From: a virus
Virus record (IMG/VR): IMGVR_UViG_3300029448_007456
Location: 1-64,000 of that record
DNA length: 64,000 bases
Reading direction: 5' to 3' (one strand)
Shown here: positions 1-64,000 of the stretch, piece after piece
Numbering within the stretch: the first letter of the stretch is position 1
Layout of the letters: each line of letters starts with the position of its first letter
The notes under the pieces: generated by a model
What the model was told of the DNA's origin: nothing
The model's database searches: none
What the model saw: the letters and a program-made list of their open reading frames with translations, nothing else
Program-made: the position numbers and the translations under genes

Positions 1-248
1 TCTCGATCTGTTTCACCAGCAACCATTGATTTATAACCGTCTAACTCTTTCATCAGTTTGGCCAAAACCATTTTGTCTGCACTATCCAATTCACGTGCTT
101 CTTGCACTGGCGCATCAGTAGATGCTTGTGGTTGCAACTTGTTGAATTCATCACGTGACTGTTGCACAACCATTGAATGAAATGTTTCTTTGGCAGCCGC
201 TTCATCACCGGCCACTAGTTGGTCTAAAACTTTATCCAGGTCGCTCAT
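1..248 (-). CDS. Putative phage prohead/scaffold-associated protein (3' end cut by window)
   Basis: The reading frame starts at ATG 248 and is still open at base 1, so only about 82 N-terminal residues are visible. They begin MSDLDKVLDQLVAGDEAAAK and are acidic and helical, without transmembrane segments. The ATG follows directly after the TAA of the upstream gene, with a GGAG ribosome site, so the two are translationally coupled. Short acidic proteins of this style (a low-complexity start with a 'VAGD-AAA--FH' pattern) accompany prohead core genes in marine T4-like phages. That assignment is from general resemblance only and could be wrong. Confidence 0.5.
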   Translation of the reverse strand, partial: MSDLDKVLDQLVAGDEAAAKETFHSMVVQQSRDEFNKLQPQASTDAPVQEARELDSADKMVLAKLMKELDGYKSMVAGETDR

Positions 249-533
249 TTATTCTCCAGCCTTTGATATTGTAATGTAATATTTCGATCCTTCAAATGTA
301 AATGAATCATCTGCACTATCGATTTCAGCACCCAGTGTTGCAAGACTTTCTTGGATGTTGGATTTGATAGCAAGGATTTTTTTTGCATCTGCTTCACCAA
401 GTTTTTCTGCCTCAGCTGCAATGTCATCTAATGCTTTGTAGAGTTGACCTGAACGTTCTGGTGATGCTGTGAGGTCAATAAGATCTAACTTGTTGGTGAT
501 GTTTTTGAGTGTGTCTGCGTATTTGTTAGTCAT
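249..533 (-). CDS. Small helical phage protein, unknown function
   Basis: About 94 residues from the chosen ATG (MTNKYADTLKNITNKL), mostly amphipathic helix with a short beta-rich C-terminus (SFTFEGSKYYITIS). An upstream in-frame start at 554 is possible. The ATG at 533 is preferred because it overlaps the stop of the preceding gene in an ATGACTAA arrangement typical of coupled phage genes. It sits between an acidic low-complexity protein and a likely scaffold-associated protein, so a role in head assembly is plausible. No recognised domain. Confidence 0.6.
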   Translation of the reverse strand: MTNKYADTLKNITNKLDLIDLTASPERSGQLYKALDDIAAEAEKLGEADAKKILAIKSNIQESLATLGAEIDSADDSFTFEGSKYYITISKAGE

Positions 534-2013
534 TTCTAACCATTTCACAACCACCGAATGTGGAAGTTACTTCTCCAAACAGTTTAGAACCTAAATCTTC
601 ATACATGGCTTTGATCTTGTCAACAGCGTCAACATAATTCTCAAAGAAGTTTGCATCATTGAGATCCAAGTTGTTTAAATTGTGTTTGATTGGAAATGAC
701 CCATTGCCGTCTCTGGATAGATATGGAACTTCACCAGCTCCTACTTGTCCAACAATTTCATCTTCTACTATGTGATATGCAACTCTGTATGGTGTGGTGT
801 CACCTTCCCATGCCCCATCTTCAGCAACAAGTCCTTCATGACCTTTGCCAACAACTTCTGCAACCACAAAACGTGATCCGTCATACATGTTTTCATCTGC
901 AATCACTCTGGCTGAAGCAGTTAATCCTAGTTGTGCTTGTTTGCCACCAATCAACATTAATTCATATTGTTTGTTTAATTCAGCAATTAAAGAATCTGTG
1001 TCTGAATCTGAATCTTCTGATTTCTTTTTTTCTTTGTCCTTGAGTGCCTTTTTCATTGGCTCTTTTTTATCGCCATCTTTGTCAAAGTCTAAGTAGTCAG
1101 GCTTGCCATGTTTGGCTTCATCAACTTCTGCATCTTCTGGCAGTGGGTTGTCGCCTCTTGATGCCGCTGAAGGTCCCATGTCTTTGTTTGGCACTACATT
1201 TCTTTTGAGTTCATAATCGTCTTTGTCTAAAAACTTTTCATTTGGTTCGTTGTCATATGCTTCTGCTTCTGGCTCAGGTGCATCCATGTCAGGTGCATCC
1301 ATGTCTGGTGCATCAGGATTCATGTCCATAGCAGGTGCATCCATTGAGGGTTTGTTTTGGATATTCATCTGTTGTGGGTCAAGTCCTGCATTCTTTAAGA
1401 TAGCCATAAGAGCAATTTGATCTTCCAGTGTGTCTGTCTGAATACTGATGCCCTCACTCAGTTTCTGTTTTTTGTTGTCGTTCATTGTTGATTCTCCTAT
1501 GGATTGTGTGTCATCCTTCATTGCCATTTTTGTTGCTGTGGCATACATCACTGCATCAGCATCTTTACCGTATCGTTTTTTGAAACCTGCTTTGTCTGAT
1601 TTCATTGACTTTACAACCTTTTCTCTTTTGTCCATTTCGCCTTTGGTCATTGATCTTCCTGTGGTGCTGTGTTCGCCACCATGCTTTTCTTCTAGATCAT
1701 CTTCCATTGGTTCATCCTGTGTTGGATTTTGCAGATAATTTTTGACAGATGTTAATTTCTCAGCTGCAACAGCAATCTTGTTGGTCAACCAAGTGTCTAA
1801 GTTTTCACCGCCTGGTCTGTCTTTGAACATTTGATACAGCGCCATAGCATCTTTGGCTATTTGTGCTGTTTTGGCCTGCATAGAATCTGTGTCTGTGTGA
1901 CCATCTTCTGTCTGCTGATCCAAGTATTCTTGATATGTTTTTGGCTCTTCTACTAAATTAATCGCATTAAGAGCCTGCTTCATGTAACTAACTGAATTCT
2001 TATCTACTGACAT
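526..2013 (-). CDS. Large acidic T4-like virion/scaffold-type protein
   Basis: 495 residues, strongly charged. Visible blocks are an N-terminal helical part, a middle segment containing GKDADAVMYATATKMAMK (a motif I associate with marine T4-like phage virion proteins), an acidic low-complexity stretch built from repeated Asp-Met-Asp-Ala-Pro units around residues 220-245, a Lys/Glu/Asp-rich region, and a beta-rich C-terminal domain of about 150 residues. The start is preceded 5 nt upstream by AATAAATA, a T4-type late promoter motif, which fits a late structural role. Specific function unknown. Confidence 0.65.
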   Translation of the reverse strand: MSVDKNSVSYMKQALNAINLVEEPKTYQEYLDQQTEDGHTDTDSMQAKTAQIAKDAMALYQMFKDRPGGENLDTWLTNKIAVAAEKLTSVKNYLQNPTQDEPMEDDLEEKHGGEHSTTGRSMTKGEMDKREKVVKSMKSDKAGFKKRYGKDADAVMYATATKMAMKDDTQSIGESTMNDNKKQKLSEGISIQTDTLEDQIALMAILKNAGLDPQQMNIQNKPSMDAPAMDMNPDAPDMDAPDMDAPEPEAEAYDNEPNEKFLDKDDYELKRNVVPNKDMGPSAASRGDNPLPEDAEVDEAKHGKPDYLDFDKDGDKKEPMKKALKDKEKKKSEDSDSDTDSLIAELNKQYELMLIGGKQAQLGLTASARVIADENMYDGSRFVVAEVVGKGHEGLVAEDGAWEGDTTPYRVAYHIVEDEIVGQVGAGEVPYLSRDGNGSFPIKHNLNNLDLNDANFFENYVDAVDKIKAMYEDLGSKLFGEVTSTFGGCEMVRND

Positions 2014-2018
2014 GTGAG

Positions 2019-2026
2019 TATTTATT
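2019..2026 (-). promoter_or_regulatory. T4-type late promoter motif AATAAATA
   Basis: AATAAATA on the minus strand lies 5 nt upstream of the ATG at 2013. It is a one-base variant of the T4 late consensus TATAAATA and would place the transcript start close to the ATG. Confidence 0.55.
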
Positions 2027-3107
2027 AGAAGCGAGCCTTGAAACTGCTCATAAATGGGCCTTGATCAAGGAAGTTACGCAGATATCCATACTTGTTAAAG
2101 GTAGATCTCACTTCAAAAATTAGTTTTTTAGATATTCTATCAAACACTTGTATAGAAGGATTCACTGCTTTTTGGATATAACGCACATCAATCTCTGAAG
2201 ATTTTATGGCTTTCTTTAGTTCCTTAATAGATTTGGCTGAAAGGACATTGTATCCTTTGTCGTCGAATTCAACAACGTCAACAAAGTCGTCATCTCCTAC
2301 AAATTCTTTTTGTATTGCATTTGCTAGATTACCTAACAACTTGTATTCTTTTTTCTCATCTGTGCGTTCATTTGCAAACGCTTTTTTCATTATTCTAGTC
2401 ATTGTTGAATATATGTCTGCAACTACAGGTTTGCCAATTTCAATTGCTTGTAGTGTATCATTTTTACGCATTTGTTCAAACTGACTAAACTTTTTTTCAT
2501 GCTTTGCAATAACTGACTGCACCTCATTGGAAAAGCCAAGAATCCCAAACAGTTTAGTAAATGGAACTTTACCAAATCCTGATGCTTGTCCGAATTTTTT
2601 GCTAGCCACTTTGAGACTTAAATTTAGTCTAGATAAAGGTTCAGTTATTTCGTTGCCTTCATTGTCTTTATAAGTTACCTTTGCTGACATGTCAATCTTT
2701 GCACCCTGTGTGCCTACAACATCAATAGATACAGAATCTTTTCTTTTATTGTTGTGAATAAACTCTACTTGCTCAACAATTTGTGCATTTGCATAATTGA
2801 TTGCTTGCTTTGTTATGCCTGTGAATATACCACCCATGTAATTAGACTTATCAATAACACAATCAATTACGTCTTGTTTTGCTTGTACCATAAGGTTAAA
2901 AACATCCTGTTTAGTTTTCTGTTGTCTTTGAATAGGAGTAACATTAGGAAGTTTGGTTAAAAAAGCAACTAATTGTTGTTCAGTGATTGGTTTGTTTTGT
3001 AATAACCTAAAATAAACTGCACACGCCAACACAACTTCTTGAGCATCGCCTCTATTACAAGTGCGATTCTGTTCGTTGATTCTTGTGCCTATGTCAGTGT
3101 ATCTCAT
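2025..3107 (-). CDS. Conserved-type phage protein, unknown function (360 aa)
   Basis: 360 residues, soluble, mixed alpha/beta, with no signal peptide or membrane segment. The N-terminus (MRYTDIGTRINEQ) resembles the short leaders seen on several neighbours, and the C-terminus is rich in aromatic and basic residues (IFEVRSTFNKYGYLRNFLDQGPF). The start overlaps the TGA of a 41-codon gene upstream in an ATGA arrangement. I do not recognise a family. A nuclease-like fold is conceivable but not supported by a visible motif. Confidence 0.6.
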   Translation of the reverse strand: MRYTDIGTRINEQNRTCNRGDAQEVVLACAVYFRLLQNKPITEQQLVAFLTKLPNVTPIQRQQKTKQDVFNLMVQAKQDVIDCVIDKSNYMGGIFTGITKQAINYANAQIVEQVEFIHNNKRKDSVSIDVVGTQGAKIDMSAKVTYKDNEGNEITEPLSRLNLSLKVASKKFGQASGFGKVPFTKLFGILGFSNEVQSVIAKHEKKFSQFEQMRKNDTLQAIEIGKPVVADIYSTMTRIMKKAFANERTDEKKEYKLLGNLANAIQKEFVGDDDFVDVVEFDDKGYNVLSAKSIKELKKAIKSSEIDVRYIQKAVNPSIQVFDRISKKLIFEVRSTFNKYGYLRNFLDQGPFMSSFKARF

Positions 3108-3229
3108 TTTTTAAGTCCTTTGCTTGGGTCTTTGACCAACACAACTTTACCATTTTTGGTCTTTACCCTGTAAGGATAACGCAGAGTCGAATTACTGTAA
3201 CCCATTTTGGCGAACTCTTGTAATCGCAT
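3104..3229 (-). CDS. Small basic protein (41 aa)
   Basis: Reads MRLQEFAKMGYSNS... and ends ...PSKGLKK, rich in Lys/Arg, with a predicted short beta hairpin (YPYRVKTKNGKVVLVKD). Its TGA overlaps the ATG of the next gene (ATGA), and GTTAAATA, a late-promoter-like octamer, lies 5 nt upstream of its ATG. These two context marks are the support for calling so short a frame. Function unknown. Confidence 0.5.
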   Translation of the reverse strand: MRLQEFAKMGYSNSTLRYPYRVKTKNGKVVLVKDPSKGLKK

Positions 3230-3234
3230 GCGTG

Positions 3235-3242
3235 TATTTAAC
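3235..3242 (-). promoter_or_regulatory. Late-promoter-like motif GTTAAATA
   Basis: GTTAAATA, 5 nt upstream of the ATG at 3229, with the same spacing as other late motifs in the window. Confidence 0.4.
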
Positions 3243-3244
3243 TA

Positions 3245-3682
3245 TTAAGATTGTATGCGTGGTTTGAGAGACTGGTCGATTAAGCCATCTGAGGCTTTAC
3301 TCTCCAGCAAACCAACATACACAGAGACTAATCTTCCAGTGGGCCCCATCACAGTGGCCTGCCACAGTTCTCCATTTTGTTTGTCACCATACAAATCAGG
3401 ATACACAGCAAGTTTCTCGACCAGTTGCACAGTATATCTGTAACTGCCGTCAAACACACATTCGCCTAACTGCAATGCAGAATACCATACTTGATCAGCC
3501 AGTTCATCATCTTCTTTGGTCTTTTCCGCCATCAAGTCTGCCATTACTTCCAACACATTAGATGTATTACACATGGACACCACTCTGGCAAAGTCGCCTG
3601 CGTGCCATTTGTCATCTTGTGCTGTCAAAGTATTAAAAGTAAGTAGGTAAGTTATAATAACTGATAAAAATATTTTTTTCAT
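3245..3682 (-). CDS. Secreted/periplasmic protein with signal peptide, unknown function
   Basis: About 145 residues starting MKKIFLSVIITYLLTFNT and followed by an Ala-Gln cleavage-like site, a clear Sec signal peptide. The mature part has three cysteines and the conserved-looking block GELWQATVMGPTGRLVSVYVGLLES. A start two codons upstream is possible but would sit against an ATTAAATA late-promoter-like element, so the MKK start is preferred. Signal-peptide proteins are unusual in a structural region of a phage. Together with later envelope genes this suggests modification of the host periplasm. Function unknown. Confidence 0.6.
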   Translation of the reverse strand: MKKIFLSVIITYLLTFNTLTAQDDKWHAGDFARVVSMCNTSNVLEVMADLMAEKTKEDDELADQVWYSALQLGECVFDGSYRYTVQLVEKLAVYPDLYGDKQNGELWQATVMGPTGRLVSVYVGLLESKASDGLIDQSLKPRIQS

Positions 3683-3766
3683 GTACACATATATTTAATT
3701 TTTGTTACATGTGTTTTACTGCAAAATTGGCAGGATTGTGTGCATAACAGCTATGCAAAAAAGTTA

Positions 3767-4249
3767 TTAGTTAGCACCCACGTGTGTGGCGCCCATGGCC
3801 TTGCCATCACGTGCAATCTTGTTCATACGCATGATAACATCATTGAAGTAACCTTGTCGCTTGCCGCCGGATATACTAGTCATGCCTCCTGGCATTTTTT
3901 CAACTTCAGCATCCTGCGCCGCGGATGGTTTGCCTATGTTCTTTTGCAACCATTGTGTTGCACGGGCAATGAATTCATCTATAGGAATACTGCCGCTATA
4001 CACATCATAACCTAGTGCATCAAACACTTCTCCTGCATTAACATTTGATAGATTAAGTGCATGTTCTGGATTGTATTTTGGATTAGCAAAATCTTTGGGA
4101 TCACCGTCGAAGCCACGATCATAAACAGCATCTTGATATCTGTCTTCGTCACCAGTGACCATGCTGAAATAGTTTTCACCTGGATTTTTTTTGTATGCAT
4201 GAAAACTCATGCTTTCAGATATATTATTATTAATCTCGTGTAGTCTCAT
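3767..4249 (-). CDS. Phage protein of unknown function (160 aa)
   Basis: Starts MRLHEINNNISESMSF, resembling the short N-terminal leader shared by several small proteins here. It is soluble, with a Gly/Asn-rich middle and a basic C-terminal helix (YFNDVIMRMNKIARDGKAMGA). It overlaps the following nucleotidase gene by 20 nt, so the two are co-transcribed. No domain recognised. Confidence 0.6.
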   Translation of the reverse strand: MRLHEINNNISESMSFHAYKKNPGENYFSMVTGDEDRYQDAVYDRGFDGDPKDFANPKYNPEHALNLSNVNAGEVFDALGYDVYSGSIPIDEFIARATQWLQKNIGKPSAAQDAEVEKMPGGMTSISGGKRQGYFNDVIMRMNKIARDGKAMGATHVGAN

Positions 4250-4784
4250 TTTTTGACGCTGCCTGTAATTGTTTCACTGTATTATTTACCGTGCCATTGG
4301 TATGCTGGATGCCTATTCCGCCTGCAGACTGCCATTTCTTGATGTTGTAGCCAAAGTCATCTATTAATATATTTGGTGTGCCATCTGCCTGTTTTGCATA
4401 CATGCCTTTGTCTCCAGTGGCTGTCATTATGATAACTTCATTTGGTTGTGGTTGTAAATTGGTTTGCACCCATTGTTTTTTTTGTGTAACCACACGTTTA
4501 TCACCGGCTAATGCTTTGGAAAGTATTTTGTATTGTCCATTGAACAAAACTTTTATTGCAGACATCAACTTGGGCACATCTGACAACACATCAAGGTTAA
4601 TCCAAAAATCTTTTTGTTTGGCAATGTCTCTCAACACCTTACTCACAGTGTCTTTGGATGCATCTTTCCAGGATGACACTCCTGCCATTTGGTTAAATGG
4701 TCCATAAAAGTCAGCAACCACACCGTCCATGTCAACATATAATATAGGCGATTTAACCGTGGTTTCTAGTTCATACAGTATCAT
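4230..4784 (-). CDS. HAD-fold 5'(3')-deoxyribonucleotidase-like phosphatase
   Basis: HAD-superfamily motif I is visible as VDMDGVVADF, with nucleophile Asp18 and acid/base Asp20. A Thr in IIMTATGDKG matches motif II, and ILIDDFGYNIKKW carries the motif IV acidic pair. At 184 residues the length fits the compact NT5C type found in T4-like phages, which dephosphorylates deoxynucleoside monophosphates in the cytoplasm. It overlaps the nucleotidyltransferase gene by 4 nt, suggesting a nucleotide-salvage pair. The substrate is inferred from the family, not shown by the sequence. Confidence 0.75.
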   Translation of the reverse strand: MILYELETTVKSPILYVDMDGVVADFYGPFNQMAGVSSWKDASKDTVSKVLRDIAKQKDFWINLDVLSDVPKLMSAIKVLFNGQYKILSKALAGDKRVVTQKKQWVQTNLQPQPNEVIIMTATGDKGMYAKQADGTPNILIDDFGYNIKKWQSAGGIGIQHTNGTVNNTVKQLQAASKNETTRD

Positions 4785-5629
4785 TTTAAACGCAATGCTT
4801 TCATAATCTTGCCCAATGTTTTTTTGTTAACATCTGCTGTGGTATTCTGTTTGGTGACAATACCAACACCGGCAGCTTCTTCAGGATTACGTTGCGTTAC
4901 TGGCGGCACATTTGATCTTTGTTTGTCTTTGGGATCAGTTTCTCTAGCGCCTCGTGCCTTAGCCGCTTTGCTCAATCTTCCTTTGACAAGATTACCTGTC
5001 TTGGTAAAATATGTGCCACGTGGTGCTTCTTTGGTTTCCACCTGTTTGATGTAGTCTTTCAGTGATTCTTTAATGCCCATGGCTTGTCTTAGGGTGTTGT
5101 AAATTTTTCTTTTGGTATCTTCAGAGCCAGCAAACATTGTGGCAAAGCCATCAAAGTCTCCTTGCACTGCGGCTTCACGTGCCTTGGATGCTGATACACC
5201 TTCTAATGTGTCTGCATCTGGATCTCTTGTGCCTGCTGATACAACATTGATGGTGTCAAATGTGTATTCTTTGCCATTGTATTTGTTTAATAAATCTTCA
5301 AATGCACTGACTCTGTCACTGCCAGCAACCATGGTTACATTTTTGTGTCCTGCTGTTTCTAAAAACTTCATCACATCAATGATTGTTCTAATGCTGGTGT
5401 CATTGATTATTCTATCTGCCATTTCTGGAAACTGTGCGTCTATAATTGCAATCTTTTGATTTCTTGATAATGGATTTTTCTTGTTGTCTTGTGTAGGCGA
5501 CACAAATACAAAATGCACGTCACTCACAGATGCAAGTTTGTCATACAATTTTTTATGACCTATTGTGGGAGGATTAAATCTACCAAAGACAAATGCCGCT
5601 GTGCTATGTTCTACTTCTGTGAGTTTCAT
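4781..5629 (-). CDS. Cytidylyltransferase-like nucleotidyltransferase
   Basis: The N-terminus has FGRFNPPTIGH, the (T/H)xGH signature of the NMNAT/PPAT/cytidylyltransferase alpha-beta fold, and later SKAREAAVQGDF, resembling the ISSTxIR-type region. Residues 1-190 form the catalytic domain. The last 90 are basic and Gly/Pro/Thr-rich, ending in a short helix. The ATG is preferred to an upstream TTG. It probably transfers a nucleotide to a phosphorylated substrate, but which (NMN, pantetheine phosphate or a sugar/lipid phosphate) cannot be told. It lies beside the nucleotidase. Confidence 0.7.
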   Translation of the reverse strand: MKLTEVEHSTAAFVFGRFNPPTIGHKKLYDKLASVSDVHFVFVSPTQDNKKNPLSRNQKIAIIDAQFPEMADRIINDTSIRTIIDVMKFLETAGHKNVTMVAGSDRVSAFEDLLNKYNGKEYTFDTINVVSAGTRDPDADTLEGVSASKAREAAVQGDFDGFATMFAGSEDTKRKIYNTLRQAMGIKESLKDYIKQVETKEAPRGTYFTKTGNLVKGRLSKAAKARGARETDPKDKQRSNVPPVTQRNPEEAAGVGIVTKQNTTADVNKKTLGKIMKALRLK

Positions 5630-5876
5630 CGTCAATCATTTCTTGATATACATTTATAGCAACTTGCTTTTTAAGTTCTGGTGTGATTGCAGTATAAGGC
5701 ACTTTAGACGCTTTGCTGAACTTCATACATGCATTATCAACAAGTTCCATGACACGTGATTGATTGTTTGGATTTTTACGCATGTATTGTTGCATGGGCA
5801 CAAAATGCCTTCTATACATGTCATCATCATTGAAAAGATATTCTGTAACTGCTGTGCTCAAGGATTCGTCATGCAT
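5604..5876 (-). CDS. Small phage protein (90 aa), unknown function
   Basis: Helical protein starting MHDESLSTAVTEYLFNDDD, with Met/Asn/Gln-rich central helices. It overlaps the next gene by 26 nt. AATAAATA sits 7 nt upstream of the ATG, so it heads a late transcription unit covering the nucleotidyltransferase and nucleotidase. No recognised family. Confidence 0.6.
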   Translation of the reverse strand: MHDESLSTAVTEYLFNDDDMYRRHFVPMQQYMRKNPNNQSRVMELVDNACMKFSKASKVPYTAITPELKKQVAINVYQEMIDDETHRSRT

Positions 5877-5883
5877 GATAAAT

Positions 5884-5891
5884 TATTTATT
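5884..5891 (-). promoter_or_regulatory. T4-type late promoter motif AATAAATA
   Basis: Minus-strand AATAAATA, 7 nt upstream of the ATG at 5876 and just downstream of the next gene's stop. Confidence 0.5.
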
Positions 5892-6294
5892 AAAAAAGTT
5901 TCTCCAGTAACCACTGCTCTATAGGCATATCAAATGCAAATTCTGTGGTGGCATTTTGATACAATCCTGTGGTGGAAGATCTTTCGAGAATCTGTGTTAG
6001 GTTGATTTCGTCAATCACAAGTTTTTGTAGTGTAATGAATGAATCTTCAACAATCTGTCCAGCGTCGTTGACCACAGTGTTATCGTGGTCTTTGTTGAAT
6101 AACCTAAATTTTATTACATTGTGTTTGGCTAGTATCACTTTTTTGTTAAGTGTATTGTGTGTATGGCCAGACACATCTAGATTGATTGAATGATCGTTGA
6201 CCAATATTTCCAAATACAATGGATGTTTGATCCAATTGTGGGTGTAAGTTACACTAAAGTTGACACTATGTTTTATAGGTAAATTCGTATCCAC
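5890..6294 (-). CDS. Beta-rich phage protein, unknown function (134 aa)
   Basis: Reads MDTNLPIKHSVNFSVTY and continues with alternating hydrophobic residues, suggesting a beta sandwich, with His-containing strands and a C-terminal amphipathic helix (IEQWLLEKLF). It overlaps the upstream 62-codon gene by 29 nt. It has the look of a small virion or carbohydrate-binding protein, but no family is recognised. Confidence 0.55.
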   Translation of the reverse strand: MDTNLPIKHSVNFSVTYTHNWIKHPLYLEILVNDHSINLDVSGHTHNTLNKKVILAKHNVIKFRLFNKDHDNTVVNDAGQIVEDSFITLQKLVIDEINLTQILERSSTTGLYQNATTEFAFDMPIEQWLLEKLF

Positions 6295-6454
6295 TTTTAT
6301 TTCCTACATATAATCCTGGTTTGGTTTTTTTCATATCCAGTTTGATGTCACCTGGTTGTAGGGCCACAGTCAACCATCCGTCTGTGTGATTGACTATTCG
6401 TGCTTCCACTAACTGATCATTGTCAGTGCAGTGTATTTTAATATCATCTTGCAT
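6266..6454 (-). CDS. Small beta-rich phage protein (62 aa)
   Basis: Starts MQDDIKIHCTDNDQLVEARI, compact and beta-rich, ending in aromatic/Thr residues. It is first in a two-gene overlap and is preceded by AATAAATG, one base off the late motif. Function unknown. Confidence 0.5.
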   Translation of the reverse strand: MQDDIKIHCTDNDQLVEARIVNHTDGWLTVALQPGDIKLDMKKTKPGLYVGNKSGYEFTYKT

Positions 6455-6492
6455 ACATTTATTTTACTACAAATAAACATTGTGTCAATGTG

Positions 6493-6843
6493 TTATTTTT
6501 GAAAACCAACAGTATCTCTGCAGATGTCTTTTTCTGGAAATTCTGCCCAGTACAGTTCATATGCCACAGCATCTTCCAAACATTCAAATTGATGTAGCAG
6601 TCCTGGTTTTACTTTGGTGTAGTCACCTGCTTTGAGCACAGTTTCATCACAGAGATCATAGTCTTTTTGCCACACTCTGATTAACAGCGATCCTGATTCT
6701 ACAAAGAATCCATTCCATTTGTATTCATGTAAATGTTTAGAACACACGCCACCTGCTTTGGTAACGATTCTGTGAAACTCAAGCACACCGTTGCGTTCAA
6801 CTAGTTCTGTGGTTCCCCACACTTTGCCTGATACATAACTCAT
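6493..6843 (-). CDS. Cupin-fold protein
   Basis: 116 residues covering a single cupin barrel. Motif 1 is seen as CSKHLHEYKWNGFFVESGSL with metal-binding-type His residues, and motif 2 as GDYTKVKPGLLHQFECLEDA with a further His. Small cupins bind a metal and act as sugar isomerases, dioxygenases or sensors. Which applies here cannot be told. It lies beside a radical SAM gene, a pairing that suggests small-molecule or surface-sugar chemistry (inference). Confidence 0.75.
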   Translation of the reverse strand: MSYVSGKVWGTTELVERNGVLEFHRIVTKAGGVCSKHLHEYKWNGFFVESGSLLIRVWQKDYDLCDETVLKAGDYTKVKPGLLHQFECLEDAVAYELYWAEFPEKDICRDTVGFQK

Positions 6844-6867
6844 GCAAATAGTTATAGAAAGGTTTTT

Positions 6868-7731
6868 TTAACGGGTTTTGATCTGAGTACCACAATGCTT
6901 TAAACATTTTGGATAAAACTTTTTGGTTTCAAACGTATGTTTGATATCTTCAGGAGTGTATGACTTGTTGTAAACATAACAGCATGGATGTAGGTTGCCA
7001 TATGCAGACAGATACATGCTAGGATATGCTAGGTGCATACAATTTTTTTCAAACACAGTGACACCAGGATCACTTGCAAATGTTTCTAGAGAATTATCAA
7101 AACCAACATTTTTGATAGCAAGTTCTTGGCCTGTCTTGTAATGATAACTTTTTTTGTCACTTCTGATATTTTTAAGCACTTTAAAATCAGCAAAGTTCAT
7201 TTCTTGTGACAAGTTATAGCACTCAACCACATCATCCTTGTTGTGTGCAAACATAATAAATTGCCATATAGCTCTCCCTCCAGATTGTATAAACGTATCT
7301 GCGTTTTGAATTATTTTGTTATAACTTGTGCCTTGCCTGTAATAGCTGTGATTTTGTTCAGTGCCGTCAATGGCAAACCATACTTCAAGATTAATGTGTT
7401 TGGTTTTTTCTGCCAACTGCTTCCACCAGTGTTTTGTTCTTAGACTGCCGTTTGTGTTTACAGTGACATTTGTAATTTTGTCATAATTTAATACACATTC
7501 CAATTGTTTGTCAAAATTTTTGGCTGCCAAAGGATCGCCAAGATTACCACAGAACTGAATTGTGTGCAAACTAGGACTGTCTTCAACCACTTGTTGTAAT
7601 CTTTTGAGATTTAGATCTGTTATTTGCACATGTGATGCAAGACCAAAACCTTGATTGTTGCGTGGACAAAAAGGACACCAAGCATTACATCTTGTGGTGG
7701 ATTCCACGTGCAACCAAACAATGTTGCTCAT
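6868..7731 (-). CDS. Radical SAM enzyme with SPASM-like C-terminal cysteines
   Basis: The N-terminus has CNAWCPFC, the CX3CX2C cluster-binding motif of radical SAM enzymes, followed by TIQFCGNLGDP (GGEP-like region for SAM). The C-terminus holds further cysteines (NCMHLAYPS, HPCCYVYN, CLKHCGT), suggesting SPASM/Twitch-type auxiliary Fe-S binding. 287 residues, soluble. SPASM proteins often modify peptides or proteins, but the substrate is unknown. It is the first of four radical SAM proteins in this window, which also carries Fe-S assembly genes. Confidence 0.8.
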   Translation of the reverse strand: MSNIVWLHVESTTRCNAWCPFCPRNNQGFGLASHVQITDLNLKRLQQVVEDSPSLHTIQFCGNLGDPLAAKNFDKQLECVLNYDKITNVTVNTNGSLRTKHWWKQLAEKTKHINLEVWFAIDGTEQNHSYYRQGTSYNKIIQNADTFIQSGGRAIWQFIMFAHNKDDVVECYNLSQEMNFADFKVLKNIRSDKKSYHYKTGQELAIKNVGFDNSLETFASDPGVTVFEKNCMHLAYPSMYLSAYGNLHPCCYVYNKSYTPEDIKHTFETKKFYPKCLKHCGTQIKTR

Positions 7732-7732
7732 A

Positions 7733-8083
7733 CTAAAAGTTTAATTGGATTTTGGTTACAGATCCTGTGGTAACAGTCACTGAAGATCTTAACCACACAA
7801 AGTTGCCAGTGAAGTTTTTGAATGTGGTAGCAACCACAGATGAACCATCTCCTACTTCTGTGTCGTCTATGTCAAACCAATCAACAGCATTGTCAGGATC
7901 AGTTGCTAAAGATCCCTGCATTTTAATTGTTCCTACAAAATCAGACGAACAAATGTATGCCACTGTATGAAGTCCGTCTGCATTTCCAAAGTAGCCGTCT
8001 GCTTTGACTTTATCTGACACTGTTGCGGCTGTTGAATCTGATGCGTCGACTTGTGATTGCACTGTTGTTGATACTGTTGGCAT
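7733..8083 (-). CDS. Small virion-type beta protein
   Basis: 116 residues, Thr/Ser/Asp-rich with many short beta strands (SVTVTTGSVTKIQLNF at the end), the composition of phage decoration or fibre-associated proteins. AATAAATA is 5 nt upstream of the ATG, marking late expression. No catalytic motif. Call by composition and context only. Confidence 0.5.
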   Translation of the reverse strand: MPTVSTTVQSQVDASDSTAATVSDKVKADGYFGNADGLHTVAYICSSDFVGTIKMQGSLATDPDNAVDWFDIDDTEVGDGSSVVATTFKNFTGNFVWLRSSVTVTTGSVTKIQLNF

Positions 8084-8088
8084 GCGTA

Positions 8089-8096
8089 TATTTATT
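8089..8096 (-). promoter_or_regulatory. T4-type late promoter motif AATAAATA
   Basis: Minus-strand AATAAATA located 5 nt upstream of the ATG at 8083. Confidence 0.55.
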
Positions 8097-8373
8097 GCAT
8101 CTCTGGATAGAGTCTTGTGATCGTTGCTTCATCCATGCCATTAAGTTGATGCACTTTAGATGCTCCTATGATGTATTCATGTAGATTTTCTGGATCACAG
8201 CCTTTGATGTAAACAGTGCCTTTGGGTGTTTGAGCACAATCTTCATACAACAGATCTTTGGTTACTATGACCGGTTGTCCTCCTATGCCTGGAGCATTTA
8301 TTGTGGCATTCACCATGCAATTGTTCGTTACATAATTGTTTTTGATCATATATTCAATAATTTTTGATTTCAT
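8092..8373 (-). CDS. Small phage protein (93 aa), unknown function
   Basis: Begins MKSKIIEYMIKNNYVTNNC and contains four cysteines and a Gly-rich segment (INAPGIGGQPVIVTKDLL), with a short C-terminal helix. It directly follows clpA (adjacent stop and ATG, GGAG ribosome site), so it is the last gene of the chaperone/protease operon. Whether it is a Clp adaptor or unrelated cannot be judged. Confidence 0.55.
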   Translation of the reverse strand: MKSKIIEYMIKNNYVTNNCMVNATINAPGIGGQPVIVTKDLLYEDCAQTPKGTVYIKGCDPENLHEYIIGASKVHQLNGMDEATITRLYPEMQ

Positions 8374-10590
8374 TTATTCTCCTATGACGAATTCGTCTTT
8401 GTCTTTGTTGTATGAAATAGTAAGTGCAATATCTTGCAACGACTCAAACAATATCTTCTTTGATAGTGGCAGTTTGATTCTGTTGTTGATAACTCTCTGT
8501 AGTGGACGAGCACCCATTTTTTCATCAAACCCTTCTTCTATGAGTTGTGTTTTTGCAGTTTCATCTAATTTAATTGCAATTCCTTTTTCATTCACTTGAT
8601 TATCCAGTTGTTGAACAAACTTTTCAACAATGTTTGTCATGACTTCTTTGGACAATGTTTTAAATCTTAACACAGCATCCAGCCTGTTTCTAAACTCTGG
8701 TGAAAAGAATGAGTTGATGTCTACTTCACCATCATGAGTGGTGTTATCCATAAATCCAAGTGTGTTAGCCTGCATGTCTTCTGCACCTAAGTTTGATGTC
8801 ATTAATATCACTGAATTGTTCAATCTAACTTTTTTACCGTTGGATGCAGTAATCACAGCATCGTCCATTGCCTGTAGCAATATTGTCATCACATCTCTGT
8901 GTGCTTTTTCAACTTCATCAAACAATATCACTGCATTAGGATGTTTTTCTAATTCATTTACCAATTGACCAGAGCCTGTGGCACCGTCATCATATCCAAC
9001 ATATCCCGGAGGCGCACCAATCAGTTTTGCCACCGCATGTTTTTCTTGATATTCTGACATGTCAAATTTTATAAGTGGGATGTTCATTCCATCAGCCAAT
9101 CTCCTAGCAGTTTCTGTTTTGCCACAACCTGTTGGCCCAACACACAAAAAAGATCCAATTGGTTTATTTTCCTGTTTCAATCCTGCTTGTGCAACCAAAA
9201 CTGTGTCCACTAATTTATCCACTACTTCATCTTGTCCAAACACTTGCGTTTTAATATTTGTGTTTAGGTTCTCCAGTGATTCTGTTTTAGTTTGCACAAT
9301 AGACTCGAACTTGACACCTGATATCTTGGCAACTTGTTCTTGAACATCTTTGACTTCGACATCTCTAAAGGCATCAAATATTTTTGCCTTTGAGCATGCC
9401 CTATCCAAAACGTCAATTGATTTGTCTGGCAGTTGCCTGTCAGTAATGTATTTTACAGAATAATCCACAGAAGCATCAATAGATGTGTTAGTAATTTTTA
9501 CATTATGAAATGCTTCAAACTGATCCTTTAGTCCAATCATTATTTGTTTGGCGTGTTCAACTGAAGGCTCTTCAATGTTGACTTTTGCAAATCTACGCAT
9601 CAAGGCACGATCTTTTTCAAAATGTTTGCGATATTCTTCCCAAGTGGTTGATGCTATTACTTTTAAATCGCCTCTCGCCAAATGTGGCTTTAGTAAATTA
9701 GCAAGATCAACTCCTCCTTGTCCGCCAGCTCCTGCTCCATGCATCATATGAGCCTCATCAATAAACATGATAGCTTTGTTGTTTTTTTCTAACACTCCTA
9801 GCAACACCTTTAAACGTTCTTCAAAGTCACCACGATACTTGGATCCTGCAATCAATGATCCAACGTCTACAGAATATATAATGTGATCTTTGATCACATC
9901 TGGCACTTTTCCATTCACAATCATATGTGCAAGTCCTTCTGCCACAGCAGTCTTTCCTACTCCAGGATCACCTATCATGATAACATTATTTTTAATTTTT
10001 CTTCCTAATACCAGAGTGATCTCATCAACCACATCTTGTCTTCCAATGCATTGAAATGTTTTTTGTGCTTTGGCTTGTTCGTTGAGATTCACTGTGTATT
10101 GTTTTAAAATCTTACTGGCTTGCTTAGAGGACACTTTTTGTTCTTCCATGTTTTCTGTGCCAACATCAGTCATGTGATCAATTACGATACGTTTTGGAAA
10201 GAAGTTTTTTTCTAAGTAATAATAGGCGTAGGATTCCTTTTCAGAATATATTGAACTCAGCAAATGAAATACATTAACCATTTCTGTGCCTTGGAATATG
10301 GCTGTGGTAAATGCACGATTAACACATCTTTCAGTGGCCTGTGTTCTTTTAGGATACACATCTTCATTTACTTTTACATCATTCATTTTGTTACCAATAT
10401 GATCTGCTAAGTCTTTTAACAATTGATCATATTTTACTGTTGGTTTATCTTTGACCATATCAACAACTTCTGGCTGTAACAACAGCACAGATAGTAGATG
10501 TTCTAATGTGATGTATTCGTGATTGTTTTTACGAGCAATCTTAATTGCTTCATCAAATAACCCTTTTAATCTATCGTCTGCTTGTATCAT
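8374..10590 (-). CDS. clpA: ClpA-type AAA+ unfoldase of the Clp protease
   Basis: 738 residues, close to the bacterial ClpA length, with the full architecture: N-domain repeats (about 1-140), D1 AAA+ with Walker A GDPGVGKT at 207-214 and Walker B MFIDEAH, and D2 with GPTGCGKT and ILFDEVEKAH followed by the C-terminal Clp_C domain. The long ClpB middle coiled coil is absent. The loop that docks on ClpP is present as LGF within QANTLGFMDN, the position of the IGL/IGF tripeptide. It threads substrates into ClpP, and a matching clpP lies in the same window. It sits in an operon with dnaJ-like and def genes behind a strong sigma70-type promoter. Confidence 0.9.
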   Translation of the reverse strand: MIQADDRLKGLFDEAIKIARKNNHEYITLEHLLSVLLLQPEVVDMVKDKPTVKYDQLLKDLADHIGNKMNDVKVNEDVYPKRTQATERCVNRAFTTAIFQGTEMVNVFHLLSSIYSEKESYAYYYLEKNFFPKRIVIDHMTDVGTENMEEQKVSSKQASKILKQYTVNLNEQAKAQKTFQCIGRQDVVDEITLVLGRKIKNNVIMIGDPGVGKTAVAEGLAHMIVNGKVPDVIKDHIIYSVDVGSLIAGSKYRGDFEERLKVLLGVLEKNNKAIMFIDEAHMMHGAGAGGQGGVDLANLLKPHLARGDLKVIASTTWEEYRKHFEKDRALMRRFAKVNIEEPSVEHAKQIMIGLKDQFEAFHNVKITNTSIDASVDYSVKYITDRQLPDKSIDVLDRACSKAKIFDAFRDVEVKDVQEQVAKISGVKFESIVQTKTESLENLNTNIKTQVFGQDEVVDKLVDTVLVAQAGLKQENKPIGSFLCVGPTGCGKTETARRLADGMNIPLIKFDMSEYQEKHAVAKLIGAPPGYVGYDDGATGSGQLVNELEKHPNAVILFDEVEKAHRDVMTILLQAMDDAVITASNGKKVRLNNSVILMTSNLGAEDMQANTLGFMDNTTHDGEVDINSFFSPEFRNRLDAVLRFKTLSKEVMTNIVEKFVQQLDNQVNEKGIAIKLDETAKTQLIEEGFDEKMGARPLQRVINNRIKLPLSKKILFESLQDIALTISYNKDKDEFVIGE

Positions 10591-11086
10591 TTGTTTTACT
10601 CTGTTTCTCCCTTGCTCTTTTTAATTTAAATTTACTGACATGGTCAATGAACAATACACCATCTAAATGTTCTAATTCATGCTGTATACATTGTGCCCAT
10701 AGATCTTCGAATCTGTCAACTGATTTGACTAATTTTTCGTCATAATATTCAACCAAAATTGATTTCGCCCTTGATATTCTCAAAAATAAATTTGGAAAAG
10801 ACAAACAACCTTCTTCAAGCAGTTGTGTTTCTTGAGAACGTTCAACAATCTTTGGATTGATAAATGTTTTGTTGCCCCACATCGTGAACATTCTTATGCC
10901 TACAGACACTTGGTTGGCAGCTAGACCAAGTCCATTTGCTTGTTTCATAGTGTCATGCATGAGATTTGAAATTTTGTCCCACTCTAAATCCTGTGTGATA
11001 TCAGTGTGTTCAATCTTTTGCAACAGTGAAGGATGCCCTTCTAAGTTAAGTTTAAGAATACTTTTTGGAGATTCGATCGATGTCAT
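10571..11086 (-). CDS. def: Peptide deformylase
   Basis: All three PDF motifs are visible: GLGLAANQV near residue 52, EGCLSFP with metal ligand Cys94, and QHELEHLDG with His136/His140 and catalytic Glu137. The usual HExDH is HELEH here, a conservative change. 171 residues is full length. It removes the N-formyl group from nascent proteins. Marine phages carry def genes, thought to support host or phage protein turnover. It overlaps both clpA (20 nt) and the dnaJ-like gene (35 nt). Confidence 0.9.
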   Translation of the reverse strand: MTSIESPKSILKLNLEGHPSLLQKIEHTDITQDLEWDKISNLMHDTMKQANGLGLAANQVSVGIRMFTMWGNKTFINPKIVERSQETQLLEEGCLSFPNLFLRISRAKSILVEYYDEKLVKSVDRFEDLWAQCIQHELEHLDGVLFIDHVSKFKLKRAREKQSKTNDTSRR

Positions 11087-11876
11087 CTCTGTCCTCCTTG
11101 GTTAAATTTTTTGGTATAGCAACATTAATTTTTATAAAGTAATCACCAACTCTGCCACCTGCATTTATTAATCCATGCTCAGCAACTTTCATTACATTGC
11201 CAGGTTGAGTGCCTTGTGGCACTTTGACAGTTAAATTTTTCCCTTCTATGGTTGGCATTTGCACAGTGGTTCCATTAATGGCGTCCCATACACTAACGGA
11301 TTTTTCCGCGTATAAGTTTAACCCATCTCTCGCAAACAGTTCATGCTGTCTCACATGCACCTTGCATAGTAGATCACCTGCAGGCATGTTTGGATTGTTT
11401 TGTAGGCCTAAACCTTTGTATCTTATACTTTGTCCACTGGCGATGCCTTTGGGAATTTTTATTTCGATGCCTTTGTTGATCTGATCAATCTGCACTTGTT
11501 TGCTGTTTCCATAGTAAACATCTTCAAGTGTGATTTCAATGCCAATTTGTATATTTCTATTTGGCGGTTGTCTTCTATAATTCTTTGATTGTCTAAAGCC
11601 ATCACCAAAAAATTGTGCAAACATATCCTGCATGTCTAAAGAATCACCTTGTGAAAAATTAAAATTAAAACCATCTCCGCCAAATCTTTTAGACGCTTCA
11701 TACTGTTGGCGTTTTTGGTTGGTTTTTATTTTGTCATATGCTTCATTGATCTCTTTAAATTTGGACTCATCACCACCTCTATCTGGATGATACTTTACAG
11801 CAAGTTTTCTGAATGCTGATTTTATTTGCTGATCGTCTGCAGATTGGTCAACACCTAGAGTTTGATATGGATCCAT
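11052..11876 (-). CDS. DnaJ/CbpA-type co-chaperone (no zinc finger)
   Basis: An N-terminal J domain starts MDPYQTLGVDQSADD and contains HPD at 30-32, needed to stimulate DnaK. A short Gly/Phe-rich linker (FGGDGFNFNFSQGD) follows, then two DnaJ C-terminal beta domains. The CxxCxGxG zinc finger of class I DnaJ is missing, so it is CbpA-like. The ATG at 11876 is chosen over the one at 11882 because it lies exactly 6 nt after the -10 box, the spacing seen at eight other genes here. First gene of the dnaJ-def-clpA operon. Confidence 0.88.
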   Translation of the reverse strand: MDPYQTLGVDQSADDQQIKSAFRKLAVKYHPDRGGDESKFKEINEAYDKIKTNQKRQQYEASKRFGGDGFNFNFSQGDSLDMQDMFAQFFGDGFRQSKNYRRQPPNRNIQIGIEITLEDVYYGNSKQVQIDQINKGIEIKIPKGIASGQSIRYKGLGLQNNPNMPAGDLLCKVHVRQHELFARDGLNLYAEKSVSVWDAINGTTVQMPTIEGKNLTVKVPQGTQPGNVMKVAEHGLINAGGRVGDYFIKINVAIPKNLTKEDRDDIDRISKKYS

Positions 11877-11882
11877 AGCCAT

Positions 11883-11910
11883 AGTATATTATATAATGTT
11901 GATTTGTCAA
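11883..11910 (-). promoter_or_regulatory. Sigma70-type promoter of the chaperone/protease operon
   Basis: TTGACA (11910-11905), 16-nt spacer, TATACT (11888-11883), then 6 nt to the ATG at 11876. An alternative pairing TTGTCA-18-TATAAT overlaps it. Predicts a leaderless or near-leaderless transcript. Confidence 0.7.
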
Positions 11911-11920
11911 TTGACAACAG

Positions 11921-12271
11921 TTATTTGTCGTGTTTTTTTGATGAGCCTGTGTAGAGACCGAACCATGCCGCACCAGCACCTACCACAATTGAGATAAGTC
12001 CTGACTGTTCTAGGGTTGGCGTTTCAAGTGCCATGTACCATATCACACATTTGTATAATAAAATGATATATGTGGTAATGAATACTCTTGGAAATATTCT
12101 CCATGAGTCCACGGCACGAGCAAGATGAATCAATTTTGCATAAGGATTTGGACCCAAATCTTTGACAGAAGTGTCTACTTCTAGTTCAACTTGCACTTTT
12201 TTTGATGCTGTGCCACCGTCTGCTGGTGTTATAATTTTATCTTCTGTGATTGAGTCGTCTTCAATACGCAT
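11921..12271 (-). CDS. Two-TM membrane protein, candidate holin
   Basis: 116 residues with a charged N-terminal 60 residues, then two hydrophobic segments (FITTYIILLYKCVIWYMAL and SGLISIVVGAGAAWFGLYTG) and a basic tail SSKKHDK. It lies at the end of the lysis region with endolysin and spanins upstream, which suggests a holin or antiholin, but small membrane proteins are common here and the N-terminal extension is long for a holin. Confidence 0.5.
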   Translation of the reverse strand: MRIEDDSITEDKIITPADGGTASKKVQVELEVDTSVKDLGPNPYAKLIHLARAVDSWRIFPRVFITTYIILLYKCVIWYMALETPTLEQSGLISIVVGAGAAWFGLYTGSSKKHDK

Positions 12272-12279
12272 ATTAATAT

Positions 12280-12441
12280 TTAATCTTTCTTAGCAATTTG
12301 CCATAATCCATAAGCAATGCCAACATATGCAAGTATTTTTGCCATTGATCCAAAAGCAATTATTAGTAGACAAGCAATGATGATGCCTGCTCCGTGTAAA
12401 CTGTCTTTTGCTTTTATTTTGTTTTTAATCCAATCAATCAT
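12280..12441 (-). CDS. Small membrane protein (53 aa), candidate lysis protein
   Basis: MIDWIKNKIKAKDSLHG followed by a single hydrophobic stretch and ending WQIAKKD. The ATG at 12441 is chosen because it sits 1 nt after the TAA of the upstream gene, with GGAG in front. The longer frame to 12483 would lie inside that gene. Located between two other membrane proteins near the endolysin. Confidence 0.5.
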   Translation of the reverse strand: MIDWIKNKIKAKDSLHGAGIIIACLLIIAFGSMAKILAYVGIAYGLWQIAKKD

Positions 12442-12442
12442 T

Positions 12443-12718
12443 TTATTTCTCCAATTTTTTGATGCGTGCTTCAAGTTCATCAATTTTCTTTGTTACATAT
12501 GGATATTTTTTACGCCATGCATCTACAGGCTGTTGAAGCCATGTCCAACCCCAGCGATCCACAAGATAATCAACGGCTGTGTCAAATTTTGCATACAGCC
12601 AAAGTCCTATGCGTGTTGATTTAAAATAAGTGGAAAACGCCAATCCAAACAACGATCCAATCAAAGCTGTGTATATCCACAAACGATCGGCAGCCATTCT
12701 TTCTATCATTTCCCACAT
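12443..12718 (-). CDS. Membrane-anchored coiled-coil protein (91 aa)
   Basis: Hydrophobic segment at about residues 13-32 (LWIYTALIGSLFGLAFS), then an amphipathic, Trp-rich region and a C-terminal coiled coil (KKIDELEARIKKLEK). One-TM proteins with a cytoplasmic or periplasmic coiled coil are seen near phage lysis genes. Candidate holin or holin partner, function unproven. Confidence 0.5.
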   Translation of the reverse strand: MWEMIERMAADRLWIYTALIGSLFGLAFSTYFKSTRIGLWLYAKFDTAVDYLVDRWGWTWLQQPVDAWRKKYPYVTKKIDELEARIKKLEK

Positions 12719-12735
12719 ATTAATACTTATTTCCG

Positions 12736-13299
12736 TTATGATCCAATTATATCAAGTTTTTCCATCCATTGTTTGTGTGCAAATTTACATAATTCCACAT
12801 CACAATTAAACTGTTTGAGATGTGTTTTCAAAAAAACTTCTATGTCGTGATCACATAGATCACTCAAAGGCACATGATATAAGTTTTTGTCACTAAGAAT
12901 TTGTCTTAAGTTTTGTCTTTTGTAGAGTTCGCATTGCTCAGCATATATGTATTCCCATTGATACCATTCGAGTAGTCTTGGAAATCTATGGCGTTTAGGA
13001 AAGTCAATGTTATTGTAGAGGGAAACAATCTGATAGGATTTTCTTCCAAGAATTTGTGGTCCATATCTTTCTCTCCACCATAAAAATTCTCCTAGGTGTG
13101 AGCAAAATACGTTTTTGTTGTTTTTGTTATACCAAGTTTCAATTGGCTTAGAAAGATTTGCATTAGAGGTGTGAGCGTTATCATCCATCTTATTGTAATC
13201 ATCTTTGCTCCACCTACTATTCAAATTTGGATCAGTTGATATGAGATTAGCTAAGTGGCTACCGCCTGTTCCTGGCGAGTATAAAACGAATACATTCAT
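12736..13299 (-). CDS. P-loop/sulfotransferase-like protein
   Basis: The N-terminus MNVFVLYSPGTGGSHLANLI resembles the phosphate-binding loop of sulfotransferase-like P-loop proteins (strand, Gly-rich turn, Ser-His, helix). The rest is rich in Trp/Tyr/His. 187 residues, no membrane segment. Sulfotransferase-like genes are recurrent in marine T4-like phages and may modify surface glycans. The donor and acceptor are unknown, and a mere kinase-like P-loop cannot be excluded. It overlaps the o-spanin stop by one base. Confidence 0.5.
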   Translation of the reverse strand: MNVFVLYSPGTGGSHLANLISTDPNLNSRWSKDDYNKMDDNAHTSNANLSKPIETWYNKNNKNVFCSHLGEFLWWRERYGPQILGRKSYQIVSLYNNIDFPKRHRFPRLLEWYQWEYIYAEQCELYKRQNLRQILSDKNLYHVPLSDLCDHDIEVFLKTHLKQFNCDVELCKFAHKQWMEKLDIIGS

Positions 13300-13676
13300 T
13301 ATTCAGTTGGTTCTAATTCGTAGTATTCACGATATTGATCAAGTGTGAGTTTTTGTTTGATCATGTATGCACGGATCTGTGCAAAATTCACTGCCAGTGT
13401 TTCATAGTCATCATCTGTGAGGCCAAACAACACAGGGTCAATATTTTTTTCTTCTAACTTTGCAAACACTTCATCTGCGTTTTCTGAAGTGATTATAATC
13501 CAATTTAGATCATCGATTTTTGGAGCTTCAGGATCAGGTAGGTCTAACTTTGCACGTGGCACTTCTGTTTTGAATACTTCTAACTGCTTTACTGAACTAC
13601 AACTACTGAGCAGGAACGTAGTTAGGATTAGCAAGGGAAGGACATTCAGAATTGATTTCACTTGGCTTGACTGCAT
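13299..13676 (-). CDS. Outer-membrane spanin lipoprotein (o-spanin, Rz1-type)
   Basis: The signal sequence ends in a lipobox (LLSSC), predicting lipidation at Cys26 and anchoring in the outer membrane. The mature part starts with Pro-rich stretches (LDLPDPEAPK). Its first 74 nt lie inside the 3' end of the i-spanin gene in another frame, the classic Rz/Rz1 overlap. At 125 residues it is longer than lambda Rz1. Together with the inner subunit it would fuse inner and outer membranes at lysis. Confidence 0.75.
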   Translation of the reverse strand: MQSSQVKSILNVLPLLILTTFLLSSCSSVKQLEVFKTEVPRAKLDLPDPEAPKIDDLNWIIITSENADEVFAKLEEKNIDPVLFGLTDDDYETLAVNFAQIRAYMIKQKLTLDQYREYYELEPTE

Positions 13677-14091
13677 TTATTTCCTTTTCTGTAAGTGGTG
13701 ATCCCATGGCAATTTCTACACAACGTAGTGCATTGTCTGAGGCACGGTTTATTACACGTTCGACTGATGATGGCCTATTGACAGCTAAATCACCTATGTC
13801 ACGTTTCTTGCCTGAAGCATTTGTTTTATTAAACTTGTCATCTAAGTTTTGGAGTTCTGCTTTCAGTATGTCTCTGGTGTCTTGTAATTTTTTATTTGCA
13901 GACATGATTGTTTCAAAGTCTGCTTTTTGCTGTGCAATGACTTCTTGCTGTGATGATACAGCTTCTTCAAGTTTGATTTGATTTGCTTTTAAAATTGCGT
14001 TATCAGATCGCAGTTTCATAACATACAATCCTGCACCTGCCAGTGAACTGACCAAGATGCCTACCATCACAAGTTTAAAAGTGCCGAACAT
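13603..14091 (-). CDS. Inner-membrane spanin (i-spanin, Rz-type)
   Basis: N-terminal membrane anchor (LVMVGILVSSLAGAGLYVM), then a long coiled coil (about residues 28-95, SQQEVIAQQKADFETIMSAN...) and a globular C-terminus with two cysteines. This is the Rz topology: inner-membrane anchor with periplasmic coiled coil. It begins where the endolysin gene ends and contains the start of the lipoprotein o-spanin gene. 162 residues, normal length. Confidence 0.8.
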   Translation of the reverse strand: MFGTFKLVMVGILVSSLAGAGLYVMKLRSDNAILKANQIKLEEAVSSQQEVIAQQKADFETIMSANKKLQDTRDILKAELQNLDDKFNKTNASGKKRDIGDLAVNRPSSVERVINRASDNALRCVEIAMGSPLTEKEINAVKPSEINSECPSLANPNYVPAQ

Positions 14092-14606
14092 TATTTCATC
14101 ATTGACAGAGCCATTGCAGTAGTTTCAGTGACTCTTCTAGTCCATCCCCTACCAAATGTATCAAATGTGGAAAGACTCTCATAATATTTTTGTCTTTCTG
14201 ATTGATAATTCTCTATTGTTTCTTTTACTCCATGAGTTTCCACATAAGAGTCAAGTGTTTTAAGTGTGTTAGGACCAATACCGCCATCTGCGACTGTGCC
14301 AATAAGTGTTTGTAGATATTTGGCAGCTCTGCCTGTGCCTGCATTGACGCCAAAATCAAATACACAAAGATCTAGTCCTGCTGGTAATTGGTCTCCTTTG
14401 ACCCGGTCCCAATAATTCTTTTTATAAATTGGCTCTACGTCTTCTCTTGTTAATTCTTTCATGTCTTTATTGCCACCAAAATCTTCATACACTCTTTTGG
14501 TAACACCTAGATTGGTTTCTCCTCCAGGATCTTTTGGATGATTGACGTAACCGCCTTCATGATGTAGTATTGCTTCTAGTGATTTAATCCAATTTTCAGA
14601 TGCCAT
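14091..14606 (-). CDS. Endolysin, GH108-type muramidase
   Basis: Contains ILHHEGGYVNHPKDPGGETN near residues 13-32, the GH108 signature with catalytic Glu17, followed by LGVTKRVYEDF and, later, a C-terminal peptidoglycan-binding-like helical region (GPNTLKTL). 171 residues, no signal peptide, so export needs a holin. A clear AAGGAG ribosome site precedes the ATG. It is followed directly by overlapping spanin genes, making a compact lysis cassette. Confidence 0.88.
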   Translation of the reverse strand: MASENWIKSLEAILHHEGGYVNHPKDPGGETNLGVTKRVYEDFGGNKDMKELTREDVEPIYKKNYWDRVKGDQLPAGLDLCVFDFGVNAGTGRAAKYLQTLIGTVADGGIGPNTLKTLDSYVETHGVKETIENYQSERQKYYESLSTFDTFGRGWTRRVTETTAMALSMMK

Positions 14607-14607
14607 C

Positions 14608-15318
14608 TTAAAACTCCTTTAGTTTTGCAAGTATTGACTTGGTGCCTTTAGTTATTTTAAATAAATCATCAACTTTTACAACTGAGTATCCGCCGCCTAG
14701 CCAATGATTGAGATAAGAGGCTTGTTCATTGGATTCTCTGTCAATTTTGTATGTGCCTTGCACATCTCTATTGAAAGATTCAATCACCATTTCATGATTG
14801 GTAAATGCTTTTTTTAATGTCAACTGTTTACCTTTGATCCTTCTGTGTAGTATAGAGGATGATTCAAAAAAGGATTTGATGTCTTCTTCAATGTTGTCGT
14901 CGGTTAAAAATTTGTATTGTGAAGATGATGTTGGCACTATCACGGATAATGTTTCTTCACTGAGTGAGTATTCATTGTCTTTTTTGTGAAATTTAAATTT
15001 CCATGGTAGCATGCCAGACACTTGTTCAATATCTCTTACCAGCTCCATAATCTTTTTTGGCAAATCGTCATTACGTTCTAGTTCAACAAATATATTGTAT
15101 CTGCCGTCTTCATTTTTTGCAGGACTGTTGTCAGCATCAAGCACAAATGAGCAACCTGTTTCTATAAAATGCACAAGGTCTTCTGCAACTGATTTGTTGT
15201 CTGTTTGAAACTTTACAACTGACACATCTTCGTCATTGCCTAGTTTTGCTTGAAAGTTATCAATAGTGATAAGTTCACTGACGTGATTTTGCATTTCTAA
15301 ATTTTTTATTGATTTCAT
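14608..15318 (-). CDS. Phage protein of unknown function (236 aa)
   Basis: Starts MKSIKNLEMQNHVSELITID. Mixed alpha/beta, with repeated Lys/Asp-rich strands and a C-terminal GGGYSVVKVDDLFKITKGT segment. The ATG overlaps the TGA of the upstream gene. Position between the lysis cassette and a late-promoter gene suggests a virion or assembly role, but no family is recognised. Confidence 0.55.
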   Translation of the reverse strand: MKSIKNLEMQNHVSELITIDNFQAKLGNDEDVSVVKFQTDNKSVAEDLVHFIETGCSFVLDADNSPAKNEDGRYNIFVELERNDDLPKKIMELVRDIEQVSGMLPWKFKFHKKDNEYSLSEETLSVIVPTSSSQYKFLTDDNIEEDIKSFFESSSILHRRIKGKQLTLKKAFTNHEMVIESFNRDVQGTYKIDRESNEQASYLNHWLGGGYSVVKVDDLFKITKGTKSILAKLKEF

Positions 15319-15791
15319 AGTTCTGCCGCATCCTGTTGTGATTGGTCTACAGCAACACCTGACACTGTTTTTGAAACTTGAGTTTCTGCATTAAAGTCTT
15401 CAATGATTTGATTAGGCAGTGTAATTTTTACTAACCAAACAGGAATCTCCTCTAACTTGGCTTTTCTAGTACCTGGTCTATAATCAGAATAGGACTCAAT
15501 CTTTCTTGGAGTCATTTTGATATCACGTTTGTAATGCACTTTGCCGCCTATGTTCAATATTCTTTTGCCAGCATCTGGATCTGGCATGGAATCTTGTTCC
15601 CACATAAAGGTTGCAGTGGTGTCATATTTGGTCACATGCGGTCCGTCTACTAGTTCGCCTAAAGACCAATTCTTGTAAGCATACAAGTTCACATCGTCAA
15701 TTACTTTTTCCATGTTCACAATTGTTTTAACAACTGCATCTGAGGCGTATATCTTCTTTACATTGCGTATTATATCGAGGGTATCAATCAT
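15315..15791 (-). CDS. Putative virion structural protein (158 aa)
   Basis: Start chosen at MIDTLDIIRNVKKIY because AATAAATA lies 7 nt upstream. A longer frame beginning at 15815 would run through the promoter. The middle has YDTTATFMWEQDSMPDPDAG and Arg/Lys-rich strands (YKRDIKMTPRKIE). Late motif and neighbours suggest a structural protein. No confident family. Confidence 0.55.
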   Translation of the reverse strand: MIDTLDIIRNVKKIYASDAVVKTIVNMEKVIDDVNLYAYKNWSLGELVDGPHVTKYDTTATFMWEQDSMPDPDAGKRILNIGGKVHYKRDIKMTPRKIESYSDYRPGTRKAKLEEIPVWLVKITLPNQIIEDFNAETQVSKTVSGVAVDQSQQDAAEL

Positions 15792-15798
15792 TGTGTTG

Positions 15799-15806
15799 TA
15801 TTTATT
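15799..15806 (-). promoter_or_regulatory. T4-type late promoter motif AATAAATA
   Basis: Minus-strand AATAAATA, 7 nt upstream of the chosen ATG at 15791. It decides the start of that gene. It lies in the divergent interval before phoH. Confidence 0.55.
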
Positions 15807-15916
15807 GCATGACACACAACGCCATGCAAAGATATTATGTGCATACTTTAGTTAATTTTAAAACACCTAAATATTTTTATATGCATTCGCATAGACACAA
15901 ACACTCGGAGAACGTA

Positions 15917-16603
15917 ATGAAACACAAAACTGTCTTATCCTTTGACGACCTTCGTGACGATTACTCACGACATGAAGTAAAACCAAGATCAGCAAATCAA
16001 CACAAATATTGGAATATGTTGAAAGACGATAAAAAGTCTATTGTTATCGCACATGGCCCTGCAGGGTGCGGAAAAACGCTTTTAGCCACCCAAAATGGCA
16101 TTGATCTAATGAAACTGCAAAAGATAGGAAAGATAGTTATTACCAGACCTGTAGTGGGTGCTGATGAAGAAATTGGTTTTCTTCCAGGATCACTGCAACG
16201 CAAAATGGAGCCATGGACTAGACCACTTGTAGACATATTTCATAAAAATTACACAATAAACAGGGTCAACAGAATGATCCGTGAGGAACAAATTGAAATA
16301 GCACCTCTAGCTTTTATGCGTGGTAGAACTTTTGAAGACTCTTATATCATTGCTGATGAAATGCAAAACACCACAGTTAACCAATTTAAAATGTTGTTAA
16401 CAAGAATAGGAGAAGGCTCTAAACTGGTGATCACAGGTGACCTTGATCAAACGGATCGTGGCAAAAACAATGGCATGGCTGACTTCTTGCACAAACTTTG
16501 GCGCAGTCATTCACGTCATATCACTAATGTGCAATTGATGGGTGAAGATATTGTAAGGCACAAAGCTGTAACTGAAGCATTAAAGATTTATGATGAAGCT
16601 TGA
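15917..16603 (+). CDS. phoH: PhoH-like P-loop ATPase
   Basis: 228 residues from the ATG preceded by CGGAG. Longer in-frame starts exist upstream but lack a ribosome site. Walker A GPAGCGKT at 47-54, Walker B-like SYIIADEMQN, and the typical PhoH block KMLLTRIGEGSKLVITGDLDQTD. PhoH ATPases are widespread in marine phages and induced by phosphate starvation in some bacteria. The biochemical role, possibly RNA-related, is uncertain. It is one of few plus-strand genes and ends in a 16-nt convergent overlap. Confidence 0.9.
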   Translation: MKHKTVLSFDDLRDDYSRHEVKPRSANQHKYWNMLKDDKKSIVIAHGPAGCGKTLLATQNGIDLMKLQKIGKIVITRPVVGADEEIGFLPGSLQRKMEPWTRPLVDIFHKNYTINRVNRMIREEQIEIAPLAFMRGRTFEDSYIIADEMQNTTVNQFKMLLTRIGEGSKLVITGDLDQTDRGKNNGMADFLHKLWRSHSRHITNVQLMGEDIVRHKAVTEALKIYDEA

Positions 16604-16893
16604 TTGAGAGCGGCAAGCACAGGATCCATGTATTGCTTGTATGCTTTGTAAAAATAATCGTGCAATTGGTCATAAGTTAGTTTTGAATCTAATCTATTTT
16701 TTTCTATTGTCTTAGTTTCAAGGTTAATAATTACAGAAGCACTTTCGTCTTTGGTTCTGATCTTTGAATCAAAGAACACTTGTTCGTCATATTGAACATT
16801 GTCAGGATCTTTTTGCCAATTAGGCACTGATGTGACAGATGGATTTTTAGGAACCATGATGTAGTTGCAAATGAGATATTTTGTTTTAGCCAT
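16588..16893 (-). CDS. Small phage protein downstream of the clamp loader (101 aa)
   Basis: Start chosen at MAKTKYLICNYIMVPK, whose ATG overlaps the clamp-loader stop (ATGGCTAA). Mixed strands, then a C-terminal helix (LHDYFYKAYKQYMDPVLAAL). The coupling suggests a replication-linked role, but it is too short and dissimilar to be called the gp62 small clamp-loader subunit. Its 3' end overlaps phoH on the other strand. Confidence 0.55.
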   Translation of the reverse strand: MAKTKYLICNYIMVPKNPSVTSVPNWQKDPDNVQYDEQVFFDSKIRTKDESASVIINLETKTIEKNRLDSKLTYDQLHDYFYKAYKQYMDPVLAALNQASS

Positions 16894-17812
16894 TTTTAAC
16901 TCTTGCAAGTTTAATTAATGTTGCACTTAGATTTATTTCTGCCTCTGCTACAAAAGAATGATCCACTATACCTTGTTTGATAATAAGTGTGGCCTCATCT
17001 TGTTGATCTTCTGTGTCGCCAAATATTTCAATGTTGTCATACATCCATCTGTAGACGTCTTCCATCTCTTCTGGACGTGCCTGTGAACACAACAGTTTTC
17101 TTGCTTCCGTAATCTTGCCTGCTTTGAACAGTTCAACCATTTCTATCCTGTAGTCTTGTTCGCCAACATCTGCTGTGTTAGGTGCTTGTAAACTGCCATC
17201 TGCTGAATTCATTTGCAGTGTGTTGATACACTTTCTAAGATCAGGATATGTTGCTTTGACGTATGTGTCTAGTGTGTCTAGTTCAAACTCAATGCCTTCA
17301 CCAACCAATATCTCTGCCGCACGTGCAGTAAATTCTGTCTTGTCTATTTTCTCAATGTGGAATCCTTGACATCTTGAATGCAGTGCAGGAATAACCCTGT
17401 TGGGATAGTTGCAAGTCAGTATGAATCTTGCTGATTGATGATACATTTCCATAACGCCACGCAATGCCGCCTGTCCATTTGGGGATATGTAATCTGCTTC
17501 ATCTAGTAAAACAACTTTGAATTCACCAAATGGCATAGTTTGGACAAAGTTTGTGATCTTGTCACGAATAACATCAACTGAATTTTCTCGAGATGCATTT
17601 ATCTCAAGTATATCTGTGGCTTCAACTTCCAACAAGTTCAGCAATATTTTAGCCAGTGTTGTCTTGCCAACGCCAGGAGCACCGGAAAATAATAAATGTG
17701 GAATGGATTTTGATGAGACCCATTGTTCTACTTGTTTTTTCTGTGCGTCATCTCGAAACACATATCCTTGCAGTGTGTCAGGACGATGCTTTTCTACCCA
17801 AAGTGTATTCAT
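16886..17812 (-). CDS. 44: Sliding-clamp loader large subunit (gp44-like AAA+)
   Basis: 308 residues, near T4 gp44 length. Visible: N-terminal LWVEKHRPDTL (RFC-type WxEKYRP), Walker A GAPGVGKT at 44-51, Walker B VVLLDEAD, sensor-type FILTCNY and the SRC arginine-finger motif (LHSRCQGF). It forms the ATP-driven clamp loader that places the phage sliding clamp on DNA. It starts exactly 6 nt after a TATACT box, predicting a leaderless early mRNA. Confidence 0.9.
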   Translation of the reverse strand: MNTLWVEKHRPDTLQGYVFRDDAQKKQVEQWVSSKSIPHLLFSGAPGVGKTTLAKILLNLLEVEATDILEINASRENSVDVIRDKITNFVQTMPFGEFKVVLLDEADYISPNGQAALRGVMEMYHQSARFILTCNYPNRVIPALHSRCQGFHIEKIDKTEFTARAAEILVGEGIEFELDTLDTYVKATYPDLRKCINTLQMNSADGSLQAPNTADVGEQDYRIEMVELFKAGKITEARKLLCSQARPEEMEDVYRWMYDNIEIFGDTEDQQDEATLIIKQGIVDHSFVAEAEINLSATLIKLARVKNG

Positions 17813-17818
17813 ACTTTT

Positions 17819-17847
17819 AGTATAACAGTTTTAAACAAGTTTGTCTA
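17819..17847 (-). promoter_or_regulatory. Sigma70-type promoter, leaderless start of clamp loader gene
   Basis: TAGACA (17847-17842), 17-nt spacer, TATACT (17824-17819), 6 nt to the ATG at 17812. Confidence 0.6.
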
Positions 17848-17851
17848 ATGA

Positions 17852-18202
17852 TTATTCTTTATATGGAGCAGTAATTGTGTTAACATCTGGCTCATGGTCT
17901 GTGATTAACAAAATATCATTTTCATCAACCATTCTTACATCAACATCTGTATCGCCTTGATCTAACCATACTTGTCTTGTCCAACGGCCGTGTGCAATCA
18001 ACACCCATTTGCCGACCTCAACGTCTTTTTGATCTGGCCCAATTGCATACACTTTAGCCCAACGGGGATGTGTCCCAGCCGCTGTTCCATCGTTGTCAGG
18101 CAAAATAACTCCTGACTTGGTTGTAAGCATTCCAAAGTGCATGTTGGATACAAGCACTCTTTTTTTAAGTGGTTTAATTTTTCCTTGTACTCTAGTTGGC
18201 AT
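17852..18202 (-). CDS. Phage co-chaperonin, GroES/gp31-like
   Basis: 116 residues. IKPLKKRVLVSNMHFG begins the GroES beta barrel and MLTTKSGVILPDNDG matches the mobile loop that contacts GroEL. AKVYAIGPDQKDVEVGKWVLIAHG is the second half of the barrel, and DENDILLITD matches the C-terminal EDDILAIV-type strand. T4 gp31 replaces GroES during capsid folding, a likely role here. It lies just upstream of the clamp-loader promoter, in an operon with a 59-aa protein. Confidence 0.82.
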   Translation of the reverse strand: MPTRVQGKIKPLKKRVLVSNMHFGMLTTKSGVILPDNDGTAAGTHPRWAKVYAIGPDQKDVEVGKWVLIAHGRWTRQVWLDQGDTDVDVRMVDENDILLITDHEPDVNTITAPYKE

Positions 18203-18204
18203 CT

Positions 18205-18384
18205 TTACTTCTCATCACGCTTCTTAATGATTTTGCCACCTTTGCCTATTTCATCACCTCTAGCATTAACATTTACGTTGCCTACTGCTATCGCTTTTTC
18301 ATGCTTGACTCTAATAGCATCGAAGTCAACTGCTTTGCCTTGCATTGAGTAATGAACTTTTTTTCCTGGTATTTTTCTTGGCAT
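18205..18384 (-). CDS. Small basic phage protein (59 aa)
   Basis: Reads MPRKIPGKKVHYSMQGKAVD... and ends GGKIIKKRDEK. Lys-rich with a predicted beta hairpin. It has a good AGGAG ribosome site and ends 2 nt before the groES-like ATG, so the two are coupled. A structural or ribosome-related role is possible, but function is unknown. Confidence 0.6.
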   Translation of the reverse strand: MPRKIPGKKVHYSMQGKAVDFDAIRVKHEKAIAVGNVNVNARGDEIGKGGKIIKKRDEK

Positions 18385-18393
18385 GTTTTTCTC

Positions 18394-18918
18394 CTATCTC
18401 AAAAATTCCTTGTAGTTCAAATTGTATTTAATTGGGTCAATGTGGTGAACATCTAACAAATGAAGCACCAAACTGCTCACAGAAGATCCTCTTCCTATGC
18501 CAGTAACAATATTATGTTCTGTGCAGGTATTAATCAAATAGTGTAAAAAACGCAGTGCATTGGTCATGTTTCTATTACTATATTCTTCTAGTTCTTCTGA
18601 CACTCTTTGTTTGTATTGTGGTGTATCAAGTCCTTTGGTAACAAGTTTCTGCATCAACAATTTTTCTATATCAAGTGTTTTGTATTCATCGGGCATTTTC
18701 CAATTGCTGGATTGTGCTCCATGATAATCAACAGCAGACACACTTGGCATAGGTGCTAAGTTTAACTGTGCAATTTCAAACAAGTTAGCATGTTGTTGGT
18801 GCAATGATTGTTCGTGTTCATCAATTGGCCTACAATTATCAATATTTTGACCAACATACAACATTGACAGTAATTCTTGATTATCAAAACTTACTTGACC
18901 ATATTCGTTAGTGATCAT
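18394..18918 (-). CDS. Stand-alone fragment of C-family DNA polymerase III alpha (DnaE-like)
   Basis: 174 residues resembling the DnaE segment just before the palm. KTLDIEKLLMQKLVTKGLD and YKQRVSEELEEYSNRNM correspond to the helical region, and IVTGIGRGSSVSSLVLHLLD matches the GPGRGSGAGSLVAYxLGI motif, followed by HIDPIKYNLNYKEFLR (DPLxFxLLFERFL). The protein ends before the PDxDxD catalytic aspartates, and no PHP domain is present, so it cannot polymerise by itself. It overlaps the upstream gene by 4 nt. Either a domesticated nucleotide-binding module or a split-gene piece. Confidence 0.65.
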   Translation of the reverse strand: MITNEYGQVSFDNQELLSMLYVGQNIDNCRPIDEHEQSLHQQHANLFEIAQLNLAPMPSVSAVDYHGAQSSNWKMPDEYKTLDIEKLLMQKLVTKGLDTPQYKQRVSEELEEYSNRNMTNALRFLHYLINTCTEHNIVTGIGRGSSVSSLVLHLLDVHHIDPIKYNLNYKEFLR

Positions 18919-19478
18919 ATGCCACCTTTAATAATTTTAAACTTGTCATGTGTGTTGTCTATTTTAAAGCCAAGATCGTCCCATGTCAAGTTTTTAGTGG
19001 TAAAGTTAGAAAAACGTGGTGATTTTTCTAACCACCATGCATTTTTAATACCACTTTCGTTCATCAAAGAATATTCTGGAGAGTCAGTTGTGATAATAAA
19101 CTTTAAATTTTCTCCTTGATATGATTCAATTTCAACTGCTGTTACTTGTAGATAGTCTCCTGCTATTGCATTGAGTTTAGTAAGAAGGCAGACACCCACA
19201 ACTTGATCAATAGGGCGCGAAAAGAAATCAACCACTGTGTTTTTTAGATTACTAAAAGCGGTATGTTCAGTTTCGTTGTGTGTAATAAAAATAGAATCTT
19301 GCATGAACCTACTCATTACGTATTTGTATTTTTCAAATGCAATGTGTTGCTGTTGTGGTTCATCAGTCATAGGAGTCATGTGTAGACTGACTTCAGTGTC
19401 GTTGGGCCATAGTTTTAAGTTTAGAAATAAAGAGTTGGTAAACCTACTCTTCCATACTAAGCCATCATCATTTAACAT
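18915..19478 (-). CDS. Phage protein of unknown function (187 aa), partner of DnaE fragment
   Basis: Starts MLNDDGLVWKSRFTNSLFLN. Mixed alpha/beta with FITTDSPEYSLMNESGIKNAWWLE near the end and no recognised motif. It overlaps the DnaE-like fragment gene (ATGA-type), so the two are co-translated and may act together. It could be another diverged polymerase-associated domain, but I see no PHP histidines to support that. Confidence 0.55.
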   Translation of the reverse strand: MLNDDGLVWKSRFTNSLFLNLKLWPNDTEVSLHMTPMTDEPQQQHIAFEKYKYVMSRFMQDSIFITHNETEHTAFSNLKNTVVDFFSRPIDQVVGVCLLTKLNAIAGDYLQVTAVEIESYQGENLKFIITTDSPEYSLMNESGIKNAWWLEKSPRFSNFTTKNLTWDDLGFKIDNTHDKFKIIKGGI

Positions 19479-19704
19479 TGATTAAATTATCAAATTGATC
19501 ATCGTCGTCAGCAGATTTTTTTTGTGTTTTTAATTTGCGTTGCTCGTTTTCCAATTGGAGAGTGTTGTTAATTGCTAACAGTTGTTCATAAAAATTTCTA
19601 TTGTTCATTCTTGATGCTTGATTTATTTTAAGTGTAACATCTTTTATTTTAGATTCCAACTCTGAATCAGACAGCCCTTTAGGGTCTAAAGTAGGGTGAA
19701 ACAT
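19468..19704 (-). CDS. Small coiled-coil phage protein (78 aa)
   Basis: MFHPTLDPKGLSDSELESKI then a long helix with heptad-like leucines (YEQLLAINNTLQLENEQRKL) and an acidic tail. It overlaps the next gene by 11 nt. Probably a small scaffold or adaptor. Function unknown. Confidence 0.55.
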   Translation of the reverse strand: MFHPTLDPKGLSDSELESKIKDVTLKINQASRMNNRNFYEQLLAINNTLQLENEQRKLKTQKKSADDDDQFDNLINVK

Positions 19705-19707
19705 TTA

Positions 19708-20304
19708 TTAGGTGCTTGCAGGATATTCGAGTATTGTGCTTATGAACTTTGTAGTTCCGCCATCAACTGAATACACATCAAATACAAATGTGCCTTTTCT
19801 TTCAGGAAAAGTAGTGCTCATTGTTGATGAATCTAAGTTGGACTCATTGAAACTTGCAACAGTTGGAAAACTTACACCTGTTAGTGTGACCGAATTAGTA
19901 GAAGTTCCTTTGGTTAACAATACTTTCATTGATGCAAAAGTGTTTGTGCTGGCATCATCTTCTAGAGGGAAGTTTGTAAATGTAAGAGTTACATCGCCAC
20001 CGGTTGTCAAAGTAGTAACATTGCCATCTTCGAAACTGCATGCAACTGATCCTGAAACAGAACCTTTTGCAACAATTTTTTGTCCCCAATCTTGTAGATT
20101 TGCTCTTTTGACATCATGACCATTAAAGTCAGTTGTTGCGTCAGTTGTTGCTCTGTTAGCTTGTATTGCTGTGATTTCAGTGCTTGCGGTACTTAATTGT
20201 GTTTTGATTTGAGAGAAATTATCTCTAAAACCTTGTGAATCATTGTCTTGACCTGCTACAGGATATGTAGCATCAATGTTTGTTACTGATATTGAACTTG
20301 CCAT
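19708..20304 (-). CDS. Virion structural/fibre-associated protein
   Basis: 198 residues. The N-terminus contains TYPVAGQDNDSQGFRDNFSQ, a block I associate with the base of T4-like marine phage fibre proteins (NSQGFRDNF type). The rest is Thr/Ser-rich beta structure (TTLTTGGDVTLTFTNFPL). AATAAATA is 7 nt upstream. First of a five-gene structural block ending at the large fibre gene. Confidence 0.7.
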   Translation of the reverse strand: MASSISVTNIDATYPVAGQDNDSQGFRDNFSQIKTQLSTASTEITAIQANRATTDATTDFNGHDVKRANLQDWGQKIVAKGSVSGSVACSFEDGNVTTLTTGGDVTLTFTNFPLEDDASTNTFASMKVLLTKGTSTNSVTLTGVSFPTVASFNESNLDSSTMSTTFPERKGTFVFDVYSVDGGTTKFISTILEYPAST

Positions 20305-20311
20305 GTTGTAT

Positions 20312-20319
20312 TATTTATT
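20312..20319 (-). promoter_or_regulatory. T4-type late promoter motif AATAAATA
   Basis: Minus-strand AATAAATA, 7 nt before the ATG at 20304, overlapping the stop of the preceding structural gene. Confidence 0.5.
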
Positions 20320-21760
20320 ACACAGTTCTCACTAATTCCCTATGTTTTGAAATATGAGTGATATTGTCAGTTACTGAAGATTTTGTGAAGTATAATTGCT
20401 GTTGATTATTGTCTTTTGTGTCAAAAAATACTGCTTCGCCTATGAACCTTGTGCCATCGCTGTCAAATGTGGTTGAGGTAAATGTTGTATCAACTAGATT
20501 TCCAAAAGTCGTATTTTGCATTTTGATCACCACAGAAGTACCATCAGCAGGAGCACTATCAAACGTGATTTGTGGAGTAGTGGCACTTGCATTTAATGTG
20601 TATGCAGTTGTTCCTAGGCCATCAATAGTTACAATGAGATGATTTTTGGCAGTTACATTGTATACGTTGGTAAACACTGTGGAGGATCCATCACCAGTAT
20701 AGGTTACATCAGACACAGTGTCAAATGTTGTGCCAAGATTATTGTCCATTACCCATCGATCAATAGTCACGTTAAGTTGTTTTGGATCATATGTAATTTC
20801 ATTTTTTAATCTATACAGTGCTTGTTCGCCTTCGCCAGGTTTCAAATATCTAATAGGTAGGGCAAGTCGCCATCCTCTCACAGGACTTGCTGGTGTTTTC
20901 ATCCATGATGGAAGATAATCAAAGTTATTAATGGTCAACCCATCTTTGAGTTCATTTTGCATGTTAATAATATCATTGGAAAACAATTTATCTTGTGTTT
21001 TGTTTGGCAATGGAAAAGATTCGTCAGCAATAATTTCAAGAGAGTCAGATTTAATTTGCACAGTGAGTGCTGGCAAATCGACAAGAGATAAAATCTTACT
21101 GTCGTTGGCTCCTTGATTAGGATCAGTCAACACACAATAAACTATTTCATAAATTACATTGCCTGCTGTGTCTTTGGCATAGGCTAGTTCAAAATCTCCT
21201 ACACTAAGTTTAAAATTGTAGTTGTTGTATTTCATTAACGATAATATGGTGCTAGTGAGTTTGAGTTCGACTCCTGACAGAAACAAAAATTTCGGAATGG
21301 TGGTGTTAAAATTTTCATCATTGGCTCTATAAATTGTATCGTTCACAAAAACTTTAGTGTTTAAAACCAGTGCTTGCCAGTCATCTAGTGATTGGTTGTC
21401 AGGACGTAATGTGCCATAAATGTTTGTGGCATTTTTTATAGGGCCTTTGACAACATCAATCGAATACTGTTGTGTGCCGGATACATTGCCAAATTGTCCG
21501 TTGGCCTCTACAGTAAAAGTATATTTTTTATCAATAGTGAAAGTGGTTTGATCAAAAGTGGTTTCGCCATTGTCCATTTCAAAAGTGGCATCACCGCAAG
21601 TTCCTATTATTTCTCCATCTGGATTGACTGATAAGCCTGGAGGTAATTTTCCATTTTTGTATGCATAGCTTAAAACTACATTGTCCACAGAAGAAGTTGC
21701 TGAAACTTTAAATAGACTGACTTTGCCAGTGGTAATTGTGCCTAAGTCGTAAACAGCCAT
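20318..21760 (-). CDS. Large virion protein with Ig/cadherin-like putative-Ig repeats
   Basis: 480 residues. An N-terminal He_PIG-like repeat (NGKLPPGLSVNPDGEIIGT) is followed by beta-rich regions and a C-terminal segment with YTGDGSSTVFTNVYNVTAKNH, the 'DGSSTxF' block of phage tail and fibre proteins. It overlaps the upstream gene by one base, so the two form a pair of co-expressed structural proteins. Likely part of the baseplate or fibre network. Confidence 0.75.
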   Translation of the reverse strand: MAVYDLGTITTGKVSLFKVSATSSVDNVVLSYAYKNGKLPPGLSVNPDGEIIGTCGDATFEMDNGETTFDQTTFTIDKKYTFTVEANGQFGNVSGTQQYSIDVVKGPIKNATNIYGTLRPDNQSLDDWQALVLNTKVFVNDTIYRANDENFNTTIPKFLFLSGVELKLTSTILSLMKYNNYNFKLSVGDFELAYAKDTAGNVIYEIVYCVLTDPNQGANDSKILSLVDLPALTVQIKSDSLEIIADESFPLPNKTQDKLFSNDIINMQNELKDGLTINNFDYLPSWMKTPASPVRGWRLALPIRYLKPGEGEQALYRLKNEITYDPKQLNVTIDRWVMDNNLGTTFDTVSDVTYTGDGSSTVFTNVYNVTAKNHLIVTIDGLGTTAYTLNASATTPQITFDSAPADGTSVVIKMQNTTFGNLVDTTFTSTTFDSDGTRFIGEAVFFDTKDNNQQQLYFTKSSVTDNITHISKHRELVRTV

Positions 21761-22851
21761 TAAATTACAAATTCCTTTTCTGGTTTAGTAAAAGTCAATG
21801 CTTCAAAGGCTTTGCCTGTGATTCTTAGTGTAAGTGATTGATCCGTAAACACTTCAGGAAATATGGTGCTGGTTTTGGTTGCCCTCACTGTGAATGTGTA
21901 ATCTGTGAAACTTACTAAACTGTTACTAACAATTCCTGATATGGTTCCTGTTTCAGTATCAATACTCAATCCTGGTGGCAAAGAACCTGATACAATTGCA
22001 AAACTTATTGTGGTGTTGCCGTCTAGTCCAAGAGTTTTATCAGGATCAACCACAGTTAATTTTACAATGTGATAGTTGTTGGCAACCAGGCTTGCAATAA
22101 TCCCCGACTGTGTAAAATAAAGTCCTCTAATATCTGATAGATCAGCTAGGAAATTTTCAGCATCAGCAGTAATTTGATCAGTGTCTGTGCTGAATCTTGA
22201 AGTGCCTCTAACATCTAAGGCAAATTCTCTGTCAGTGAATGTGATGCCATCAGAGGCTCGCACAGTGAACTCCCATAGTCTGTCAATGGATCCAATTGTT
22301 AATGTAAGATCAAATGGTTGCGATTGGTCGAAAGCGTCTACATCAAATCCAAATTGGGAAGAATCAAATGAATTTATTAATATTGCAGATACTATTCCTG
22401 TAAGTCTTCCAGTTGATGATAAAGACAAACTGTCAGGTAAACTGCCATCAACAATATCATAACTTATCGCAGTTGAATCTGGAGTGTCTACATCAGTTAC
22501 TGCCAATTGAATATCAACATATTGTCCATCATACACTGTGTCCAGAGTGCCGGCTGTGGTTACCCACGTTGGGGCATCTGATCCTTCTACAAATAGTGTG
22601 AATGTTCTATCAGCAATGTCTGTGCCATTAGTAACTCTTATAACAAATGTTTTTTCTGTCCTAAATGAAACTTCATTAGCAAAGCCTGTAATATTTCCTG
22701 TGCTGGTCAAGTTTAAGCCACTGGGCAAAGATCCTGCGTGTATGCTGTATCTTAAAGTGCCACTGCCTGTAGCGACAAGTTGTTGTTCATACAGCACTCG
22801 TTCTTCGATTGTGGCTAATGTGCCAGAATTTGTTTGCCATTTAATTGCCAT
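21760..22851 (-). CDS. Virion protein with repeated He_PIG/cadherin-like domains
   Basis: 363 residues with at least three copies of the repeat signature (AGSLPSGLNLTSTGNITG, DGSLPDSLSLSSTGRLTG and SGSLPPGLSIDTETGTISG). This is the putative-Ig (He_PIG) pattern, common in adhesion modules of phage structural proteins. AATAAATA is 6 nt before the ATG. It probably projects from the virion surface or tail. No receptor-binding tip is identifiable. Confidence 0.78.
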   Translation of the reverse strand: MAIKWQTNSGTLATIEERVLYEQQLVATGSGTLRYSIHAGSLPSGLNLTSTGNITGFANEVSFRTEKTFVIRVTNGTDIADRTFTLFVEGSDAPTWVTTAGTLDTVYDGQYVDIQLAVTDVDTPDSTAISYDIVDGSLPDSLSLSSTGRLTGIVSAILINSFDSSQFGFDVDAFDQSQPFDLTLTIGSIDRLWEFTVRASDGITFTDREFALDVRGTSRFSTDTDQITADAENFLADLSDIRGLYFTQSGIIASLVANNYHIVKLTVVDPDKTLGLDGNTTISFAIVSGSLPPGLSIDTETGTISGIVSNSLVSFTDYTFTVRATKTSTIFPEVFTDQSLTLRITGKAFEALTFTKPEKEFVI

Positions 22852-22857
22852 TTTGTA

Positions 22858-22865
22858 TATTTATT
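22858..22865 (-). promoter_or_regulatory. T4-type late promoter motif AATAAATA
   Basis: Minus-strand AATAAATA, 6 nt upstream of the ATG at 22851. Confidence 0.55.
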
Positions 22866-22873
22866 GTAGGGGT

Positions 22874-23164
22874 TTATTCGGCTATGATTGGTTTTTTGTC
22901 ACCATCAACTGTGAAAGCTCTATTAGTGATTTTGGACACATTGCCACCATCGACTGCAATCCTGAATTCATTCTCTGACAGTGTTCCGGCTGGTTTGGCA
23001 ACCAAAGTGCATACAGATGATACTTCACCTATTTGTAATTTAAACTTTTTGGTAGACCTTTGGGAAATAATTCTAGCATCAGTGCCATCTTGTTCTTGGC
23101 CTTCATGTAGTCTATATGAAGCCACAGTAATACTATCAAAATATTTTTTGTTTAGTCTACCCAT
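22874..23164 (-). CDS. Small structural-type protein (96 aa)
   Basis: MGRLNKKYFDSITVASYRLH followed by beta-rich sequence (KKFKLQIGEVSSVCTLVAKPAG). It sits immediately before the He_PIG gene in the structural block, so is probably a virion component or fibre connector. No family assigned. Confidence 0.5.
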   Translation of the reverse strand: MGRLNKKYFDSITVASYRLHEGQEQDGTDARIISQRSTKKFKLQIGEVSSVCTLVAKPAGTLSENEFRIAVDGGNVSKITNRAFTVDGDKKPIIAE

Positions 23165-23180
23165 GATAAACTAGTATACA

Positions 23181-23489
23181 CTACTTGAATATTTTTAAAA
23201 AGCTGAAAAATCCTTTTGGTTTTTGAAAAGCTGCCATTCTATCTTTTCTAATGTTGGCTTCGTTGACCTGTGACTGCACACCCACACTGTCCATGCGTTC
23301 TTTGTTGCCGTACATTGTATTACACTTTGGACATACCAATACCACATCATTTATTCCCATGATCATGTGCATTGGTGCATGTTTGGCGGCGCCTTTTATT
23401 CCTCCAGAACAGGTCACCTCGGTATCATCAATGTAAACAATGTCGTTCCAGTTCCAATGTGGTGCTGATGGTTTGTTATTACTATGCAT
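23181..23489 (-). CDS. Zinc-finger (zf-CHCC-like) small protein
   Basis: 102 residues. EVTCSGGIKGAAKHAPMHMI followed by VVLVCPKCNTMYG gives the C...H...CxxC pattern of the zf-CHCC family, with the first Cys in a CSGG context. The family is common in alphaproteobacteria and mitochondria (NDUFS6-like) and its role is poorly defined. The C-terminus is basic (FQKPKGFFSFLKIFK). ATTAAATA lies 6 nt upstream, so it is a late gene. A second zf-CHCC micro-gene occurs near 62.1 kb. Confidence 0.65.
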   Translation of the reverse strand: MHSNNKPSAPHWNWNDIVYIDDTEVTCSGGIKGAAKHAPMHMIMGINDVVLVCPKCNTMYGNKERMDSVGVQSQVNEANIRKDRMAAFQKPKGFFSFLKIFK

Positions 23490-23495
23490 AAAAAA

Positions 23496-23503
23496 TATTT
23501 AAT
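23496..23503 (-). promoter_or_regulatory. Late-promoter-like motif ATTAAATA
   Basis: Minus-strand ATTAAATA, 6 nt upstream of the ATG at 23489. Confidence 0.45.
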
Positions 23504-23553
23504 TGAAGATGAAATGGTGCCCATGTAAAATGAGCACCATGATGTTAGTCGAT

Positions 23554-24147
23554 TTAGGTAAACGCTGTTGCGAGTGTGCCATCACTGAAGTTGACACCGG
23601 TCACATACCAAAGAGCGTCTGTGATACATACATAGTTGAGCATGCTACCAAGGAAACGTCCTTTTGTGTCAGCACCAGCAACAAACTGGTGATCAGCCGC
23701 TGCCGGGATGTCTAGTCCAAGTGTTGCACCTGCGTTAGTAGCCACTACACTACCCACGTTGTCCTTATCAATCATAATAAGGGCGCCTTGTAGCACATCA
23801 GATGATGAAGCTGCGTTGACTGTGAATGTGTTTGATGTCACAGTGGTTCCTAAGTGGAAACTGTAACATAAACCAGCTGTTGCCGCTGGAAGTGTTACCA
23901 CACAACCTGCCGCCGCATTGATAGTAAAAATACTACCTGACTGTGCGATTGTTGGAGCTAGTGTTGCGGCAGTGCTTGCCACAATGTTTTGCTTTAAGTT
24001 AAGTGATAAAGGCACACCACCTGCTGTTGAGCCATCTGAGATAAAGAACTGATTGGAAGAATCATCGAAGAATAAATCTCCGTCTTGACCTGTGTGACTT
24101 GCACGAGCCTGTGTTATAACCTTGGCGTGAAATTTACGTGTTGCCAT
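23554..24147 (-). CDS. Virion surface/fibre protein
   Basis: 197 residues, very Ala/Thr/Ser-rich. HTGQDGDLFFDDSSNQFFIS at the N-terminus and long small-residue beta stretches are typical of phage fibre or decoration proteins. It has its own long 5' untranslated region with several hairpins and a strong ribosome site (AAGGAG), suggesting high expression. No enzymatic motif. Confidence 0.65.
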   Translation of the reverse strand: MATRKFHAKVITQARASHTGQDGDLFFDDSSNQFFISDGSTAGGVPLSLNLKQNIVASTAATLAPTIAQSGSIFTINAAAGCVVTLPAATAGLCYSFHLGTTVTSNTFTVNAASSSDVLQGALIMIDKDNVGSVVATNAGATLGLDIPAAADHQFVAGADTKGRFLGSMLNYVCITDALWYVTGVNFSDGTLATAFT

Positions 24148-24175
24148 TTTGTTTTCTCCTTATAAGAAGTCCAAT

Positions 24176-24261
24176 GTACGTTTTAGGTACTACGCGGAGG
24201 TCCGCATAAGTCTTACATCCTGTAAGCTCTATTAGACACAGTATTTAACACTGTGCCTAAT
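24176..24261 (-). other. Multi-hairpin intergenic leader
   Basis: Four inverted repeats in a row on the minus strand: ATTAGGCACAGT/ACTGTGTCTAAT (24250-24261 with 24231-24242, one G-T), CTTAC/GTAAG (24222-24226 with 24212-24216), GCGGA/TCCGC (24201-24205 with 24194-24198) and GTAC/GTAC. The first may terminate fibre-gene transcription (no T tract). The rest form a structured 5' leader of the gene at 24147. Confidence 0.5.
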
Positions 24262-24277
24262 GAAAAATAAGTAGGTA

Positions 24278-25573
24278 TTATGATACAGTTGCGCCTTGAA
24301 CGCTAACAATGTTCCATTTGCCAGTGGTGCCATCAAACAGTAAAGTAGCTGCTTCGCCCACTGCATTGAACAATATTTGTGTTGCCCAGTTGCCGTTGGT
24401 GTTGTCTAGGATAGCATTGTTGCCTGCCACAACCATCACAATATGTATAACTTGTCCATTAACACCATCTGCAATGGACAAAGTTGCTGTGTCACTGCCT
24501 GTGTTCAATAAGCACACACCAACAGTGATTTCGATGGCATTTGATCCACCAGCACCTGTGATTGTGTCTGTTTCTAATATTTGGAATGCATGATTGACTG
24601 AGCCGTTTACTCTTGTAGGGCCTTCAACATGTAAAGCATCGTCGATTGTTACTTCAGTTGAGTCTGTTGATTGAATTGATCCACCAATACTGATGCCATC
24701 ATTGATTGTTACTCTTGAAGAGTCATTGGATGATATTGTGTTGGTATCAATGGTGTCTGCTGAAAGTGTGCCTGACACATTCACAGCTTCAGTGATTTGT
24801 ATTCCTGCTGATGCTGTGGATGATATGATGTCTGTGTCCAAAGATTGGATTTGCACACTGACAGAATCTTCTCCAACTATTTCTTGCACCCTTAAAGTTC
24901 CACCAATTGTTACAGCGCCAGAAACATTTAATCCATCGTCGATTTGAATTGCTGTTGAATCTGTTGATGAAATTGTGTTTGTATCAATGGTATCAACACT
25001 CAGTGTGCCTGACACATTTAATCCATCATTTAATTGTATTGCTGTTGAATCTCCAGATGATATTTCGTTGATTTGTAACGTGTCGCCTTCAAAGTTTGCC
25101 ACAATAGTTGCTGTGGCGTTTAATGACACTGCTGAAGAATCTGATGTGCCTGCTGTGCCAGCTCTAAATTTGTCTGTGCCTTCATCCCAGAAGAAATATG
25201 CCGCATCAGATGAGCCTCTGTTGACATAAAATCCAGCATCAATGTCTGCACCAGAGGAGTTGTTGCTGTTAAGTTCTAGAAAGTTGTCTTCTACTGTGAG
25301 TTGGCTTGTTTCTATTTGTGTGTTTGTTCCGTTTACTACTAGGTCGCCTTCGATCACAACTTTGCCTGTTCCGTTTGCGTCAATTGTTAAGTCCCCGTTT
25401 GTGATCGTGTTGGTTATTGTTGATCCTGTGAGTGTAATATTTGATAGACTGCTTCCGCCTAATTTGTCATATACTTCATTGAAGTTGTCGTTGATTTTAT
25501 CAAATGCTGTTCTTAGCGGATCACCGGTGCCATCATTGGCTGCTGATCCTATGTTAATCGTTTGTTGGCTCAT
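24278..25573 (-). CDS. Tail-fibre-like protein with beta-helical repeats
   Basis: 431 residues. The N-terminus MSQQTINIGSAANDGTGDPL followed by RTAFDKINDNFNEVY is a widespread virion-attachment block of T4-like marine phage fibres. The middle consists of repeats of the type IxxxDSTAIQIDDGLNVSG/TLSVDTIDTNTISS, about 17-25 residues each, consistent with a beta-helix shaft. The C-terminus (TATLLFDGTTGKWNIVSVQG) is a small globular end. Probably host-recognition or a fibre shaft. AGGAG ribosome site present. Confidence 0.82.
   Translation of the reverse strand: MSQQTINIGSAANDGTGDPLRTAFDKINDNFNEVYDKLGGSSLSNITLTGSTITNTITNGDLTIDANGTGKVVIEGDLVVNGTNTQIETSQLTVEDNFLELNSNNSSGADIDAGFYVNRGSSDAAYFFWDEGTDKFRAGTAGTSDSSAVSLNATATIVANFEGDTLQINEISSGDSTAIQLNDGLNVSGTLSVDTIDTNTISSTDSTAIQIDDGLNVSGAVTIGGTLRVQEIVGEDSVSVQIQSLDTDIISSTASAGIQITEAVNVSGTLSADTIDTNTISSNDSSRVTINDGISIGGSIQSTDSTEVTIDDALHVEGPTRVNGSVNHAFQILETDTITGAGGSNAIEITVGVCLLNTGSDTATLSIADGVNGQVIHIVMVVAGNNAILDNTNGNWATQILFNAVGEAATLLFDGTTGKWNIVSVQGATVS
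24730..25070. repeat. Tandem DNA repeats coding for fibre shaft units
   Basis: Near-identical blocks such as TATCAATGGT followed by GTGTGCCTGACACATT recur about 236 bp apart inside the fibre gene (around 24740-24790 and 24977-25025), with further diverged copies of the DSTAIQ-coding unit. They may allow repeat-number change by recombination. Confidence 0.55.
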
Positions 25574-25627
25574 AATTAGTCTCCTCTGGTATGTTTATTT
25601 ACTAAATATTCTATAAACCTAAAGTAA

Positions 25628-25909
25628 ATGTTCATCAAAGAAACCACAGAAATACACCTACATCAACGCGAATCTAAGTTGGGCAACGTTCATAATTTCA
25701 AACGCAGACGTAGTGTGTATCACTTCAAATGTGACTGCTGTGATAAGGAGTTCATGCGTGACAAATCCAAAGTAACACCCAGCAGAGCATCTAATAATTT
25801 TCATCATGTGTGTGCCAAATGTGATGTCCATAAATATGCTCAGCAAGTAGGCGTCAACATGCGTAAGATTTACAAATTAGATGCCAGTTCAATAGAGGTC
25901 AAAATATAG
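25628..25909 (+). CDS. Small Cys-rich zinc-binding protein (93 aa)
   Basis: Basic protein with a CDCC pair followed 30+ residues later by CAKC, giving a likely zinc site, plus several His (NNFHHVCAKCDVH). Starts the plus-strand island with the large radical SAM gene, whose GTG overlaps this gene's TAG. Probably nucleic-acid binding. No family recognised. Confidence 0.6.
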   Translation: MFIKETTEIHLHQRESKLGNVHNFKRRRSVYHFKCDCCDKEFMRDKSKVTPSRASNNFHHVCAKCDVHKYAQQVGVNMRKIYKLDASSIEVKI

Positions 25910-27768
25910 TGTCAAAACAAAACATTTATCTGTGCCAGTTTTCATCGTGTTATCCTGGTGCTAGAAAGATATTGTATTATCCTTACAGCGTTGGCATGAT
26001 TTGGAGTTATGCTAAAACGATACCGGAAATCGATCAATCATTCCATTGTAAGTTTTTTCTGGAGAAAAAAGAATTCACAGAGATCATAGACAGACTGGAA
26101 GATCCTGCATTGATCGGATTGTCTTCATATGTGTGGAACCACAACTACAATCTTAAACTTGCTGAAATGATTAAAGAAAAATATCCAGATTGTCTCACTG
26201 TGATTGGTGGCCCTAGTGTGCCTTTCAGAGACAAAAACTTCCTACAAGACCATTCCTACATTGATTTTGCAATATATCACGAAGGTGAACTTGCATTCAC
26301 AGACCTACTACTTCACATCAAAAAAAACAAACCAAAACATGATATTCGAGGCATAGGATTTATAGACAGCAACGGAGAAATTGTAGCCAACAAGGCCGAA
26401 AGGATTCCTGATCTTGATAACATCCCTTCACCTTATTCAACAGGACTTTTTGATGAACTCACAGAAGAATACAAAGACACAGACATAATATTAAATGTGG
26501 TAACAGAAACCAACAGAGGTTGTCCATATTCATGCACATTCTGTGACTGGGGAAATGGTACTCTTGGCAAAGTGCATCAAATGGACATATGTAGAACTTT
26601 ACAGGAACTTGATTGGTTCAGTGAAAACAAGATTGAGTATCTGCACATTGCTGATGCAAACTTTGGACTAAAACGTAAAAAAGACTTAGACATAATCGGA
26701 TATGCGGCAAAATTAAAACGCGAAACAGGATTTCCAAGAACTATCAATTATACCTTGAGTAAAAAATTTTTTCCAGAACATTTGGAAATTGCAAAAGTTT
26801 TATTAGACAATCAAATGATGAGACATTTCACACTAAGTCTTCAAGACAGACACGATGATGTTTTAGATGCTATCAAAAGAAAAAACATAGATCATGACTC
26901 ATACATGAACATCAAAGATATGTGCGATGAAAGAAATATTCCAATGTGCACCGAGTTGATGATTCCATTACCCAGACAAACATTTGACAGTTTTATGGAC
27001 CAAATAGAATTTTTGATAAAACACAACATATATCCACATTTTAGTCCCACCACTATTCTTCCTGGTGCTGAAATGGCCGACCCAGAATATCAAAAAAAGT
27101 ATGGAATGAAAACAGTATTAAGTGCCATGAAACACAGTGAATATGCAGAAGAATATGAAGAAGTTGTGATTGAAACAAATACAATGAAAAAAGAAGATAT
27201 GAACGAAGCACTGATCTTGGTTTGGTTGATTGATGTATTTCAATCATACGGATTTGCTGACATAGTTTGCGACTTTTATTGTAAAACAGAAAACAAAAGA
27301 TTAAGAGATTTTTATCGTTTGCTGTTTCAGTTTTTTGTTGATAAACCAGACAGCATGTTGTTTAAGTATTTTGATCCAGTTAAAGATCATGTCAATACCA
27401 AAGACACCTATAAATTATATCCAGGTAAAGATACAGAAGGAATAATACAAGAAATAGGATATGATTGCAGAGAACAATTTTTCAAAGAATTTGAAACATT
27501 CATGCACACTGTGATTCCAGAACAATACATCAAAGACTTATTGGCCATACAAAAAGTAAGGCAAACACATTCGTATGACAAAACAGAAGAAATAGTACTA
27601 TTAGATCAAGATGTTTATGGATATACCAAACACGAGTCCGAACTAGCGCCAGCCACATACAAAATAAAATACAAACCCATCGAAAAACATTTCGAATACT
27701 ACTGCAATTTTATGGTGCACGGGGTAATGTTCAAAAGATGGAAACCTTTAGAAATAAAGAAAATTTAA
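25909..27768 (+). CDS. B12-binding-domain radical SAM enzyme (class B type), copy 1
   Basis: 619 residues from a GTG that overlaps the previous stop. The N-terminal ~160 residues form a cobalamin-binding Rossmann-like domain (PALIGLSSYVWNHNYN, CLTVIGGPSVPF). The radical SAM core has CPYSCTFCDWG (CX3CX2C) at about 208-215, then HIADANFGLKRKKD. Class B enzymes use methylcobalamin or a bound cobalamin for methylation and related chemistry. The substrate is unknown. It is clearly paralogous to the gene at 54.9 kb. It converges on an Fe-S assembly operon that could mature it. Confidence 0.82.
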   Translation: MSKQNIYLCQFSSCYPGARKILYYPYSVGMIWSYAKTIPEIDQSFHCKFFLEKKEFTEIIDRLEDPALIGLSSYVWNHNYNLKLAEMIKEKYPDCLTVIGGPSVPFRDKNFLQDHSYIDFAIYHEGELAFTDLLLHIKKNKPKHDIRGIGFIDSNGEIVANKAERIPDLDNIPSPYSTGLFDELTEEYKDTDIILNVVTETNRGCPYSCTFCDWGNGTLGKVHQMDICRTLQELDWFSENKIEYLHIADANFGLKRKKDLDIIGYAAKLKRETGFPRTINYTLSKKFFPEHLEIAKVLLDNQMMRHFTLSLQDRHDDVLDAIKRKNIDHDSYMNIKDMCDERNIPMCTELMIPLPRQTFDSFMDQIEFLIKHNIYPHFSPTTILPGAEMADPEYQKKYGMKTVLSAMKHSEYAEEYEEVVIETNTMKKEDMNEALILVWLIDVFQSYGFADIVCDFYCKTENKRLRDFYRLLFQFFVDKPDSMLFKYFDPVKDHVNTKDTYKLYPGKDTEGIIQEIGYDCREQFFKEFETFMHTVIPEQYIKDLLAIQKVRQTHSYDKTEEIVLLDQDVYGYTKHESELAPATYKIKYKPIEKHFEYYCNFMVHGVMFKRWKPLEIKKI

Positions 27769-27773
27769 CTATT

Positions 27774-28094
27774 TTATTTTACTGAAAAACTAGTGCCGCA
27801 ACCACACGAAGAATGTGCATTGGGATTGTCATATGTAAAATAAGATCCAAAAATTTCCTGTTTGTAATCAATGCGTGTGCCTAATATAAACATTTCAGAA
27901 CGTTCATCCACCAGCACTTTGACATCGCCAAATGCTAGTTCTTGATCTCTATCCTTTTTTTCATCAGCAACATCAATCTTGTAGTTAAATCCCGCACAGC
28001 CACCACCTTTGACTCCAAATCTAATATAAGGCTTGCTTGCATCTTCACAGACTTCCTTCATTTTTGCAATTGCTGGCACAGTTATTTCTATCAT
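27774..28094 (-). CDS. A-type Fe-S carrier protein (IscA/ErpA/HesB family)
   Basis: 106 residues with the three conserved cysteines: Cys33 in KGGGCAGF and the pair in SSCGCG near the C-terminus. FGVKGGGCAGFNYKID and NPNAHSSCGCGTSF are diagnostic. The family carries Fe or Fe-S clusters from the scaffold to apo-enzymes, including [4Fe-4S] proteins such as radical SAM enzymes. It is the last gene of a four-gene Fe-S/SOD operon and also has its own late-promoter-like motif. Confidence 0.9.
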   Translation of the reverse strand: MIEITVPAIAKMKEVCEDASKPYIRFGVKGGGCAGFNYKIDVADEKKDRDQELAFGDVKVLVDERSEMFILGTRIDYKQEIFGSYFTYDNPNAHSSCGCGTSFSVK

Positions 28095-28099
28095 ACTTG

Positions 28100-28107
28100 T
28101 ATTTACA
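28100..28107 (-). promoter_or_regulatory. Late-promoter-like motif TGTAAATA
   Basis: Minus-strand TGTAAATA, 5 nt before the ATG at 28094, overlapping the end of the sufT-like gene. It may give separate late expression of the Fe-S carrier. Confidence 0.35.
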
Positions 28108-28420
28108 TACCTAAATACAATCTACCATCGTCACTGACCATCTCAGGAGTCCATGGTGGATCAAATGTTAATTCTATTCTAACTTTGTCATGTCCTGCTT
28201 TTTCCACTGCTTCTTGGATCCACTGTGGTAACTCTCCTGCCACTGGACAATTAGGTGCTGTAAGGGTCATTGTGACATCTACTGAGTTGTCTTCCTGTAA
28301 AATAATGTCATATATCAAACCAAGTTCAAACACATCAATGGGAATCTCTGGATCATAAACTGATCTTAATTCATGAACTATGTTTGGAAAAGTGGTTTCA
28401 AAGTGTTTGCGGTCAATCAT
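28103..28420 (-). CDS. SufT/MIP18-type (DUF59) Fe-S maturation factor
   Basis: 105 residues with the DUF59 core VYDPEIPIDVFELGLIYDI and the reactive cysteine in LTAPNCPVAGELPQW, ending in a DPPWTPEMVSDDGRLYLGM segment typical of SufT-like proteins. SufT proteins assist Fe-S cluster maturation under high cluster demand. Coupled to the Nfu gene by a 4-nt overlap. Confidence 0.85.
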   Translation of the reverse strand: MIDRKHFETTFPNIVHELRSVYDPEIPIDVFELGLIYDIILQEDNSVDVTMTLTAPNCPVAGELPQWIQEAVEKAGHDKVRIELTFDPPWTPEMVSDDGRLYLGM

Positions 28421-28986
28421 TCAGTTGACCTGACGCCACGCACTTCTGGAATATAATGTTTCATCATATTTTCGATTCCAGACTTTAGTGTTGCTGTGGA
28501 ACTTGGACATCCTTGACAAGCGCCTTGCAGTTCTAACACAATCCATCCATCTTGGTATGATTCAAATATTATGTCCCCACCATCCAGGGCCACTGCAGGA
28601 CGTATTTTGACATCAAGTATTTCTTTAATTTTTTTTACTGTGTCGCTGTCACTGTCTTTAACTCCATGCTTGTTGTCGACATAATTTTTTTTGAATTGTG
28701 GTTCCCGTATTAATGGTTTATCCGTGGCAAATTGCGTAATGATAGCACCCATGATGGCTGGTTTCAACAATTTCCATTCAGCAAACTTATGCTTACTGAT
28801 TGTAATAAAGTCTGCACCATAAAACACACTTTCAACTCCTTTGATTTGAAAAAGTTGTTCGGCTAGGATTGAATTACCAGTGCTACTTTCATCTTGATAA
28901 AATTGTGTTCCATGACTCATAACTGTGACGCCAGGAATAAATTTTAGGGTTGCTGGATTTGGCGTTTGTTCTACTTGCACAAACAT
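28417..28986 (-). CDS. Nfu-type Fe-S scaffold/carrier
   Basis: 189 residues with both domains. The N-terminal Nfu_N block reads VQVEQTPNPATLKFIPGVTV. The C-terminal NifU domain has ALDGGDIIFESYQDG and the cluster-binding CxxC in LQGACQGCPSSTATLKSGIE. The layout matches mitochondrial/alphaproteobacterial NFU1 rather than E. coli NfuA. It delivers [4Fe-4S] clusters to lipoyl synthase-like and other radical SAM targets in cells, so a role in loading the phage radical SAM enzymes is a natural inference. Confidence 0.9.
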   Translation of the reverse strand: MFVQVEQTPNPATLKFIPGVTVMSHGTQFYQDESSTGNSILAEQLFQIKGVESVFYGADFITISKHKFAEWKLLKPAIMGAIITQFATDKPLIREPQFKKNYVDNKHGVKDSDSDTVKKIKEILDVKIRPAVALDGGDIIFESYQDGWIVLELQGACQGCPSSTATLKSGIENMMKHYIPEVRGVRSTE

Positions 28987-28992
28987 GGAACA

Positions 28993-29625
28993 TTATGCCT
29001 CTAGCAATCTTGATTCTATAAATTTGTAATTGATCAGTTCGTTGATTACTCTTGTGAGATGTTCTTTTCGATCATTTTTGTAATCCAGATAGTATGAGTG
29101 TTCCCACACATCGAATGCGGCAAGTATATCAACATCTTCACCAACTGGATTATCTGCATTTGGATAAGTTTTAAATTTTAGATCTCCATTTTCTAAAACC
29201 AAATACACCCAACCAGATCCAAATCTTTTCATGCCTGCATCAACAAATGCTTCTTTGAACTGGTCCATTGTGTCAAATGAATCTTCAATATGATCTTGCA
29301 TTTCTTGTGATGGCTCTTCATAGTCTGGAGTCAATGATTGAAAGTATATAATATGATTAAAGTTTTGGCCTGCGTTGTTGAATATTGCTTGATCGTTATC
29401 TCTTGACTCAACAATAATTTGTTTGAGACTTTTGTCTTCATATTCTGTGCCTTTGATAAGGTCGTTTAATTTATCAACATATCCGGAATGGTGCTTTCCA
29501 TAGTGTAAGTCTATGGTTTCCCGACTTATTACTGGTTCAAGATCTTTTCTATCATAAGGCAAATCCATTATGGTGAACTTGCCACCGTTGACATTTACGT
29601 CATCTGCTACTTGATCTAGTTTCAT
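28993..29625 (-). CDS. Fe/Mn superoxide dismutase
   Basis: 210 residues. Metal ligands are recognisable: first His in DLHYGKHHSGYVDKLN, second His in NFNHIIYFQSL, Asp and His in FDVWEHSYYLDYKNDR. GSGWVYLVLENGDLKF is the conserved middle. An extra ~18-residue N-terminal extension precedes the usual LPYDRKDLEPVIS start, and translation could begin at the internal Met there. It detoxifies superoxide, which destroys exposed Fe-S clusters. Location in the Fe-S operon supports a protective role. Confidence 0.9.
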   Translation of the reverse strand: MKLDQVADDVNVNGGKFTIMDLPYDRKDLEPVISRETIDLHYGKHHSGYVDKLNDLIKGTEYEDKSLKQIIVESRDNDQAIFNNAGQNFNHIIYFQSLTPDYEEPSQEMQDHIEDSFDTMDQFKEAFVDAGMKRFGSGWVYLVLENGDLKFKTYPNADNPVGEDVDILAAFDVWEHSYYLDYKNDRKEHLTRVINELINYKFIESRLLEA

Positions 29626-29807
29626 TATTTTTTCTTTGGTCTACCACGGCCTTTTTTAGCAGTAGTCTTTTTGGTTGTTTTCTTTGTTGACTTTTTTGTA
29701 GTCACCTTTTTTGTTTTCTTTGGTGTTATGGTTGTTGACTTTGTGGTCACAGCCGCAGATGCAGTTGGTCCACTAGTATCACCAAATATCCATTTTAATA
29801 TCTTCAT
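29625..29807 (-). CDS. Lys-rich AT-hook protein (60 aa)
   Basis: After a short N-terminus (MKILKWIFGDTSG) the protein is almost only Lys, Thr and Ala and ends with GRGRPKKK, an AT-hook that binds the minor groove of AT-rich DNA. It resembles the tails of histone H1-like bacterial proteins. It heads the Fe-S/SOD operon behind a strong sigma70-type promoter, so could be made early and bind the phage or host chromosome (inference). Confidence 0.7.
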   Translation of the reverse strand: MKILKWIFGDTSGPTASAAVTTKSTTITPKKTKKVTTKKSTKKTTKKTTAKKGRGRPKKK

Positions 29808-29829
29808 TAGTTTGGTCTCCTTTGTGTAT

Positions 29830-29857
29830 ATTATACTTATTTTTTACAATCTGTCAA
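29830..29857 (-). promoter_or_regulatory. Sigma70-type promoter of the AT-hook/SOD/Fe-S operon
   Basis: TTGACA (29857-29852), 16-nt spacer, TATAAT (29835-29830), then a 22-nt leader with AAGGAG before the ATG at 29807. Perfect consensus hexamers. Confidence 0.8.
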
Positions 29858-30889
29858 TCACAACACAGGTGATCCAATTGATATTAATTCATATTGTGCC
29901 GCCAACAAAGATGATGCAAGATTCTTGGCTTTGGATTCGCACTGTATATCAAACAATTTTCCAAATGGTTTTATCCAATTGTTTGTTGGTATATGCCAGT
30001 AATAATCAGAGTGTGCTCTAATGGTTGTTCTGTTTTCTCCCTGTTCAAATAATTTTTCTCTATCCAAAAGTTTTGCCTGGTCAACCTTGTTGTGCAATAT
30101 TTCTTTTGGCTGTGAATAATGCATCACTGGTCGCACACCACGCCACGAATCAATGATTCTTTTGATCCTGTCATCATCTACTGTGATCCATTCTCCACAG
30201 TTGACCCAATGATGATGTATATCAAACACCAGTGCCAAATGTTTTTCCAATTGTAAAACATCACCTAGTCCCCATTTCATTTCTTCATTTTCAATTGTGA
30301 TAGTATTCCTTGCTTCAGGCGACAGTCTTGGCAAAACATCAATGATGCCTTGTGGACCTCTTCGCCCAGATATATGCACGTTAATTTTAAAGTCCTGGAA
30401 TGTTTTACCATAACCCATCCAACGTGCCATGTTAACATGATATTCAAATTCTTCAATGCTACGGTCAATGATGTCATCCGACTCTGATGCCAACACAGTG
30501 AACTGTCCAGGATGAAAAGACAATCTCACACCCAATGATCTTGCTGTGTTGCCAACTTCAGCAAAATGTTTTTCACAGTATGCAATCACATCTGGTTTGG
30601 ACCAAAAGTATTTCCATGTGGCTTCTGTGGCCACAGGTAATATCGGTGAACTTAATCTACACATACGCAATGAGGGAGGCAGTGCACCAGTGTATTTGAC
30701 CAGTTCATGTATAGAAGATATATTATGGCGCATGAGATCCCACAGTCTTTCTTCTGCTTGATCTTTGTGTTCGTTGAGCCAACGCACAGTGGTTGCTCTA
30801 CAGTTGAGTGGCTGTTCAGTTTCCTTTAATAGTTTGGGTTTAAGTGTTCTATCATGATGTAGATACTTGCAACAATAGCCTATACGCAT
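29858..30889 (-). CDS. uvsE: UV damage endonuclease (UVDE/UvsE)
   Basis: 343 residues. MRIGYCCKYL at the start and LSFHPGQFTVLAS are UVDE signatures. A TIM-barrel metal site is suggested by His in INVHISGR, Glu in TIENEE, VFDIHHHWVN and MHYSQP. It nicks DNA 5' of UV photoproducts, giving nucleotide-excision-independent repair useful to a surface-ocean virus. Its ATG is exactly 6 nt downstream of a TATAAT box, so it is probably expressed early as a leaderless mRNA. Confidence 0.9.
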   Translation of the reverse strand: MRIGYCCKYLHHDRTLKPKLLKETEQPLNCRATTVRWLNEHKDQAEERLWDLMRHNISSIHELVKYTGALPPSLRMCRLSSPILPVATEATWKYFWSKPDVIAYCEKHFAEVGNTARSLGVRLSFHPGQFTVLASESDDIIDRSIEEFEYHVNMARWMGYGKTFQDFKINVHISGRRGPQGIIDVLPRLSPEARNTITIENEEMKWGLGDVLQLEKHLALVFDIHHHWVNCGEWITVDDDRIKRIIDSWRGVRPVMHYSQPKEILHNKVDQAKLLDREKLFEQGENRTTIRAHSDYYWHIPTNNWIKPFGKLFDIQCESKAKNLASSLLAAQYELISIGSPVL

Positions 30890-30895
30890 AACGCT

Positions 30896-30923
30896 ATTAT
30901 AGTTTAAGAATACAAACTGTCAA
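30896..30923 (-). promoter_or_regulatory. Sigma70-type promoter, leaderless start of uvsE
   Basis: TTGACA (30923-30918), 16-nt spacer, TATAAT (30901-30896), 6 nt to the ATG at 30889. The promoter overlaps the end of the upstream gene. Confidence 0.75.
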
Positions 30924-32013
30924 CATCTGATGGCACACCAATTGTTGCGTTTATTTTACACACTGTATCAACTACTTTGTTGATTTCATCATGGCTTAAC
31001 CATTGGTGACATGGTATACACACTGCATGATCAACATAAAAATCTGTATTAGGATATGTTCTATTATCTACATTAAGTGCAGGATATTTGGAAAAATTAT
31101 AGGTGTAATGTAAATTACATTCTATGCCCTTGTCATGCATCATTTTGGCAAACAACTTCTTATTTTTAGTAAAAATACAAAACTTATGATGATTGGAGGT
31201 GCTGTAGCCTGGTGATGGTTTGACCATAACTCCTTTGTTATCAAACACATCTTTGTAATACAGATTGATTTCAGTTCTGGTGTTTTGCCAACTGGCCAAT
31301 CTTTGCATTGAAGCCAAACATTGTGCTGACTTGTCTTCACTGGGTTTGCCGTTGATCCCTATCTGTGATATCTGCACTTCTTCAGCATTGTTATAACCAT
31401 TTGAATTGATGATTTTCAATTTGCCATACAGAGTGGCATCATCAGTTGAAACTGATCCATATGTGCCAAACACAGGTGCATTTTTATTAAAAGCAAAACT
31501 TAAAGTGGTCATGTCGCCATACTGTGTTGCCATGTTGTTACGATATTTGGTTGTAAGGCATTGAGCACTGTCGTTAAGCACAGGCACTTCAATGTCTTTG
31601 ATTTGGTCCCAGTCCACAGAATCGCCATACAAGCCAGTCACAATACATGCCTTGGTGTTTTTGGTAACAGGCAGATTAGACAAATCCATACAGCCATAAT
31701 TGTTGATGTCCACAAACACAGGAACTGCTCCTAGTAATTTAATTGGCATCACACTTGCAGGATTACTATAATTCACACACAACACTTCATCGTTTGGTTG
31801 TATGCCAATGGCCAACAACATGCTTGTAATAGCAGTTGTACCACTTGTGGTCACCACTGTGTGCTGTTTGGTGTGTTGCGAAATAATTTCAGCACATTGT
31901 GTTGTATAGGTGCCATCAACATGGTTGTCGTTACTGTATACATCTTTATAATACGCAGACAATGTCGGCATGATATCATTGTATAAACGTGACAGTGGAG
32001 CAATTTTAATCAT
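30904..32013 (-). CDS. DegT/DnrJ/EryC1-type PLP-dependent aminotransferase
   Basis: 369 residues. The family pattern is seen in VTTSGTTAITSMLLAIGIQP (PLP phosphate/early fold), VFVDINNYGCMDL and VLNDSAQCL. The Schiff-base lysine is expected in TLSFAFNKNAPVFGTYGS (SFxxxK). The family transaminates nucleotide-linked keto-sugars or forms unusual amino sugars, so a surface-sugar or base-modification role is possible. It overlaps the unknown 380-aa gene upstream by 4 nt. The usual GEGG after the lysine is altered to GTYG. Confidence 0.72.
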   Translation of the reverse strand: MIKIAPLSRLYNDIMPTLSAYYKDVYSNDNHVDGTYTTQCAEIISQHTKQHTVVTTSGTTAITSMLLAIGIQPNDEVLCVNYSNPASVMPIKLLGAVPVFVDINNYGCMDLSNLPVTKNTKACIVTGLYGDSVDWDQIKDIEVPVLNDSAQCLTTKYRNNMATQYGDMTTLSFAFNKNAPVFGTYGSVSTDDATLYGKLKIINSNGYNNAEEVQISQIGINGKPSEDKSAQCLASMQRLASWQNTRTEINLYYKDVFDNKGVMVKPSPGYSTSNHHKFCIFTKNKKLFAKMMHDKGIECNLHYTYNFSKYPALNVDNRTYPNTDFYVDHAVCIPCHQWLSHDEINKVVDTVCKINATIGVPSDVDSLYS

Positions 32014-33152
32014 TTTTTTGAAGAGTGATTGTATCCTGGCATCATAATTCCAATTTGTTTTTGTTTAAAATCTGGTTGTGACCAAACATAATCAAACGTG
32101 TTTTCTACATCATCTATTGTAATTTTATACACATCTAAGTGTTGTGAAAGTGTTGACCAGATTTTATATTGATCATCAGTGCCAAAAGATTTCTGCAAAT
32201 TGCAATGGCCAATTTTAATATATCCAAGAGCAAGTTTAGGATCGGCAGGATCGAAACCATTTTGTTTCAGCCATGCATTAAACTGTTGTTGTTCTTCTTT
32301 GTGCCAAGGCGCAGTTGCTTCGGTTACATCTTTGCCCCACTCAATGTCAAATTCTCCAGTATAATATTTCAATGCATTAATTGTTGAACATACCACATCA
32401 TCCACAGGTGCACCATCTTCATCTCTAAACACTTCGATATGTGTTTTTCCAATTTGTGCCCAATGCAAATACACACCACCTATTTGTCGATCAAAACTAT
32501 TTTTTTCGAACATTGCAAAATCCTGTGATACAAGATTCTGTCTTGGTGCTTGAAGCCAAGTCATTATTTGACTAGGTCTTTGCCATTGTGGTTCAACAAC
32601 AGATTTGCGTAAACTCAACACATATGATTCAAGTTCATGACACAAATCATTAAGTTGCCTAATGGCGTATTTTGTATCGTAATCAGCAATTTTGTAATAT
32701 TTGCTTAGTCCCCAGGCTTCTCCTTGTAGATCCTCAAAGTATCTGTGTAAACGATTCATTGCATCATGTTTTAGCCTTAGACCTAGTGTGCCTGATTCGT
32801 CGCCATTGTCTGCTTTGCCTACAGGAAGATTACCAGGCCACATCACTGTGTCCTCGTTGAAGTGGTCATCTATGTGATAAGCATCCAGTCCTGCAACTTG
32901 CCATTTGTTAAATGTGTTGAACCTATTGATTTGCCATATTGCTTGATTTATTTCATTGCATAAAAATTTTACGTCTCTAGGATTGTTTTCTACAAATCCC
33001 ATAAAGCAGTAATTTTTTTCTAAATGATAGTCTTGCTTCAGTAGATTTTTGAGTTGTTGTTTCCAACGTGCAGTAAACTCATTGCTATCGATGTCAAAGT
33101 GAACATCAATGGTCTGATCTGGTGTTAACGGATTTCTATAGGTAATGATCAT
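32010..33152 (-). CDS. Phage protein of unknown function (380 aa)
   Basis: Rich in Trp, His and Asp, with segments such as AYHIDDHFNEDTVMWPGNLP and GGVYLHWAQIGKTHIEVFRDE, giving the look of a metal-binding enzyme. No signal peptide. Coupled on both sides (4-nt overlaps) to the DegT-like and QueD-like genes, so it is part of that three-gene unit. No family recognised. Confidence 0.55.
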   Translation of the reverse strand: MIITYRNPLTPDQTIDVHFDIDSNEFTARWKQQLKNLLKQDYHLEKNYCFMGFVENNPRDVKFLCNEINQAIWQINRFNTFNKWQVAGLDAYHIDDHFNEDTVMWPGNLPVGKADNGDESGTLGLRLKHDAMNRLHRYFEDLQGEAWGLSKYYKIADYDTKYAIRQLNDLCHELESYVLSLRKSVVEPQWQRPSQIMTWLQAPRQNLVSQDFAMFEKNSFDRQIGGVYLHWAQIGKTHIEVFRDEDGAPVDDVVCSTINALKYYTGEFDIEWGKDVTEATAPWHKEEQQQFNAWLKQNGFDPADPKLALGYIKIGHCNLQKSFGTDDQYKIWSTLSQHLDVYKITIDDVENTFDYVWSQPDFKQKQIGIMMPGYNHSSKK

Positions 33153-33598
33153 TCAACTGTATATACAGCAGAATTACGTTCATGTTCCCATATTTCGACC
33201 TTGGTTAGTTTAACACGGCCATCTGTTTTTTTATCAATCATAGGCGCCACATGATCATGCACAAATTTACAAGATGCTTCTATGCCAGGACCCCAGCCTT
33301 TGTCTACATCCATAATATTGATGCTCATGGTGCCTAGTGAATGCATGTTTTTAAACTGTCCAAGATGTGGATCATCTGATGCAAGAAGCAGTCTGTGATC
33401 CCACTGTTCTTCAAGCCATTGTTTTACATCTCTTAGATCACCAAAATCCATGACCCACTGACGTTCATCTAGTTCGCCTTCAAATGTAAATTGAATGTAT
33501 CTACCATAGCCATGCACCCATGCACAGTGTCCTTTGTCACGCCATTGTCTGTGTCCTACAGATATTGGCCCTAGTTTTTTTGTTGATTGAAACTTCAT
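33149..33598 (-). CDS. QueD-like (6-pyruvoyl-tetrahydropterin synthase family) protein
   Basis: 149 residues. SVGHRQWRDKGHC supplies the first zinc His and the active-site Cys. CAWVHGYGRY is the CxxxHGH position with the last His replaced by Tyr. VMDFGDLRDVKQWLEEQWDHRLLL is the conserved FGxLK...LDH block, and KVEIWEHERNSAVY the C-terminal WE. The family makes 6-carboxytetrahydropterin for 7-deazaguanine (queuosine-type) synthesis. The missing zinc ligand leaves its activity open. No QueC/QueE partner is evident here. Confidence 0.72.
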   Translation of the reverse strand: MKFQSTKKLGPISVGHRQWRDKGHCAWVHGYGRYIQFTFEGELDERQWVMDFGDLRDVKQWLEEQWDHRLLLASDDPHLGQFKNMHSLGTMSINIMDVDKGWGPGIEASCKFVHDHVAPMIDKKTDGRVKLTKVEIWEHERNSAVYTVE

Positions 33599-34338
33599 TG
33601 TATGGTTATGTTATATATTCTAATTCTGTATCCATCCTGTTTCATTTGCATCATGGTGTCAGCAAAATCTTTGATGTTATACACTGTGTTCATTTCAAAA
33701 GGCCTTTTGTGTGAAACAATCATGACCAATTCATTTGGATTTTCTTCTTTCACAGTTCTAATGATATAGTCTGAAGAAGGCACAGTCAAGTCTTTATATG
33801 CACGATCTTGTTCATAATCGTTAGGATACACTTTCACTGCTCTGTCATTCAACACAAAAATTTTATAATACTGTTCGCTTTCACCATATATGGATATTCG
33901 CATGTGGTCATTGTTGTAGTATTCACCATTCTGGTTAAATGTAGCAGAAAAATTATGGTCAGGAGCATACATTCTTTCTATAGGAATCACTCTGCCCTGC
34001 ACTTTAGCAATACAAAATCGTCTACTATCACGTTCTTCAATGTGTGTGTCAAACTTACTGTTCTGCACAATTCCAGGAAATGCAATCCATTTAAATGAAT
34101 TAAGATTGCAATTGTCGTTGGTGCATGTTTTAATGTCGTTGACTTGTATGACTTGGCCTATTTCATTTTCAATCAATTGTTTTGTTGCCTTAAGTTTAGC
34201 AATTTCACAGGATTGATTTTCTGTGATGTTAGGTCCAAAGTCGTGTATGCCAATGGCAGTGCCAGACCATGCTGACAGTGACCAAAGGCACACAACGATT
34301 GTGGTGGTTAATTTACTCAATGATGTCTGATTGAGCAA
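33595..34338 (-). CDS. Secreted DUF4384-like envelope protein
   Basis: 247 residues with an N-terminal signal-like segment (TTTIVVCLWSLSAWSG), then a Cys-containing region and a C-terminal beta domain of DUF4384 style: ATFNQNGEYYNNDHMRISIY, YKIFVLNDRAVKVYPNDYEQ, followed by VPSSDYIIRTVKEENPNELV. In bacteria such domains occur with LPP20/FlgT-type lipoproteins, which is exactly the neighbouring gene here (26-nt overlap). Probably periplasmic or outer-membrane associated. Confidence 0.6.
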   Translation of the reverse strand: MLNQTSLSKLTTTIVVCLWSLSAWSGTAIGIHDFGPNITENQSCEIAKLKATKQLIENEIGQVIQVNDIKTCTNDNCNLNSFKWIAFPGIVQNSKFDTHIEERDSRRFCIAKVQGRVIPIERMYAPDHNFSATFNQNGEYYNNDHMRISIYGESEQYYKIFVLNDRAVKVYPNDYEQDRAYKDLTVPSSDYIIRTVKEENPNELVMIVSHKRPFEMNTVYNIKDFADTMMQMKQDGYRIRIYNITIQ

Positions 34339-34861
34339 ATGCTTCTTCGACGTCGTCTTGATTGATAGTCACCACACGAGCGGGTGGATACCAATCCGTC
34401 CTATCGAATTTCATTAATATGAAAGATCTATAGTGTGATCCTTCATTAAGCACCACTTTGTTTACTATAACATAGCCACCCATGTCCAACTCATCAATCA
34501 CTGCTTGTGACATTTTAGTTGTCTGTTGCACTGTGTTACCTGAAACTACAGATCCAGAATCTTCAATGTATCTTTTGAAGTCACCATTGATGTAGTTCTG
34601 TAGTTTATCTGCAACCATGACCTTGGCGTCATGGATACCTTTGTCGATAGCGAACTGCATGTCTTCACTATGTCCTGTGGCAACTCCATACACCCATTCG
34701 TCATCCTTTGGATAATCAAAGAACCACTCGGGAACTTCACTGCCACCACGCAGTTTTACTGTATCAACATCTACGCCTTTGTTGATGTTCTTGTTCAATG
34801 GATTTATTGATGAACAAGCACCAAGCATCATTGTAAAGGCAATTATTACTAGTTGTTTCAT
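34313..34861 (-). CDS. LPP20-family outer-envelope lipoprotein
   Basis: 182 residues with a lipobox (MLGACSS), predicting lipidation at Cys16. The mature part has VPEWFFDYPKDDEWVYGVATG followed by a helical AIDKGIHDAKVMVADKLQNYI, the LPP20 pattern (PxWF...YGxGxA...A...A...LA). Homologues sit in the outer envelope, some near flagellar FlgO/FlgP. Transcribed with the DUF4384-like gene from a sigma70-type promoter with the 6-nt ATG spacing. Envelope remodelling is the likely theme. Confidence 0.72.
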   Translation of the reverse strand: MKQLVIIAFTMMLGACSSINPLNKNINKGVDVDTVKLRGGSEVPEWFFDYPKDDEWVYGVATGHSEDMQFAIDKGIHDAKVMVADKLQNYINGDFKRYIEDSGSVVSGNTVQQTTKMSQAVIDELDMGGYVIVNKVVLNEGSHYRSFILMKFDRTDWYPPARVVTINQDDVEEAFAQSDIIE

Positions 34862-34867
34862 ACTGTT

Positions 34868-34895
34868 ATTATACTATAGAAAGGTAATGTGTCAA
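34868..34895 (-). promoter_or_regulatory. Sigma70-type promoter, leaderless start of lipoprotein gene
   Basis: TTGACA (34895-34890), 16-nt spacer, TATAAT (34873-34868), 6 nt to the ATG at 34861. Confidence 0.8.
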
Positions 34896-35998
34896 GCACC
34901 AAAAAAGTCTTGATAAATGGGGATTTTTTGTGTGTATCTGCGGACTGATTGCACACTTTGGCCTTTTACTTCTATTGCATATGGTAAATCTTTGTAGTCT
35001 GATATGATTTGATCCACACTACTGAAAAACGCATCTGCTATGTCTTTGCGTCCTAGTTTGATCAATTCTCTGTGGGCGACTTTGTTTTTTGGTTTCTCTA
35101 GTTCTATTGCCGTTTTACCAAGCAGGTGAAAATCAATGAAATGATGTCCTGTGCTTTCCAGTCCCATTGCGTGTAGCATATCCAATTTTTTGTGTGCAGG
35201 TTGATTGCTGTAATTTATTAGATTGCCCGACACAACGGATGTGTCAAGTAAACCATAGGTCATTGCCACAGTGAGTTCGGGATTTTCTTTGTCAAAAAAC
35301 AATGGCAATATATTTTCACATCCCATTGTTTCGCTGATGGTAGAATCCAATTGGCACCAATACAACACATCGTTTTCCCGCACCACAGAAGGTTTGTCTA
35401 TGCCAGTGATAGTTAGAGTTTCTTCTAGTGGAAGATTTGTTTTTTTATAATACAAACCTATGATGTGCCATCTTCCTGGCAAATGATTTCCTTTCACAAT
35501 GTTGGGATTCTTGTACCATCCTTCGGTCAGCACTGTTTCTAACTCATCGATTGTTGGGTGTGATCGAATCACGGTGCCAATACATGAGCCAATGTGTTGT
35601 TCTGCATATCGCAGTGCTGGTTCAAATTCTATGTTTGGCCTAAACAAATTTTTATTGATGCTGGTCATTTCGCAAAACACTTCATCAATGTAGATGTCAT
35701 GAGCCACACAATATTTTAAAATTGAAAAACTATCAGTACCTCCTCCCAGAGCAAGTCGCAGATATTTGTGTTGTTTACGCAACTGTTTCAGTCTTGCCAC
35801 TATGAGATTTTTGATGTATTGATGATTTAGGTTTTTAGGACGTCTGATATTTTTGATTGAGTCAATATATTCTTGATCAAACTGGTAACTTGGAAAATGG
35901 CCTGATTGCTTTTGATAATCAAATGCTTGCCAAATGTTATGGAAATGCTTGTCACCGCACTCATACCATTGATTGAACAATATATGAGAGCGGGACAT
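34892..35998 (-). CDS. PP-loop ATP pyrophosphatase, asparagine-synthase-like
   Basis: 368 residues. LRLALGGGTDSFSILKYC is a PP-loop (SGGxDS type, first residue Gly) that binds ATP and forms adenylated intermediates. The overall length and placement of the loop after ~90 residues suggest an asparagine-synthase C-domain-like amidotransferase without glutaminase domain, rather than QueC, whose zinc cysteines are not visible. Substrate unknown. It starts 6 nt after a TAAAAT box. Confidence 0.65.
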   Translation of the reverse strand: MSRSHILFNQWYECGDKHFHNIWQAFDYQKQSGHFPSYQFDQEYIDSIKNIRRPKNLNHQYIKNLIVARLKQLRKQHKYLRLALGGGTDSFSILKYCVAHDIYIDEVFCEMTSINKNLFRPNIEFEPALRYAEQHIGSCIGTVIRSHPTIDELETVLTEGWYKNPNIVKGNHLPGRWHIIGLYYKKTNLPLEETLTITGIDKPSVVRENDVLYWCQLDSTISETMGCENILPLFFDKENPELTVAMTYGLLDTSVVSGNLINYSNQPAHKKLDMLHAMGLESTGHHFIDFHLLGKTAIELEKPKNKVAHRELIKLGRKDIADAFFSSVDQIISDYKDLPYAIEVKGQSVQSVRRYTQKIPIYQDFFGA

Positions 35999-36004
35999 AA
36001 AATA

Positions 36005-36033
36005 ATTTTATGCTATTTTCTTTTCTTTTGCAA
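36005..36033 (-). promoter_or_regulatory. Sigma70-type promoter, leaderless start of PP-loop gene
   Basis: TTGCAA (36033-36028), 17-nt spacer, TAAAAT (36010-36005), 6 nt to the ATG at 35998. Confidence 0.5.
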
Positions 36034-36760
36034 GTTCATTCACATCAATAAAAGACATGGTTTCATTTTTAACTAAGTTGTCAATCCATTCATTTCTTTT
36101 CACAATCAACATGAATGCATTTCTTGGTACTTCTGTAAGATTCTGTGTCTGATGTCCAGTAAGATCTGGATTAAAGACCAAGAATTGTCCTTTTTGCAAG
36201 TTGATAGACACATCAGAATCTGATGTTTGGAATTTATACCATGCACCGCCAGGTTGATCTGTGAGTTGGACAAATATTCTTAGAGTTTCACCAAACTTCT
36301 CAACGCCTCTTTGATTGTCAAAATCTGTGTGCATTGGCATGTGAACGCCAGGCTGTTGTTGGAATATTCTGATTCTTGTCTTGTCACATTCAAACCAGTC
36401 AAGGATTGCTCTTAACTTTGGTGAATTGTAATATGATGGTGTGTATTGACAGGTTGACGGATCTTCTTCGCCCCAAAATTGACCACTAATTTCAGTTGTG
36501 GTTGATTTTCCATCAGCACTTCTAAAAGCATTGTAAAGATATGCAGATACCAGTCCTTTGTCTTCATCTGTTTGAGCTGCTTCGTCGTGCTTGATCACTC
36601 TTTTTTTATAATCTAAAGCATTAAGTTCATCTTCCCATTCGCCTTGAAAAATGTAACTTGACGCATAGATTCCTGTAGTTGGATTGTATCCATTAGGCTT
36701 GTGATTGATGATATTTTCAATCTCACCTTTTTCATTTGTTTGTGTTTCAAACTTGTACAT
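36008..36760 (-). CDS. Aspartyl/asparaginyl beta-hydroxylase-like 2OG-Fe(II) oxygenase
   Basis: 250 residues. The iron site is visible as HTD in GVHMPMHTDFDNQRG and the distal His in FNPDLTGHQTQNL. RIFVQLTDQPGG and LQKGQFLVFNP fit the double-stranded beta-helix. It probably hydroxylates a small molecule or peptide using 2-oxoglutarate. A clear AGGAG ribosome site follows a structured leader. It is distinct in sequence from the four-member oxygenase family at 38.5-40.7 and 53.2 kb. Confidence 0.72.
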   Translation of the reverse strand: MYKFETQTNEKGEIENIINHKPNGYNPTTGIYASSYIFQGEWEDELNALDYKKRVIKHDEAAQTDEDKGLVSAYLYNAFRSADGKSTTTEISGQFWGEEDPSTCQYTPSYYNSPKLRAILDWFECDKTRIRIFQQQPGVHMPMHTDFDNQRGVEKFGETLRIFVQLTDQPGGAWYKFQTSDSDVSINLQKGQFLVFNPDLTGHQTQNLTEVPRNAFMLIVKRNEWIDNLVKNETMSFIDVNELAKEKKIA

Positions 36761-36862
36761 AGTTTGTTCTCCTATAGGTTTTTTCTTGCGACTAAAAGTA
36801 TTGCTACTTTATAGAAGCTGGCCCACGCATTCAAGCATTGAGGTCATTTAATGCTTCACGTC
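36761..36862 (-). other. Structured leader upstream of the hydroxylase gene
   Basis: After the terminator the minus strand shows AAGCATT/AATGCTT pairing and AAAGTA-GCAA-TACTTT, a stem with a GNRA-type tetraloop, with GAC and GTC at the outer ends. This could be a small regulatory RNA or riboswitch-like leader. No known class recognised. Confidence 0.35.
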
Positions 36863-36863
36863 T

Positions 36864-36900
36864 AAAAGGCGTTGTCTTGTATATTTACCTAACAACGCCC
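36864..36900 (-). terminator. Rho-independent terminator of the oxygenase/betaine-binding operon
   Basis: Minus strand GGCGTTGT (36899-36892) pairs with ACAACGCC (36875-36868), directly followed by TTTT. It lies 13 nt after the stop of the substrate-binding protein gene. Confidence 0.75.
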
Positions 36901-36912
36901 TGTGACATTTGA

Positions 36913-37920
36913 CTAGTTTAGAGTTGCATTGACGGCATCAATGCCATCTTGGTCTAGCCATTTAATCCATACATCAGGATATGCTTTGAGGAACGATTCC
37001 ACAGATTCTTCAGCAGTTTCTTGCTGTTCATCCATTTTTACGATCAAACTGTTGAACAAGTTGATGTCAATGGATCTTGTGCCTAGATACTGCATGACAT
37101 CGCCATTTTGTGACATGTCACTTGATACCATTGTGTACAGAGTTGGCACACTGAAATCTGTAATTTTAGGTGAATCACAATCTTCCTTTTGGATACAATT
37201 GACCCAATGATCTGTTCCTGCAAATCCTTTGCCTGTTGGGATAGGTTGTAGATCGTACTTGCTAACCATGCCTGCTGGTTCCCAATAGAATCCAAACCAG
37301 TGATCGTCACTGTTGCCTGCCTTGCCAATACTACCGTCTAGGCCAACACCTGAACCTGGATCAACTATTTCCCAACCTTTTTCTTCTGCTCCATAGGCTT
37401 CTAAGATTTTTACTGTTGTGGTTGCACAACCCCACCCCACTGGACAGACATAAACTTTGCCGCCAAATATTTGAGGATTGTCTAACACATCTTCAACAGT
37501 TTTAAGTTCTGGATATGCTTCAAGTGTCTTAGGAAGCACATACCAATTTTCGCTAGCTCCACCTGAGATTGGCTCTTCGTTGGCAATAACTCCTGTGCCT
37601 CTTGCCAACGCATCGTCAACAATGCCTTGCACAGTTGATGCCCACAGTTCGCTGGCAACATCTGGTTCGCTTTTTTCTGCAAGGCTGGTGGCCAGTCCTA
37701 CAGTTCCGCCTTGAATCATTTGAATATTACAACCATACACTGTTTCTAGTATATACTTGTCCAAGTGGCCTAAGAATGCCGCAGATGACCATGTCATTTC
37801 TGCAACAGTGATATCGCCACAAGTTGTGTCAGCAATACTTGTCTTAGATTGCAACATTAATGCACCTGAGAACAATAATGCCACCAACATTGCTAATGTT
37901 ACTCCTGTTTTAGTCTTCAT
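36913..37920 (-). CDS. Glycine betaine/proline-type ABC substrate-binding protein (OpuAC/ProX-like)
   Basis: 335 residues with a signal peptide (MLVALLFSGALMLQS...IADT). Mature start TTCGDITVAEMTWSSAAFLG, then GGTVGLATSLAEKSEPDVASELW and WKGFAG-like segments fit the OpuAC periplasmic-binding fold, with Trp residues for quaternary amine binding (ENWYVLP, DHWFGFYWEP). No ABC permease or ATPase is seen, so it would work with host transporters. It is the last gene of the oxygenase operon. Such binding proteins are abundant in oligotrophic marine alphaproteobacteria. Confidence 0.8.
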   Translation of the reverse strand: MKTKTGVTLAMLVALLFSGALMLQSKTSIADTTCGDITVAEMTWSSAAFLGHLDKYILETVYGCNIQMIQGGTVGLATSLAEKSEPDVASELWASTVQGIVDDALARGTGVIANEEPISGGASENWYVLPKTLEAYPELKTVEDVLDNPQIFGGKVYVCPVGWGCATTTVKILEAYGAEEKGWEIVDPGSGVGLDGSIGKAGNSDDHWFGFYWEPAGMVSKYDLQPIPTGKGFAGTDHWVNCIQKEDCDSPKITDFSVPTLYTMVSSDMSQNGDVMQYLGTRSIDINLFNSLIVKMDEQQETAEESVESFLKAYPDVWIKWLDQDGIDAVNATLN

Positions 37921-37929
37921 TTTTTCTCC

Positions 37930-38442
37930 TTATTGTATGTCCCATATTCTCAATATGGTGTGTGTTTGCTGACGAACAATTTGTTCACAAGCAAGTTTAG
38001 TCATTGCATACCATTGATGATGCTCTGACAAAGATGTAATATCAACATCTTGCACAGTAGGACCAAAAGGTATATCAATGATTTGATTTTTGTAGTCTTT
38101 GGCATTGACAAAATATTTGCCTATGTCTTGTCTGGACACAGGTTTAACTTCGTTGTCAGTGATGCCATACACCACTTTGGTGCTGGTGTAGACAATGTGG
38201 GCATTTGGAAATGCACGACATATTGTGACCACACCAGCCACTTCTTTTGAAAATGTTATGTAATCTCTGCGTGGTTGTTGTTTTCTGCAGGCTCTTGCAA
38301 CCAGCCAAACAGTGTCCACTTGATCATATGAATCGGTCCAATCAACCACTTGATGTTCAAACCTGTGTCTTGCTGTGACTGGTTTGTATGCATCTTTGAG
38401 ATGTTCACCAAGATAGCCTGTTGCACCTATCAACAGATTCAT
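37930..38442 (-). CDS. Short NAD-dependent epimerase/dehydratase (SDR) protein
   Basis: 170 residues, about half the usual length for extended SDRs. GATGYLG at the N-terminus is the NAD(P)-binding Rossmann motif, VYTSTKVVYG matches the strand with the catalytic Ser/Thr, and YAMTKLACEQ provides the YxxxK. The C-terminal substrate domain is missing, so it may be a reductase for a small substrate or a trimmed sugar epimerase. It overlaps the upstream micro-gene (ATGA). Confidence 0.7.
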   Translation of the reverse strand: MNLLIGATGYLGEHLKDAYKPVTARHRFEHQVVDWTDSYDQVDTVWLVARACRKQQPRRDYITFSKEVAGVVTICRAFPNAHIVYTSTKVVYGITDNEVKPVSRQDIGKYFVNAKDYKNQIIDIPFGPTVQDVDITSLSEHHQWYAMTKLACEQIVRQQTHTILRIWDIQ

Positions 38443-38549
38443 ATGTCTAAGTTACCAACATAATGTACAATCAACACAGTGGCCACGCAAGCAATTGCAA
38501 GGCCAATCCATTCAAAAATGTTTCTGTGTTTCTTGAACCAATCAAGCAT
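38439..38549 (-). CDS. Single-TM micro-protein (36 aa)
   Basis: MLDWFKKHRNIFEW followed by one hydrophobic helix (IGLAIACVATVLIVHYV) and a short tail. Its start overlaps the stop of the oxygenase gene and its TGA overlaps the next ATG, so it is threaded between two genes by coupled overlaps at both ends, the main support for the call. Function unknown. Confidence 0.5.
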   Translation of the reverse strand: MLDWFKKHRNIFEWIGLAIACVATVLIVHYVGNLDI

Positions 38550-39345
38550 ATTTGGCTCCAGTAATGCTCATTGAAAGTTTGAGACTCATGCCAGCATTTG
38601 TACTGAGATGATACACTTCCATTGGTATCTCCCACACGTCACCTGATTTCCATTTTGGCCAAAATGTATTGGCCATCTGCAACATGTGTCCCCAATGCCA
38701 GTCAGTGATCATCACAAGATATCTTTTCATGTCACCTATGTCACATTTTCTTGTGTCTGGATTAGGATTGAGATGCTTGTTGATTCTACACCATCCACCC
38801 AAATAGTCAAAGTGCCACGGCAAGGTTTGACCTGGCATGTAAGCCAATAGTCTCATCAGTGCTGTGTCGTAATCGATCTTGATGCTTTCGAAATATTCTT
38901 TGCCTAACAATTCCTTTAGTTTGTCATTGGAATCGCCATAAAGTCCCCAGTTGTATTCACAGCAGTTGCCTTTGTTGTATCCAACTTTGGTAGGCAATTC
39001 CAACGTGAACTCATTTCTTCCTGTATGATAAGGTCTTGCTTCATAATATTTTTTTTGACAAGTGTCTTTGTTGTCTTTGATGAATTGTATGAATTTGTTT
39101 TGATCAATAGGCACATTACTAATATAGTGTGGTTCTGGGTCACACTCGTCTGTTAGGTTTGCTCCTGTTTCTTCTGCAAATGCAATCCATTCTTTGTCAG
39201 GTCTGTGTTCTAAAAAAGTCCAAAGGTCAAGTTCTTGGCCTGGTCCTGGCATTTTAGAATTTTTAACATAATATTCAGGATCTGTTGGCACCCAGCCATC
39301 AGCCGCAACTATGTCTTTCATCTTGTAGTCTTTATTCTTTTCCAT
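38542..39345 (-). CDS. 2OG-Fe(II) oxygenase-like protein, family copy 1
   Basis: 267 residues. The iron ligands appear as HFD in QTLPWHFDYLGGW and the distal His in EVYHLSTNAGMSLKLSMSITG. The core pattern (NWGLYGDSNDKLKELLG, LIRLL-type MRLLAYMPG, TDWHWGHMLQ, WKSGDVWEIP) is shared with three other proteins in this window. The family likely hydroxylates an unknown substrate. The longest N-terminus of the set (about 100 extra residues) may give specificity. Confidence 0.7.
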   Translation of the reverse strand: MEKNKDYKMKDIVAADGWVPTDPEYYVKNSKMPGPGQELDLWTFLEHRPDKEWIAFAEETGANLTDECDPEPHYISNVPIDQNKFIQFIKDNKDTCQKKYYEARPYHTGRNEFTLELPTKVGYNKGNCCEYNWGLYGDSNDKLKELLGKEYFESIKIDYDTALMRLLAYMPGQTLPWHFDYLGGWCRINKHLNPNPDTRKCDIGDMKRYLVMITDWHWGHMLQMANTFWPKWKSGDVWEIPMEVYHLSTNAGMSLKLSMSITGAKYA

Positions 39346-39967
39346 TGATTTCTCCTGTGATGGTAAGTGTTAGTTTTGGTTTGAATCCAGCATTGCCACT
39401 CAAATGCCATAGATCATTTGGAATGAACCAGGTGTCTCCAGGATTCCAACCGTATATCATTTTGTCGTGTACCTGTAGGAAATGACCCCAGTCCCATTCG
39501 CTGACAGCGACAAAAAATCTGTCTGGTGTGCGAGATGTTGCAAACATATTTTTGAAACCTTCTTTGCCATCAACATGCAGTGGCAAAATATGTCCTGGAT
39601 TGTATTCCAACAATCGTATCAAGGTTTTGTTGGGGTCCAGTTGCAACTGTTCTAAATTTTTACTGCCAACAATATCAACCAGCATGCGATTGTGCTTGGG
39701 ATCCAACCCCCAATTGGATTCTATTGTGTTGTGTTTGTTGTATCCCACCCAATTGGCACACGTGGCAATATGGTTAGAGTAATGATCTAGAAAAGGTCTA
39801 GGACGGAAGGACTTGACTGTGGCTTCTGATCTATATTTTTCTGTAAAAGATTCGAATGCCTTTGGATCAATATCCAGAGTTGTGTTTTTTTCGATTTGGA
39901 TTGGTTGTTTTAGATCAACTCCAGCATCGTCAAGCAGTGTTTGATAGTAGTGGCCTTCTATTGCCAT
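39332..39967 (-). CDS. 2OG-Fe(II) oxygenase-like protein, family copy 2
   Basis: 211 residues. HVD in HILPLHVDGKEG and distal His in DLWHLSGNAGFKPKLTLTITG form the iron triad. NWGLDPKHNRMLVDIVG, RLLEYNPG and SEWDWGHFLQ align with the neighbouring copies. Overlaps both adjacent oxygenase genes by 10-14 nt, indicating tandem duplication with co-translation. Confidence 0.72.
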   Translation of the reverse strand: MAIEGHYYQTLLDDAGVDLKQPIQIEKNTTLDIDPKAFESFTEKYRSEATVKSFRPRPFLDHYSNHIATCANWVGYNKHNTIESNWGLDPKHNRMLVDIVGSKNLEQLQLDPNKTLIRLLEYNPGHILPLHVDGKEGFKNMFATSRTPDRFFVAVSEWDWGHFLQVHDKMIYGWNPGDTWFIPNDLWHLSGNAGFKPKLTLTITGEINGKE

Positions 39968-40719
39968 TTATCCCAACCTTCCCAATCGTCTACAAGTTCT
40001 CCACTCCAGTGAATAGTAATTTTAGGAGTAGGTCCTGAGTTGGCTGATCCATGATACACACCTGGTGTTAGATCCCACAGATCTCCTGCCTTCCATTGAT
40101 TCATACAATGATTGCCATAATGGAAAAAATGTCCAAAGTCCCAATCTCTAGGAAATATCATGAAACGTCTTAGTCTTGTATAGTTTGCCTTGGTATCGCC
40201 TGTGCGTCTTATGAATGACGAATATGTGTCAACATGACTCCAATGCATACTGCCTGGGATCTGTACAAACAAACTTATACCTAGTTTATCTTGTTTGAGC
40301 ATAGGAAACATATCTCTCAAAGGTTGTTCCCAATGTTCAAAATCTTGATTTGCAATTTTAAAATACTGTGTGTTGCCTGTTGTGAATGTGTTGTTTTTGA
40401 ACATCAACAATGCCTGTTCACGTATTGGAGTATGGGTTGCGTCATCTCCACCATGTGAAATAAAACCTGTTTCGTAATTGTAGTCCCACCATTTGTTAGG
40501 TAGTCTCATTTTGTTTACTTTTTCAATACACCATTTGGACAAACCTTCCCAATCCAATTTGTTTGACCAATTGCCTATTAATCCTTTGCCGTCATCATGA
40601 TCTTGTTTCATAGGATCCCAATGCCAAGGATACTGTTCCCTGATTTCGGGTAAAACTGTTTCTTTGGGATCATGGCGACCTGTGGTTAGATCAAAACTAA
40701 GGGGCTCTACTTTAGACAT
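39958..40719 (-). CDS. 2OG-Fe(II) oxygenase-like protein, family copy 3
   Basis: 253 residues from the ATG with AAGGAG in front. A longer frame from a GTG at 40746 would run through that site. Iron ligands HVD in MHWSHVDTYSSF and His in GVYHGSANSGPTPKITIHWSG. RDWDFGHFFHYGNH and WKAGDLWDLTPG match the family. It heads the operon behind a TTGACA promoter. The most diverged of the four copies. Confidence 0.7.
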   Translation of the reverse strand: MSKVEPLSFDLTTGRHDPKETVLPEIREQYPWHWDPMKQDHDDGKGLIGNWSNKLDWEGLSKWCIEKVNKMRLPNKWWDYNYETGFISHGGDDATHTPIREQALLMFKNNTFTTGNTQYFKIANQDFEHWEQPLRDMFPMLKQDKLGISLFVQIPGSMHWSHVDTYSSFIRRTGDTKANYTRLRRFMIFPRDWDFGHFFHYGNHCMNQWKAGDLWDLTPGVYHGSANSGPTPKITIHWSGELVDDWEGWDKWQ

Positions 40720-40736
40720 TATATCTCCTTTTTTTA

Positions 40737-40766
40737 ATTGTAACACTTTAATTACAATTATGTCAA
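40737..40766 (-). promoter_or_regulatory. Sigma70-type promoter of the oxygenase operon
   Basis: TTGACA (40766-40761), 18-nt spacer, TACAAT (40742-40737), then an 18-nt leader with AAGGAG before the ATG at 40719. Expected to transcribe six genes down to the terminator at 36864-36900. Confidence 0.65.
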
Positions 40767-40775
40767 TTAAAAGGT

Positions 40776-40896
40776 TAGATATACATCATAGGAGCCGGCG
40801 GTTTTTTCGATTTGCATCGCCATTCGCTTGTGCTACTAGGCCGTCGGTGTGTGCTCTCCACGTCACTTGAAAGTGGCGTCACCAAAGGTATTTATA
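40776..40896 (-). other. Structured gene-free segment behind a consensus late promoter motif
   Basis: Minus strand begins with TATAAATA (40896-40889), the exact T4 late consensus, then CGCCACTT-TC-AAGTGACG (one mismatch stem), and GC-rich segments ACCGACGGCC and ACCGCCGGC with an A6 run. No reading frame. It may be a late leader for the oxygenase operon or a small RNA. Confidence 0.4.
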
Positions 40897-40897
40897 T

Positions 40898-41173
40898 TTA
40901 GAAAAGTAAAGTTTGCCAAGAACCGTCTGGTAGGCGACATTTTCTTGATGGAGACATAAGTCCATTCACATTGACTTGCCAAATTCTGTTGGCACACAGT
41001 AGGCCATCTTTAGAAACAAAAAAATCTCCATGACCTTCTGTTGTGTTAGGATCAACCCATGCTCCAGAAGGAGTATCATTCTTAGGATCCAGCACAACAC
41101 CTGCGTTGGCAATGTAAGGAATAGTTAACACAATTACAAACAGGACAATTGAAATTATAACATTTCTGATCAT
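40898..41173 (-). CDS. Small secreted/periplasmic protein (91 aa)
   Basis: Clear signal peptide (MIRNVIISIVLFVIVLTIPYIANA) followed by a short mature region with two cysteines and several Trp (GAWVDPNTTEGHGDF, CANRIWQVNVNG). Overlaps the preceding gene by 4 nt. Function unknown; another exported phage product. Confidence 0.6.
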   Translation of the reverse strand: MIRNVIISIVLFVIVLTIPYIANAGVVLDPKNDTPSGAWVDPNTTEGHGDFFVSKDGLLCANRIWQVNVNGLMSPSRKCRLPDGSWQTLLF

Positions 41174-41553
41174 ACTTTTTTTCCTGCTGTTTTTAAATCT
41201 TCTTTTGCAATAACCATATAAGGACCTTTGTTATAAGCAGGCGCAATAGAATATTGACTGCTGACTTCAAGTCTCTCACGATCATCACGTTTGGGTTGAG
41301 CAACTCCAGGCGCCTTACTAGGTGCAGAATAATACGGATTACACACAGTTTTACGTGGATTGTTAAATGTGTTTGAATCAGCAAAAGCACCAAAATTTTG
41401 CTTGTAATTTCGCTTTTTAGGTGTCACACCAAAGGATTCAAGATACTTGGCATAGTCTGCCTGTGCTTGTTTATCTCTGGCTGTAAGACCCTTTGTTTTG
41501 CGTTTGCGTGTTGAATTCATGCTTAACGCAGGGCCTACAAGATGCATAGTCAT
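41170..41553 (-). CDS. Basic phage protein of marine T4-like type, unknown function
   Basis: The core MNSTRKRKTKGLTARDKQAQ followed by ADYAKYLESFGVTPKKR resembles a small protein I associate with many marine phages, and a Met at 41520 could be the start. The longer frame from 41553 is kept because its ATG lies exactly 6 nt after a consensus TATAAT box, as in eight other genes. Function unknown, possibly nucleic-acid binding. Confidence 0.6.
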   Translation of the reverse strand: MTMHLVGPALSMNSTRKRKTKGLTARDKQAQADYAKYLESFGVTPKKRNYKQNFGAFADSNTFNNPRKTVCNPYYSAPSKAPGVAQPKRDDRERLEVSSQYSIAPAYNKGPYMVIAKEDLKTAGKKV

Positions 41554-41559
41554 AATATT

Positions 41560-41587
41560 ATTATAACTTATTCTTTGTCTTTGTCAA
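41560..41587 (-). promoter_or_regulatory. Sigma70-type promoter, leaderless start at 41553
   Basis: TTGACA (41587-41582), 16-nt spacer, TATAAT (41565-41560), 6 nt to the ATG at 41553. Confidence 0.75.
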
Positions 41588-41876
41588 GTGATGCTAAAAA
41601 GCCGTTATCGCTGTAAAGATTGGATATGTCTGCGTTTTGTTCCCAATTTAATTGTTCAATATCAACGCCATTCATTTTACCAAAAAATACCAACAATGAT
41701 CTAATCACTTCGCCTAGTTCCCTGCTGTCTATGATTGGATTGATATCACAACCTGCTTCATGGGCATATTCAAGCAAAAGTTCTACAGCATCAAAAACCA
41801 TCATGTCTGATTCGCTGAAGCCTTTGTCCGACTTTTTTATTTTAGGACTATTGAACTTAATAATTTTTGCTGTCAT
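41568..41876 (-). CDS. Small phage protein (102 aa), unknown function
   Basis: Start chosen at [20 protein letters not shown] because its ATG overlaps the TGA of the membrane-protein gene. The longer frame to 42002 would sit inside that gene. Helical, with AVELLLEYAHEAGCDINPII and acidic C-terminus (FLASLDKDKE). Resembles small early phage proteins. Family unknown. Confidence 0.6.
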   Translation of the reverse strand: MTAKIIKFNSPKIKKSDKGFSESDMMVFDAVELLLEYAHEAGCDINPIIDSRELGEVIRSLLVFFGKMNGVDIEQLNWEQNADISNLYSDNGFLASLDKDKE

Positions 41877-42109
41877 GTTGGATTGTTGATTATGCCTCTG
41901 ATTGAATGTGCCCATCGCCATGCCGCCAGTGCCATAATTGCCCAAGCACCTGTTAAAACGCCAATGGCGAAAAAGAATGGCTGTGCCCACACCGACACCC
42001 ACATGCCAAATTTTCTTTCTTTATTAGTTTTTCCTGACACATAGTATATTGATGTCAAACTGCCTGCAAGTGCAACAGCATTAACAATGTGAAACACCAA
42101 ACTATCCAC
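41873..42109 (-). CDS. Membrane protein with two to three TM segments (78 aa)
   Basis: Hydrophobic segments at [21 protein letters not shown], then [28 protein letters not shown]. Short loops with Lys/Arg between. Overlaps infA-like gene by 8 nt and the next gene by 4 nt. Function unknown. Confidence 0.6.
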
Positions 42110-42329
42110 GTTTTTTTCCGCGGTATGTTATGCGTCCTTTTGTAAGATCATATGGAGTCATCTCAATTGAGACTTTATCACCTACTAACATTCTAATTTT
42201 AAATTTTTTTAACTTGCCTGCGGTGTAGCACAACACCTTGTGCCCATTTTCTAGTTCTACCATACACCTTGATTCTGGCAACAGATCAATTACTGTGCCT
42301 TGAAACTCTAGATTATCTTCTTTACTCAA
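42102..42329 (-). CDS. infA: Translation initiation factor IF-1
   Basis: 75 residues, the full S1-fold length. Visible matches are [57 protein letters not shown] and [10 protein letters not shown], all canonical IF-1 blocks. IF-1 binds the ribosomal A site on 30S and modulates initiation. A phage copy could bias initiation towards phage mRNAs, notably leaderless ones, which are favoured by altered factor ratios in some bacteria (inference). Flanked by membrane-protein genes. Confidence 0.92.
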
Positions 42330-42342
42330 TCAATCTCCTTGC

Positions 42343-42684
42343 TTACCAGATGTCTTCGTATTTGCCTTGAATGTCTTCATACTTGAGTATTTTGCCTCGA
42401 GTAAAAAATTCAGGTTTTTTTTCAGCAACTTTGAAAGTGCCCACGGTAATAAACACAGCAACTAAAAATACAAAGTGTGCCACCGCGGTGTAGCCAAACA
42501 CAGTCCAACTCCCTACCAGTAATGAAAATACAATACACCACATCCATGCCAACACTTGTGTGATCATGTGTCTTGTGTTAAAGTCTTTGATATGCCGCAA
42601 AGGGTTTTTGTCGTGTTCCATTACAGAACTGTATGCATCATAAATCATTTCTCGCATGTTGTGTTGTCCTTTCTTGTTACTCAT
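42343..42684 (-). CDS. Two-TM membrane protein (113 aa)
   Basis: Start at MSNKKGQHNMREMIYDAYSS, whose ATG overlaps the stop of the coiled-coil gene (ATGAGTAA). An upstream TTG is less likely. Two hydrophobic segments (VLAWMWCIVFSLLVGSWTVFGY and VAHFVFLVAVFITVGTF) lie between soluble ends. Similar small 2-TM proteins are common in marine T4-like phages. Function unknown. Confidence 0.62.
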   Translation of the reverse strand: MSNKKGQHNMREMIYDAYSSVMEHDKNPLRHIKDFNTRHMITQVLAWMWCIVFSLLVGSWTVFGYTAVAHFVFLVAVFITVGTFKVAEKKPEFFTRGKILKYEDIQGKYEDIW

Positions 42685-42859
42685 ACTTTTTACCAAAAAA
42701 TCCTGTCACAGTCTTTATTGGACTTTTAAGTCCTTCATAGGTTTTATCAATAAAGGCAATGTGTTTTACAAGTTTAGCATCCATTTTGTCCATTGTCAAT
42801 TGAAGTTGATCAATTTTGTCTTCAAGTTGGCTGATGCGTTGTTCAAAGTCTCTAGGCAT
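42677..42859 (-). CDS. Small coiled-coil protein (60 aa)
   Basis: MPRDFEQRISQLEDKIDQLQ followed by LTMDKMDAKLVKHIAFIDK, heptads of a coiled coil, with a short C-terminal tail. The ATG overlaps the TAG of the zinc micro-gene (ATGCCTAG). Function unknown. Confidence 0.55.
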   Translation of the reverse strand: MPRDFEQRISQLEDKIDQLQLTMDKMDAKLVKHIAFIDKTYEGLKSPIKTVTGFFGKKYE

Positions 42860-42941
42860 TCTTGCCCCAGCCACATAGACTACAACCATCTTCTGTGATG
42901 TCTACTTCACATGAAGGACAAATTATTACTTCGCTAGCCAT
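42852..42941 (-). CDS. Zinc-ribbon micro-protein (29 aa)
   Basis: MASEVIICPSCEVDITEDGC followed by SLCGWGKNA: two CxxC pairs (CPSC and CSLC) 9 residues apart make a minimal zinc ribbon. An AGGAG ribosome site lies 7 nt before the ATG, and the frame is overlapped and coupled at both ends. Too short for family assignment. Confidence 0.5.
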   Translation of the reverse strand: MASEVIICPSCEVDITEDGCSLCGWGKNA

Positions 42942-43093
42942 AACCATACTCCTTTCGCTGTGCTTCTATCACAACCACCGCCTATGCCGCCGTCGCAATC
43001 CATGCCATGATACAATAATCTAGCTGGTTCAAAGACTACAAATATCACAACCAACACCACACTTACTATCACTGCTGTAATAAATGGCTTCAT
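42926..43093 (-). CDS. Small one-TM protein (55 aa)
   Basis: MKPFITAVIVSVVLVVIFVV then FEPARLLYHGMDCDGGIGGG, with two cysteines in a Gly-rich loop and a Trp-rich end (VWLWLAK). GGAG ribosome site 7 nt upstream. The TM helix may be a signal anchor with the Cys loop outside. It overlaps the ligase stop by 4 nt. Confidence 0.55.
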   Translation of the reverse strand: MKPFITAVIVSVVLVVIFVVFEPARLLYHGMDCDGGIGGGCDRSTAKGVWLWLAK

Positions 43094-44403
43094 ATTTTTT
43101 CTCCTATCTCAAATCCCCTGAATGTTTTAAATCTAGGAAATCTAAGGCTGTATGAACCATCTTGATTTTGTGTTACAGCATCTCCCCTAACTTCTACAAG
43201 TTGGTTTACTATTTTATCCCTGTTGCTCCAAAACTGGTCTCTTTGGGCATCAGAAAAGCCAGAACCTACATTGACTTCGATTGTTTTGTCTCCGTCTGTG
43301 CCTTTGCACACAAATGCACCCAGTCTGCCTTCATTTCTGCCTGTGCCTGGTTCTATGTCCAACACATTCAGTGTTACTTCAATGAACGGTTTTGCTTTCA
43401 ACATGTGATGTGATCTCTTGCATTCATATGGAGCATCAACATCTTTAATCATTACTCCTTCGAATCCATTTGCGATGGCATCTTTGTTGAACTTTAAATA
43501 TTTTTTATAACCTTCAGGTGTGTCCAAATTTACTAAATGTTTCTCTAAAGGAAATAGATAATCAAACTGCTTGTCTTGAAACAGTGCATTCACCATGGCA
43601 TCTCTATCAGCACAGCCAAGGATACTTTTGCCTTTGATAAATTCGTGCTGTGCAATCATATCAAACACAGCAAACTTGGCATCACTGGCTTCAACGTTTT
43701 CTTTACGATGCACCTGCTTCATTAATGCTTGGAAACTTTTGCTGACCATTTCTCCGTCCAATATAGTTGGCACTTCAAAGCCAGGCATAATTTTTTCTCT
43801 AATCTCTTGTTCAACGTGACCAAAGTTGTGCAACTGTTTGCCGTTCCTAGTATACATGGCCACTGTGTCTTTGTCAGGATCAAAAAATGCAAGCACTCTG
43901 ACACCATCCAATTTGTAATCAATAAACTTTTCGCCATGCATCTTGTTGGCATGGTTGGCTGAGTCATGTGCCAGCATCACTTCAAATGTTGGAATCTTAT
44001 ATTTGTCTATGTTTAATTTTTTAGCAACATTGTTAATTGTTTTTTCTGTGACACCACATCGCAAGTCTTTAATCAATATTCTTCTATACCAATTGTTCCA
44101 TTGCTCACATGTGGCTTGTTTCATACGGTCTGCTATAAGATCTCTTGCCGCATGTCCGGTCACTGTTCTGTTATTAAGTTGGCGTTGCAGATCCCAGAAA
44201 GACTCTCTATCTAGTCCTGGACCGTCTTGCTCTAATGTGTCTACTTTTTGCACATTGAAAACATATAATTTGTTTAGTGCAATTCCTAATCCTTCAAAAA
44301 ACTGATCATTGCCTGCTTCCATTTCACGGGCAATTACTCCTTCTTTGAACAATCGTGAATTATCTGATTCCAGTTCTTGTATTATTGTGTATGGCTCATT
44401 CAT
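43090..44403 (-). CDS. 30: ATP-dependent DNA ligase (gp30-like)
   Basis: 437 residues. Motif I is KLDGVR with nucleophile Lys164 (FIDYKLDGVRVLAF). Further motifs are YTRNGKQL (III region), LDGEMV (motif IIIa-like), FEGVMIKD (motif IV) and the motif V lysines in HHMLKAK. The N-terminal helical domain and C-terminal OB-fold are both present, so the gene is intact. It seals nicks in phage DNA replication and repair. The ATG lies 6 nt after TATAAT. Confidence 0.92.
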   Translation of the reverse strand: MNEPYTIIQELESDNSRLFKEGVIAREMEAGNDQFFEGLGIALNKLYVFNVQKVDTLEQDGPGLDRESFWDLQRQLNNRTVTGHAARDLIADRMKQATCEQWNNWYRRILIKDLRCGVTEKTINNVAKKLNIDKYKIPTFEVMLAHDSANHANKMHGEKFIDYKLDGVRVLAFFDPDKDTVAMYTRNGKQLHNFGHVEQEIREKIMPGFEVPTILDGEMVSKSFQALMKQVHRKENVEASDAKFAVFDMIAQHEFIKGKSILGCADRDAMVNALFQDKQFDYLFPLEKHLVNLDTPEGYKKYLKFNKDAIANGFEGVMIKDVDAPYECKRSHHMLKAKPFIEVTLNVLDIEPGTGRNEGRLGAFVCKGTDGDKTIEVNVGSGFSDAQRDQFWSNRDKIVNQLVEVRGDAVTQNQDGSYSLRFPRFKTFRGFEIGEKI

Positions 44404-44409
44404 ACACTT

Positions 44410-44437
44410 ATTATATGATATTTGGAAAATGTGTCAA
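44410..44437 (-). promoter_or_regulatory. Sigma70-type promoter, leaderless start of DNA ligase gene
   Basis: TTGACA (44437-44432), 16-nt spacer, TATAAT (44415-44410), 6 nt to the ATG at 44403. The -35 box overlaps the foot of the porin terminator. Confidence 0.8.
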
Positions 44438-44460
44438 TCGGGGGCAAAAACCCCCGATTG
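44435..44460 (-). terminator. Strong hairpin terminator behind the porin-like gene
   Basis: Perfect 10-bp inverted repeat CAATCGGGGG/CCCCCGATTG (44435-44444 with 44451-44460) with a 6-nt loop containing A5 (T5 on the minus strand), followed by ACACATTTT. Most stable hairpin seen in the window. Confidence 0.75.
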
Positions 44461-44470
44461 TATTAGGTTT

Positions 44471-45259
44471 TTAGAATGATAATTCAACACCCATTGCTGG
44501 AGTTGTTTCTTCTGAGTCTAAATTGTAGTTTGCTTCAACATAGTAACCTAGATCTTTCCAAGTTCCTTTGTATCCTGCACCCACGTTCTTTGACCAGTCT
44601 GCTTCATTACCATCAACATAAGCAGATAAACCGCCTATTGATAGTATTGATTCATATGCAACTTCATCAGTAAGTGATGCGTCCTGTGTTACCACAGTTG
44701 AAACATTTGCTGACTCGTTGAGTGCAAACGCAACTGAACCTGCATAGATGTTGTCATCTGATGCAATTGTGTGATCCACAGATGCACCTACAGTGAACTT
44801 GCTTACTGTTGTGCTGTATTTTGCCTGAACAGTATCAAAGTCTGAGATGTCTGTGTCTGTGTCAGAAAATTTACCTCTTACAGATAAACCACTGATGTTT
44901 AACACAATGCTCTCGCCTGCATCACTTGGGTTTGCGATTGTATTCGCTCCCACCGTTTCAAGACCTCCACCAATAAAGATGTCGCCCTGATCGCCGTATG
45001 ATACAGATGTCGTCGCAGTTATATTTGCACCTATTTGATATTCGTCTAGTACAAATTGATCCGAAGCATTTGTCTTAACGTCGATTGAACCAAAAGCAAC
45101 ACCTGAGTCGCCTGCGATTCCTAACTTGATTGATTCAGTTGAGATGTAGTCATTACTTGCGTTTTCTGTAATGTCAAGTTCCACTTTACCGGTAATTGTG
45201 GCAGCTTGTGTTACACCTGCAAAACCTAAAGCAATCAATAATGCTGTTAGTTTTTTCAT
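44471..45259 (-). CDS. Porin-like outer-membrane beta-barrel protein
   Basis: 262 residues with a signal peptide (MKKLTALLIALGFAGVTQA) and alternating beta strands throughout, ending in ...MGVELSF with a C-terminal Phe, the BAM-recognition signature of outer-membrane barrels. Acidic loops (DTDTDISDFDT, SDDNIYAG) would be exposed. At this size it may form a 12-16-strand barrel. A phage-encoded porin could change host permeability or mask receptors. Isolated gene between its own promoter and terminator. Confidence 0.78.
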   Translation of the reverse strand: MKKLTALLIALGFAGVTQAATITGKVELDITENASNDYISTESIKLGIAGDSGVAFGSIDVKTNASDQFVLDEYQIGANITATTSVSYGDQGDIFIGGGLETVGANTIANPSDAGESIVLNISGLSVRGKFSDTDTDISDFDTVQAKYSTTVSKFTVGASVDHTIASDDNIYAGSVAFALNESANVSTVVTQDASLTDEVAYESILSIGGLSAYVDGNEADWSKNVGAGYKGTWKDLGYYVEANYNLDSEETTPAMGVELSF

Positions 45260-45284
45260 GTAGTATAGTCTCCTCTATAGTTTG

Positions 45285-45302
45285 GTTTATTATATAATAA
45301 AC
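45285..45302. promoter_or_regulatory. Perfect 18-bp palindrome at the porin promoter
   Basis: GTTTATTATATAATAAAC is a perfect palindrome that contains a TATAAT -10 box for the porin gene. A TTGCGA -35-like hexamer lies 18 nt upstream (minus strand). It could be an operator or simply a symmetric -10 region. A GGAG ribosome site lies between it and the ATG at 45259. Confidence 0.5.
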
Positions 45303-45338
45303 GTATACCAAATCGCAACCAAAAAATTGTGTCTGCGA

Positions 45339-45375
45339 AAAGGCATACCGCTTTATATAGTGTCAGCATGCCTTT
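45339..45375 (-). terminator. Hairpin after pstS
   Basis: AAAGGCAT (45375-45368) pairs with ATGCCTTT (45346-45339) on the minus strand across a 21-nt loop and ends in TTTTCG. It lies 17 nt beyond the pstS stop and just before the porin promoter. Confidence 0.55.
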
Positions 45376-45391
45376 GGTTTAAGTGTTATGA

Positions 45392-46408
45392 TTATTTAGA
45401 AGCCTTGGCTTTTAAATCCATTGTGGTTAAGTTTTCTACAATTGCTTTGACTTCTGCCGCCTTGTCTTCTGCAAGTGGCACCAGTCCGAGTGAACCAAGA
45501 AAACCATCAATAGATGTGGCTTCATCTGATATGAACAATTTAGCATATTCCTCAATGCCAGGAACGATGCCAACATGATCTTTTTTGATGTAGTAAAACA
45601 GAGGTCTTGCTATTGGATATTCATATGATTGAATTGTTTCCAATGAAGGCTTGACTCCGTTCACTGTAGATCCTTTGATGGCATCTTTATTTTCCAACAG
45701 ATATGAATAACCAAAGAATCCAAATCTATCAGGACTGTCTTTAAGTTTGTTCACAATGAGTGTGTCGTTCTCACCCATCTCTGTGGTTGCACCATCTTCT
45801 CTGAAGTGTTTGCACCCGTTTTTTTCTGTTTGTAGGTCTTTGGCTCCAGCTTCTTTACAGCCTTTTTTCATCACTAATGATTCCCAAGCATCTCTGGTGC
45901 CCGATGATGGTGGTGCCACCAATATATCGATTTTCATGTTTGGCAGTGATGCATCAATTTCTGACCACTTTGTGTATGGATTAGGCACTAGTTTGCCGTC
46001 CACAGGCACTTCTTTGGCCATTGCTAACCACAACTGTTTAGTGGTCACTTTCATGTCAGGACCTTCCAGTGAGTTGGCAAACACAATGCCGTCGTTGCCT
46101 ACAATAACTTCAACAACACTGTCAACGCCATTGTCTAAACACAATTTGGCTTCTTTGGACTTCATAGCCCTTGAAGCATTTGTGATGTCTGGATGTTCTA
46201 GGCCTACACCGGCACAGAACATTTTCATACCACCGCCTGATCCAGTGGATGCCACAGTGGGTGCTTTTGAACCAGCTTCGCTCAGTCTTTCTGCCACAAC
46301 AGTAGAGTATGGATACACTGTAGATGAACCTACAATGTTAATGATATCTCTTGCCTGTAGTGTGGAAGAAAGGAGAACTGAAGCTAGTAGGATTACTAAC
46401 TTGTTCAT
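45392..46408 (-). CDS. pstS: Periplasmic phosphate-binding protein PstS
   Basis: 338 residues from MNKLVILLASVLLSSTLQA, a signal peptide. The mature part contains NIVGSSTVYPYSTVVAERL, STGSGGGMKMFCAGVG and APPSSGTRDAWESLV, the phosphate-binding loops of PstS/SphX proteins, and EDGATTEMGENDT. The longer frame from 46441 lacks a ribosome site, whereas the chosen ATG has AAAGGAAA. It captures phosphate for the host Pst transporter, a known phage strategy in phosphate-poor ocean. The promoter has a Pho-box-like element. Confidence 0.88.
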   Translation of the reverse strand: MNKLVILLASVLLSSTLQARDIINIVGSSTVYPYSTVVAERLSEAGSKAPTVASTGSGGGMKMFCAGVGLEHPDITNASRAMKSKEAKLCLDNGVDSVVEVIVGNDGIVFANSLEGPDMKVTTKQLWLAMAKEVPVDGKLVPNPYTKWSEIDASLPNMKIDILVAPPSSGTRDAWESLVMKKGCKEAGAKDLQTEKNGCKHFREDGATTEMGENDTLIVNKLKDSPDRFGFFGYSYLLENKDAIKGSTVNGVKPSLETIQSYEYPIARPLFYYIKKDHVGIVPGIEEYAKLFISDEATSIDGFLGSLGLVPLAEDKAAEVKAIVENLTTMDLKAKASK

Positions 46409-46455
46409 GATAAATTTCCTTTCATTGTATGGAGTATCCATAGATATATATTAAA

Positions 46456-46489
46456 ATTATATGCTTATATAATTACACAATTGTTACAA
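46456..46489 (-). promoter_or_regulatory. Pho-box-like element with -10 box upstream of pstS
   Basis: TTGTAAC-AATT-GTGTAAT (46489-46472) resembles two PhoB half-sites (CTGTCAT type, 7 bp + 4 bp + 7 bp), followed after exactly 10 nt by TATAAT (46461-46456). Half-site plus -10 spacing matches the layout of PhoB-activated promoters, which lack a -35 box. Position-by-position the half-sites match 4-5 of 7 bases. Confidence 0.55.
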
Positions 46490-46559
46490 TTTCTTTAAGA
46501 ATTTATTACAGTGAACCAATGATATCTCATAGAAGAGTGTAAATGTTCTCTATGTGGGA

Positions 46560-46787
46560 TCAATGAATGGATACAGTTTTGCAATGATCACGTCGATTGA
46601 ATCCAGTGCCTTCTAGTTCTTCTTGTTTTGCAAACAGGCAAAACCATGCAGAATCTTCACAGTCTTTCTGACGATCATAAACACCATCGGATATAATTGC
46701 TTTGTGGGTATTGGGTTTACGATAATAGAATGCATGACCTTTGAGTTGGTCATCATAATACACAGTGATATGTGGTTCACGTGTCAT
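46560..46787 (-). CDS. Small phage protein (75 aa), unknown function
   Basis: Start chosen at MTREPHITVYYDDQLKGHAF because AATAAATA lies 5 nt upstream. The longer frame from 46835 would read through the motif. It has a His/Tyr-rich strand and Cys-containing helix (DRQKDCEDSAWFCLFAKQEE). Function unknown. Confidence 0.55.
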   Translation of the reverse strand: MTREPHITVYYDDQLKGHAFYYRKPNTHKAIISDGVYDRQKDCEDSAWFCLFAKQEELEGTGFNRRDHCKTVSIH

Positions 46788-47397
46788 GCAAATATTTATT
46801 GAAATTTTGCGTGGTATCCCTTGAAAAATTTGCATGTCTATGCCACTGTTTTGGACATTGATATTCTGCAGGTGCTATCCAAACAAAATTGACATGTGGA
46901 TAACTTTCAAACAGTTTGTCCAATTGATGATGCCAATACTTAGGATCGACTGCTTTGTTATCATATCCATTTGTATTGGCATACACATTAGTGTAGTTGT
47001 TTTGTTGTGTCATATCGAAACCGATCAGATAGCAAAGATTGGTTGTCTGCATGTTCCATTCATAGTTTTTAAATGCACAAGCAATGTTGATTGCATGTGG
47101 ACCTGAATTCCAATGCCAAGGGTTGTCTTCTCTTTCAGTTCCATTGTATGGCAGTTCTGGATAAGCACTTACCATGAACTTAGTATTCCAGTTTGGTCTA
47201 GTGTATAACTGTCCTGGGTAGTCAGATGATAATACCTCAGCAACCATTCGCTGATCAGCGGCTGACACTATGTCTGGATGAAAGTCTCTTACGATTGCGT
47301 TACAGCCGACAGTGACTCCTTGCTTTTTACAAGAGTCAAGATCTATCGGCTGTCTGCTCTCACCATTGCCTATTACAAAGGTGATGCGTTTTTTCAT
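46777..47397 (-). CDS. Rossmann-like protein of unknown function (206 aa)
   Basis: MKKRITFVIGNGESRQPIDL then KQGVTVGCNAIVRDFHPDIVS is a Gly-rich strand-loop-helix followed by an acidic patch (SAADQRMVAEVL), reminiscent of MptE-like/motility-accessory or sialyltransferase folds. The C-terminus has many Asn/His/Trp (NPWHWNSGPHAINIACAF). Family unassigned. A glycosyltransferase-like role is possible. It follows btuB by a one-base overlap. Confidence 0.55.
   Translation of the reverse strand: MKKRITFVIGNGESRQPIDLDSCKKQGVTVGCNAIVRDFHPDIVSAADQRMVAEVLSSDYPGQLYTRPNWNTKFMVSAYPELPYNGTEREDNPWHWNSGPHAINIACAFKNYEWNMQTTNLCYLIGFDMTQQNNYTNVYANTNGYDNKAVDPKYWHHQLDKLFESYPHVNFVWIAPAEYQCPKQWHRHANFSRDTTQNFNKYLHDT
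46793..46800 (-). promoter_or_regulatory. T4-type late promoter motif AATAAATA
   Basis: Minus-strand AATAAATA, 5 nt upstream of the ATG at 46787, inside the 3' end of the upstream gene. Confidence 0.5.
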
Positions 47398-49175
47398 TAA
47401 AATAGATATTTTAAACTGACAGCAAATTCTCTGCCAGGCTGTGTATATCCCATTGGTCTTTCATATGCCAAATCAGTCACGTTGTTGATTGTGGCAGTTA
47501 CTTCAGTGGCGTCACTCACTTTATACAAAAGTCCGATGTCTGTGTAGTGTTGTTCACTATTGGTCACAGTTGACCAATTGGTTGGGTGAATATCTTTGTG
47601 TTCACCATAGTAGTTCCAATCATACCAAACTTTCAACTTGTCTGTGACATCATGACCTAAACCAACCACAGCAGAATACTGCGGGCGTCTAGTTAATTGC
47701 ACATCATCTGAATCCTGTGCATGCACGGACGTTACACTAAAGTTGATTGTTGTGTCATCATACTGTTGTTTGTTCTGCAACTCCCAACCTTCCATAGAAC
47801 TGGTTCCAGTTGTGTTGTTATAAGTTGAGTTTGAATAAGATATCATGTTGTCAATTTTTGTGGAAAACACAACAAACTTGCTGTCCATACTGACATATTC
47901 GTTTTTGACTTTTGACACCAATCCAATTTCGTTGTTCACTGAACGTTCTTCTTCAAGACTAGCATTGCCTGAATATCCGAAGTTGTCAGCACCATACATT
48001 TCATACAGTGTAGGCGCACGGAATCCTGTGTTGTGTCCTGCAATGGCTGTCATGTGGTCATTTAATTTGTAACCAACACCAAGTCGATACGTGTTAACAT
48101 CATCATGTAAACTGTTAGTATCATGTCTAACTCCTGTGTTCAACAACACATTACCTAGTTTGTAATCTGCATTTAGAAAATATGCATTTGCTTGTGCTGA
48201 TTTGTCCACAGATGAATTGTAAGATCCTTTGTTGTCAAATTTTGCTGTGTAGGCTGATCCTTCTGTTCCAACGGTGTATTCTACTGGCCCAAATGTATTG
48301 GTATGGGATAGTTTGATATGATTAGTTGAACTGTCGTAAGTGTCTATCTCTGTGCCATTCACATATTCACGGTCATGCACGTTTCTATCAATGACAAAAT
48401 TTACAACATCTGATTCGTATCTTGCTTGTAAAAAGTAAAAATCTGAATCTGATGTGTAGTCAGTGTCGTCAGTGCCACCTGCATCAAGGTCAGCACTTGC
48501 ATCTCTATACACCACTGTGGTGCCAATTTTTGCATTTTCAGTGTAGTGCGTTGAATCAAAGTTCAATGTCTGATACTGATATCCGTCATTGTCTCCGCCT
48601 TCTACAATAGAATATCCATCGGATGATTCTTGATACATTTTAATAGAGTATATTCCTGATGGTTGTGCAGTAAAATAGTTTACTCCAAGGCCTGCGGTGT
48701 TGTTAGATCCAGTCTTAAGTTCTACACTGTCTTCTAATGTGCCTCCAGTGTTGATGTTAATAGCACCACCAATTGCACCAGGTCCCCAAAGTGTGCTCTG
48801 CGATCCTTTGTATAAATCAATTGAACCTGCATAAGTCACTGAATCTACACCTGCATCAAACAATCCGTTAGTTGTAGAATGGTCAGTTACTGGTGATCCG
48901 TTGATCATAAACAGTGTGTGGTTGGAATTAGTTCCTCTTGTAAACACAGAGGTTTGTTGTCCACGTGGTCCAGATCTTATTGCTTGAAATGAAGTATTGC
49001 TGTCCAGCACTTCACCTATGGTCACAGTGTTCTTATAGGACTGTGTTTTGACTGTGTCCACATTTGTTGTTAATAAACTTTTGTCACTTGGCACAATATA
49101 CAGTGTGACATCAAGAGCACTGGCAGTTGCTATTGATCCAAAAACAAAAGTCAAGATTATCGTTAGTATTTTCAT
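47397..49175 (-). CDS. btuB: TonB-dependent cobalamin receptor, BtuB-like
   Basis: 592 residues from MKILTIILTFVFGSIATASA, a signal peptide. The plug domain shows TIGEVLDSNTSFQAIRSGPR, SVFTRGTNSNHTLFMINGSP (compare BtuB RGTNxxHxLVLIDG) and STLWGPGAIGGAININTGG. A 22-strand-type barrel follows and ends PGREFAVSLKYLF. BtuB-like features plus the cobalamin riboswitch upstream argue for B12 uptake. A clear TonB box (ETVVVT type) is not evident after the signal peptide. The nearest candidate is LYIVPS. AAGGAG precedes the ATG. Confidence 0.85.
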   Translation of the reverse strand: MKILTIILTFVFGSIATASALDVTLYIVPSDKSLLTTNVDTVKTQSYKNTVTIGEVLDSNTSFQAIRSGPRGQQTSVFTRGTNSNHTLFMINGSPVTDHSTTNGLFDAGVDSVTYAGSIDLYKGSQSTLWGPGAIGGAININTGGTLEDSVELKTGSNNTAGLGVNYFTAQPSGIYSIKMYQESSDGYSIVEGGDNDGYQYQTLNFDSTHYTENAKIGTTVVYRDASADLDAGGTDDTDYTSDSDFYFLQARYESDVVNFVIDRNVHDREYVNGTEIDTYDSSTNHIKLSHTNTFGPVEYTVGTEGSAYTAKFDNKGSYNSSVDKSAQANAYFLNADYKLGNVLLNTGVRHDTNSLHDDVNTYRLGVGYKLNDHMTAIAGHNTGFRAPTLYEMYGADNFGYSGNASLEEERSVNNEIGLVSKVKNEYVSMDSKFVVFSTKIDNMISYSNSTYNNTTGTSSMEGWELQNKQQYDDTTINFSVTSVHAQDSDDVQLTRRPQYSAVVGLGHDVTDKLKVWYDWNYYGEHKDIHPTNWSTVTNSEQHYTDIGLLYKVSDATEVTATINNVTDLAYERPMGYTQPGREFAVSLKYLF

Positions 49176-49199
49176 AAAGTCTCCTTGCTTTGTTCTACC

Positions 49200-49276
49200 C
49201 CTAGGTGGCATTCGGACTATAACCGTATCAAGTAATGTGAACGAATTTCACGTCGCTTTCCCACTATGCTTTTAGG
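49200..49276 (-). promoter_or_regulatory. Cobalamin riboswitch, short env8/AdoCbl-II-like (Cbl-IIa) class
   Basis: On the minus strand: CCTAAAAGC opens P1, then AGTGGGAAAG, the core GACGTGAAATTCG hairpin, ATTACTTGATACGG with loop TTATAGT and CCGAATGCCACCTAGG closing P1 (CCTA with TAGG). As I recall it, this is nearly the same as the crystallised env8 hydroxocobalamin riboswitch from marine metagenome. It sits 24 nt before the btuB-like ATG, with the AAGGAG ribosome site immediately after P1, consistent with translational control by the L5-L13 kissing loop. Confidence 0.9.
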
Positions 49277-49285
49277 AACTATTGT

Positions 49286-49314
49286 ATTTTATATGTTTTA
49301 GATGTGTTTGTCAA
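49286..49314 (-). promoter_or_regulatory. Sigma70-type promoter of the riboswitch-btuB transcript
   Basis: TTGACA (49314-49309), 17-nt spacer, TAAAAT (49291-49286). Predicted start near 49279 puts the first P1 base a few nt into the RNA. Confidence 0.75.
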
Positions 49315-49328
49315 GAACTTTGATTGTT

Positions 49329-49775
49329 TTATGCAAATCTAAATTTTGGTATTTCAAAAGTGTGCTTCTGCAGATATTCGAACATTTGTGCAAAGATCAA
49401 TGTGCTGATCAACATGTTCACATAGAACGGAATGGCCATCATATAACAAGTGATCAAACCTTCCAGAGTATAACCATACCATCCACCGGTCCACACAGCA
49501 AAATTAGTCACAACAAAAAACAGTGTTGCACTAAAAATTGCACCACGTTGAAAATATGCAATTGCAAATAGACTGGCGTATACCCACAGCATGTAAGAAT
49601 GAAACCCAATTATTGCATCTGAAATAATGTATGCAATTAAACATGGCAGTACACTGACAAGACCAGTCATCATAAACACAGCAATCACTGGTGTAAAGTT
49701 TGGTGGATGCGGAAGCAGTCTAGACGCCACTATGCAAAAAAGCATAAAAATTGTGGTATAAGTATTTTTTGACAT
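49329..49775 (-). CDS. Polytopic membrane protein, DUF6580-like
   Basis: 148 residues with four to five TM helices. SRLLPHPPNFTPVIAVFMMTG matches the RLxPHPPNFTPxxA signature of DUF6580-type integral membrane proteins, resembling small ECF-transporter S-components. Located directly upstream of the riboswitch-btuB unit in the same direction, so it may assist cobalamin or other vitamin uptake (inference). The promoter motif AATAAATA is farther upstream (17 nt) than usual. Confidence 0.6.
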   Translation of the reverse strand: MSKNTYTTIFMLFCIVASRLLPHPPNFTPVIAVFMMTGLVSVLPCLIAYIISDAIIGFHSYMLWVYASLFAIAYFQRGAIFSATLFFVVTNFAVWTGGWYGYTLEGLITCYMMAIPFYVNMLISTLIFAQMFEYLQKHTFEIPKFRFA

Positions 49776-49823
49776 GGTTACGTTACTATATATTTATTTT
49801 ACTGTTTTGTCAAACAAATCGTA

Positions 49824-51350
49824 ATGATTGATTTCCTATTAATCACTGGCCCTGTGAGAGACTTAACTTTTGCACCAATGGCACTAGCACAGTTAAAAAG
49901 TATCAGCGAAGCGGCTGGATTCACATGTAAAACCATAGATTACAATCAAAAATACTTTCATCACCAATGCAACAAAGACAAAAACAAGTTTTATGAACAA
50001 ACCAAAATGTTTAGAAACACTTTGCCACTGACCTATGATGAAATTGCCAACAGTCATTGTGGTACTTGGTTGGCACATAAAGTAATACAAGATGTCAAAA
50101 AATACAATCCTAAGACAGTTGGGGTGAGCAGTTTTAGTAGATACAACAACATATCTTGCGTGTTGATCTGTAAAATTATCAAACAGCATTTTGCACACAT
50201 CAAAATTATTATTGGTGGATATGGTCTACACAATCCCCTAAATTATCTAGATGCCTTTGATGCAACTCTACAATCACAACCCGAAGTTGGCGAGTTACTC
50301 AAAGTCAACAACTTATGTGACACCTATATTATCGGTGATGCAGAACACAAATTGATAGAATGGTTGAAAGATCACACAGTGGATTATTCTGGATTGAACA
50401 AAAGGATTATTGATGCCAATTGGACTGATACTCCTTATGCTGACTTCGAGGATCTCGACATAGAAAATTACGACTATCACAAAGGATTAATACTACCAAT
50501 GACTGGCAGTAAAGGATGTGTAAGAAAATGCACTTTCTGTGACATCCCACATAACTTTGGTAAATTTTCGTTCAAGTCAGGAAAATCAATAGCAGATGAA
50601 GTGATGCATCTTTATGAACACTATGGAGCCAAAACAATTTATTTTACAGATTCGCTGGTGAATGGCAGCCTCAGTGCATTCATTGATTATGTAGAAACTT
50701 TAGCAGAACTAAAAGCAAAGAAAGGGTATGACGATCTAAGATGGACTGGACAATACATTGTGAGACCAGCACATCAAATTCCTGATCCGGAAAATTATTA
50801 TGCTCTGTTGAATGAAAGTGGAGCAGAAGGACTTACTATAGGTATTGAGTCTGGCAGTAACAAAGTTTTGGCTGAAATGAAAAAACACTGCACTGTGGAT
50901 GATATTCTCACTGAAATCAATTATTTTTCCTCACATGATGTGTCTTGTGGTATATTATTGTTTCCTGCATTTCCATCTGAGACTAGACAAGATTTTTTAG
51001 CCACAGTGAAAATGTTGAAAAAATTACAACCATATTGGTGCAACGGTACAATAAATCTTGTAAACTTCAACACATTTTATGGCAATGAAAATTACAGTGA
51101 ATGGGGTAAAAAGACAGAACAAGACGGCATGTATTCACATCCCAATGATCATAGTTTATGGTGGTATAAAAATAATCCAAAACTAGATTACAAAGAGATT
51201 GTGTTTAGGAGACTGGTATTGAATAAGTTGGTTGAAACTCTCAATATTCCAACCAATCACGAATATGACTACATGACCCAAATTCATAATTATTTTACAA
51301 CAAACATAGGAAAGGTAAAAAAGTTTCATGCTGACATTAAAAAACATTGA
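49824..51350 (+). CDS. B12-binding-domain radical SAM enzyme, distinct subtype (508 aa)
   Basis: The N-terminal B12-like Rossmann domain starts MIDFLLITGPVRDLTFAPMA and includes VGVSSFSRYNNISCVLICK and IIIGGYGLHNP. The radical SAM core has GCVRKCTFCDIPH (CX3CX2C), followed by IYFTDSLVNGSL and GIESGSNKVLAEM. Class B-type architecture, likely methylation or related radical chemistry. Substrate unknown. It is diverged from the 26- and 55-kb copies. Overlaps the next gene by 23 nt. Confidence 0.8.
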   Translation: MIDFLLITGPVRDLTFAPMALAQLKSISEAAGFTCKTIDYNQKYFHHQCNKDKNKFYEQTKMFRNTLPLTYDEIANSHCGTWLAHKVIQDVKKYNPKTVGVSSFSRYNNISCVLICKIIKQHFAHIKIIIGGYGLHNPLNYLDAFDATLQSQPEVGELLKVNNLCDTYIIGDAEHKLIEWLKDHTVDYSGLNKRIIDANWTDTPYADFEDLDIENYDYHKGLILPMTGSKGCVRKCTFCDIPHNFGKFSFKSGKSIADEVMHLYEHYGAKTIYFTDSLVNGSLSAFIDYVETLAELKAKKGYDDLRWTGQYIVRPAHQIPDPENYYALLNESGAEGLTIGIESGSNKVLAEMKKHCTVDDILTEINYFSSHDVSCGILLFPAFPSETRQDFLATVKMLKKLQPYWCNGTINLVNFNTFYGNENYSEWGKKTEQDGMYSHPNDHSLWWYKNNPKLDYKEIVFRRLVLNKLVETLNIPTNHEYDYMTQIHNYFTTNIGKVKKFHADIKKH

Positions 51351-51897
51351 ATCAGAGATTGATAAATGTGTTGCTCTAGCAGATGAGTATTCCTATAGAT
51401 TTGAAATTGAACTGCAAGGTGTATTGTGCAACGGAGATCCTAACACATTTATAAAAATTAATCAAACCACATACTATGAAGAAAAGTTTAATGGTGACAA
51501 AAGTTTTGTGATCGATTGTGTGTTGCCAAAAGATAGTGTGTGCAACATTGTGATTGGATTACAGCACAAACAAACTTCCAACACAATACTACAGAACAAT
51601 AAAATCATACAAGATCAATTTGTCAAAATACGAGACATAAGAATCAATCAAATCAGTTTAGTAAAAAATAATTTATACTTTTGGGACCATTCCAAGTTTG
51701 TGATGCAAAACAATGGTGAAGTCCTGCACAACAGAGATGGAGCATATTTTAATGGTGAATTCATATTGTCGTTGCAGACACCTATATTTCCTTATCTCAG
51801 TAAATTGTTTCAGGACAATATAAAAAATTACAATGTTGAAAACAAATTTTTGTCATCTGAACACAGACAGGAATTGATTCAAGCAGTGTATGATTAG
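51328..51897 (+). CDS. Protein of unknown function co-encoded with a radical SAM gene
   Basis: 189 residues, starting [20 protein letters not shown], beta-rich, without TM or signal peptide. The 23-nt overlap with the radical SAM gene suggests it is a partner or a substrate-handling protein. Its 3' end overlaps the clpP stop on the opposite strand. Confidence 0.6.
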
Positions 51898-52490
51898 ATG
51901 TCTTCTCTGTGAGCGATAATTTTATCAACTAATCCAAACTCTAATGCTTCTTCAGGAGACATGAATTTATCACGTTCCATAGAATCATTAATAGTTTCGA
52001 TTGTTTGCCCTGTATGGTCAGCATACATTTGGTTGAGTTTTTTCTTGATCTTTGTGATTTCTTCTGCATGGATAAGGATGTCAGTGGCTTGACCTGATGC
52101 TCCTCCTGATGGTTGATGAATCATGATGCGTGAATTTTTCAGTGCATATCGTTTTCCTTTGGTACCTGCCATAGCCAGTAGGGATCCTGCTGAACAAGCT
52201 TGTCCTATGACTAGTGTTGATATGTCACACTTGATAAACTGCATTGTGTCATACATGGCTAGACCTGCTGTGACCAGTCCGCCTGGCGAATTAATATACA
52301 TAAAAATGTCTTTGTCAGGTGCCTGTGATTCCAAAAATAGTAATTGTGCTGACACAATAGAGGACACTTGTTCGTTGATGCCTCCAGTCAAAAATATAAT
52401 TCTTTCTTTTAATAAACGTGAAAATATATCATAGGACCTTTCGCCCTTTGATGTCTGTTCTATAACAACAGGTACTAAACTCATATCCAT
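51894..52490 (-). CDS. clpP: ClpP protease subunit
   Basis: 198 residues with the full catalytic triad: Ser100 in GQACSAG (canonical GQAASMG), His125 in [10 protein letters not shown] and Asp174 in [31 protein letters not shown] is the conserved oxyanion-side block. The short N-terminus lacks the E. coli propeptide. It should form the 14-mer degradation chamber working with the ClpA in this window or host ATPases. The ATG lies 6 nt after TATAAT. Confidence 0.92.
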
Positions 52491-52496
52491 GCTAAT

Positions 52497-52525
52497 ATTA
52501 TACTACTCCTCTACAGTCTCGTCAA
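52497..52525 (-). promoter_or_regulatory. Sigma70-type promoter, leaderless start of clpP
   Basis: TTGACG (52525-52520), 17-nt spacer, TATAAT (52502-52497), 6 nt to the ATG at 52490. Confidence 0.75.
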
Positions 52526-52886
52526 CTGGTTGACGTTGTTCCGTTGGTTTTTCACATGCCCAACCTGTTCCATCAAACCACCTACCATCATCACACAGAT
52601 AATAGTAACCCCAAAAACCAGGCTTGTATCTTCCACATTCATCTTTGTATCTTCTATAAAATTTTTTTCTACGCACTTTGCCTTGATAGTGAGATCCATC
52701 TGGTTCAACAACATAGTTGCTTCCGCCAAAAGATTCATACATCCTTGCTACAAATGTGCCATTGATATCAATGTTGGATAGTAGTTTAGGAAATGCTAAT
52801 CGTTTCTTAAGTTCTTGCTTGGCTAGATAATCTTTATATTTTTCAGGATCGGTTACCCTTAAAAATGCGAGTTCTTTATCTTCCAT
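52503..52886 (-). CDS. Small phage protein (127 aa), unknown function
   Basis: Charged N-terminal helix (MEDKELAFLRVTDPEKYKDY), then an aromatic-rich beta region (KKFYRRYKDECGRYKPGFWG, YYYLCDDGRWFDGTGWAC) with three cysteines. It ends inside the clpP promoter. Function unknown. Confidence 0.55.
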   Translation of the reverse strand: MEDKELAFLRVTDPEKYKDYLAKQELKKRLAFPKLLSNIDINGTFVARMYESFGGSNYVVEPDGSHYQGKVRRKKFYRRYKDECGRYKPGFWGYYYLCDDGRWFDGTGWACEKPTEQRQPVDETVEE

Positions 52887-52912
52887 TATCTAACCAAACT
52901 GTATATTTTCAT

Positions 52913-53098
52913 TTACTTGGACGAAGCAGCTGCCTTCTCTTCAAGTATTTCTTTTCTTCTTGTCTTGATCAACTTGCCAAGTTCTTGTAAAGCCTTTCTG
53001 GCTCTTGTTGCAGATGCTTTAACACCCTTTTCAGCAAACTTAGTATTTTCTGCCATGTAAGCTTCCATTTGATTTTGTATTTCATCCGTTGTTGACAT
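52913..53098 (-). CDS. Histone H1-like small DNA-binding protein (61 aa)
   Basis: MSTTDEIQNQMEAYMAENTK then KGVKASATRARKALQELGK and KLIKTRRKEILEEKAAASSK: an amphipathic basic helix of the KASARRARKALxELxKL type seen in short bacterial histone-like proteins. The ATG at 53098 has AAGGAG 10 nt upstream. The longer frame to 53152 is unlikely. It probably binds DNA. Confidence 0.65.
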   Translation of the reverse strand: MSTTDEIQNQMEAYMAENTKFAEKGVKASATRARKALQELGKLIKTRRKEILEEKAAASSK

Positions 53099-53166
53099 AT
53101 TAATATATCTCCTTATTGCATTATTATATGCTCTGTAGACTGTTTCATGCAAGAAAAAGATTATTG

Positions 53167-53844
53167 TTAATTAAAAATTAATCCAGTAAATGACACAGTG
53201 AACTGTGGACAGTAGCCAAAATTGCTTGATGCATGGCCATGCCCCCATGGGATATGATACACTTGTCCTGCTTTCCAATGTGTTAACACAGTCTTTGATA
53301 TTTGAAATGCATGACCATCACTCCACTCATTAACAGACCACCACAGTCTTTTGAGTTGGCCTTGCTCATTTGTTTTAGTGACCGGATCCAAATTGATGTG
53401 TGGAAACTTTTTTGCATATGATCCTGCATCATCTTGATGCCATGCAACACCATGTCCTGGAAATTTTACTAAAAGTCTTATTAATATTGAAGCCGGATCC
53501 ACATTAAGTTTTGCAATGTTCTCCTTACCCAAAAGATCTTTCAGTTGTTCGTTGGTGTCTCCAAGTATGCCATAGTTTAATTCAAAGGTATTGTGTTCAT
53601 TTCTGCCTAACAAATTATTAATATTGGCCCATTGTTTAGCATGTGCAGGATAATGGTCCTTTGGCATTTCCCATTCTTGTTTTGCATTATGGAAATTTTC
53701 TATGGTAAAGTCAATCCATTGTTGAGGATTAATAGATAGTTGTGTAATTGATTTAACTGTTACAGGATCTAGGGAATCAAAATGTTTTTGCATTTCTGCC
53801 CATGGCTTATTGGCAAGCAAATCAACGTATTCATCTTTGTTCAT
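53167..53844 (-). CDS. 2OG-Fe(II) oxygenase-like protein, family copy 4
   Basis: 225 residues. Iron ligands HQD in HGVAWHQDDAGS and His in GHGHASSNFGYCPQFTVSFTG. LNYGILGDTNEQLKDLLG, LIRLLVKFPGHG, NEWSDGHAFQ and WKAGQVYHIPW align with the three copies at 38.5-40.7 kb, so it is a dispersed paralogue. It overlaps the DUF3553-like gene (ATGA). Confidence 0.72.
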   Translation of the reverse strand: MNKDEYVDLLANKPWAEMQKHFDSLDPVTVKSITQLSINPQQWIDFTIENFHNAKQEWEMPKDHYPAHAKQWANINNLLGRNEHNTFELNYGILGDTNEQLKDLLGKENIAKLNVDPASILIRLLVKFPGHGVAWHQDDAGSYAKKFPHINLDPVTKTNEQGQLKRLWWSVNEWSDGHAFQISKTVLTHWKAGQVYHIPWGHGHASSNFGYCPQFTVSFTGLIFN

Positions 53845-54017
53845 AACAATTTAAATTTCTCATAATCAACTTTTAAAACTTTTTTGCCTGTGTTTTGAAA
53901 ATTTATTGTCACAGTGCCGTTAATACAGGATTGAACCTGTCCTTGACCCCATTCTGGATAGTCTACATGTTCAACAACTGCGCCAGGCACTAGTATTGAT
54001 TCTGATTGTCCAAGCAT
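53841..54017 (-). CDS. DUF3553-like small protein (58 aa)
   Basis: MLGQSESILVPGAVVEHVDY followed by PEWGQGQVQSCINGTVTINF and AGKKV-like TGKKVLKVDYEKFKL: the PGxxVxHPxxPxWGxGQVQS...VNFxxxGKK pattern of DUF3553, common in alphaproteobacteria. Probably an SH3-like fold. The ATG overlaps the exonuclease stop by one base and its TGA overlaps the next ATG. Confidence 0.65.
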   Translation of the reverse strand: MLGQSESILVPGAVVEHVDYPEWGQGQVQSCINGTVTINFQNTGKKVLKVDYEKFKLL

Positions 54018-54532
54018 TATACTTTTAATTTAGCATAAGATTGTTGGACTGCTTGAGTTTGTGCCACAGCATCTGTAAGTGCATTGTGTTTGCCTTCTAT
54101 CTTTACACTGACATCAGCAAGATCAAACAGTGTGCGTGTGTCTCTCACTTCCCAAAACTTCCAAGTGACTGCTTGTTGCAATGATCGACAGACATCTTCT
54201 ATGATCACAACATCAAAAATTGCGCCATGACTCCACACATTAGAAGTGCCAAGGCCAAATGTATATAATTTTTTCATTGCATCTTTAAGATCAATTCGAT
54301 CATCACCTTCACCGAATGCATCTTCTTGTATCTGTTTGTCTTGTTGGCTCCACCAACCAAGTGTGTCTTCATTGATCACTCTGCCATAACTTTCTTGTGT
54401 TTCAAGAATAATTCTTTCATAATAGGTAGACTCTATATCTGTTGCATGTGGATCAAATCTACATGCTCCAATGGTCAATATGGCCGCATTGGGCGATGTT
54501 GCCAGTGTTTCTAAATCAATCATTAAATGCAT
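54017..54532 (-). CDS. dexA: DEDD 3'-5' exonuclease (DexA-like)
   Basis: 171 residues. Exo motif I is MIDLETLATSPNAAILTIGA (Asp, Glu), motif II GAIFDVVIIEDV with Asp, motif III HNALTDAVAQ with Asp and His. This is the RNase T/DexA layout of T4-like phages, which removes 3' ends and may help degrade host DNA or process RNA. It starts 6 nt downstream of TATACT and precedes DUF3553-like and oxygenase genes. Confidence 0.85.
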   Translation of the reverse strand: MHLMIDLETLATSPNAAILTIGACRFDPHATDIESTYYERIILETQESYGRVINEDTLGWWSQQDKQIQEDAFGEGDDRIDLKDAMKKLYTFGLGTSNVWSHGAIFDVVIIEDVCRSLQQAVTWKFWEVRDTRTLFDLADVSVKIEGKHNALTDAVAQTQAVQQSYAKLKV

Positions 54533-54538
54533 AATTTG

Positions 54539-54567
54539 AGTATATAAGGAAAAAAAGATACTGTCAA
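54539..54567 (-). promoter_or_regulatory. Sigma70-type promoter, leaderless start of exonuclease gene
   Basis: TTGACA (54567-54562), 17-nt spacer, TATACT (54544-54539), 6 nt to the ATG at 54532. Confidence 0.8.
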
Positions 54568-54792
54568 CACTGCTTGGAGGGCCTTGCTATGAACTCACCC
54601 CCAACGTCCGGCTAGCAGATCACATCATCTCTATGAAGTTTAAATGTGAGCCTACTTCCAACCATCCCCTTGCAAACTTAGCCATTGGGCCATCTAAAAC
54701 AAGGTCATGTGCGTTATCCCCCTGCCGAAGGATTATTCCGCCACAAGCTCTAAAAAGTTGCAACTAATTAGAATGCGTTGTTCAGTAATAGT
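54568..54792 (-). ncRNA. Candidate structured non-coding RNA
   Basis: This is the longest gene-free stretch (54533-54892). A good sigma70-type promoter TTGACG (54820-54815)-N16-TATTAT (54798-54793) points into it, with no frame longer than a few codons, and the region is more GC-rich than its surroundings with runs such as GGGGG and CCCCC and short complementary pieces (GCTTG near 54756 with CAAGC near 54570). I could not match it to tmRNA, RNase P, SRP or 6S signatures. Confidence 0.4.
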
Positions 54793-54820
54793 ATAATAGC
54801 ACTTTTATTAAATGCGTCAA
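54793..54820 (-). promoter_or_regulatory. Sigma70-type promoter pointing into gene-free region
   Basis: TTGACG, 16-nt spacer, TATTAT on the minus strand. An overlapping TATAAT (54792-54797) is present on the plus strand. Predicted minus-strand start near 54786. Confidence 0.55.
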
Positions 54821-54892
54821 CCATATAAAAAATCATTGTTTTTTGCAGTTTTTTTGCCTGGAAAATCTTAATCCATAAATATTTGACTTATC

Positions 54893-56809
54893 ATGCTTAA
54901 TTTAGTGTTAGCACAACCTGGTTTCAGTTGGGGACCATCTCATCTGAATGCTCATTATCTTCCTTATTCAGTTGGTTGTTTGTGGGCGAAATGTCTAGAC
55001 AATCAAACAATTGTTGAAAATGTTGAACTTTTAGACATGATTGCTGTGCGTGAAGATATTCAACACTTTGTTGACAAATATGATAAAATTGATGTTATTG
55101 GTTTTTCTTGCTATGTTTGGAATTACAATTATGTCAATGCTTTAGCCAAAGCAATCAAACGCAAGTTTCCTGAGTGTGTTGTGGTTTTCGGAGGCCCAGA
55201 ACCAGAACACAGTGATCAAGACATATTTGTCAATAAACCTTGGCTTGACTGTGTGGTGGTGCAGGAAGGCGAAGTTAGTTTTGAAAGAATTCTTGAATGC
55301 TTGATTACTAAAAAAAGTTTGGAAACAATTCCTGGATTGGTAATCAACAAACGGGGTCAAAGACTGGTTACACCCATATCACAAAGAATAACTGATCTTG
55401 AGTCCTTGCCTTCACCCTACATCAAGGGCGTGTTTGATCATTTGTTTCACAAACACCCTGATATCACTTGGACAGCCATAATGGAAACCAACAGAGGTTG
55501 TCCTTACAAATGCACATACTGTGATTGGGGTAGCCTCACATTAAGCAAGATCAAAAAGTTTTTGCTGGACAAAGTGGAACAAGAAATCAAATGGATGAGT
55601 GATAAAAAAATAGACTTTGTTAACATAGCAGATGCCAACTATGGCATTTTCAAAGAAAGAGATTTAGCCATCACACGACTATTTGGCAAATATAGATCAA
55701 TCACTGGATGGCCAAAAGCAGTCACAACCAATTGGACAAAAAATGCCAAGAAGCATGTGTTGGACATTGCTCAAGAATTCAAGGATCAAGGCATTGCAAA
55801 CAGTGTGACAGTCAGTTTACAGAGTCTACACGATGATGTGTTGGATGCTGTTGAAAGGAAAAATTTTGAACTCAACAATATCGAAGAAATGTCCATGGCT
55901 TGTTTTGAAAAACAATTACCAGTGGCTGTTGATTTAATTTTGGGATTGCCTATGGAAACAAAAAAATCTTGGAGGCAGACATACTACAAGTTATTTGATC
56001 TAGACATTCATCAAGATTTTTACACACATCAAGCCATGCTGTTGGAAAATGCACACATGAATCAAAATCAATTGCATCAGTATGGTATGGAAAAATTTAC
56101 AAGGCCCATCAAGTTTACTGAAGACAATATGCAACACACTGAATACGCAACCTTTGTCAAAAGCACAAACACAATGACGTATGATGATATGATTGACTGT
56201 GCAATGCACACCAATTGGATTTATGCTCTGCATCACACTGGCCTAAGTTCTGAGCAGAGCAAATTTTTGCACAAACACAGCGGGATACCTTATGCAACTT
56301 TTTACAATGGTCTGATTGAATTTTTGTTGCAACATGATTTTATGCACAATTGTTATCAGCAAAGCGTTGAGCAAATCAAGATGTCCTACAGTGATATAAA
56401 CCAACCCACTTTGGAACAAATTGACCTTAGCCTAAGTGGTGAGTTTAATATACTTGAATGGAATATTATTAATAAAAAGATTGAAACTGATATACAAAAT
56501 TGCATCAAAGAGTTCATTGACACACGATTTACAATTGACAAGGATCTAGTTGATCAGTTGGACGTATATGCACAACTCAGTTACTTGACATTTGAAAATC
56601 ATACGAAGTTTGATCAACTGTCACATGAATTTGATTATAATTTTTATGAGGTCAACAATTTAAATGCTGACATGGCAAAAGGCAAACATACATATGTTTT
56701 TAAGAAAAAGTTATCACAGACTTTTGAAAACACTGTGGACTATGCAAATTACATGATTGTGCGAAAACGTAACATTCCTTCAAAGAACATCATCACACAA
56801 CAAGATTAG
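54893..56809 (+). CDS. B12-binding-domain radical SAM enzyme (class B type), copy 2
   Basis: 638 residues. The N-terminal cobalamin-type domain reads VIGFSCYVWNYNYVNAL and CVVVFGGPEPEH. The radical SAM core has METNRGCPYKCTYCDWGSL, then FVNIADANYGIFKERD and SLQSLHDDVLDAVERKN. Strongly similar in layout to the 25.9-kb copy (same NRGCPYxCTxCDWG and IADANxG blocks), so a within-genome duplication or paired acquisition. CATAAATA, one base off the late motif, lies 11 nt before the ATG. Substrate unknown. Confidence 0.82.
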   Translation: MLNLVLAQPGFSWGPSHLNAHYLPYSVGCLWAKCLDNQTIVENVELLDMIAVREDIQHFVDKYDKIDVIGFSCYVWNYNYVNALAKAIKRKFPECVVVFGGPEPEHSDQDIFVNKPWLDCVVVQEGEVSFERILECLITKKSLETIPGLVINKRGQRLVTPISQRITDLESLPSPYIKGVFDHLFHKHPDITWTAIMETNRGCPYKCTYCDWGSLTLSKIKKFLLDKVEQEIKWMSDKKIDFVNIADANYGIFKERDLAITRLFGKYRSITGWPKAVTTNWTKNAKKHVLDIAQEFKDQGIANSVTVSLQSLHDDVLDAVERKNFELNNIEEMSMACFEKQLPVAVDLILGLPMETKKSWRQTYYKLFDLDIHQDFYTHQAMLLENAHMNQNQLHQYGMEKFTRPIKFTEDNMQHTEYATFVKSTNTMTYDDMIDCAMHTNWIYALHHTGLSSEQSKFLHKHSGIPYATFYNGLIEFLLQHDFMHNCYQQSVEQIKMSYSDINQPTLEQIDLSLSGEFNILEWNIINKKIETDIQNCIKEFIDTRFTIDKDLVDQLDVYAQLSYLTFENHTKFDQLSHEFDYNFYEVNNLNADMAKGKHTYVFKKKLSQTFENTVDYANYMIVRKRNIPSKNIITQQD

Positions 56810-57045
56810 GATTTTTTGGTATTAGATGTCCAAATTTTGTGCAACACATAGAACCAAACTGAATTAATGGCTGGTTCGACAATGGCCACAGTACCAGCTT
56901 CCCATAAACTTGCTCCAGTCATAATACTAACCACTATCATTGCAATGATAATGTGCCCAATAAAAAATATTACTGCAAGAGATATGCTTGATGTGCCTGC
57001 TACATTTTTAAATGTATTCCATATGCCATTTGTTAATTCTGTCAT
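56806..57045 (-). CDS. DUF2061-type membrane protein (79 aa)
   Basis: Two hydrophobic segments (SLAVIFFIGHIIIAMIVVSI; TVAIVEPAINSVWFYVL) and the C-terminal YVLHKIW resembling the YYxHExxW signature of DUF2061. Family function unknown, found widely in bacteria. A consensus TATAAATA late promoter lies 39 nt upstream, followed by GGAAG. Converges with the radical SAM gene (4-nt overlap). Confidence 0.65.
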   Translation of the reverse strand: MTELTNGIWNTFKNVAGTSSISLAVIFFIGHIIIAMIVVSIMTGASLWEAGTVAIVEPAINSVWFYVLHKIWTSNTKKS

Positions 57046-57084
57046 TTACTCTTCCCAAAAAGTTAGCTTGGTCTAATTTTAAGA

Positions 57085-57092
57085 TATTTATA
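57085..57092 (-). promoter_or_regulatory. T4 late promoter, exact TATAAATA
   Basis: Exact T4 late consensus on the minus strand, 39 nt upstream of the ATG at 57045, just past the stop of the PA14-curlin gene. Confidence 0.65.
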
Positions 57093-57097
57093 AATGG

Positions 57098-58465
57098 CTA
57101 ATTGCCCTGGGTGGTAGAAAGAGTGCAACCTGCTTGTGTGCCACAGGTCATGTCAATGCTGTAATCTTGATCAGTGGATCCTTGCTGTGACAGATCAAAA
57201 TCAGTGGAATAGCCATCTAGATCAACACGAGCCGCATGGTTACCAGTGCCAGTTTGACTGATATCCACATCATGTGCATAACTGCCTGTACCAAGTGTTA
57301 GATCTAAATAGTGTTCACCTGTGCCTGACTGATTGATATCAACAGTGTTGTTGCCATTGTCTATGTCCACAAACAAAAACTTATCCCCATCGTTTAACTG
57401 TTGCATGGTGATCACATTAGAAGAAGAATCTAAATCCACACTCATGAAGTGCTCTGAAGATGTTGTACCATCATTGCGTTGTTGTAAAGTCAATGTGTTG
57501 GTTGATCCATCAATATCAATCAGCATTCTGTGATCTCCTACATCAGTGGCATAGTCACCTTGGGATAGATTCAGTGTGTTGGTATTGCCTGTGATGTCTA
57601 GTCCTATGCCGTTCCTACCACTGCTTCCAGATGTAGTCACATTGCCTTGATCAATATTGAGTGTGTTGTCGTTGCCTGTGATTTGTGAATCACTGGACCA
57701 ATCACTGCCAACAACAAAATTATCATTGCCTGCTTGTTCAATATTAATTGTGTTGTTGTTGCCTTGCACATTCATTTTAATCCCGCTGTCTGATGTGCCT
57801 TTGGCTGTGTTCACTGCTGTGGTTTGTGAAGATGTGATTGTAACATTAACTGTGTTTTGGTCAGTGGTTGCAAAACCAGAGTTAGGCATATCTAACCAAC
57901 CACTTGTAGAGTTTAAACTTAAATTAGATAAACTATAATGTATATCCATATTAGCAGAACCACCCCATTCATACCAGTTAATTTGTATTGGGTACCATTG
58001 ACCACCAACACCAGAAAATGAACCACTAGAGTTCCAATATGTTGGTCCTTGTTGAGCCCAGTCAGATATTACTTTAGTATTATTGATGTTTACAATAAGT
58101 CCATCATCATTACGACCAGCAAAATAAACTGTTGATGTTTGACCTGTGGTTCCTGGATGTTGCCAATAACCGGTGATAACTACCATTCTCTGATTAGCAC
58201 CATAATTATTATTATGAAGAACTATATTTCCACTATTCCAGTTGTAATTTAAACTGTCAGTAGTACCAGTTCCTTGTGATAGACCTACATAACTTGGACT
58301 AGAATTATTACAGGTAGAGAGATATGTATAGTTGTTAAAACAAGGTGACTCTACATAAGGTGCATAATGACTAATTGCAAATACTTCATAATTTAAACTT
58401 CCTGCATATGCACTTGAACAAAGCAAAAACAAGATGCTACTGATTTTGAAGAATGCTAATTTCAT
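57098..58465 (-). CDS. PA14-like plus curlin-repeat secreted protein
   Basis: 455 residues with a signal peptide (ISSILFLLCSSAYAG). Residues ~60-190 resemble a PA14/GLEYA carbohydrate-binding domain: VYFAGRNDDGLIVNINNTK, ISDWAQQGPTYWNSSG and WYPIQINWYEWGGSANMDIH. From ~230 on there are curlin-like repeats of about 20 residues (NNNTINIEQAGNDN, NTNTLNLSQGD, SNVITMQQLNDGD, HDVDISQTGTGNH). The fusion joins a glycan-binding head to an amyloid-type body. It is last in the curli-like module. A start overlap with the fecR-like gene couples them. Confidence 0.78.
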   Translation of the reverse strand: MKLAFFKISSILFLLCSSAYAGSLNYEVFAISHYAPYVESPCFNNYTYLSTCNNSSPSYVGLSQGTGTTDSLNYNWNSGNIVLHNNNYGANQRMVVITGYWQHPGTTGQTSTVYFAGRNDDGLIVNINNTKVISDWAQQGPTYWNSSGSFSGVGGQWYPIQINWYEWGGSANMDIHYSLSNLSLNSTSGWLDMPNSGFATTDQNTVNVTITSSQTTAVNTAKGTSDSGIKMNVQGNNNTINIEQAGNDNFVVGSDWSSDSQITGNDNTLNIDQGNVTTSGSSGRNGIGLDITGNTNTLNLSQGDYATDVGDHRMLIDIDGSTNTLTLQQRNDGTTSSEHFMSVDLDSSSNVITMQQLNDGDKFLFVDIDNGNNTVDINQSGTGEHYLDLTLGTGSYAHDVDISQTGTGNHAARVDLDGYSTDFDLSQQGSTDQDYSIDMTCGTQAGCTLSTTQGN

Positions 58466-59534
58466 TTTCCTGTCCGTTAATGGTGTAATCTATTATTTCG
58501 TAATCTTGTTGTTGCACATTTAATATATAAGTGTTTTCTTTGTCCAGCCTTAATTCAATAAAGTTGCCTGCCGCATCTTCTCTGCTCCACACAAAATGTG
58601 GATCTTCGTCTAGCAGTATAATTCCTGTTGTTGGATCTTTTCCAAACCGCTGTCCTTCGACTTTTTTGTCAAATTCACTTCTCATCTGTTTGGCCAGTTC
58701 TTCGTTGATTTGTTTTAGAATATCCACAAGAAAGTTTTGTTCTAAAAAATCAATATCCAATCCCGTTGCCCAATTTTCAATTTCTTCTTCTAAAGCATCG
58801 ACATTAAGATCATCAAATTCCAAAAAGTCAATGTCAAGTGCATTGGCCACAGCATTATAGGATGAATTGTCCTGTTGTTCTTGGATTTCTTTTGGCTTGC
58901 TAATAATTAACAAATTGTTGATCATATCTTCTTCTAAACTAAGAATCACTGGCCGCATGGGCACACTTGCAACAGTATCAACAACTGTAGCCTGGAATGC
59001 CTGGTTCATTATGACTTGACCAGCATCTGATTCAACTGATATTTCCCCCACATAACATTTTCCATCTGTGTTGCAACTTGGCAATAATATAATTGTGCTA
59101 CTTCCTATTTCGTCCACTGTCATGGCAAAATCAGTGCCTCTAACTCCTATGGTTGCTGTTGGAGTTTGTATCAATACATTCTGTTTGGAGTTTTTGGCAA
59201 TTTGTCCTGATGCATAACGCACAGTGCCAAGACCTGCTTTAAGCGACAACTTGCCTGTGCCACTGGCAGGATCATACACAAATTCATCAATAACAAGTTT
59301 TGAATGTTGGGTGATATCTACTCTGGTTTCATCAACAAATTCAATGGCAGTCTTGCCTTTGCCAGTTCGGACTGTGTCGTATGAAAACACATCAAGGTCA
59401 ATTTCAGTGACTGCTTCTTCGCCATCAGTACGCTCCACAGCACCAGTGCCTTCGTGCAGTATGACATTCCCTATACTGGCCCATGAGTTTACTGTCAGCA
59501 CAAAACTGCACAGCAAATAAAAAAGAAAGTTCAT
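58437..59534 (-). CDS. FecR-domain secreted protein
   Basis: 365 residues with a signal peptide (MNFLFYLLCSFVLTVNSWA). The FecR domain is seen in DTVRTGKGKTAIEFVDETRVD, LSLKAGLGTVRYASGQIAKN and IQTPTATIGVRGTDFAM. The C-terminal half is acidic and helical, then beta. No TM helix after the signal, so it is periplasmic or surface-exposed rather than an anti-sigma factor. FecR-domain proteins next to CHASE2 cyclases are a recurrent bacterial pairing, and such a cyclase is encoded divergently 3 kb away. Confidence 0.82.
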   Translation of the reverse strand: MNFLFYLLCSFVLTVNSWASIGNVILHEGTGAVERTDGEEAVTEIDLDVFSYDTVRTGKGKTAIEFVDETRVDITQHSKLVIDEFVYDPASGTGKLSLKAGLGTVRYASGQIAKNSKQNVLIQTPTATIGVRGTDFAMTVDEIGSSTIILLPSCNTDGKCYVGEISVESDAGQVIMNQAFQATVVDTVASVPMRPVILSLEEDMINNLLIISKPKEIQEQQDNSSYNAVANALDIDFLEFDDLNVDALEEEIENWATGLDIDFLEQNFLVDILKQINEELAKQMRSEFDKKVEGQRFGKDPTTGIILLDEDPHFVWSREDAAGNFIELRLDKENTYILNVQQQDYEIIDYTINGQENEISILQNQ

Positions 59535-60217
59535 TAGTCTGTTTGACTAATGTCTATATCCGCGTTATCACCTGATGTTGTTAGTGTAATCATTTGATCG
59601 TTGATGCCACTCTGTACAATGTCCACATCTGCGATGCCACCTGTATGTGTGTGTATTAAAGTGTGTCCATTTACATCACCGTTGCCATCAATGTCAACCA
59701 ACCAGTTGTTAGTGTCACCGTCAACTGTGATTGTTAATATAGCACTGGTACCGTCGATGGTTGCCGCAATAACGTTTGAGTCATCATCACCTGCAGATGT
59801 AATTGTTGCAGTTGTGTTTGATGCATCTGATGTTTCGCCAATATCTAAATCAATATCATTGCTGTTTCCTACCATGGTCACATTAGCTGTTACAGTGCCA
59901 CAAGAACTGTTATTTCCTGTGCTGTCACACATGATATCAATATCATTGCTGTTTCCTGTAACATTAAATGTACCAGTATACGAAGCACCATTGATATCAA
60001 ACTTTAATATGTTAGAGTTACCAACTTGATCAATATCAATTGTTGTGGTAGCTCCAGTGACAGTTGATGCAGTAGTCGAGTTACCCACTTGGTTGTTTTG
60101 ACCATCTTGTGTGATGTCCAAATCCAAAGTAGCACCTGATTGTGTCACATAGATATCATTGGCGTTTGCAGATGTTACAAACAAAAACGATAGTATTAAT
60201 GTTATTAGTTTTGTCAT
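59534..60217 (-). CDS. Curlin-repeat protein (CsgA/CsgB-like)
   Basis: 227 residues with a signal peptide (LITLILSFLFVTSANA). The mature protein is Asp/Asn/Thr/Gly-rich with repeats such as IYVTQSGATLDLDITQDGQN, TIDIDQVGNSNILKFDI, NVTGNSNDIDIMCD and IVQSGINDQM, the alternating hydrophobic-polar QxGxxN pattern of curlin amyloid subunits. It would be secreted through CsgG and assemble on the cell or virion surface. Overlaps the fecR-like gene by one base. Confidence 0.78.
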   Translation of the reverse strand: MTKLITLILSFLFVTSANANDIYVTQSGATLDLDITQDGQNNQVGNSTTASTVTGATTTIDIDQVGNSNILKFDINGASYTGTFNVTGNSNDIDIMCDSTGNNSSCGTVTANVTMVGNSNDIDLDIGETSDASNTTATITSAGDDDSNVIAATIDGTSAILTITVDGDTNNWLVDIDGNGDVNGHTLIHTHTGGIADVDIVQSGINDQMITLTTSGDNADIDISQTD

Positions 60218-60232
60218 TTATTTGTGTATCCC

Positions 60233-61030
60233 CTAAAAATATTTAATTTTCCATAACCCTTCTTTATCACCCAGTTTTAATAATTCCAGCACACAATATT
60301 CAATTGCACTGCGTACCGCATAATTTACTGGTTCATTTGTAGCAACACCGGTCTCAACTTCAAATGCTTTTGTGCTCATGTCTAAAAACCTAAACACATC
60401 AGCCGACGTCTTATGGCTTGCAATTGTTTTTGTTGCTTCTGCTGTTAGTAAAACTTCTCCAGTTTGCACAGCAACTAATCTCATGCTGACTGTGACTTGA
60501 TCTATTCTGTATTCTTCTGACAGGCCGATGCCGAAATATCTAGCACCATCACCACCAGAAGCCACATTTGCATCATATCCAATGATGCCTCCTTCAACAA
60601 GTAGTCCTGCAAACACAAGCGGTTTTAAAACATTTCCTACTTCTTGACTTCCATCATACAGTTCTCTAGTTGATCTTATCAACTGTCTTTCTTTGACCAA
60701 ACTGTCTAAACCTTTTCGTTCAACCACTCTGAACCATGTGCCTTCGCCCACTGCCTTGAGTGCTGAAATCACCCAGACATCTGCACCTTGTGAAACTGCC
60801 ATAGACAGTTGACTAAACTTTGTGCTTGGCTTACGCTGTCCTGTAAGATCAGGAAACTTATATACAGCAATGGTTATCACTGGTTGTTCAACAAGTGGAG
60901 GCAATGATTGTAAAATTTGCATTGTGGGTGTGCCTTCGATGAAAGGATCATCACCACTTTTAACTGTGTTCTGTGTGGTAGCACAAGATGTCAATATCAA
61001 AAGCATGCCTATTATAATAAAATTTTTCAT
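60233..61030 (-). CDS. csgG: Curli secretion channel CsgG
   Basis: 265 residues with lipobox LTSC (Cys16). Matches to E. coli CsgG by eye: ITIAVYKFPDLTGQRKP (VYNIQDETGQFKP), WFRVVERKGLDSLVKERQLI (WFIPLERQGLQNLLNERKII), LLVEGGIIGYDANVASGG, GARYFGIGLSEEYRIDQVTV, VQTGEVLLTAEATKTI and VFRFLD, NEPV. This is a full-length outer-membrane nonameric pore. The constriction segment (KPSTKFSQLSMAV) lacks the Tyr51/Asn55/Phe56 residues of E. coli. Confidence 0.92.
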   Translation of the reverse strand: MKNFIIIGMLLILTSCATTQNTVKSGDDPFIEGTPTMQILQSLPPLVEQPVITIAVYKFPDLTGQRKPSTKFSQLSMAVSQGADVWVISALKAVGEGTWFRVVERKGLDSLVKERQLIRSTRELYDGSQEVGNVLKPLVFAGLLVEGGIIGYDANVASGGDGARYFGIGLSEEYRIDQVTVSMRLVAVQTGEVLLTAEATKTIASHKTSADVFRFLDMSTKAFEVETGVATNEPVNYAVRSAIEYCVLELLKLGDKEGLWKIKYF

Positions 61031-61031
61031 G

Positions 61032-61490
61032 TTAAAAATTAAAGTCTCCTAGTGGAACAGACATTGTGGTTACATTGTTGTTGGGGTCTGTAATTGTTAG
61101 TGTTATTATTTCGGTTGATGTGTCCTTGACCCAATAAATTGTTGATCCTTCAACGTTTGCTGTGCCTGAAGTCGGACATGTGCCTGTGCATGATGTTCCA
61201 AACATGTTGTCCACCAATTGTTTGGACAGGTTTGCATATATTCTTGATTCAACATTCTTAATAAATTTGTTTATGGTTGTGTTGTTTGCTAATCTTTCAG
61301 CCGCAGCTGCCGCAGATTTTCTTTCATCTTTGAGATCATTCTTTCTGCTATACTGCAATTGTTCAATTGATAACACATGAGAAGAATATCCCTGCTTGCT
61401 GAAAGAAGGATTTCCAAATTCATGATGCAACTGATCAGCATGTGCAGAAGTCATAATAATAGCCAGTGTAATAACCAAGGTTTTTAACAT
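61032..61490 (-). CDS. csgF: Curli assembly factor CsgF
   Basis: 152 residues from MLKTLVITLAIIMTSAHA, a signal peptide. ATG chosen because ATTAAATA lies 5 nt upstream; the longer frame to 61568 has no support. The mature start DQLHHEFGNPSFSKQGY resembles CsgF (TFQFRNPNFGG) whose N-terminus plugs CsgG. LSIEQLQYSRKNDLKDERK, FIKNVESRIYANLSKQLVDN and TLTITDPNNNVTTMSVP match the helix and C-terminal beta of CsgF. A Cys pair (GTSCTGTCPTSG) is unusual. Confidence 0.85.
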   Translation of the reverse strand: MLKTLVITLAIIMTSAHADQLHHEFGNPSFSKQGYSSHVLSIEQLQYSRKNDLKDERKSAAAAAERLANNTTINKFIKNVESRIYANLSKQLVDNMFGTSCTGTCPTSGTANVEGSTIYWVKDTSTEIITLTITDPNNNVTTMSVPLGDFNF

Positions 61491-61495
61491 GCTTG

Positions 61496-61503
61496 TATTT
61501 AAT
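61496..61503 (-). promoter_or_regulatory. Late-promoter-like motif ATTAAATA driving csgF-csgG unit
   Basis: Minus-strand ATTAAATA, 5 nt upstream of the csgF ATG at 61490. The motif for the plus-strand gene lies about 50 bp away in the same divergent interval. Confidence 0.5.
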
Positions 61504-61553
61504 GGTTTTTGAACCCAAATGATGTGCAGACACTTATGAACAGTTGTGCAAAA

Positions 61554-61561
61554 GTTAAATA
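61554..61561 (+). promoter_or_regulatory. Late-promoter-like motif GTTAAATA, plus strand
   Basis: GTTAAATA on the plus strand, 7 nt before the ATG at 61569; it decides that start. Confidence 0.45.
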
Positions 61562-61568
61562 CACACAT

Positions 61569-61847
61569 ATGGAGTTTTTAAAAATAGTAGGCGAAGTTGG
61601 ATTTCCCATAGCAGGAGCCATCGCCGCAGGATATTTTGTGTTTCTCACAATCAAGTTCATACTGGCAGGAGTTACTGGCGGTGTAAATGGACTTAAAAAT
61701 ATCATCACAGCACTAGACAATCGAGTGCAAACCATGAACAACGACTTAGTGCAGATTGATGCTAAAATGAGTCATGTGTTAGGAGTAAAACCAAACGTAG
61801 AAAGAATAGCTGCCAATGAAGGCAAGGAGGATGCAAGACGTGATTAA
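61569..61847 (+). CDS. Single-TM phage membrane protein (92 aa)
   Basis: MEFLKIVGEVGFPIAGAIAA then YFVFLTIKFILAGVTGG, a long hydrophobic stretch, followed by a coiled-coil tail (NRVQTMNNDLVQIDAKMSHV). Start chosen by the late motif 7 nt upstream. Paralogous in plan to the gene at 62174 (GFPIxAAxGxGYFVF). May be a holin-like or envelope protein. Confidence 0.62.
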   Translation: MEFLKIVGEVGFPIAGAIAAGYFVFLTIKFILAGVTGGVNGLKNIITALDNRVQTMNNDLVQIDAKMSHVLGVKPNVERIAANEGKEDARRD

Positions 61848-62037
61848 GAATTTGAAAGACCTAATAGTGGTAGCATTAGTGGTAGGCGTATTAACTTTGT
61901 TGGGCGTGATCATCATTGGTGACTATTACGTGGCACTACAAGAAAATAGACCAGTTGACGAGTCAGTGATCACACTGATGAAAATGGCTCTCACAGGACT
62001 AATTGGCATCATAGCAGGCTACATAGGATCGAAATGA
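61840..62037 (+). CDS. Two-TM membrane protein (65 aa)
   Basis: Start chosen at GTG 61840, which follows AAGGAGG by 9 nt. An ATG at 61831 touches the ribosome site. VIKNLKDLIVVALVVGVLTL and MALTGLIGIIAGYIGSK form two TM segments. Coupled to neighbours by overlaps. Small two-TM proteins of this type can be holins, unproven. Confidence 0.58.
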   Translation: MIKNLKDLIVVALVVGVLTLLGVIIIGDYYVALQENRPVDESVITLMKMALTGLIGIIAGYIGSK

Positions 62038-62177
62038 AAATAGTGCATGTAAAAGAAGAACAGTTATACTGTGATGGTGAAGATCACGATCATCCTAGAG
62101 TGTATTACAACCTAGCCAAAAAAGGTGAGGCCATCTGTGGATACTGTAATATAAAGTATGTGTTGGATAAAAAATGA
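62034..62177 (+). CDS. zf-CHCC zinc-finger micro-protein (47 aa)
   Basis: MKIVHVKEEQLYCDGEDHDH then PRVYYNLAKKGEAICGYCNI gives CxG...HPRVY...CxYC, the zf-CHCC signature with almost no other sequence. The family is common in alphaproteobacteria. Coupled at both ends (ATGA overlaps). Second zf-CHCC gene in this window. Confidence 0.72.
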   Translation: MKIVHVKEEQLYCDGEDHDHPRVYYNLAKKGEAICGYCNIKYVLDKK

Positions 62178-62449
62178 GTGGACCAATAGTAGAAGCAATC
62201 AATCAATATGGATTTCCAATCATTGCCGCAATGGGTCTTGGATACTTTGTGTTTTACATTTGGCAGTGGGTGACCACTGAGATAAAACCTGTGCTAGGTG
62301 CGGCCAACACCACATTAATTGCACTCATAGACAGAATTAGAATGTTGGACAATGATCTAATCAGACTCAACACCAAACTTAAAATGATCGAAGAACTGCA
62401 AAACAAATCCAACAAAGAGATTGCTGACAAAGTAAAAAATAAAAAGTGA
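62174..62449 (+). CDS. Single-TM phage membrane protein (91 aa), paralogue of 61569 gene
   Basis: MSGPIVEAINQYGFPIIAAM followed by GLGYFVFYIWQWVTTEI, one TM helix, and a coiled coil (RIRMLDNDLIRLNTKLKMIEE) ending in a Lys-rich tail. Same plan as the gene at 61569. Stop overlaps the GTG of the cyclase gene. Confidence 0.6.
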   Translation: MSGPIVEAINQYGFPIIAAMGLGYFVFYIWQWVTTEIKPVLGAANTTLIALIDRIRMLDNDLIRLNTKLKMIEELQNKSNKEIADKVKNKK

Positions 62450-64000
62450 CCAAACTTCTAACACATTGGCTAACTGTTTTGATAACCCTTGCTGTGTTAG
62501 TAGGGTTGAGATTTCAAGATGGTGGACTTACTGAAACTGCTAGACTAAAATCCTTTGACTATCTTCAGTCAACAGATGCTAAGGAGATGTCACAAGACAT
62601 TGTCATTGTTGAATTTGACGAAAAGGCAATAGAAGGCTTTGGACAATGGCCATGGCCAAGGGATTATCTTGCTGATGTGATCAATCATTTGCGGAGTCAA
62701 GGTGCTGGGTTAATTGTGATGCCCATACTGTTTTCAGAAGAAGACAGAGCAGGCATGGACGATGTGCTTGCACAAACACTGCAAGGCAATGGAGTCATCA
62801 TTGCACAAACAGGAACCACACAAACAAATAAAAATGCAGTGCCAAGAGGCATTGCCAAAATAGGTGATCCAATACCATATCTTTTTCAATGGCCAGGCAT
62901 GTTGGGTCCTATACCTAAATTAGGTCAATCAGCAGATGGTGTTGGTGTATTAAACATTGCTCCTGAAAGAGATGGAGTTGTAAGACGTATGCCACTCATC
63001 ATGACAGTGTCAGGAGAAACATATCCTGCATTAGCCATTGAAACAATTCGTGTGGCCACACAGGCACCATCCTATCAAGTCAAAGCAGGCCCAACAGGAG
63101 TGCAGGCAGTGAGGGTGCCAGGTTATAATGTTATCACAACTGATGCCAATGCTAGAATTTGGTTACGTTGGAACAAACAGTTTCCTTCTGTTAGTATCAT
63201 GGAAGCCACACAAGAGCATGTGCAAGGCAAAATTGTTGTGATTGGACTCACAGCAGAAGGCATTGGATCCACCATTGCCGCACCCACAGGCACAGAATAT
63301 GCCCACACACCAGTGGCTGTATCCTTGCAAACTATCATTAATGGTGACAACATTGTTAGATCCGATCTAGCAGACACATACGAACTTGCATATCTGTTTG
63401 TGATTGGACTGTTATTGATCATTGCCGCAAGATTCTTTCACTATGGTGTGGTGGCAGGACTTATTGTATTAATTGGTGTGGGCACAGTGTATGGTTCTGT
63501 TCACATATATTCAACAAGACTGTTGCTGTTTGATTTTTCATGGCCTGTAATCACAACTGTGTTAGTAGGACTTCATGCTGTGTTCAATCGTTTTGTTTCT
63601 GAATACATGCAGAAGCAAGCCATAAAAAAACAGTTTGGTGGTTATGCATCGCCCACAGTGGTTAAGATGCTACAGGAAAATCCAGCACTTATCAAAGAAG
63701 GTGTTAAAAAAGAAGTGTCAATATGTTTTTCAGATCTACGTGGTTTTACACCACTTGGTGAATCGTTCGGCGATGATGTGAAAGGTTTGACTCAAGTGAT
63801 GAATGGATACATGGACGCCATAACCAAACCAGTGCTTGATGCAGATGGCATGATTATCAAGTATATTGGAGATGCAAGTATGCACATCCACAACGCACCA
63901 ATTGATGATGCTGATCATCCACGCACTGCTGTGCAAACTGGTTTGAATATGTTGAAAGCAGTTGAACAATTTAACAACAAGATCACAGCAGAAGGTAGAC
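62446..64000 (+). CDS. CHASE2-domain class III adenylate/guanylate cyclase (3' end cut)
   Basis: GTG start overlapping the previous TGA; about 518 codons visible and still open at the window end. After an N-terminal TM-like segment (LLTHWLTVLITLAVLVGL) comes a CHASE2 sensor with IVIVEFDEKAIEGFGQWPWP and VMPILFSEEDR. Two to three TM helices follow near 330-400, then a class III cyclase: VSICFSDLRGFTPLGESF with the first metal Asp, and GMIIKYIGDASMHIHNAP with the adenine-contact Lys and second metal Asp. It predicts cAMP/cGMP signalling from a periplasmic sensor. Confidence 0.85.
   Translation, partial: MTKLLTHWLTVLITLAVLVGLRFQDGGLTETARLKSFDYLQSTDAKEMSQDIVIVEFDEKAIEGFGQWPWPRDYLADVINHLRSQGAGLIVMPILFSEEDRAGMDDVLAQTLQGNGVIIAQTGTTQTNKNAVPRGIAKIGDPIPYLFQWPGMLGPIPKLGQSADGVGVLNIAPERDGVVRRMPLIMTVSGETYPALAIETIRVATQAPSYQVKAGPTGVQAVRVPGYNVITTDANARIWLRWNKQFPSVSIMEATQEHVQGKIVVIGLTAEGIGSTIAAPTGTEYAHTPVAVSLQTIINGDNIVRSDLADTYELAYLFVIGLLLIIAARFFHYGVVAGLIVLIGVGTVYGSVHIYSTRLLLFDFSWPVITTVLVGLHAVFNRFVSEYMQKQAIKKQFGGYASPTVVKMLQENPALIKEGVKKEVSICFSDLRGFTPLGESFGDDVKGLTQVMNGYMDAITKPVLDADGMIIKYIGDASMHIHNAPIDDADHPRTAVQTGLNMLKAVEQFNNKITAEGR

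Follow-up and report, generated by a model that had tools for sequence, protein, structure and literature searches.

The closest described system to the locus reported here is env8 (PDB 4FRG, 4FRN; Rfam RF01689), the usual structural reference for hydroxocobalamin riboswitches. Its structure was solved with hydroxocobalamin (PMC10907184), and its ligand pocket is lined by G19, A20, and A68 (PMC11838749). The ribosome-binding site of env8 lies in the loop of P13, and docking of this loop hides the site and represses translation (PMC10907184, PMC10653944). The literature describes env8 only as environmental or marine metagenomic. Among phages, the paper on the OM43 phage Melnitz lists glutamine switches and one riboswitch before psbA, and the cobalamin riboswitch in that paper is found only in the OM43 host (PMC9004378). 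An earlier survey of pelagimyophages found no riboswitches (PMC7029224). The glutamine riboswitches of Melnitz and Mosig share with the present locus that a metabolite riboswitch is carried by a marine T4-like phage, but they differ in ligand and in the gene concerned, which is tmRNA (PMC9004378). Phage riboswitches are few in the literature searchable here, and none described in it senses cobalamin.

In this study, we analysed a window of 64,000 nucleotides, positions 1 to 64,000 of the IMG/VR virus record IMGVR_UViG_3300029448_007456 (114,778 bp). An earlier note, made from the letters alone, had read in it a phage btuB gene controlled by an env8-type cobalamin riboswitch. The record carries genes for a baseplate/fibre connector, a clamp loader, a phage ATP-dependent DNA ligase, a phage-type exonuclease, and virion proteins. 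It also encodes NrdA/NrdB-like proteins, the NrdA being 68-69% identical to NrdA of cyanophages and of Pelagibacter phage Mosig, while Gp23 was not found in the 114,778 bp. Since genes for phage structure and for replication share this contig, the record is that of a T4-like tailed phage. A bacterial origin of the contig, which would have refuted the note, was rejected because this is a virus record with phage genes.

Table 1. Coordinates of the features of the btuB locus and of possible B12 users in the window
Feature	Position	Strand	Basis
Sigma-70-like promoter TTGACA-N17-TAAAAT of the btuB leader	49286..49314	-	Sequence and consensus scan
Cobalamin riboswitch aptamer, env8 type	49198..49278	-	RF01689 match, pair counts
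Aptamer P1	49278-49273 with 49203-49198	-	Window
L5 kissing bases CUU	49232-49230	-	Window aptamer
P13 hairpin AAAG-CAAGGAGA-CUUU	49176..49191	-	Sequence; directly before the btuB ATG
Ribosome-binding site AAGGAG, in P13 loop CAAGGAGA	49186-49181	-	Sequence
BtuB-like TonB-dependent receptor, 592 aa	47397..49175	-	Pfam, PDB, NCBIfam, predicted fold
DUF6580 membrane protein, 148 aa, btuB partner gene	49329..49775	-	PF20221, 92.1 bits (cut-off 27)
Promoter-like site of the DUF6580 gene	49813-49785	-	Window
206-aa gene, PHROG 30607, function unknown	46777..47397	-	Coordinates, PHROG match; start overlaps btuB end
B12-binding radical SAM protein, possible cobalamin user	54893..56809	+	PF02310, 50.8 bits, above cut-off
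B12-binding radical SAM protein, second possible cobalamin user	25909..27768	+	PF02310, 39.7 bits, above cut-off
Radical SAM protein beside the cassette, opposite strand	49824..51350	+	Radical_SAM, 54.8 bits

The riboswitch in the btuB leader

The promoter, the aptamer, and the ribosome-binding site followed by the btuB-like start codon were all present on the minus strand where the earlier note had placed them. The promoter matched the consensus at 11 of 12 positions, and a similar TTGACA-N17 promoter also precedes the riboswitch of the related phage locus L004. Four promoter-like sites were found in the 801-base region versus 3.5 +/- 1.9 in shuffled versions, so by itself the promoter does not exceed chance expectation, whereas the riboswitch match is far above it. 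A cmscan search against all of Rfam, the check that had been proposed, identified the aptamer as RF01689 (AdoCbl-II) with 78.4 bits and an E value of 6.4e-18. The match extended over the full length of the model (positions 1-81 of 81) and passed the gathering score of 36.5 bits. The aptamer has 77 nt, is closed by CCTA...TAGG, and contains the core GACGTGAAATTCG; G19, A20, and A68 are all present in it and in that of L004. The btuB ATG at 49175 lies 24 nt past the TAGG of the aptamer and 5 nt past AAGGAG, and the AAG of the P13 loop, within AAGGAG, is complementary to the CUU of L5. Minimum-energy folds of the single-stranded leader, obtained with a tool that considers neither pseudoknots nor ligand, were no better than those of shuffles (z +1.1), and this line of evidence was dropped as uninformative.

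We then counted base pairs over 11 env8-type leaders, using slid partners as the control. The results showed that 89.6% of the cells were paired, compared with 26-49% in the slid versions. P1 was paired in 100% of the sequences, with two of its pairs changed on both sides, and one compensatory change was observed in P13, where pair 89-102 is A-U in the window instead of G-C. The RF01689 helices P1, P3, P4, P5, and P6 were kept across relatives, with three pairs changed on both sides; model pairs 14-75 and 24-40 were unpaired in every one of the 11 sequences. The CUU/AAG complementarity of L5 and L13 was invariant in the set (11/11), and evidence for covariation of the kissing pairs therefore comes only from comparison with other types. 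A second riboswitch type found in phages has CCAGG in L5 and CCUGG in L13, while a family of streamlined bacteria (G766 and its relatives) has CCUG and CAGG, and this reciprocal change lends support to the kissing loop. A loss of pairing in P1, P3, or the kissing loop, which would have counted against the riboswitch, was not observed.

The BtuB-like receptor, its neighbours, and possible B12 users

The receptor contains a TonB barrel (PF00593) and a Plug domain (PF07715), both above the Pfam cut-off. Its best relatives among all PDB sequences are E. coli BtuB chains (1nqf, E 8.7e-12), at about 20% identity, and its top NCBIfam match is the B12 receptor TIGR01779. The AlphaFold2 model (pLDDT 82.5) was also matched best by BtuB (1nqg, TM 0.86, E 1.5e-35); BtuB filled the top fold matches, and siderophore and haem receptors ranked behind it. 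TIGR01779 scored 166.8 bits, whereas 599.7 bits are required of an equivalog, and we therefore describe the protein as BtuB-like and not as a BtuB equivalog. Sequence and model identify it to this extent, and binding and transport of B12 are inferred. The leader of E. coli btuB belongs to another cobalamin class. No match to the receptor or to the DUF6580 protein was found in the INPHARED phage collection.

Six helices were predicted for the DUF6580 protein. We considered an ECF S-component or a BtuM-like transporter and rejected both, as the predicted fold had no PDB match; the protein is thus left as a membrane partner without an assigned role. DUF6580 was found on at least 80 viral contigs (L125-L204). 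A btuB-like gene lies beside it in 39 of 80 loci, and no btuB-like ORF is nearby in 41 (some loci are cut short), indicating that DUF6580 may also act alone or with other receptors. Three phage loci (L164:2884-2976, L169:1540-1631, and L201:2884-2976) have RF01689 before DUF6580, and no btuB-like gene was found in them. On the other side of the receptor, the 206-aa gene probably shares the btuB transcript, and the ORF after btuB in L004 is related to it, judged by eye from a similar N-terminus.

The best NCBIfam match of both B12-binding radical SAM proteins was the KedN5 methylcobalamin-dependent C-methyltransferase, with 231 bits for the protein at 54893..56809 and 208 bits for that at 25909..27768, each below the cut-off. 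The radical SAM protein beside the cassette matched PF02310 only weakly (20.5 bits, cut-off 32.1). Among 23 records, a B12-binding domain over the cut-off was found only in the present record (G000) and in that of L004 (G002). We accordingly rejected the idea that phage btuB generally goes together with B12-binding radical SAM genes of the phage, as only 2 of 20 records with a phage btuB had one over the cut-off. The other phages are thus not explained by a consumer of their own, and any benefit to them would have to arise from enzymes of the host. A need for B12 through class II ribonucleotide reductase was also rejected, because no match to NrdJ exceeded the cut-off and NrdA/NrdB-like proteins are encoded instead.

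Elsewhere in the window, a PstS-family phosphate-binding protein and a glycine betaine/choline-type binding protein (OpuAC) are encoded at 45392-46441 and 36913-37920 (both minus strand), which suggests a wider nutrient-uptake theme in this phage. A curli-like cluster at 57098-61568 (minus strand) comprises CsgF, CsgG, a FecR-domain protein, and curlin-repeat-like proteins; curli pores have been described in Melnitz-like phages (PMC9004378). A freshwater-2 RNA (RF02980, 68.3 bits) at 24145-24227 (minus strand) lies just before a 197-aa ORF at 23554-24147. This RNA also occurs in phage loci L132 and L136 and abuts an ORF in L132, so the orphan RNA may be a phage leader.

Relatives in phages and bacteria, and the identity of env8

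When IMG/VR was scanned with the receptor as the query, 4 loci and then 23 were obtained, with some repeats. L004, whose receptor is 62% identical, carries an RF01689 riboswitch of 80.7 bits. In L002 and L005, the DUF6580 and btuB genes touch and there is no riboswitch, so that it is in the window and L004 that the two genes are separated by a promoter and a riboswitch. Many related phages have the receptor without any Rfam cobalamin riboswitch. The second riboswitch type (82-93 bits) precedes DUF6580-btuB or btuB in further phages. Some of these are jumbo phages, with gp32-like and UvsX-like genes adjoining, and they include a 242,646-bp contig whose capsid protein is 74.6% identical to that of PA5oct-like jumbo phages. 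In L018 (5290-5410) and related type-2 leaders, a stem could form over AAGGA and the DUF6580 start codon AUG, with CCGCUGU/ACAGUGG as an alternative pairing; type-2 leaders probably use an off-switch different from that of env8. Seven further loci (L132, L133, L135, L136, L139, L146, and L151) have a glutamine riboswitch at about 690-755, some 500 nt upstream of btuB-DUF6580, and the stretch between it and btuB resembles a permuted tmRNA by eye. Their btuB genes have no Rfam cobalamin riboswitch.

A pattern scan for env8-type switches yielded 29 viral contigs; stricter pattern scans gave no matches. The results showed that all 29 switches lead into a receptor ORF 23-26 nt past the TAGG, and that in most cases this ORF encodes a second BtuB-like protein, about 535 aa long. 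The search of viral contigs for the aptamer beside TonB receptors, which had also been proposed, thus found it before BtuB-like genes in every case. For comparison, we used a presumed 102-nt sequence of env8 (4FRN); its positions 10-79 were fixed before these contigs were seen and the remainder afterwards. L041 (9824-9925) and L053 (1680-1781) matched this sequence at all 102 positions, many other contigs differed at 1-4, and the exact 88-nt stretch from the core to P13 was found in six contigs. Beside the switch of L041 lie genes for collagen-like tail fibres and further genes of phage tails. The contig of L057, with 4 mismatches, carries a terminase and Gp23 (496 bits), the latter 88.7% identical to that of Pelagibacter phage Mosig and 76.4% to that of OM43 phage Melnitz. 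The published letters of env8 include A9, G12, U13, and U69 (PMC12138973). All seven published nucleotides that were located agree with the presumed sequence. The env8 sequence itself was not found in the literature text, and its phage identity is therefore a strong lead, not proof.

The statement that the window's RNA differs from env8 at only a few positions was correct for the aptamer, which aligns without gaps over its full length and is identical at 72 of 80 bases, G19, A20, and A68 included, to a contig matching the presumed env8 sequence. It did not hold over the whole 102 nt, where 17 mismatches were counted, mostly in the P1 end and the linker. The two RNAs also share the ribosome-binding site in the P13 loop and the L5/L13 complementarity, whereas the P13 stem is AAAG/CUUU in the window and GAG/CUC in env8. 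They differ in recorded source as well, a phage for the window and a metagenome for env8.

In bacteria, RF01689 exceeded the cut-off in 3 of 369 genomes of Gammaproteobacteria, with 53 bits at most. One order of small genomes had it in 18 of 25 (at most 53.5 bits), and the phylum in 5 of 399. The streamlined family of G766 (mostly 0.6-1.6 Mb), which we infer from genome size to resemble SAR11, had it in 27 of 147, with up to 101 bits. Switches of this family belong to the same Rfam family as that of the window and also stand upstream of btuB-like genes and DUF6580 (the operon order in bacteria is riboswitch, btuB, DUF6580), but they differ in the kissing-loop sequence and in the expression platform, CCGCTG...GGCCAGG...AGCAGTGGC. 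The env8-type pattern, with up to 3 mismatches allowed, was absent from all 397 genomes scanned of this family, whose receptors are the closest bacterial ones. When 34 receptors were placed in a tree, three from the G766 family were sister to the env8-carrying phage receptors. A single clade of phage BtuBs, which an initial tree including 15 bacterial rows had shown, was rejected after closer bacterial receptors were added (p-AU 0.0015). The env8-type switches fall on two distinct branches of this tree, and in L109 a receptor of the env8 type occurs together with the second riboswitch type, indicating that switches and receptors have been exchanged.

The suggestion that env8-type sequences in ocean data may come from phages is supported by the 29 viral contigs, one of them with Gp23 and terminase, and by the absence of the pattern from the 397 bacterial genomes, while the identity of env8 rests on the presumed sequence and seven published positions. 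On balance, and with some reserve, we lean towards env8 being a phage RNA and env8-type switches being largely phage-specific regulators of B12 receptors, which move between receptor lineages and have kissing loops unlike those of related bacterial B12 switches. Because these loops differ, regulation of a phage leader may be independent of that of the host leader within the same cell.

Proposed mechanism and rival explanations

We consider it likely that this T4-like marine phage expresses a BtuB-like receptor from its own promoter under an env8-type riboswitch, that cobalamin shuts off its translation, and that the receptor imports B12, although there are no binding, expression, or transport data. 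When cobalamin is scarce, the P13 loop with AAGGAG would be free and the receptor would be made. Once cobalamin is bound, L5 would kiss L13, the ribosome-binding site would be covered, and translation would stop. This off-switching is inferred, as is the ligand, which judging by the conserved pocket would be methyl- or hydroxocobalamin rather than adenosylcobalamin. The receptor would bring B12 into the infected cell, and the inferred benefit would plausibly lie in supplying the phage's own B12-binding radical SAM enzymes and host B12 enzymes.

A real riboswitch could also stand before a receptor that serves as a decoy, or as a replacement for the host receptor against superinfection or colicin-like killers, with the regulation left over from a bacterial donor. 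BtuB is a known phage and colicin receptor, and the many related phages that have the receptor without an Rfam cobalamin riboswitch indicate that the regulation is dispensable. We nevertheless regard this reading as improbable: separate lineages in the receptor tree have either retained the riboswitch or acquired it again, it is paired with DUF6580, which in bacteria also accompanies btuB under the same riboswitch class, and a decoy would gain nothing from B12-dependent shut-off. It is hardly credible that leader and gene are passenger host DNA, acquired by transduction or misassembly, and not a functional phage module. The observed recurrence in at least three phage contexts (T4-like tail genes, gp32/uvsX-type genes in jumbo phages, and that of the window), the lack of the env8-type pattern in the closest bacterial family, and the conserved open frames and RNA pairs all oppose it, even though the sister position of phage and bacterial receptors means that exchange with hosts has occurred.

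Doubt about the ligand weighs somewhat more, yet we still think it unlikely that the RNA senses another corrinoid or adenosylcobalamin instead of methyl- or hydroxocobalamin. The Rfam name of the family is AdoCbl-II, and cobalamin riboswitches accept several corrinoids (PMC9600662); against this, the pocket bases of env8 are kept in the window, and the env8 structure contained hydroxocobalamin (PMC10907184).

The aptamer class was already known, and what is new, as far as the libraries show, is that a B12 riboswitch precedes a B12 receptor gene of phages, and does so in several of their lineages. A phage origin would give env8, which serves as a drug-design model and an RNA-imaging tag, a biological source. 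The phage appears to sense how well the infected cell is supplied with B12 and to adjust its own B12 receptor, and virus-driven vitamin uptake in the ocean becomes directly testable.

Follow-up and report, generated by a model that had tools for sequence, protein, structure and literature searches.

A curlin with an exchangeable head of predicted PA14 fold in a phage curli operon

Known curli modules and comparable systems

Pelagiphage curli operons that include a second curlin, a FecR protein and a cyclase were published between 2020 and 2022 (PMC7029224, PMC9004378, PMC9599517). Two of these reports, by Zaragoza-Solas et al. 2020 (PMC7029224) and on Melnitz (PMC9004378), gave csgA/csgB as missing or unidentified; in the third, which deals with HTVC023P-type podophages (PMC9599517), CsgA/B, a second copy of CsgA/B, FecR and the cyclase were identified. 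The main texts present the second gene only as a second CsgA/B copy and describe neither a head domain nor its exchange, and the term 'PA14' is absent from the main texts of all three. A literature search for PA14 together with curlin or CsgA retrieved no relevant paper. We know of no earlier curlin with a built-in lectin-type head, and the protein described here, P0001, would be the first in the literature searched.

P0001 is encoded by a stretch of 64,000 nucleotides (hereafter the window) that corresponds to bases 1–64000 of IMG/VR virus record IMGVR_UViG_3300029448_007456, which is 114,778 bases long. The window has the same genes in the same sequence as the pelagiphage T8SS module (CsgF, CsgG, curlin, FecR, second curlin, adenylate cyclase), but its cyclase is divergent instead of being located downstream. 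With bacterial CsgA/CsgB (exemplified by E. coli 8enq and the curlin-repeat protein 8c50), P0001 has in common the hyd-x-hyd-x-Q repeats, a predicted beta-solenoid and the csgG/csgF neighbourhood. It differs from them by longer and less regular repeats (about 23–29 residues), by an N-terminal folded domain of 180 residues and by a conserved C-terminal Cys pair.

The PA14 lectins of RTX adhesins (MpPA14, MhPA14) and the yeast Flo/Epa adhesins share with the head of P0001 the beta-sandwich, the Asp-Asp-Gly motif and a terminal place on an extended surface protein. However, the head is only about 18% identical to the bacterial PA14 lectins and carries a Glu instead of an Asp at the second-loop Ca ligand. 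Furthermore, it rides on a curlin solenoid that is presumably exported by CsgG, whereas PA14 adhesins use type I secretion or a GPI anchor.

Phage tail-fibre tips and other receptor-binding proteins combine a conserved shaft with swapped recognition domains, recombination taking place at the domain border. The headed curlin would work in the same way, with a conserved shaft and an exchanged recognition part. Unlike tail-fibre tips, it has a signal peptide, belongs to a curli operon and has a shaft made of curlin repeats, and the evidence presented here gives it no virion role.

The locus and its operon

The curli module is carried by a phage of aquatic bacteria, as the IMG/VR record encodes a T4-type clamp loader, PhoH, a DNA ligase, an endolysin and a virion structural protein. 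No Pfam match to Gp23 (T4 major capsid protein), T4 portal or Terminase_6 was found across the 114.8-kb record, which is therefore probably a fragment; Gp23 is present in records bearing related loci, including that of the cultured Pelagibacter phage HTVC008M. The possibility of a misassembled bacterial contig was rejected, since phage genes are found throughout the record and homologues of P0001 occur in cultured phages. A virion tail protein was likewise rejected as the identity of P0001 because of its signal peptide, its place in a curli operon and the lack of adjoining structural genes. P0001 has no match in PHROGs.

The open reading frame that an earlier note had reported at 57098–58465 is real and is encoded by the minus strand (58465→57098), the plus strand being stop-rich across this region. 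The features of the locus are as follows.

57098–58465, minus strand: PA14-headed curlin P0001 (455 aa), final gene of the curli operon, member of a 33-member family.
58403–58465, minus strand: signal peptide, residues 1–21 (by eye; AlphaFold2 pLDDT below 50 at residues 1–20).
57866–58402, minus strand: predicted PA14-type head, residues 22–200, exchangeable cassette (AlphaFold2 and structure alignment, Pfam matches of relatives, DNA identity).
58100–58108, minus strand: DDG motif (Asp120-Asp121-Gly122), presumed Asp-cis-Asp calcium site, invariant in 33/33.
57791–57865, minus strand: linker, residues 201–225 (dip in AlphaFold2 pLDDT, below 50 at residues 210–215).
57101–57790, minus strand: curlin-repeat tail, residues 226–455, with a conserved Cys pair (C441, C447) at its end.
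58437–59534, minus strand: FecR-domain protein (FecR E 2.3e-10), probably secreted, with a curlin-like C-terminus.
59534–60217, minus strand: first curlin, 227 aa, CsgA/B-like (NCBIfam CsgB E 3.6e-5; synteny with HTVC008M AGE60350 'CsgB').
60233–61030, minus strand: CsgG outer-membrane secretion channel (CsgG E 1.1e-49).
61032–61490, minus strand: CsgF (CsgF E 1.4e-11), start probably Met at 61490, the open reading frame extending to 61568.
62446–64000, plus strand: divergent adenylate/guanylate cyclase, continuing to 64485 in the record.

The minus-strand genes thus follow each other in the order CsgF, CsgG, first curlin, FecR-domain protein and P0001, the open reading frames of the last two sharing 29 nt. 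With its divergent adenylate cyclase, the window contains the complete pelagiphage T8SS set (csgF-csgG-curlin-FecR-second curlin), and this order is conserved in the cultured phages HTVC008M and Melnitz. HTVC008M encodes a full-length homologue of P0001 (40% identity) that is annotated as 'hypothetical'. In both cultured phages, the cyclase gene comes immediately after the second curlin gene and all genes are co-directional; judged from gene order, the divergent cyclase of the window is a local rearrangement relative to them. CsgE is absent from the operon.

In the literature, the FecR protein of curli modules is labelled as an iron-dependent regulator. However, the protein has a signal-like start, and its C-terminus (58437–58523, minus strand, in the window) carries a curlin-like repeat of the form (I/L)N(I/V)xQ...GQDNEI(T/N)IxQ that is found in 60 of 64 distinct homologues. 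Because of these two features, the sequence suggests more simply a secreted protein that takes part in the fibre structure than an iron regulator.

Several other genes of these loci deserve mention. Small proteins with a single likely transmembrane segment (YGFPI..GYFVFY..) are encoded between CsgF and the cyclase (61509–61847 and 62174–62449, both on the plus strand); a protein of the same type adjoins the cyclase in viral contig L193 (8186–8536, minus strand). All of them may be holin-like or act together with the module. In two related loci, a SoxY-SoxZ fusion is encoded within the curli operon, between FecR and the headed curlin (L089:5739–6482, E 2.4e-25 and 5e-16; L095:9683–10426, nearly identical by eye). 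Elsewhere in the window, examination by eye revealed an uptake-type cluster (36913–37920, 44471–45259, 45392–46441 and 47397–49211, all on the minus strand) that would encode a binding protein of glycine-betaine type, a porin, a PstS protein for phosphate binding and a TonB receptor resembling BtuB, an unusual combination in one phage.

The head of P0001

P0001 begins with a signal-peptide-like sequence recognized by eye (MKLAFFKISSILFLLCSSAYA, with G as the next residue). The signal peptide claimed by the earlier note is thus supported, the AlphaFold2 model being of low confidence over the same residues. Alone, P0001 has no match to Pfam PA14 at E<=1 and, compared as a single sequence with PDB sequences, gives only weak PA14 matches (6qe7, E 0.03), so that a family profile was needed. 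Among its 33 aligned relatives, 29 match Pfam PA14 (best E 1.3e-14) and 14 also match GLEYA, and the family profile matches solved PA14 domains (6qe7, 2.6e-21; 6qdi, 1e-16; 6m8m, 1.2e-5). The AlphaFold2 model of P0001 (mean pLDDT 78, pTM 0.57) superimposes, by its head, on the PA14 lectin of Marinomonas primoryensis (MpPA14; 5j6y/6xa5) with a Z of 16.4 and 2.9 A over 159 residues, and on yeast Flo/Epa adhesins with Z of 12–14; the PA14 fold was also retrieved by Foldseek (E 5.9e-7). Residues 22–200 are therefore predicted to be a PA14-type beta-sandwich.

In PA14 lectins, a cis-bonded pair of consecutive Asp holds the Ca2+ that binds sugar diols, assisted by a second loop (PMC6650083, PMC8092209). 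D120, D121 and G122 of P0001 are invariant in all 33 aligned relatives. In the same alignment, a second loop, YE(W/N)GG, carries an invariant Glu166 and pairs, in the profile alignment, with the loop holding Asp181 of the Marinobacter lectin. The presence of Glu166 in the P0001 family where the Marinobacter lectin has an Asp was counted against a calcium/glycan reading. Taken together, the PA14 fold, the invariant DDG and the invariant Glu166 lead us to infer that the head binds Ca2+ and sugar. The earlier note had seen a DDG-containing PA14/GLEYA-like block in this part of the protein, and both the motif (residues 120–122) and the fold that it expected for the N-terminal half were recovered.

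The curlin-repeat tail

Residues 226–455 contain 8 strict hyd-x-hyd-x-Q strands at the spacing given above, where shuffled sequences would be expected to contain 0.8; none of 2000 shuffles reached 8. One or two further degenerate strands accompany them, so that the earlier count of 'about ten' curlin repeats was roughly right. The Pfam Curlin_rpt score of P0001 alone (19.0 bits) is below the gathering score of 20.7, and the score over the P0001 frame is 21.8 bits. Matches of the family profile to the solved curlins 8c50 (7.3e-16) and 8enq (8e-5) indicate kinship with these proteins. AlphaFold2 gives a regular beta-solenoid (strands 232–453, pLDDT 70–93), as anticipated by the earlier note for the C-terminal half; the top solved-structure matches of the tail are other beta-solenoids (the SufB/SufD complex and MpAFP). 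C441 and C447, near the C-terminus, are kept in 32 of 33 sequences. The tail thus appears to be a curlin-repeat beta-solenoid, and by this kinship it would form amyloid fibres. P0001 is not a CsgA subunit in the sense of a short protein devoid of any extra folded domain, as residues 22–200 constitute a separate domain of predicted PA14 type. The amyloid with a lectin head that had been proposed is accordingly the most fitting interpretation and is partly supported: the PA14 fold of the head and the solenoid fold of the tail are both predicted, the tail is kin to solved curlins, and the sugar binding is inferred.

Exchange of heads between related tails

The heads and tails of related proteins have different relationships. 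The head of P0001 is 94% and 93% identical to those of L026 and L023, respectively, but its tail shares only 40% identity with each of theirs. Conversely, the tail of P0001 shares 82% identity with the tail of L092, a protein with a ThuA-like head (27% identity, unrelated folds), and 80% with the tail of L012, a pair in which the PA14 heads are only 39% identical. In the same way, HTVC008M and L081 have tails that are 93% identical and unrelated heads (26%).

At the DNA level, identity between the window and L023 is mostly 55–65% at the FecR end, rises to 84–98% between about 58405 and 57866 and falls to about 46% in the tail. These borders coincide with the end of the signal peptide (about 58405) and the end of the PA14 domain (about 57866). 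The proteins encoded in the flanks are less similar than the head: CsgF, CsgG, the first curlin and FecR are 64–75% identical and the cyclase 49%. In AU tests, the tail grouping was rejected by the head data (p 6.7e-6), the head grouping by the tail data (p 5.5e-10) and a single clade of ThuA-headed proteins by the tail data (p 1.1e-76); these p-values are descriptive only, because the groupings were named after the identities were known, and the steps in DNA identity stand independently of them. The head is thus an exchangeable cassette, swaps being observed at the DNA and tree levels both between PA14 variants and between PA14 and ThuA-like heads. This is what the present data add to the published curli modules. 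It is also the most informative point that the earlier note had missed, along with the strand, the phage context and the surrounding curli operon.

Head types among related phages

Relatives were gathered from viral contigs using five queries (P0001, the family alignment, CsgG, the tail alone and one F5/8C-headed protein). The distinct proteins found include 37 with PA14 and 41 with ThuA-like heads, counts that are shaped by the search strategy. The slot between FecR and cyclase was surveyed in the 80 loci nearest to the window by CsgG and was readable in 46. It contains a PA14-headed curlin in 7, a long curlin bearing a head of another kind in 8, a headless curlin of roughly 250–350 residues in 8, a protein of less than 150 residues in 22 and nothing recognised in 1. 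Since many phages have only a headless protein of 117–127 aa in the second-curlin slot, the head is not essential.

Of the second head type, 4 of 10 proteins match Pfam ThuA, though weakly (best 4.8e-4). The AlphaFold2 model of a ThuA-headed relative is poor (mean pLDDT 59) and shows alternating beta/alpha elements, and the best Foldseek matches are flavodoxin/Rossmann folds with E of 0.03 or worse; its ThuA/Rossmann-like fold is therefore only a lead. Such a head may lack sugar binding. A third type, found in phages that share this operon order, is an F5/8-type-C (galactose-binding-like) domain (E 1.3e-9 and 1.4e-10), and is carried by 50-odd distinct proteins that fall in a single head cluster. 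In L193 and L229–L308, which have the same curli order, the second curlin carries F5/8-type-C, often with a further N-terminal domain; some of these records reach 280–383 kb and some contain Gp23.

Large phage proteins that carry PA14 without a curlin tail (L064–L068, 728–926 aa; PA14 confirmed by Pfam in L064 and L067) are possible head donors. A scan of genome contigs, using patterns of close relatives only, found no cellular PA14-curlin; its sole find was a protein of a Microbacteriaceae MAG with PA14 and a SUEL lectin and no curlin tail. A plasmid search found no PA14-curlin either; four alphaproteobacterial plasmid csgG regions were inspected and none was apparent in the gene tables of the three annotated ones.

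Possible roles of the headed curlin

Sequence comparisons and models make it reasonably likely that P0001 serves as an adhesive subunit in a curli fibre encoded by the phage, with a Ca2+-dependent glycan-binding head that would be shown on the infected cell and selected for recognition. The process could be viewed as follows. The curli operon would be expressed during infection. CsgG and CsgF, as known from their biology, would open a pore across the outer membrane of the host. The plain curlin, FecR-curlin protein and PA14-headed curlin would all be exported by this route. According to repeat homology and the model, the curlin solenoid of P0001 would then stack on the fibre, and the displayed PA14 head would, from its fold and motif, bind glycans via calcium held by Asp120-Asp121. 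Phages would exchange PA14, ThuA/Rossmann-like, F5/8-type-C or no head on related tails, as is expected of a recognition module. The fibre would therefore most likely fasten the infected cell to a particular glycan carried by other cells, exopolymer or particles. Exchange of heads at domain borders, together with the invariant calcium-site motif, argues for selection on recognition and hence for attachment as the most likely role. The weakest step is export: a folded head of 180 residues is too bulky for the CsgG constriction and would have to cross unfolded and fold outside. The absence of CsgE and the many phages whose slot holds only a short headless protein also speak against this reading, as does the lack of clumping in Melnitz-infected OM43 cultures (PMC9004378), although the second curlin of Melnitz has no head.

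Rather than other cells or particles, the exported headed curlin might bind the surface sugars of its own host and mask phage receptors, leading to superinfection exclusion. A shield role of phage curli has been proposed (PMC9599517), and a head of varying specificity would suit varying host lipopolysaccharides; the present data do not separate self from non-self glycans, and protruding fibres suit outward binding equally well. We regard such masking as rather improbable. The head could also have no ligand and serve only to cap or stabilise the end of the fibre, its exchange being neutral mosaicism of T4-like phage genomes, as the module sits in a hypervariable phage region (PMC7029224) and headless forms exist. 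This proposal is unlikely, given that the exchange borders match domain borders (about 58405 and 57866) while the flanks diverge and that the Ca-site residues are invariant across heads otherwise differing by 60%.

A more distant proposal is that P0001 stays in the periplasm, where its bulky head would plug or gate the CsgG pore in place of CsgE and time leakage or lysis. The phage modules lack CsgE, a lysis-timing role of CsgGF was suggested for Melnitz (PMC9004378), and, with the head placed before the tail, P0001 shows no evident N-terminal export signal of the CsgA type. However, a specific plug would not tolerate replacement of heads by unrelated folds or their loss, and the lectin-type calcium site is invariant; we consider this gating very doubtful.

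Returning to the adhesive subunit, a broader proposal can be made with some hesitation, its prospects falling a little short of even. Such phages may possess a second recognition system, located on the infected cell and not on the virion: an amyloid fibre whose tip bears interchangeable lectin-type heads evolving as cassettes and that would tether the cell to chosen glycans on neighbouring hosts, gels or particles. Phage curli are widespread in the ocean, and the functions proposed for them include pore, shield, sibling capture and lysis timing. A head exchanged as a cassette, one type of which combines a predicted glycan-binding fold and an invariant calcium-site motif, is a pointer to adhesion and recognition, and makes the function of phage curli accessible to assays on a domain of 180 residues.
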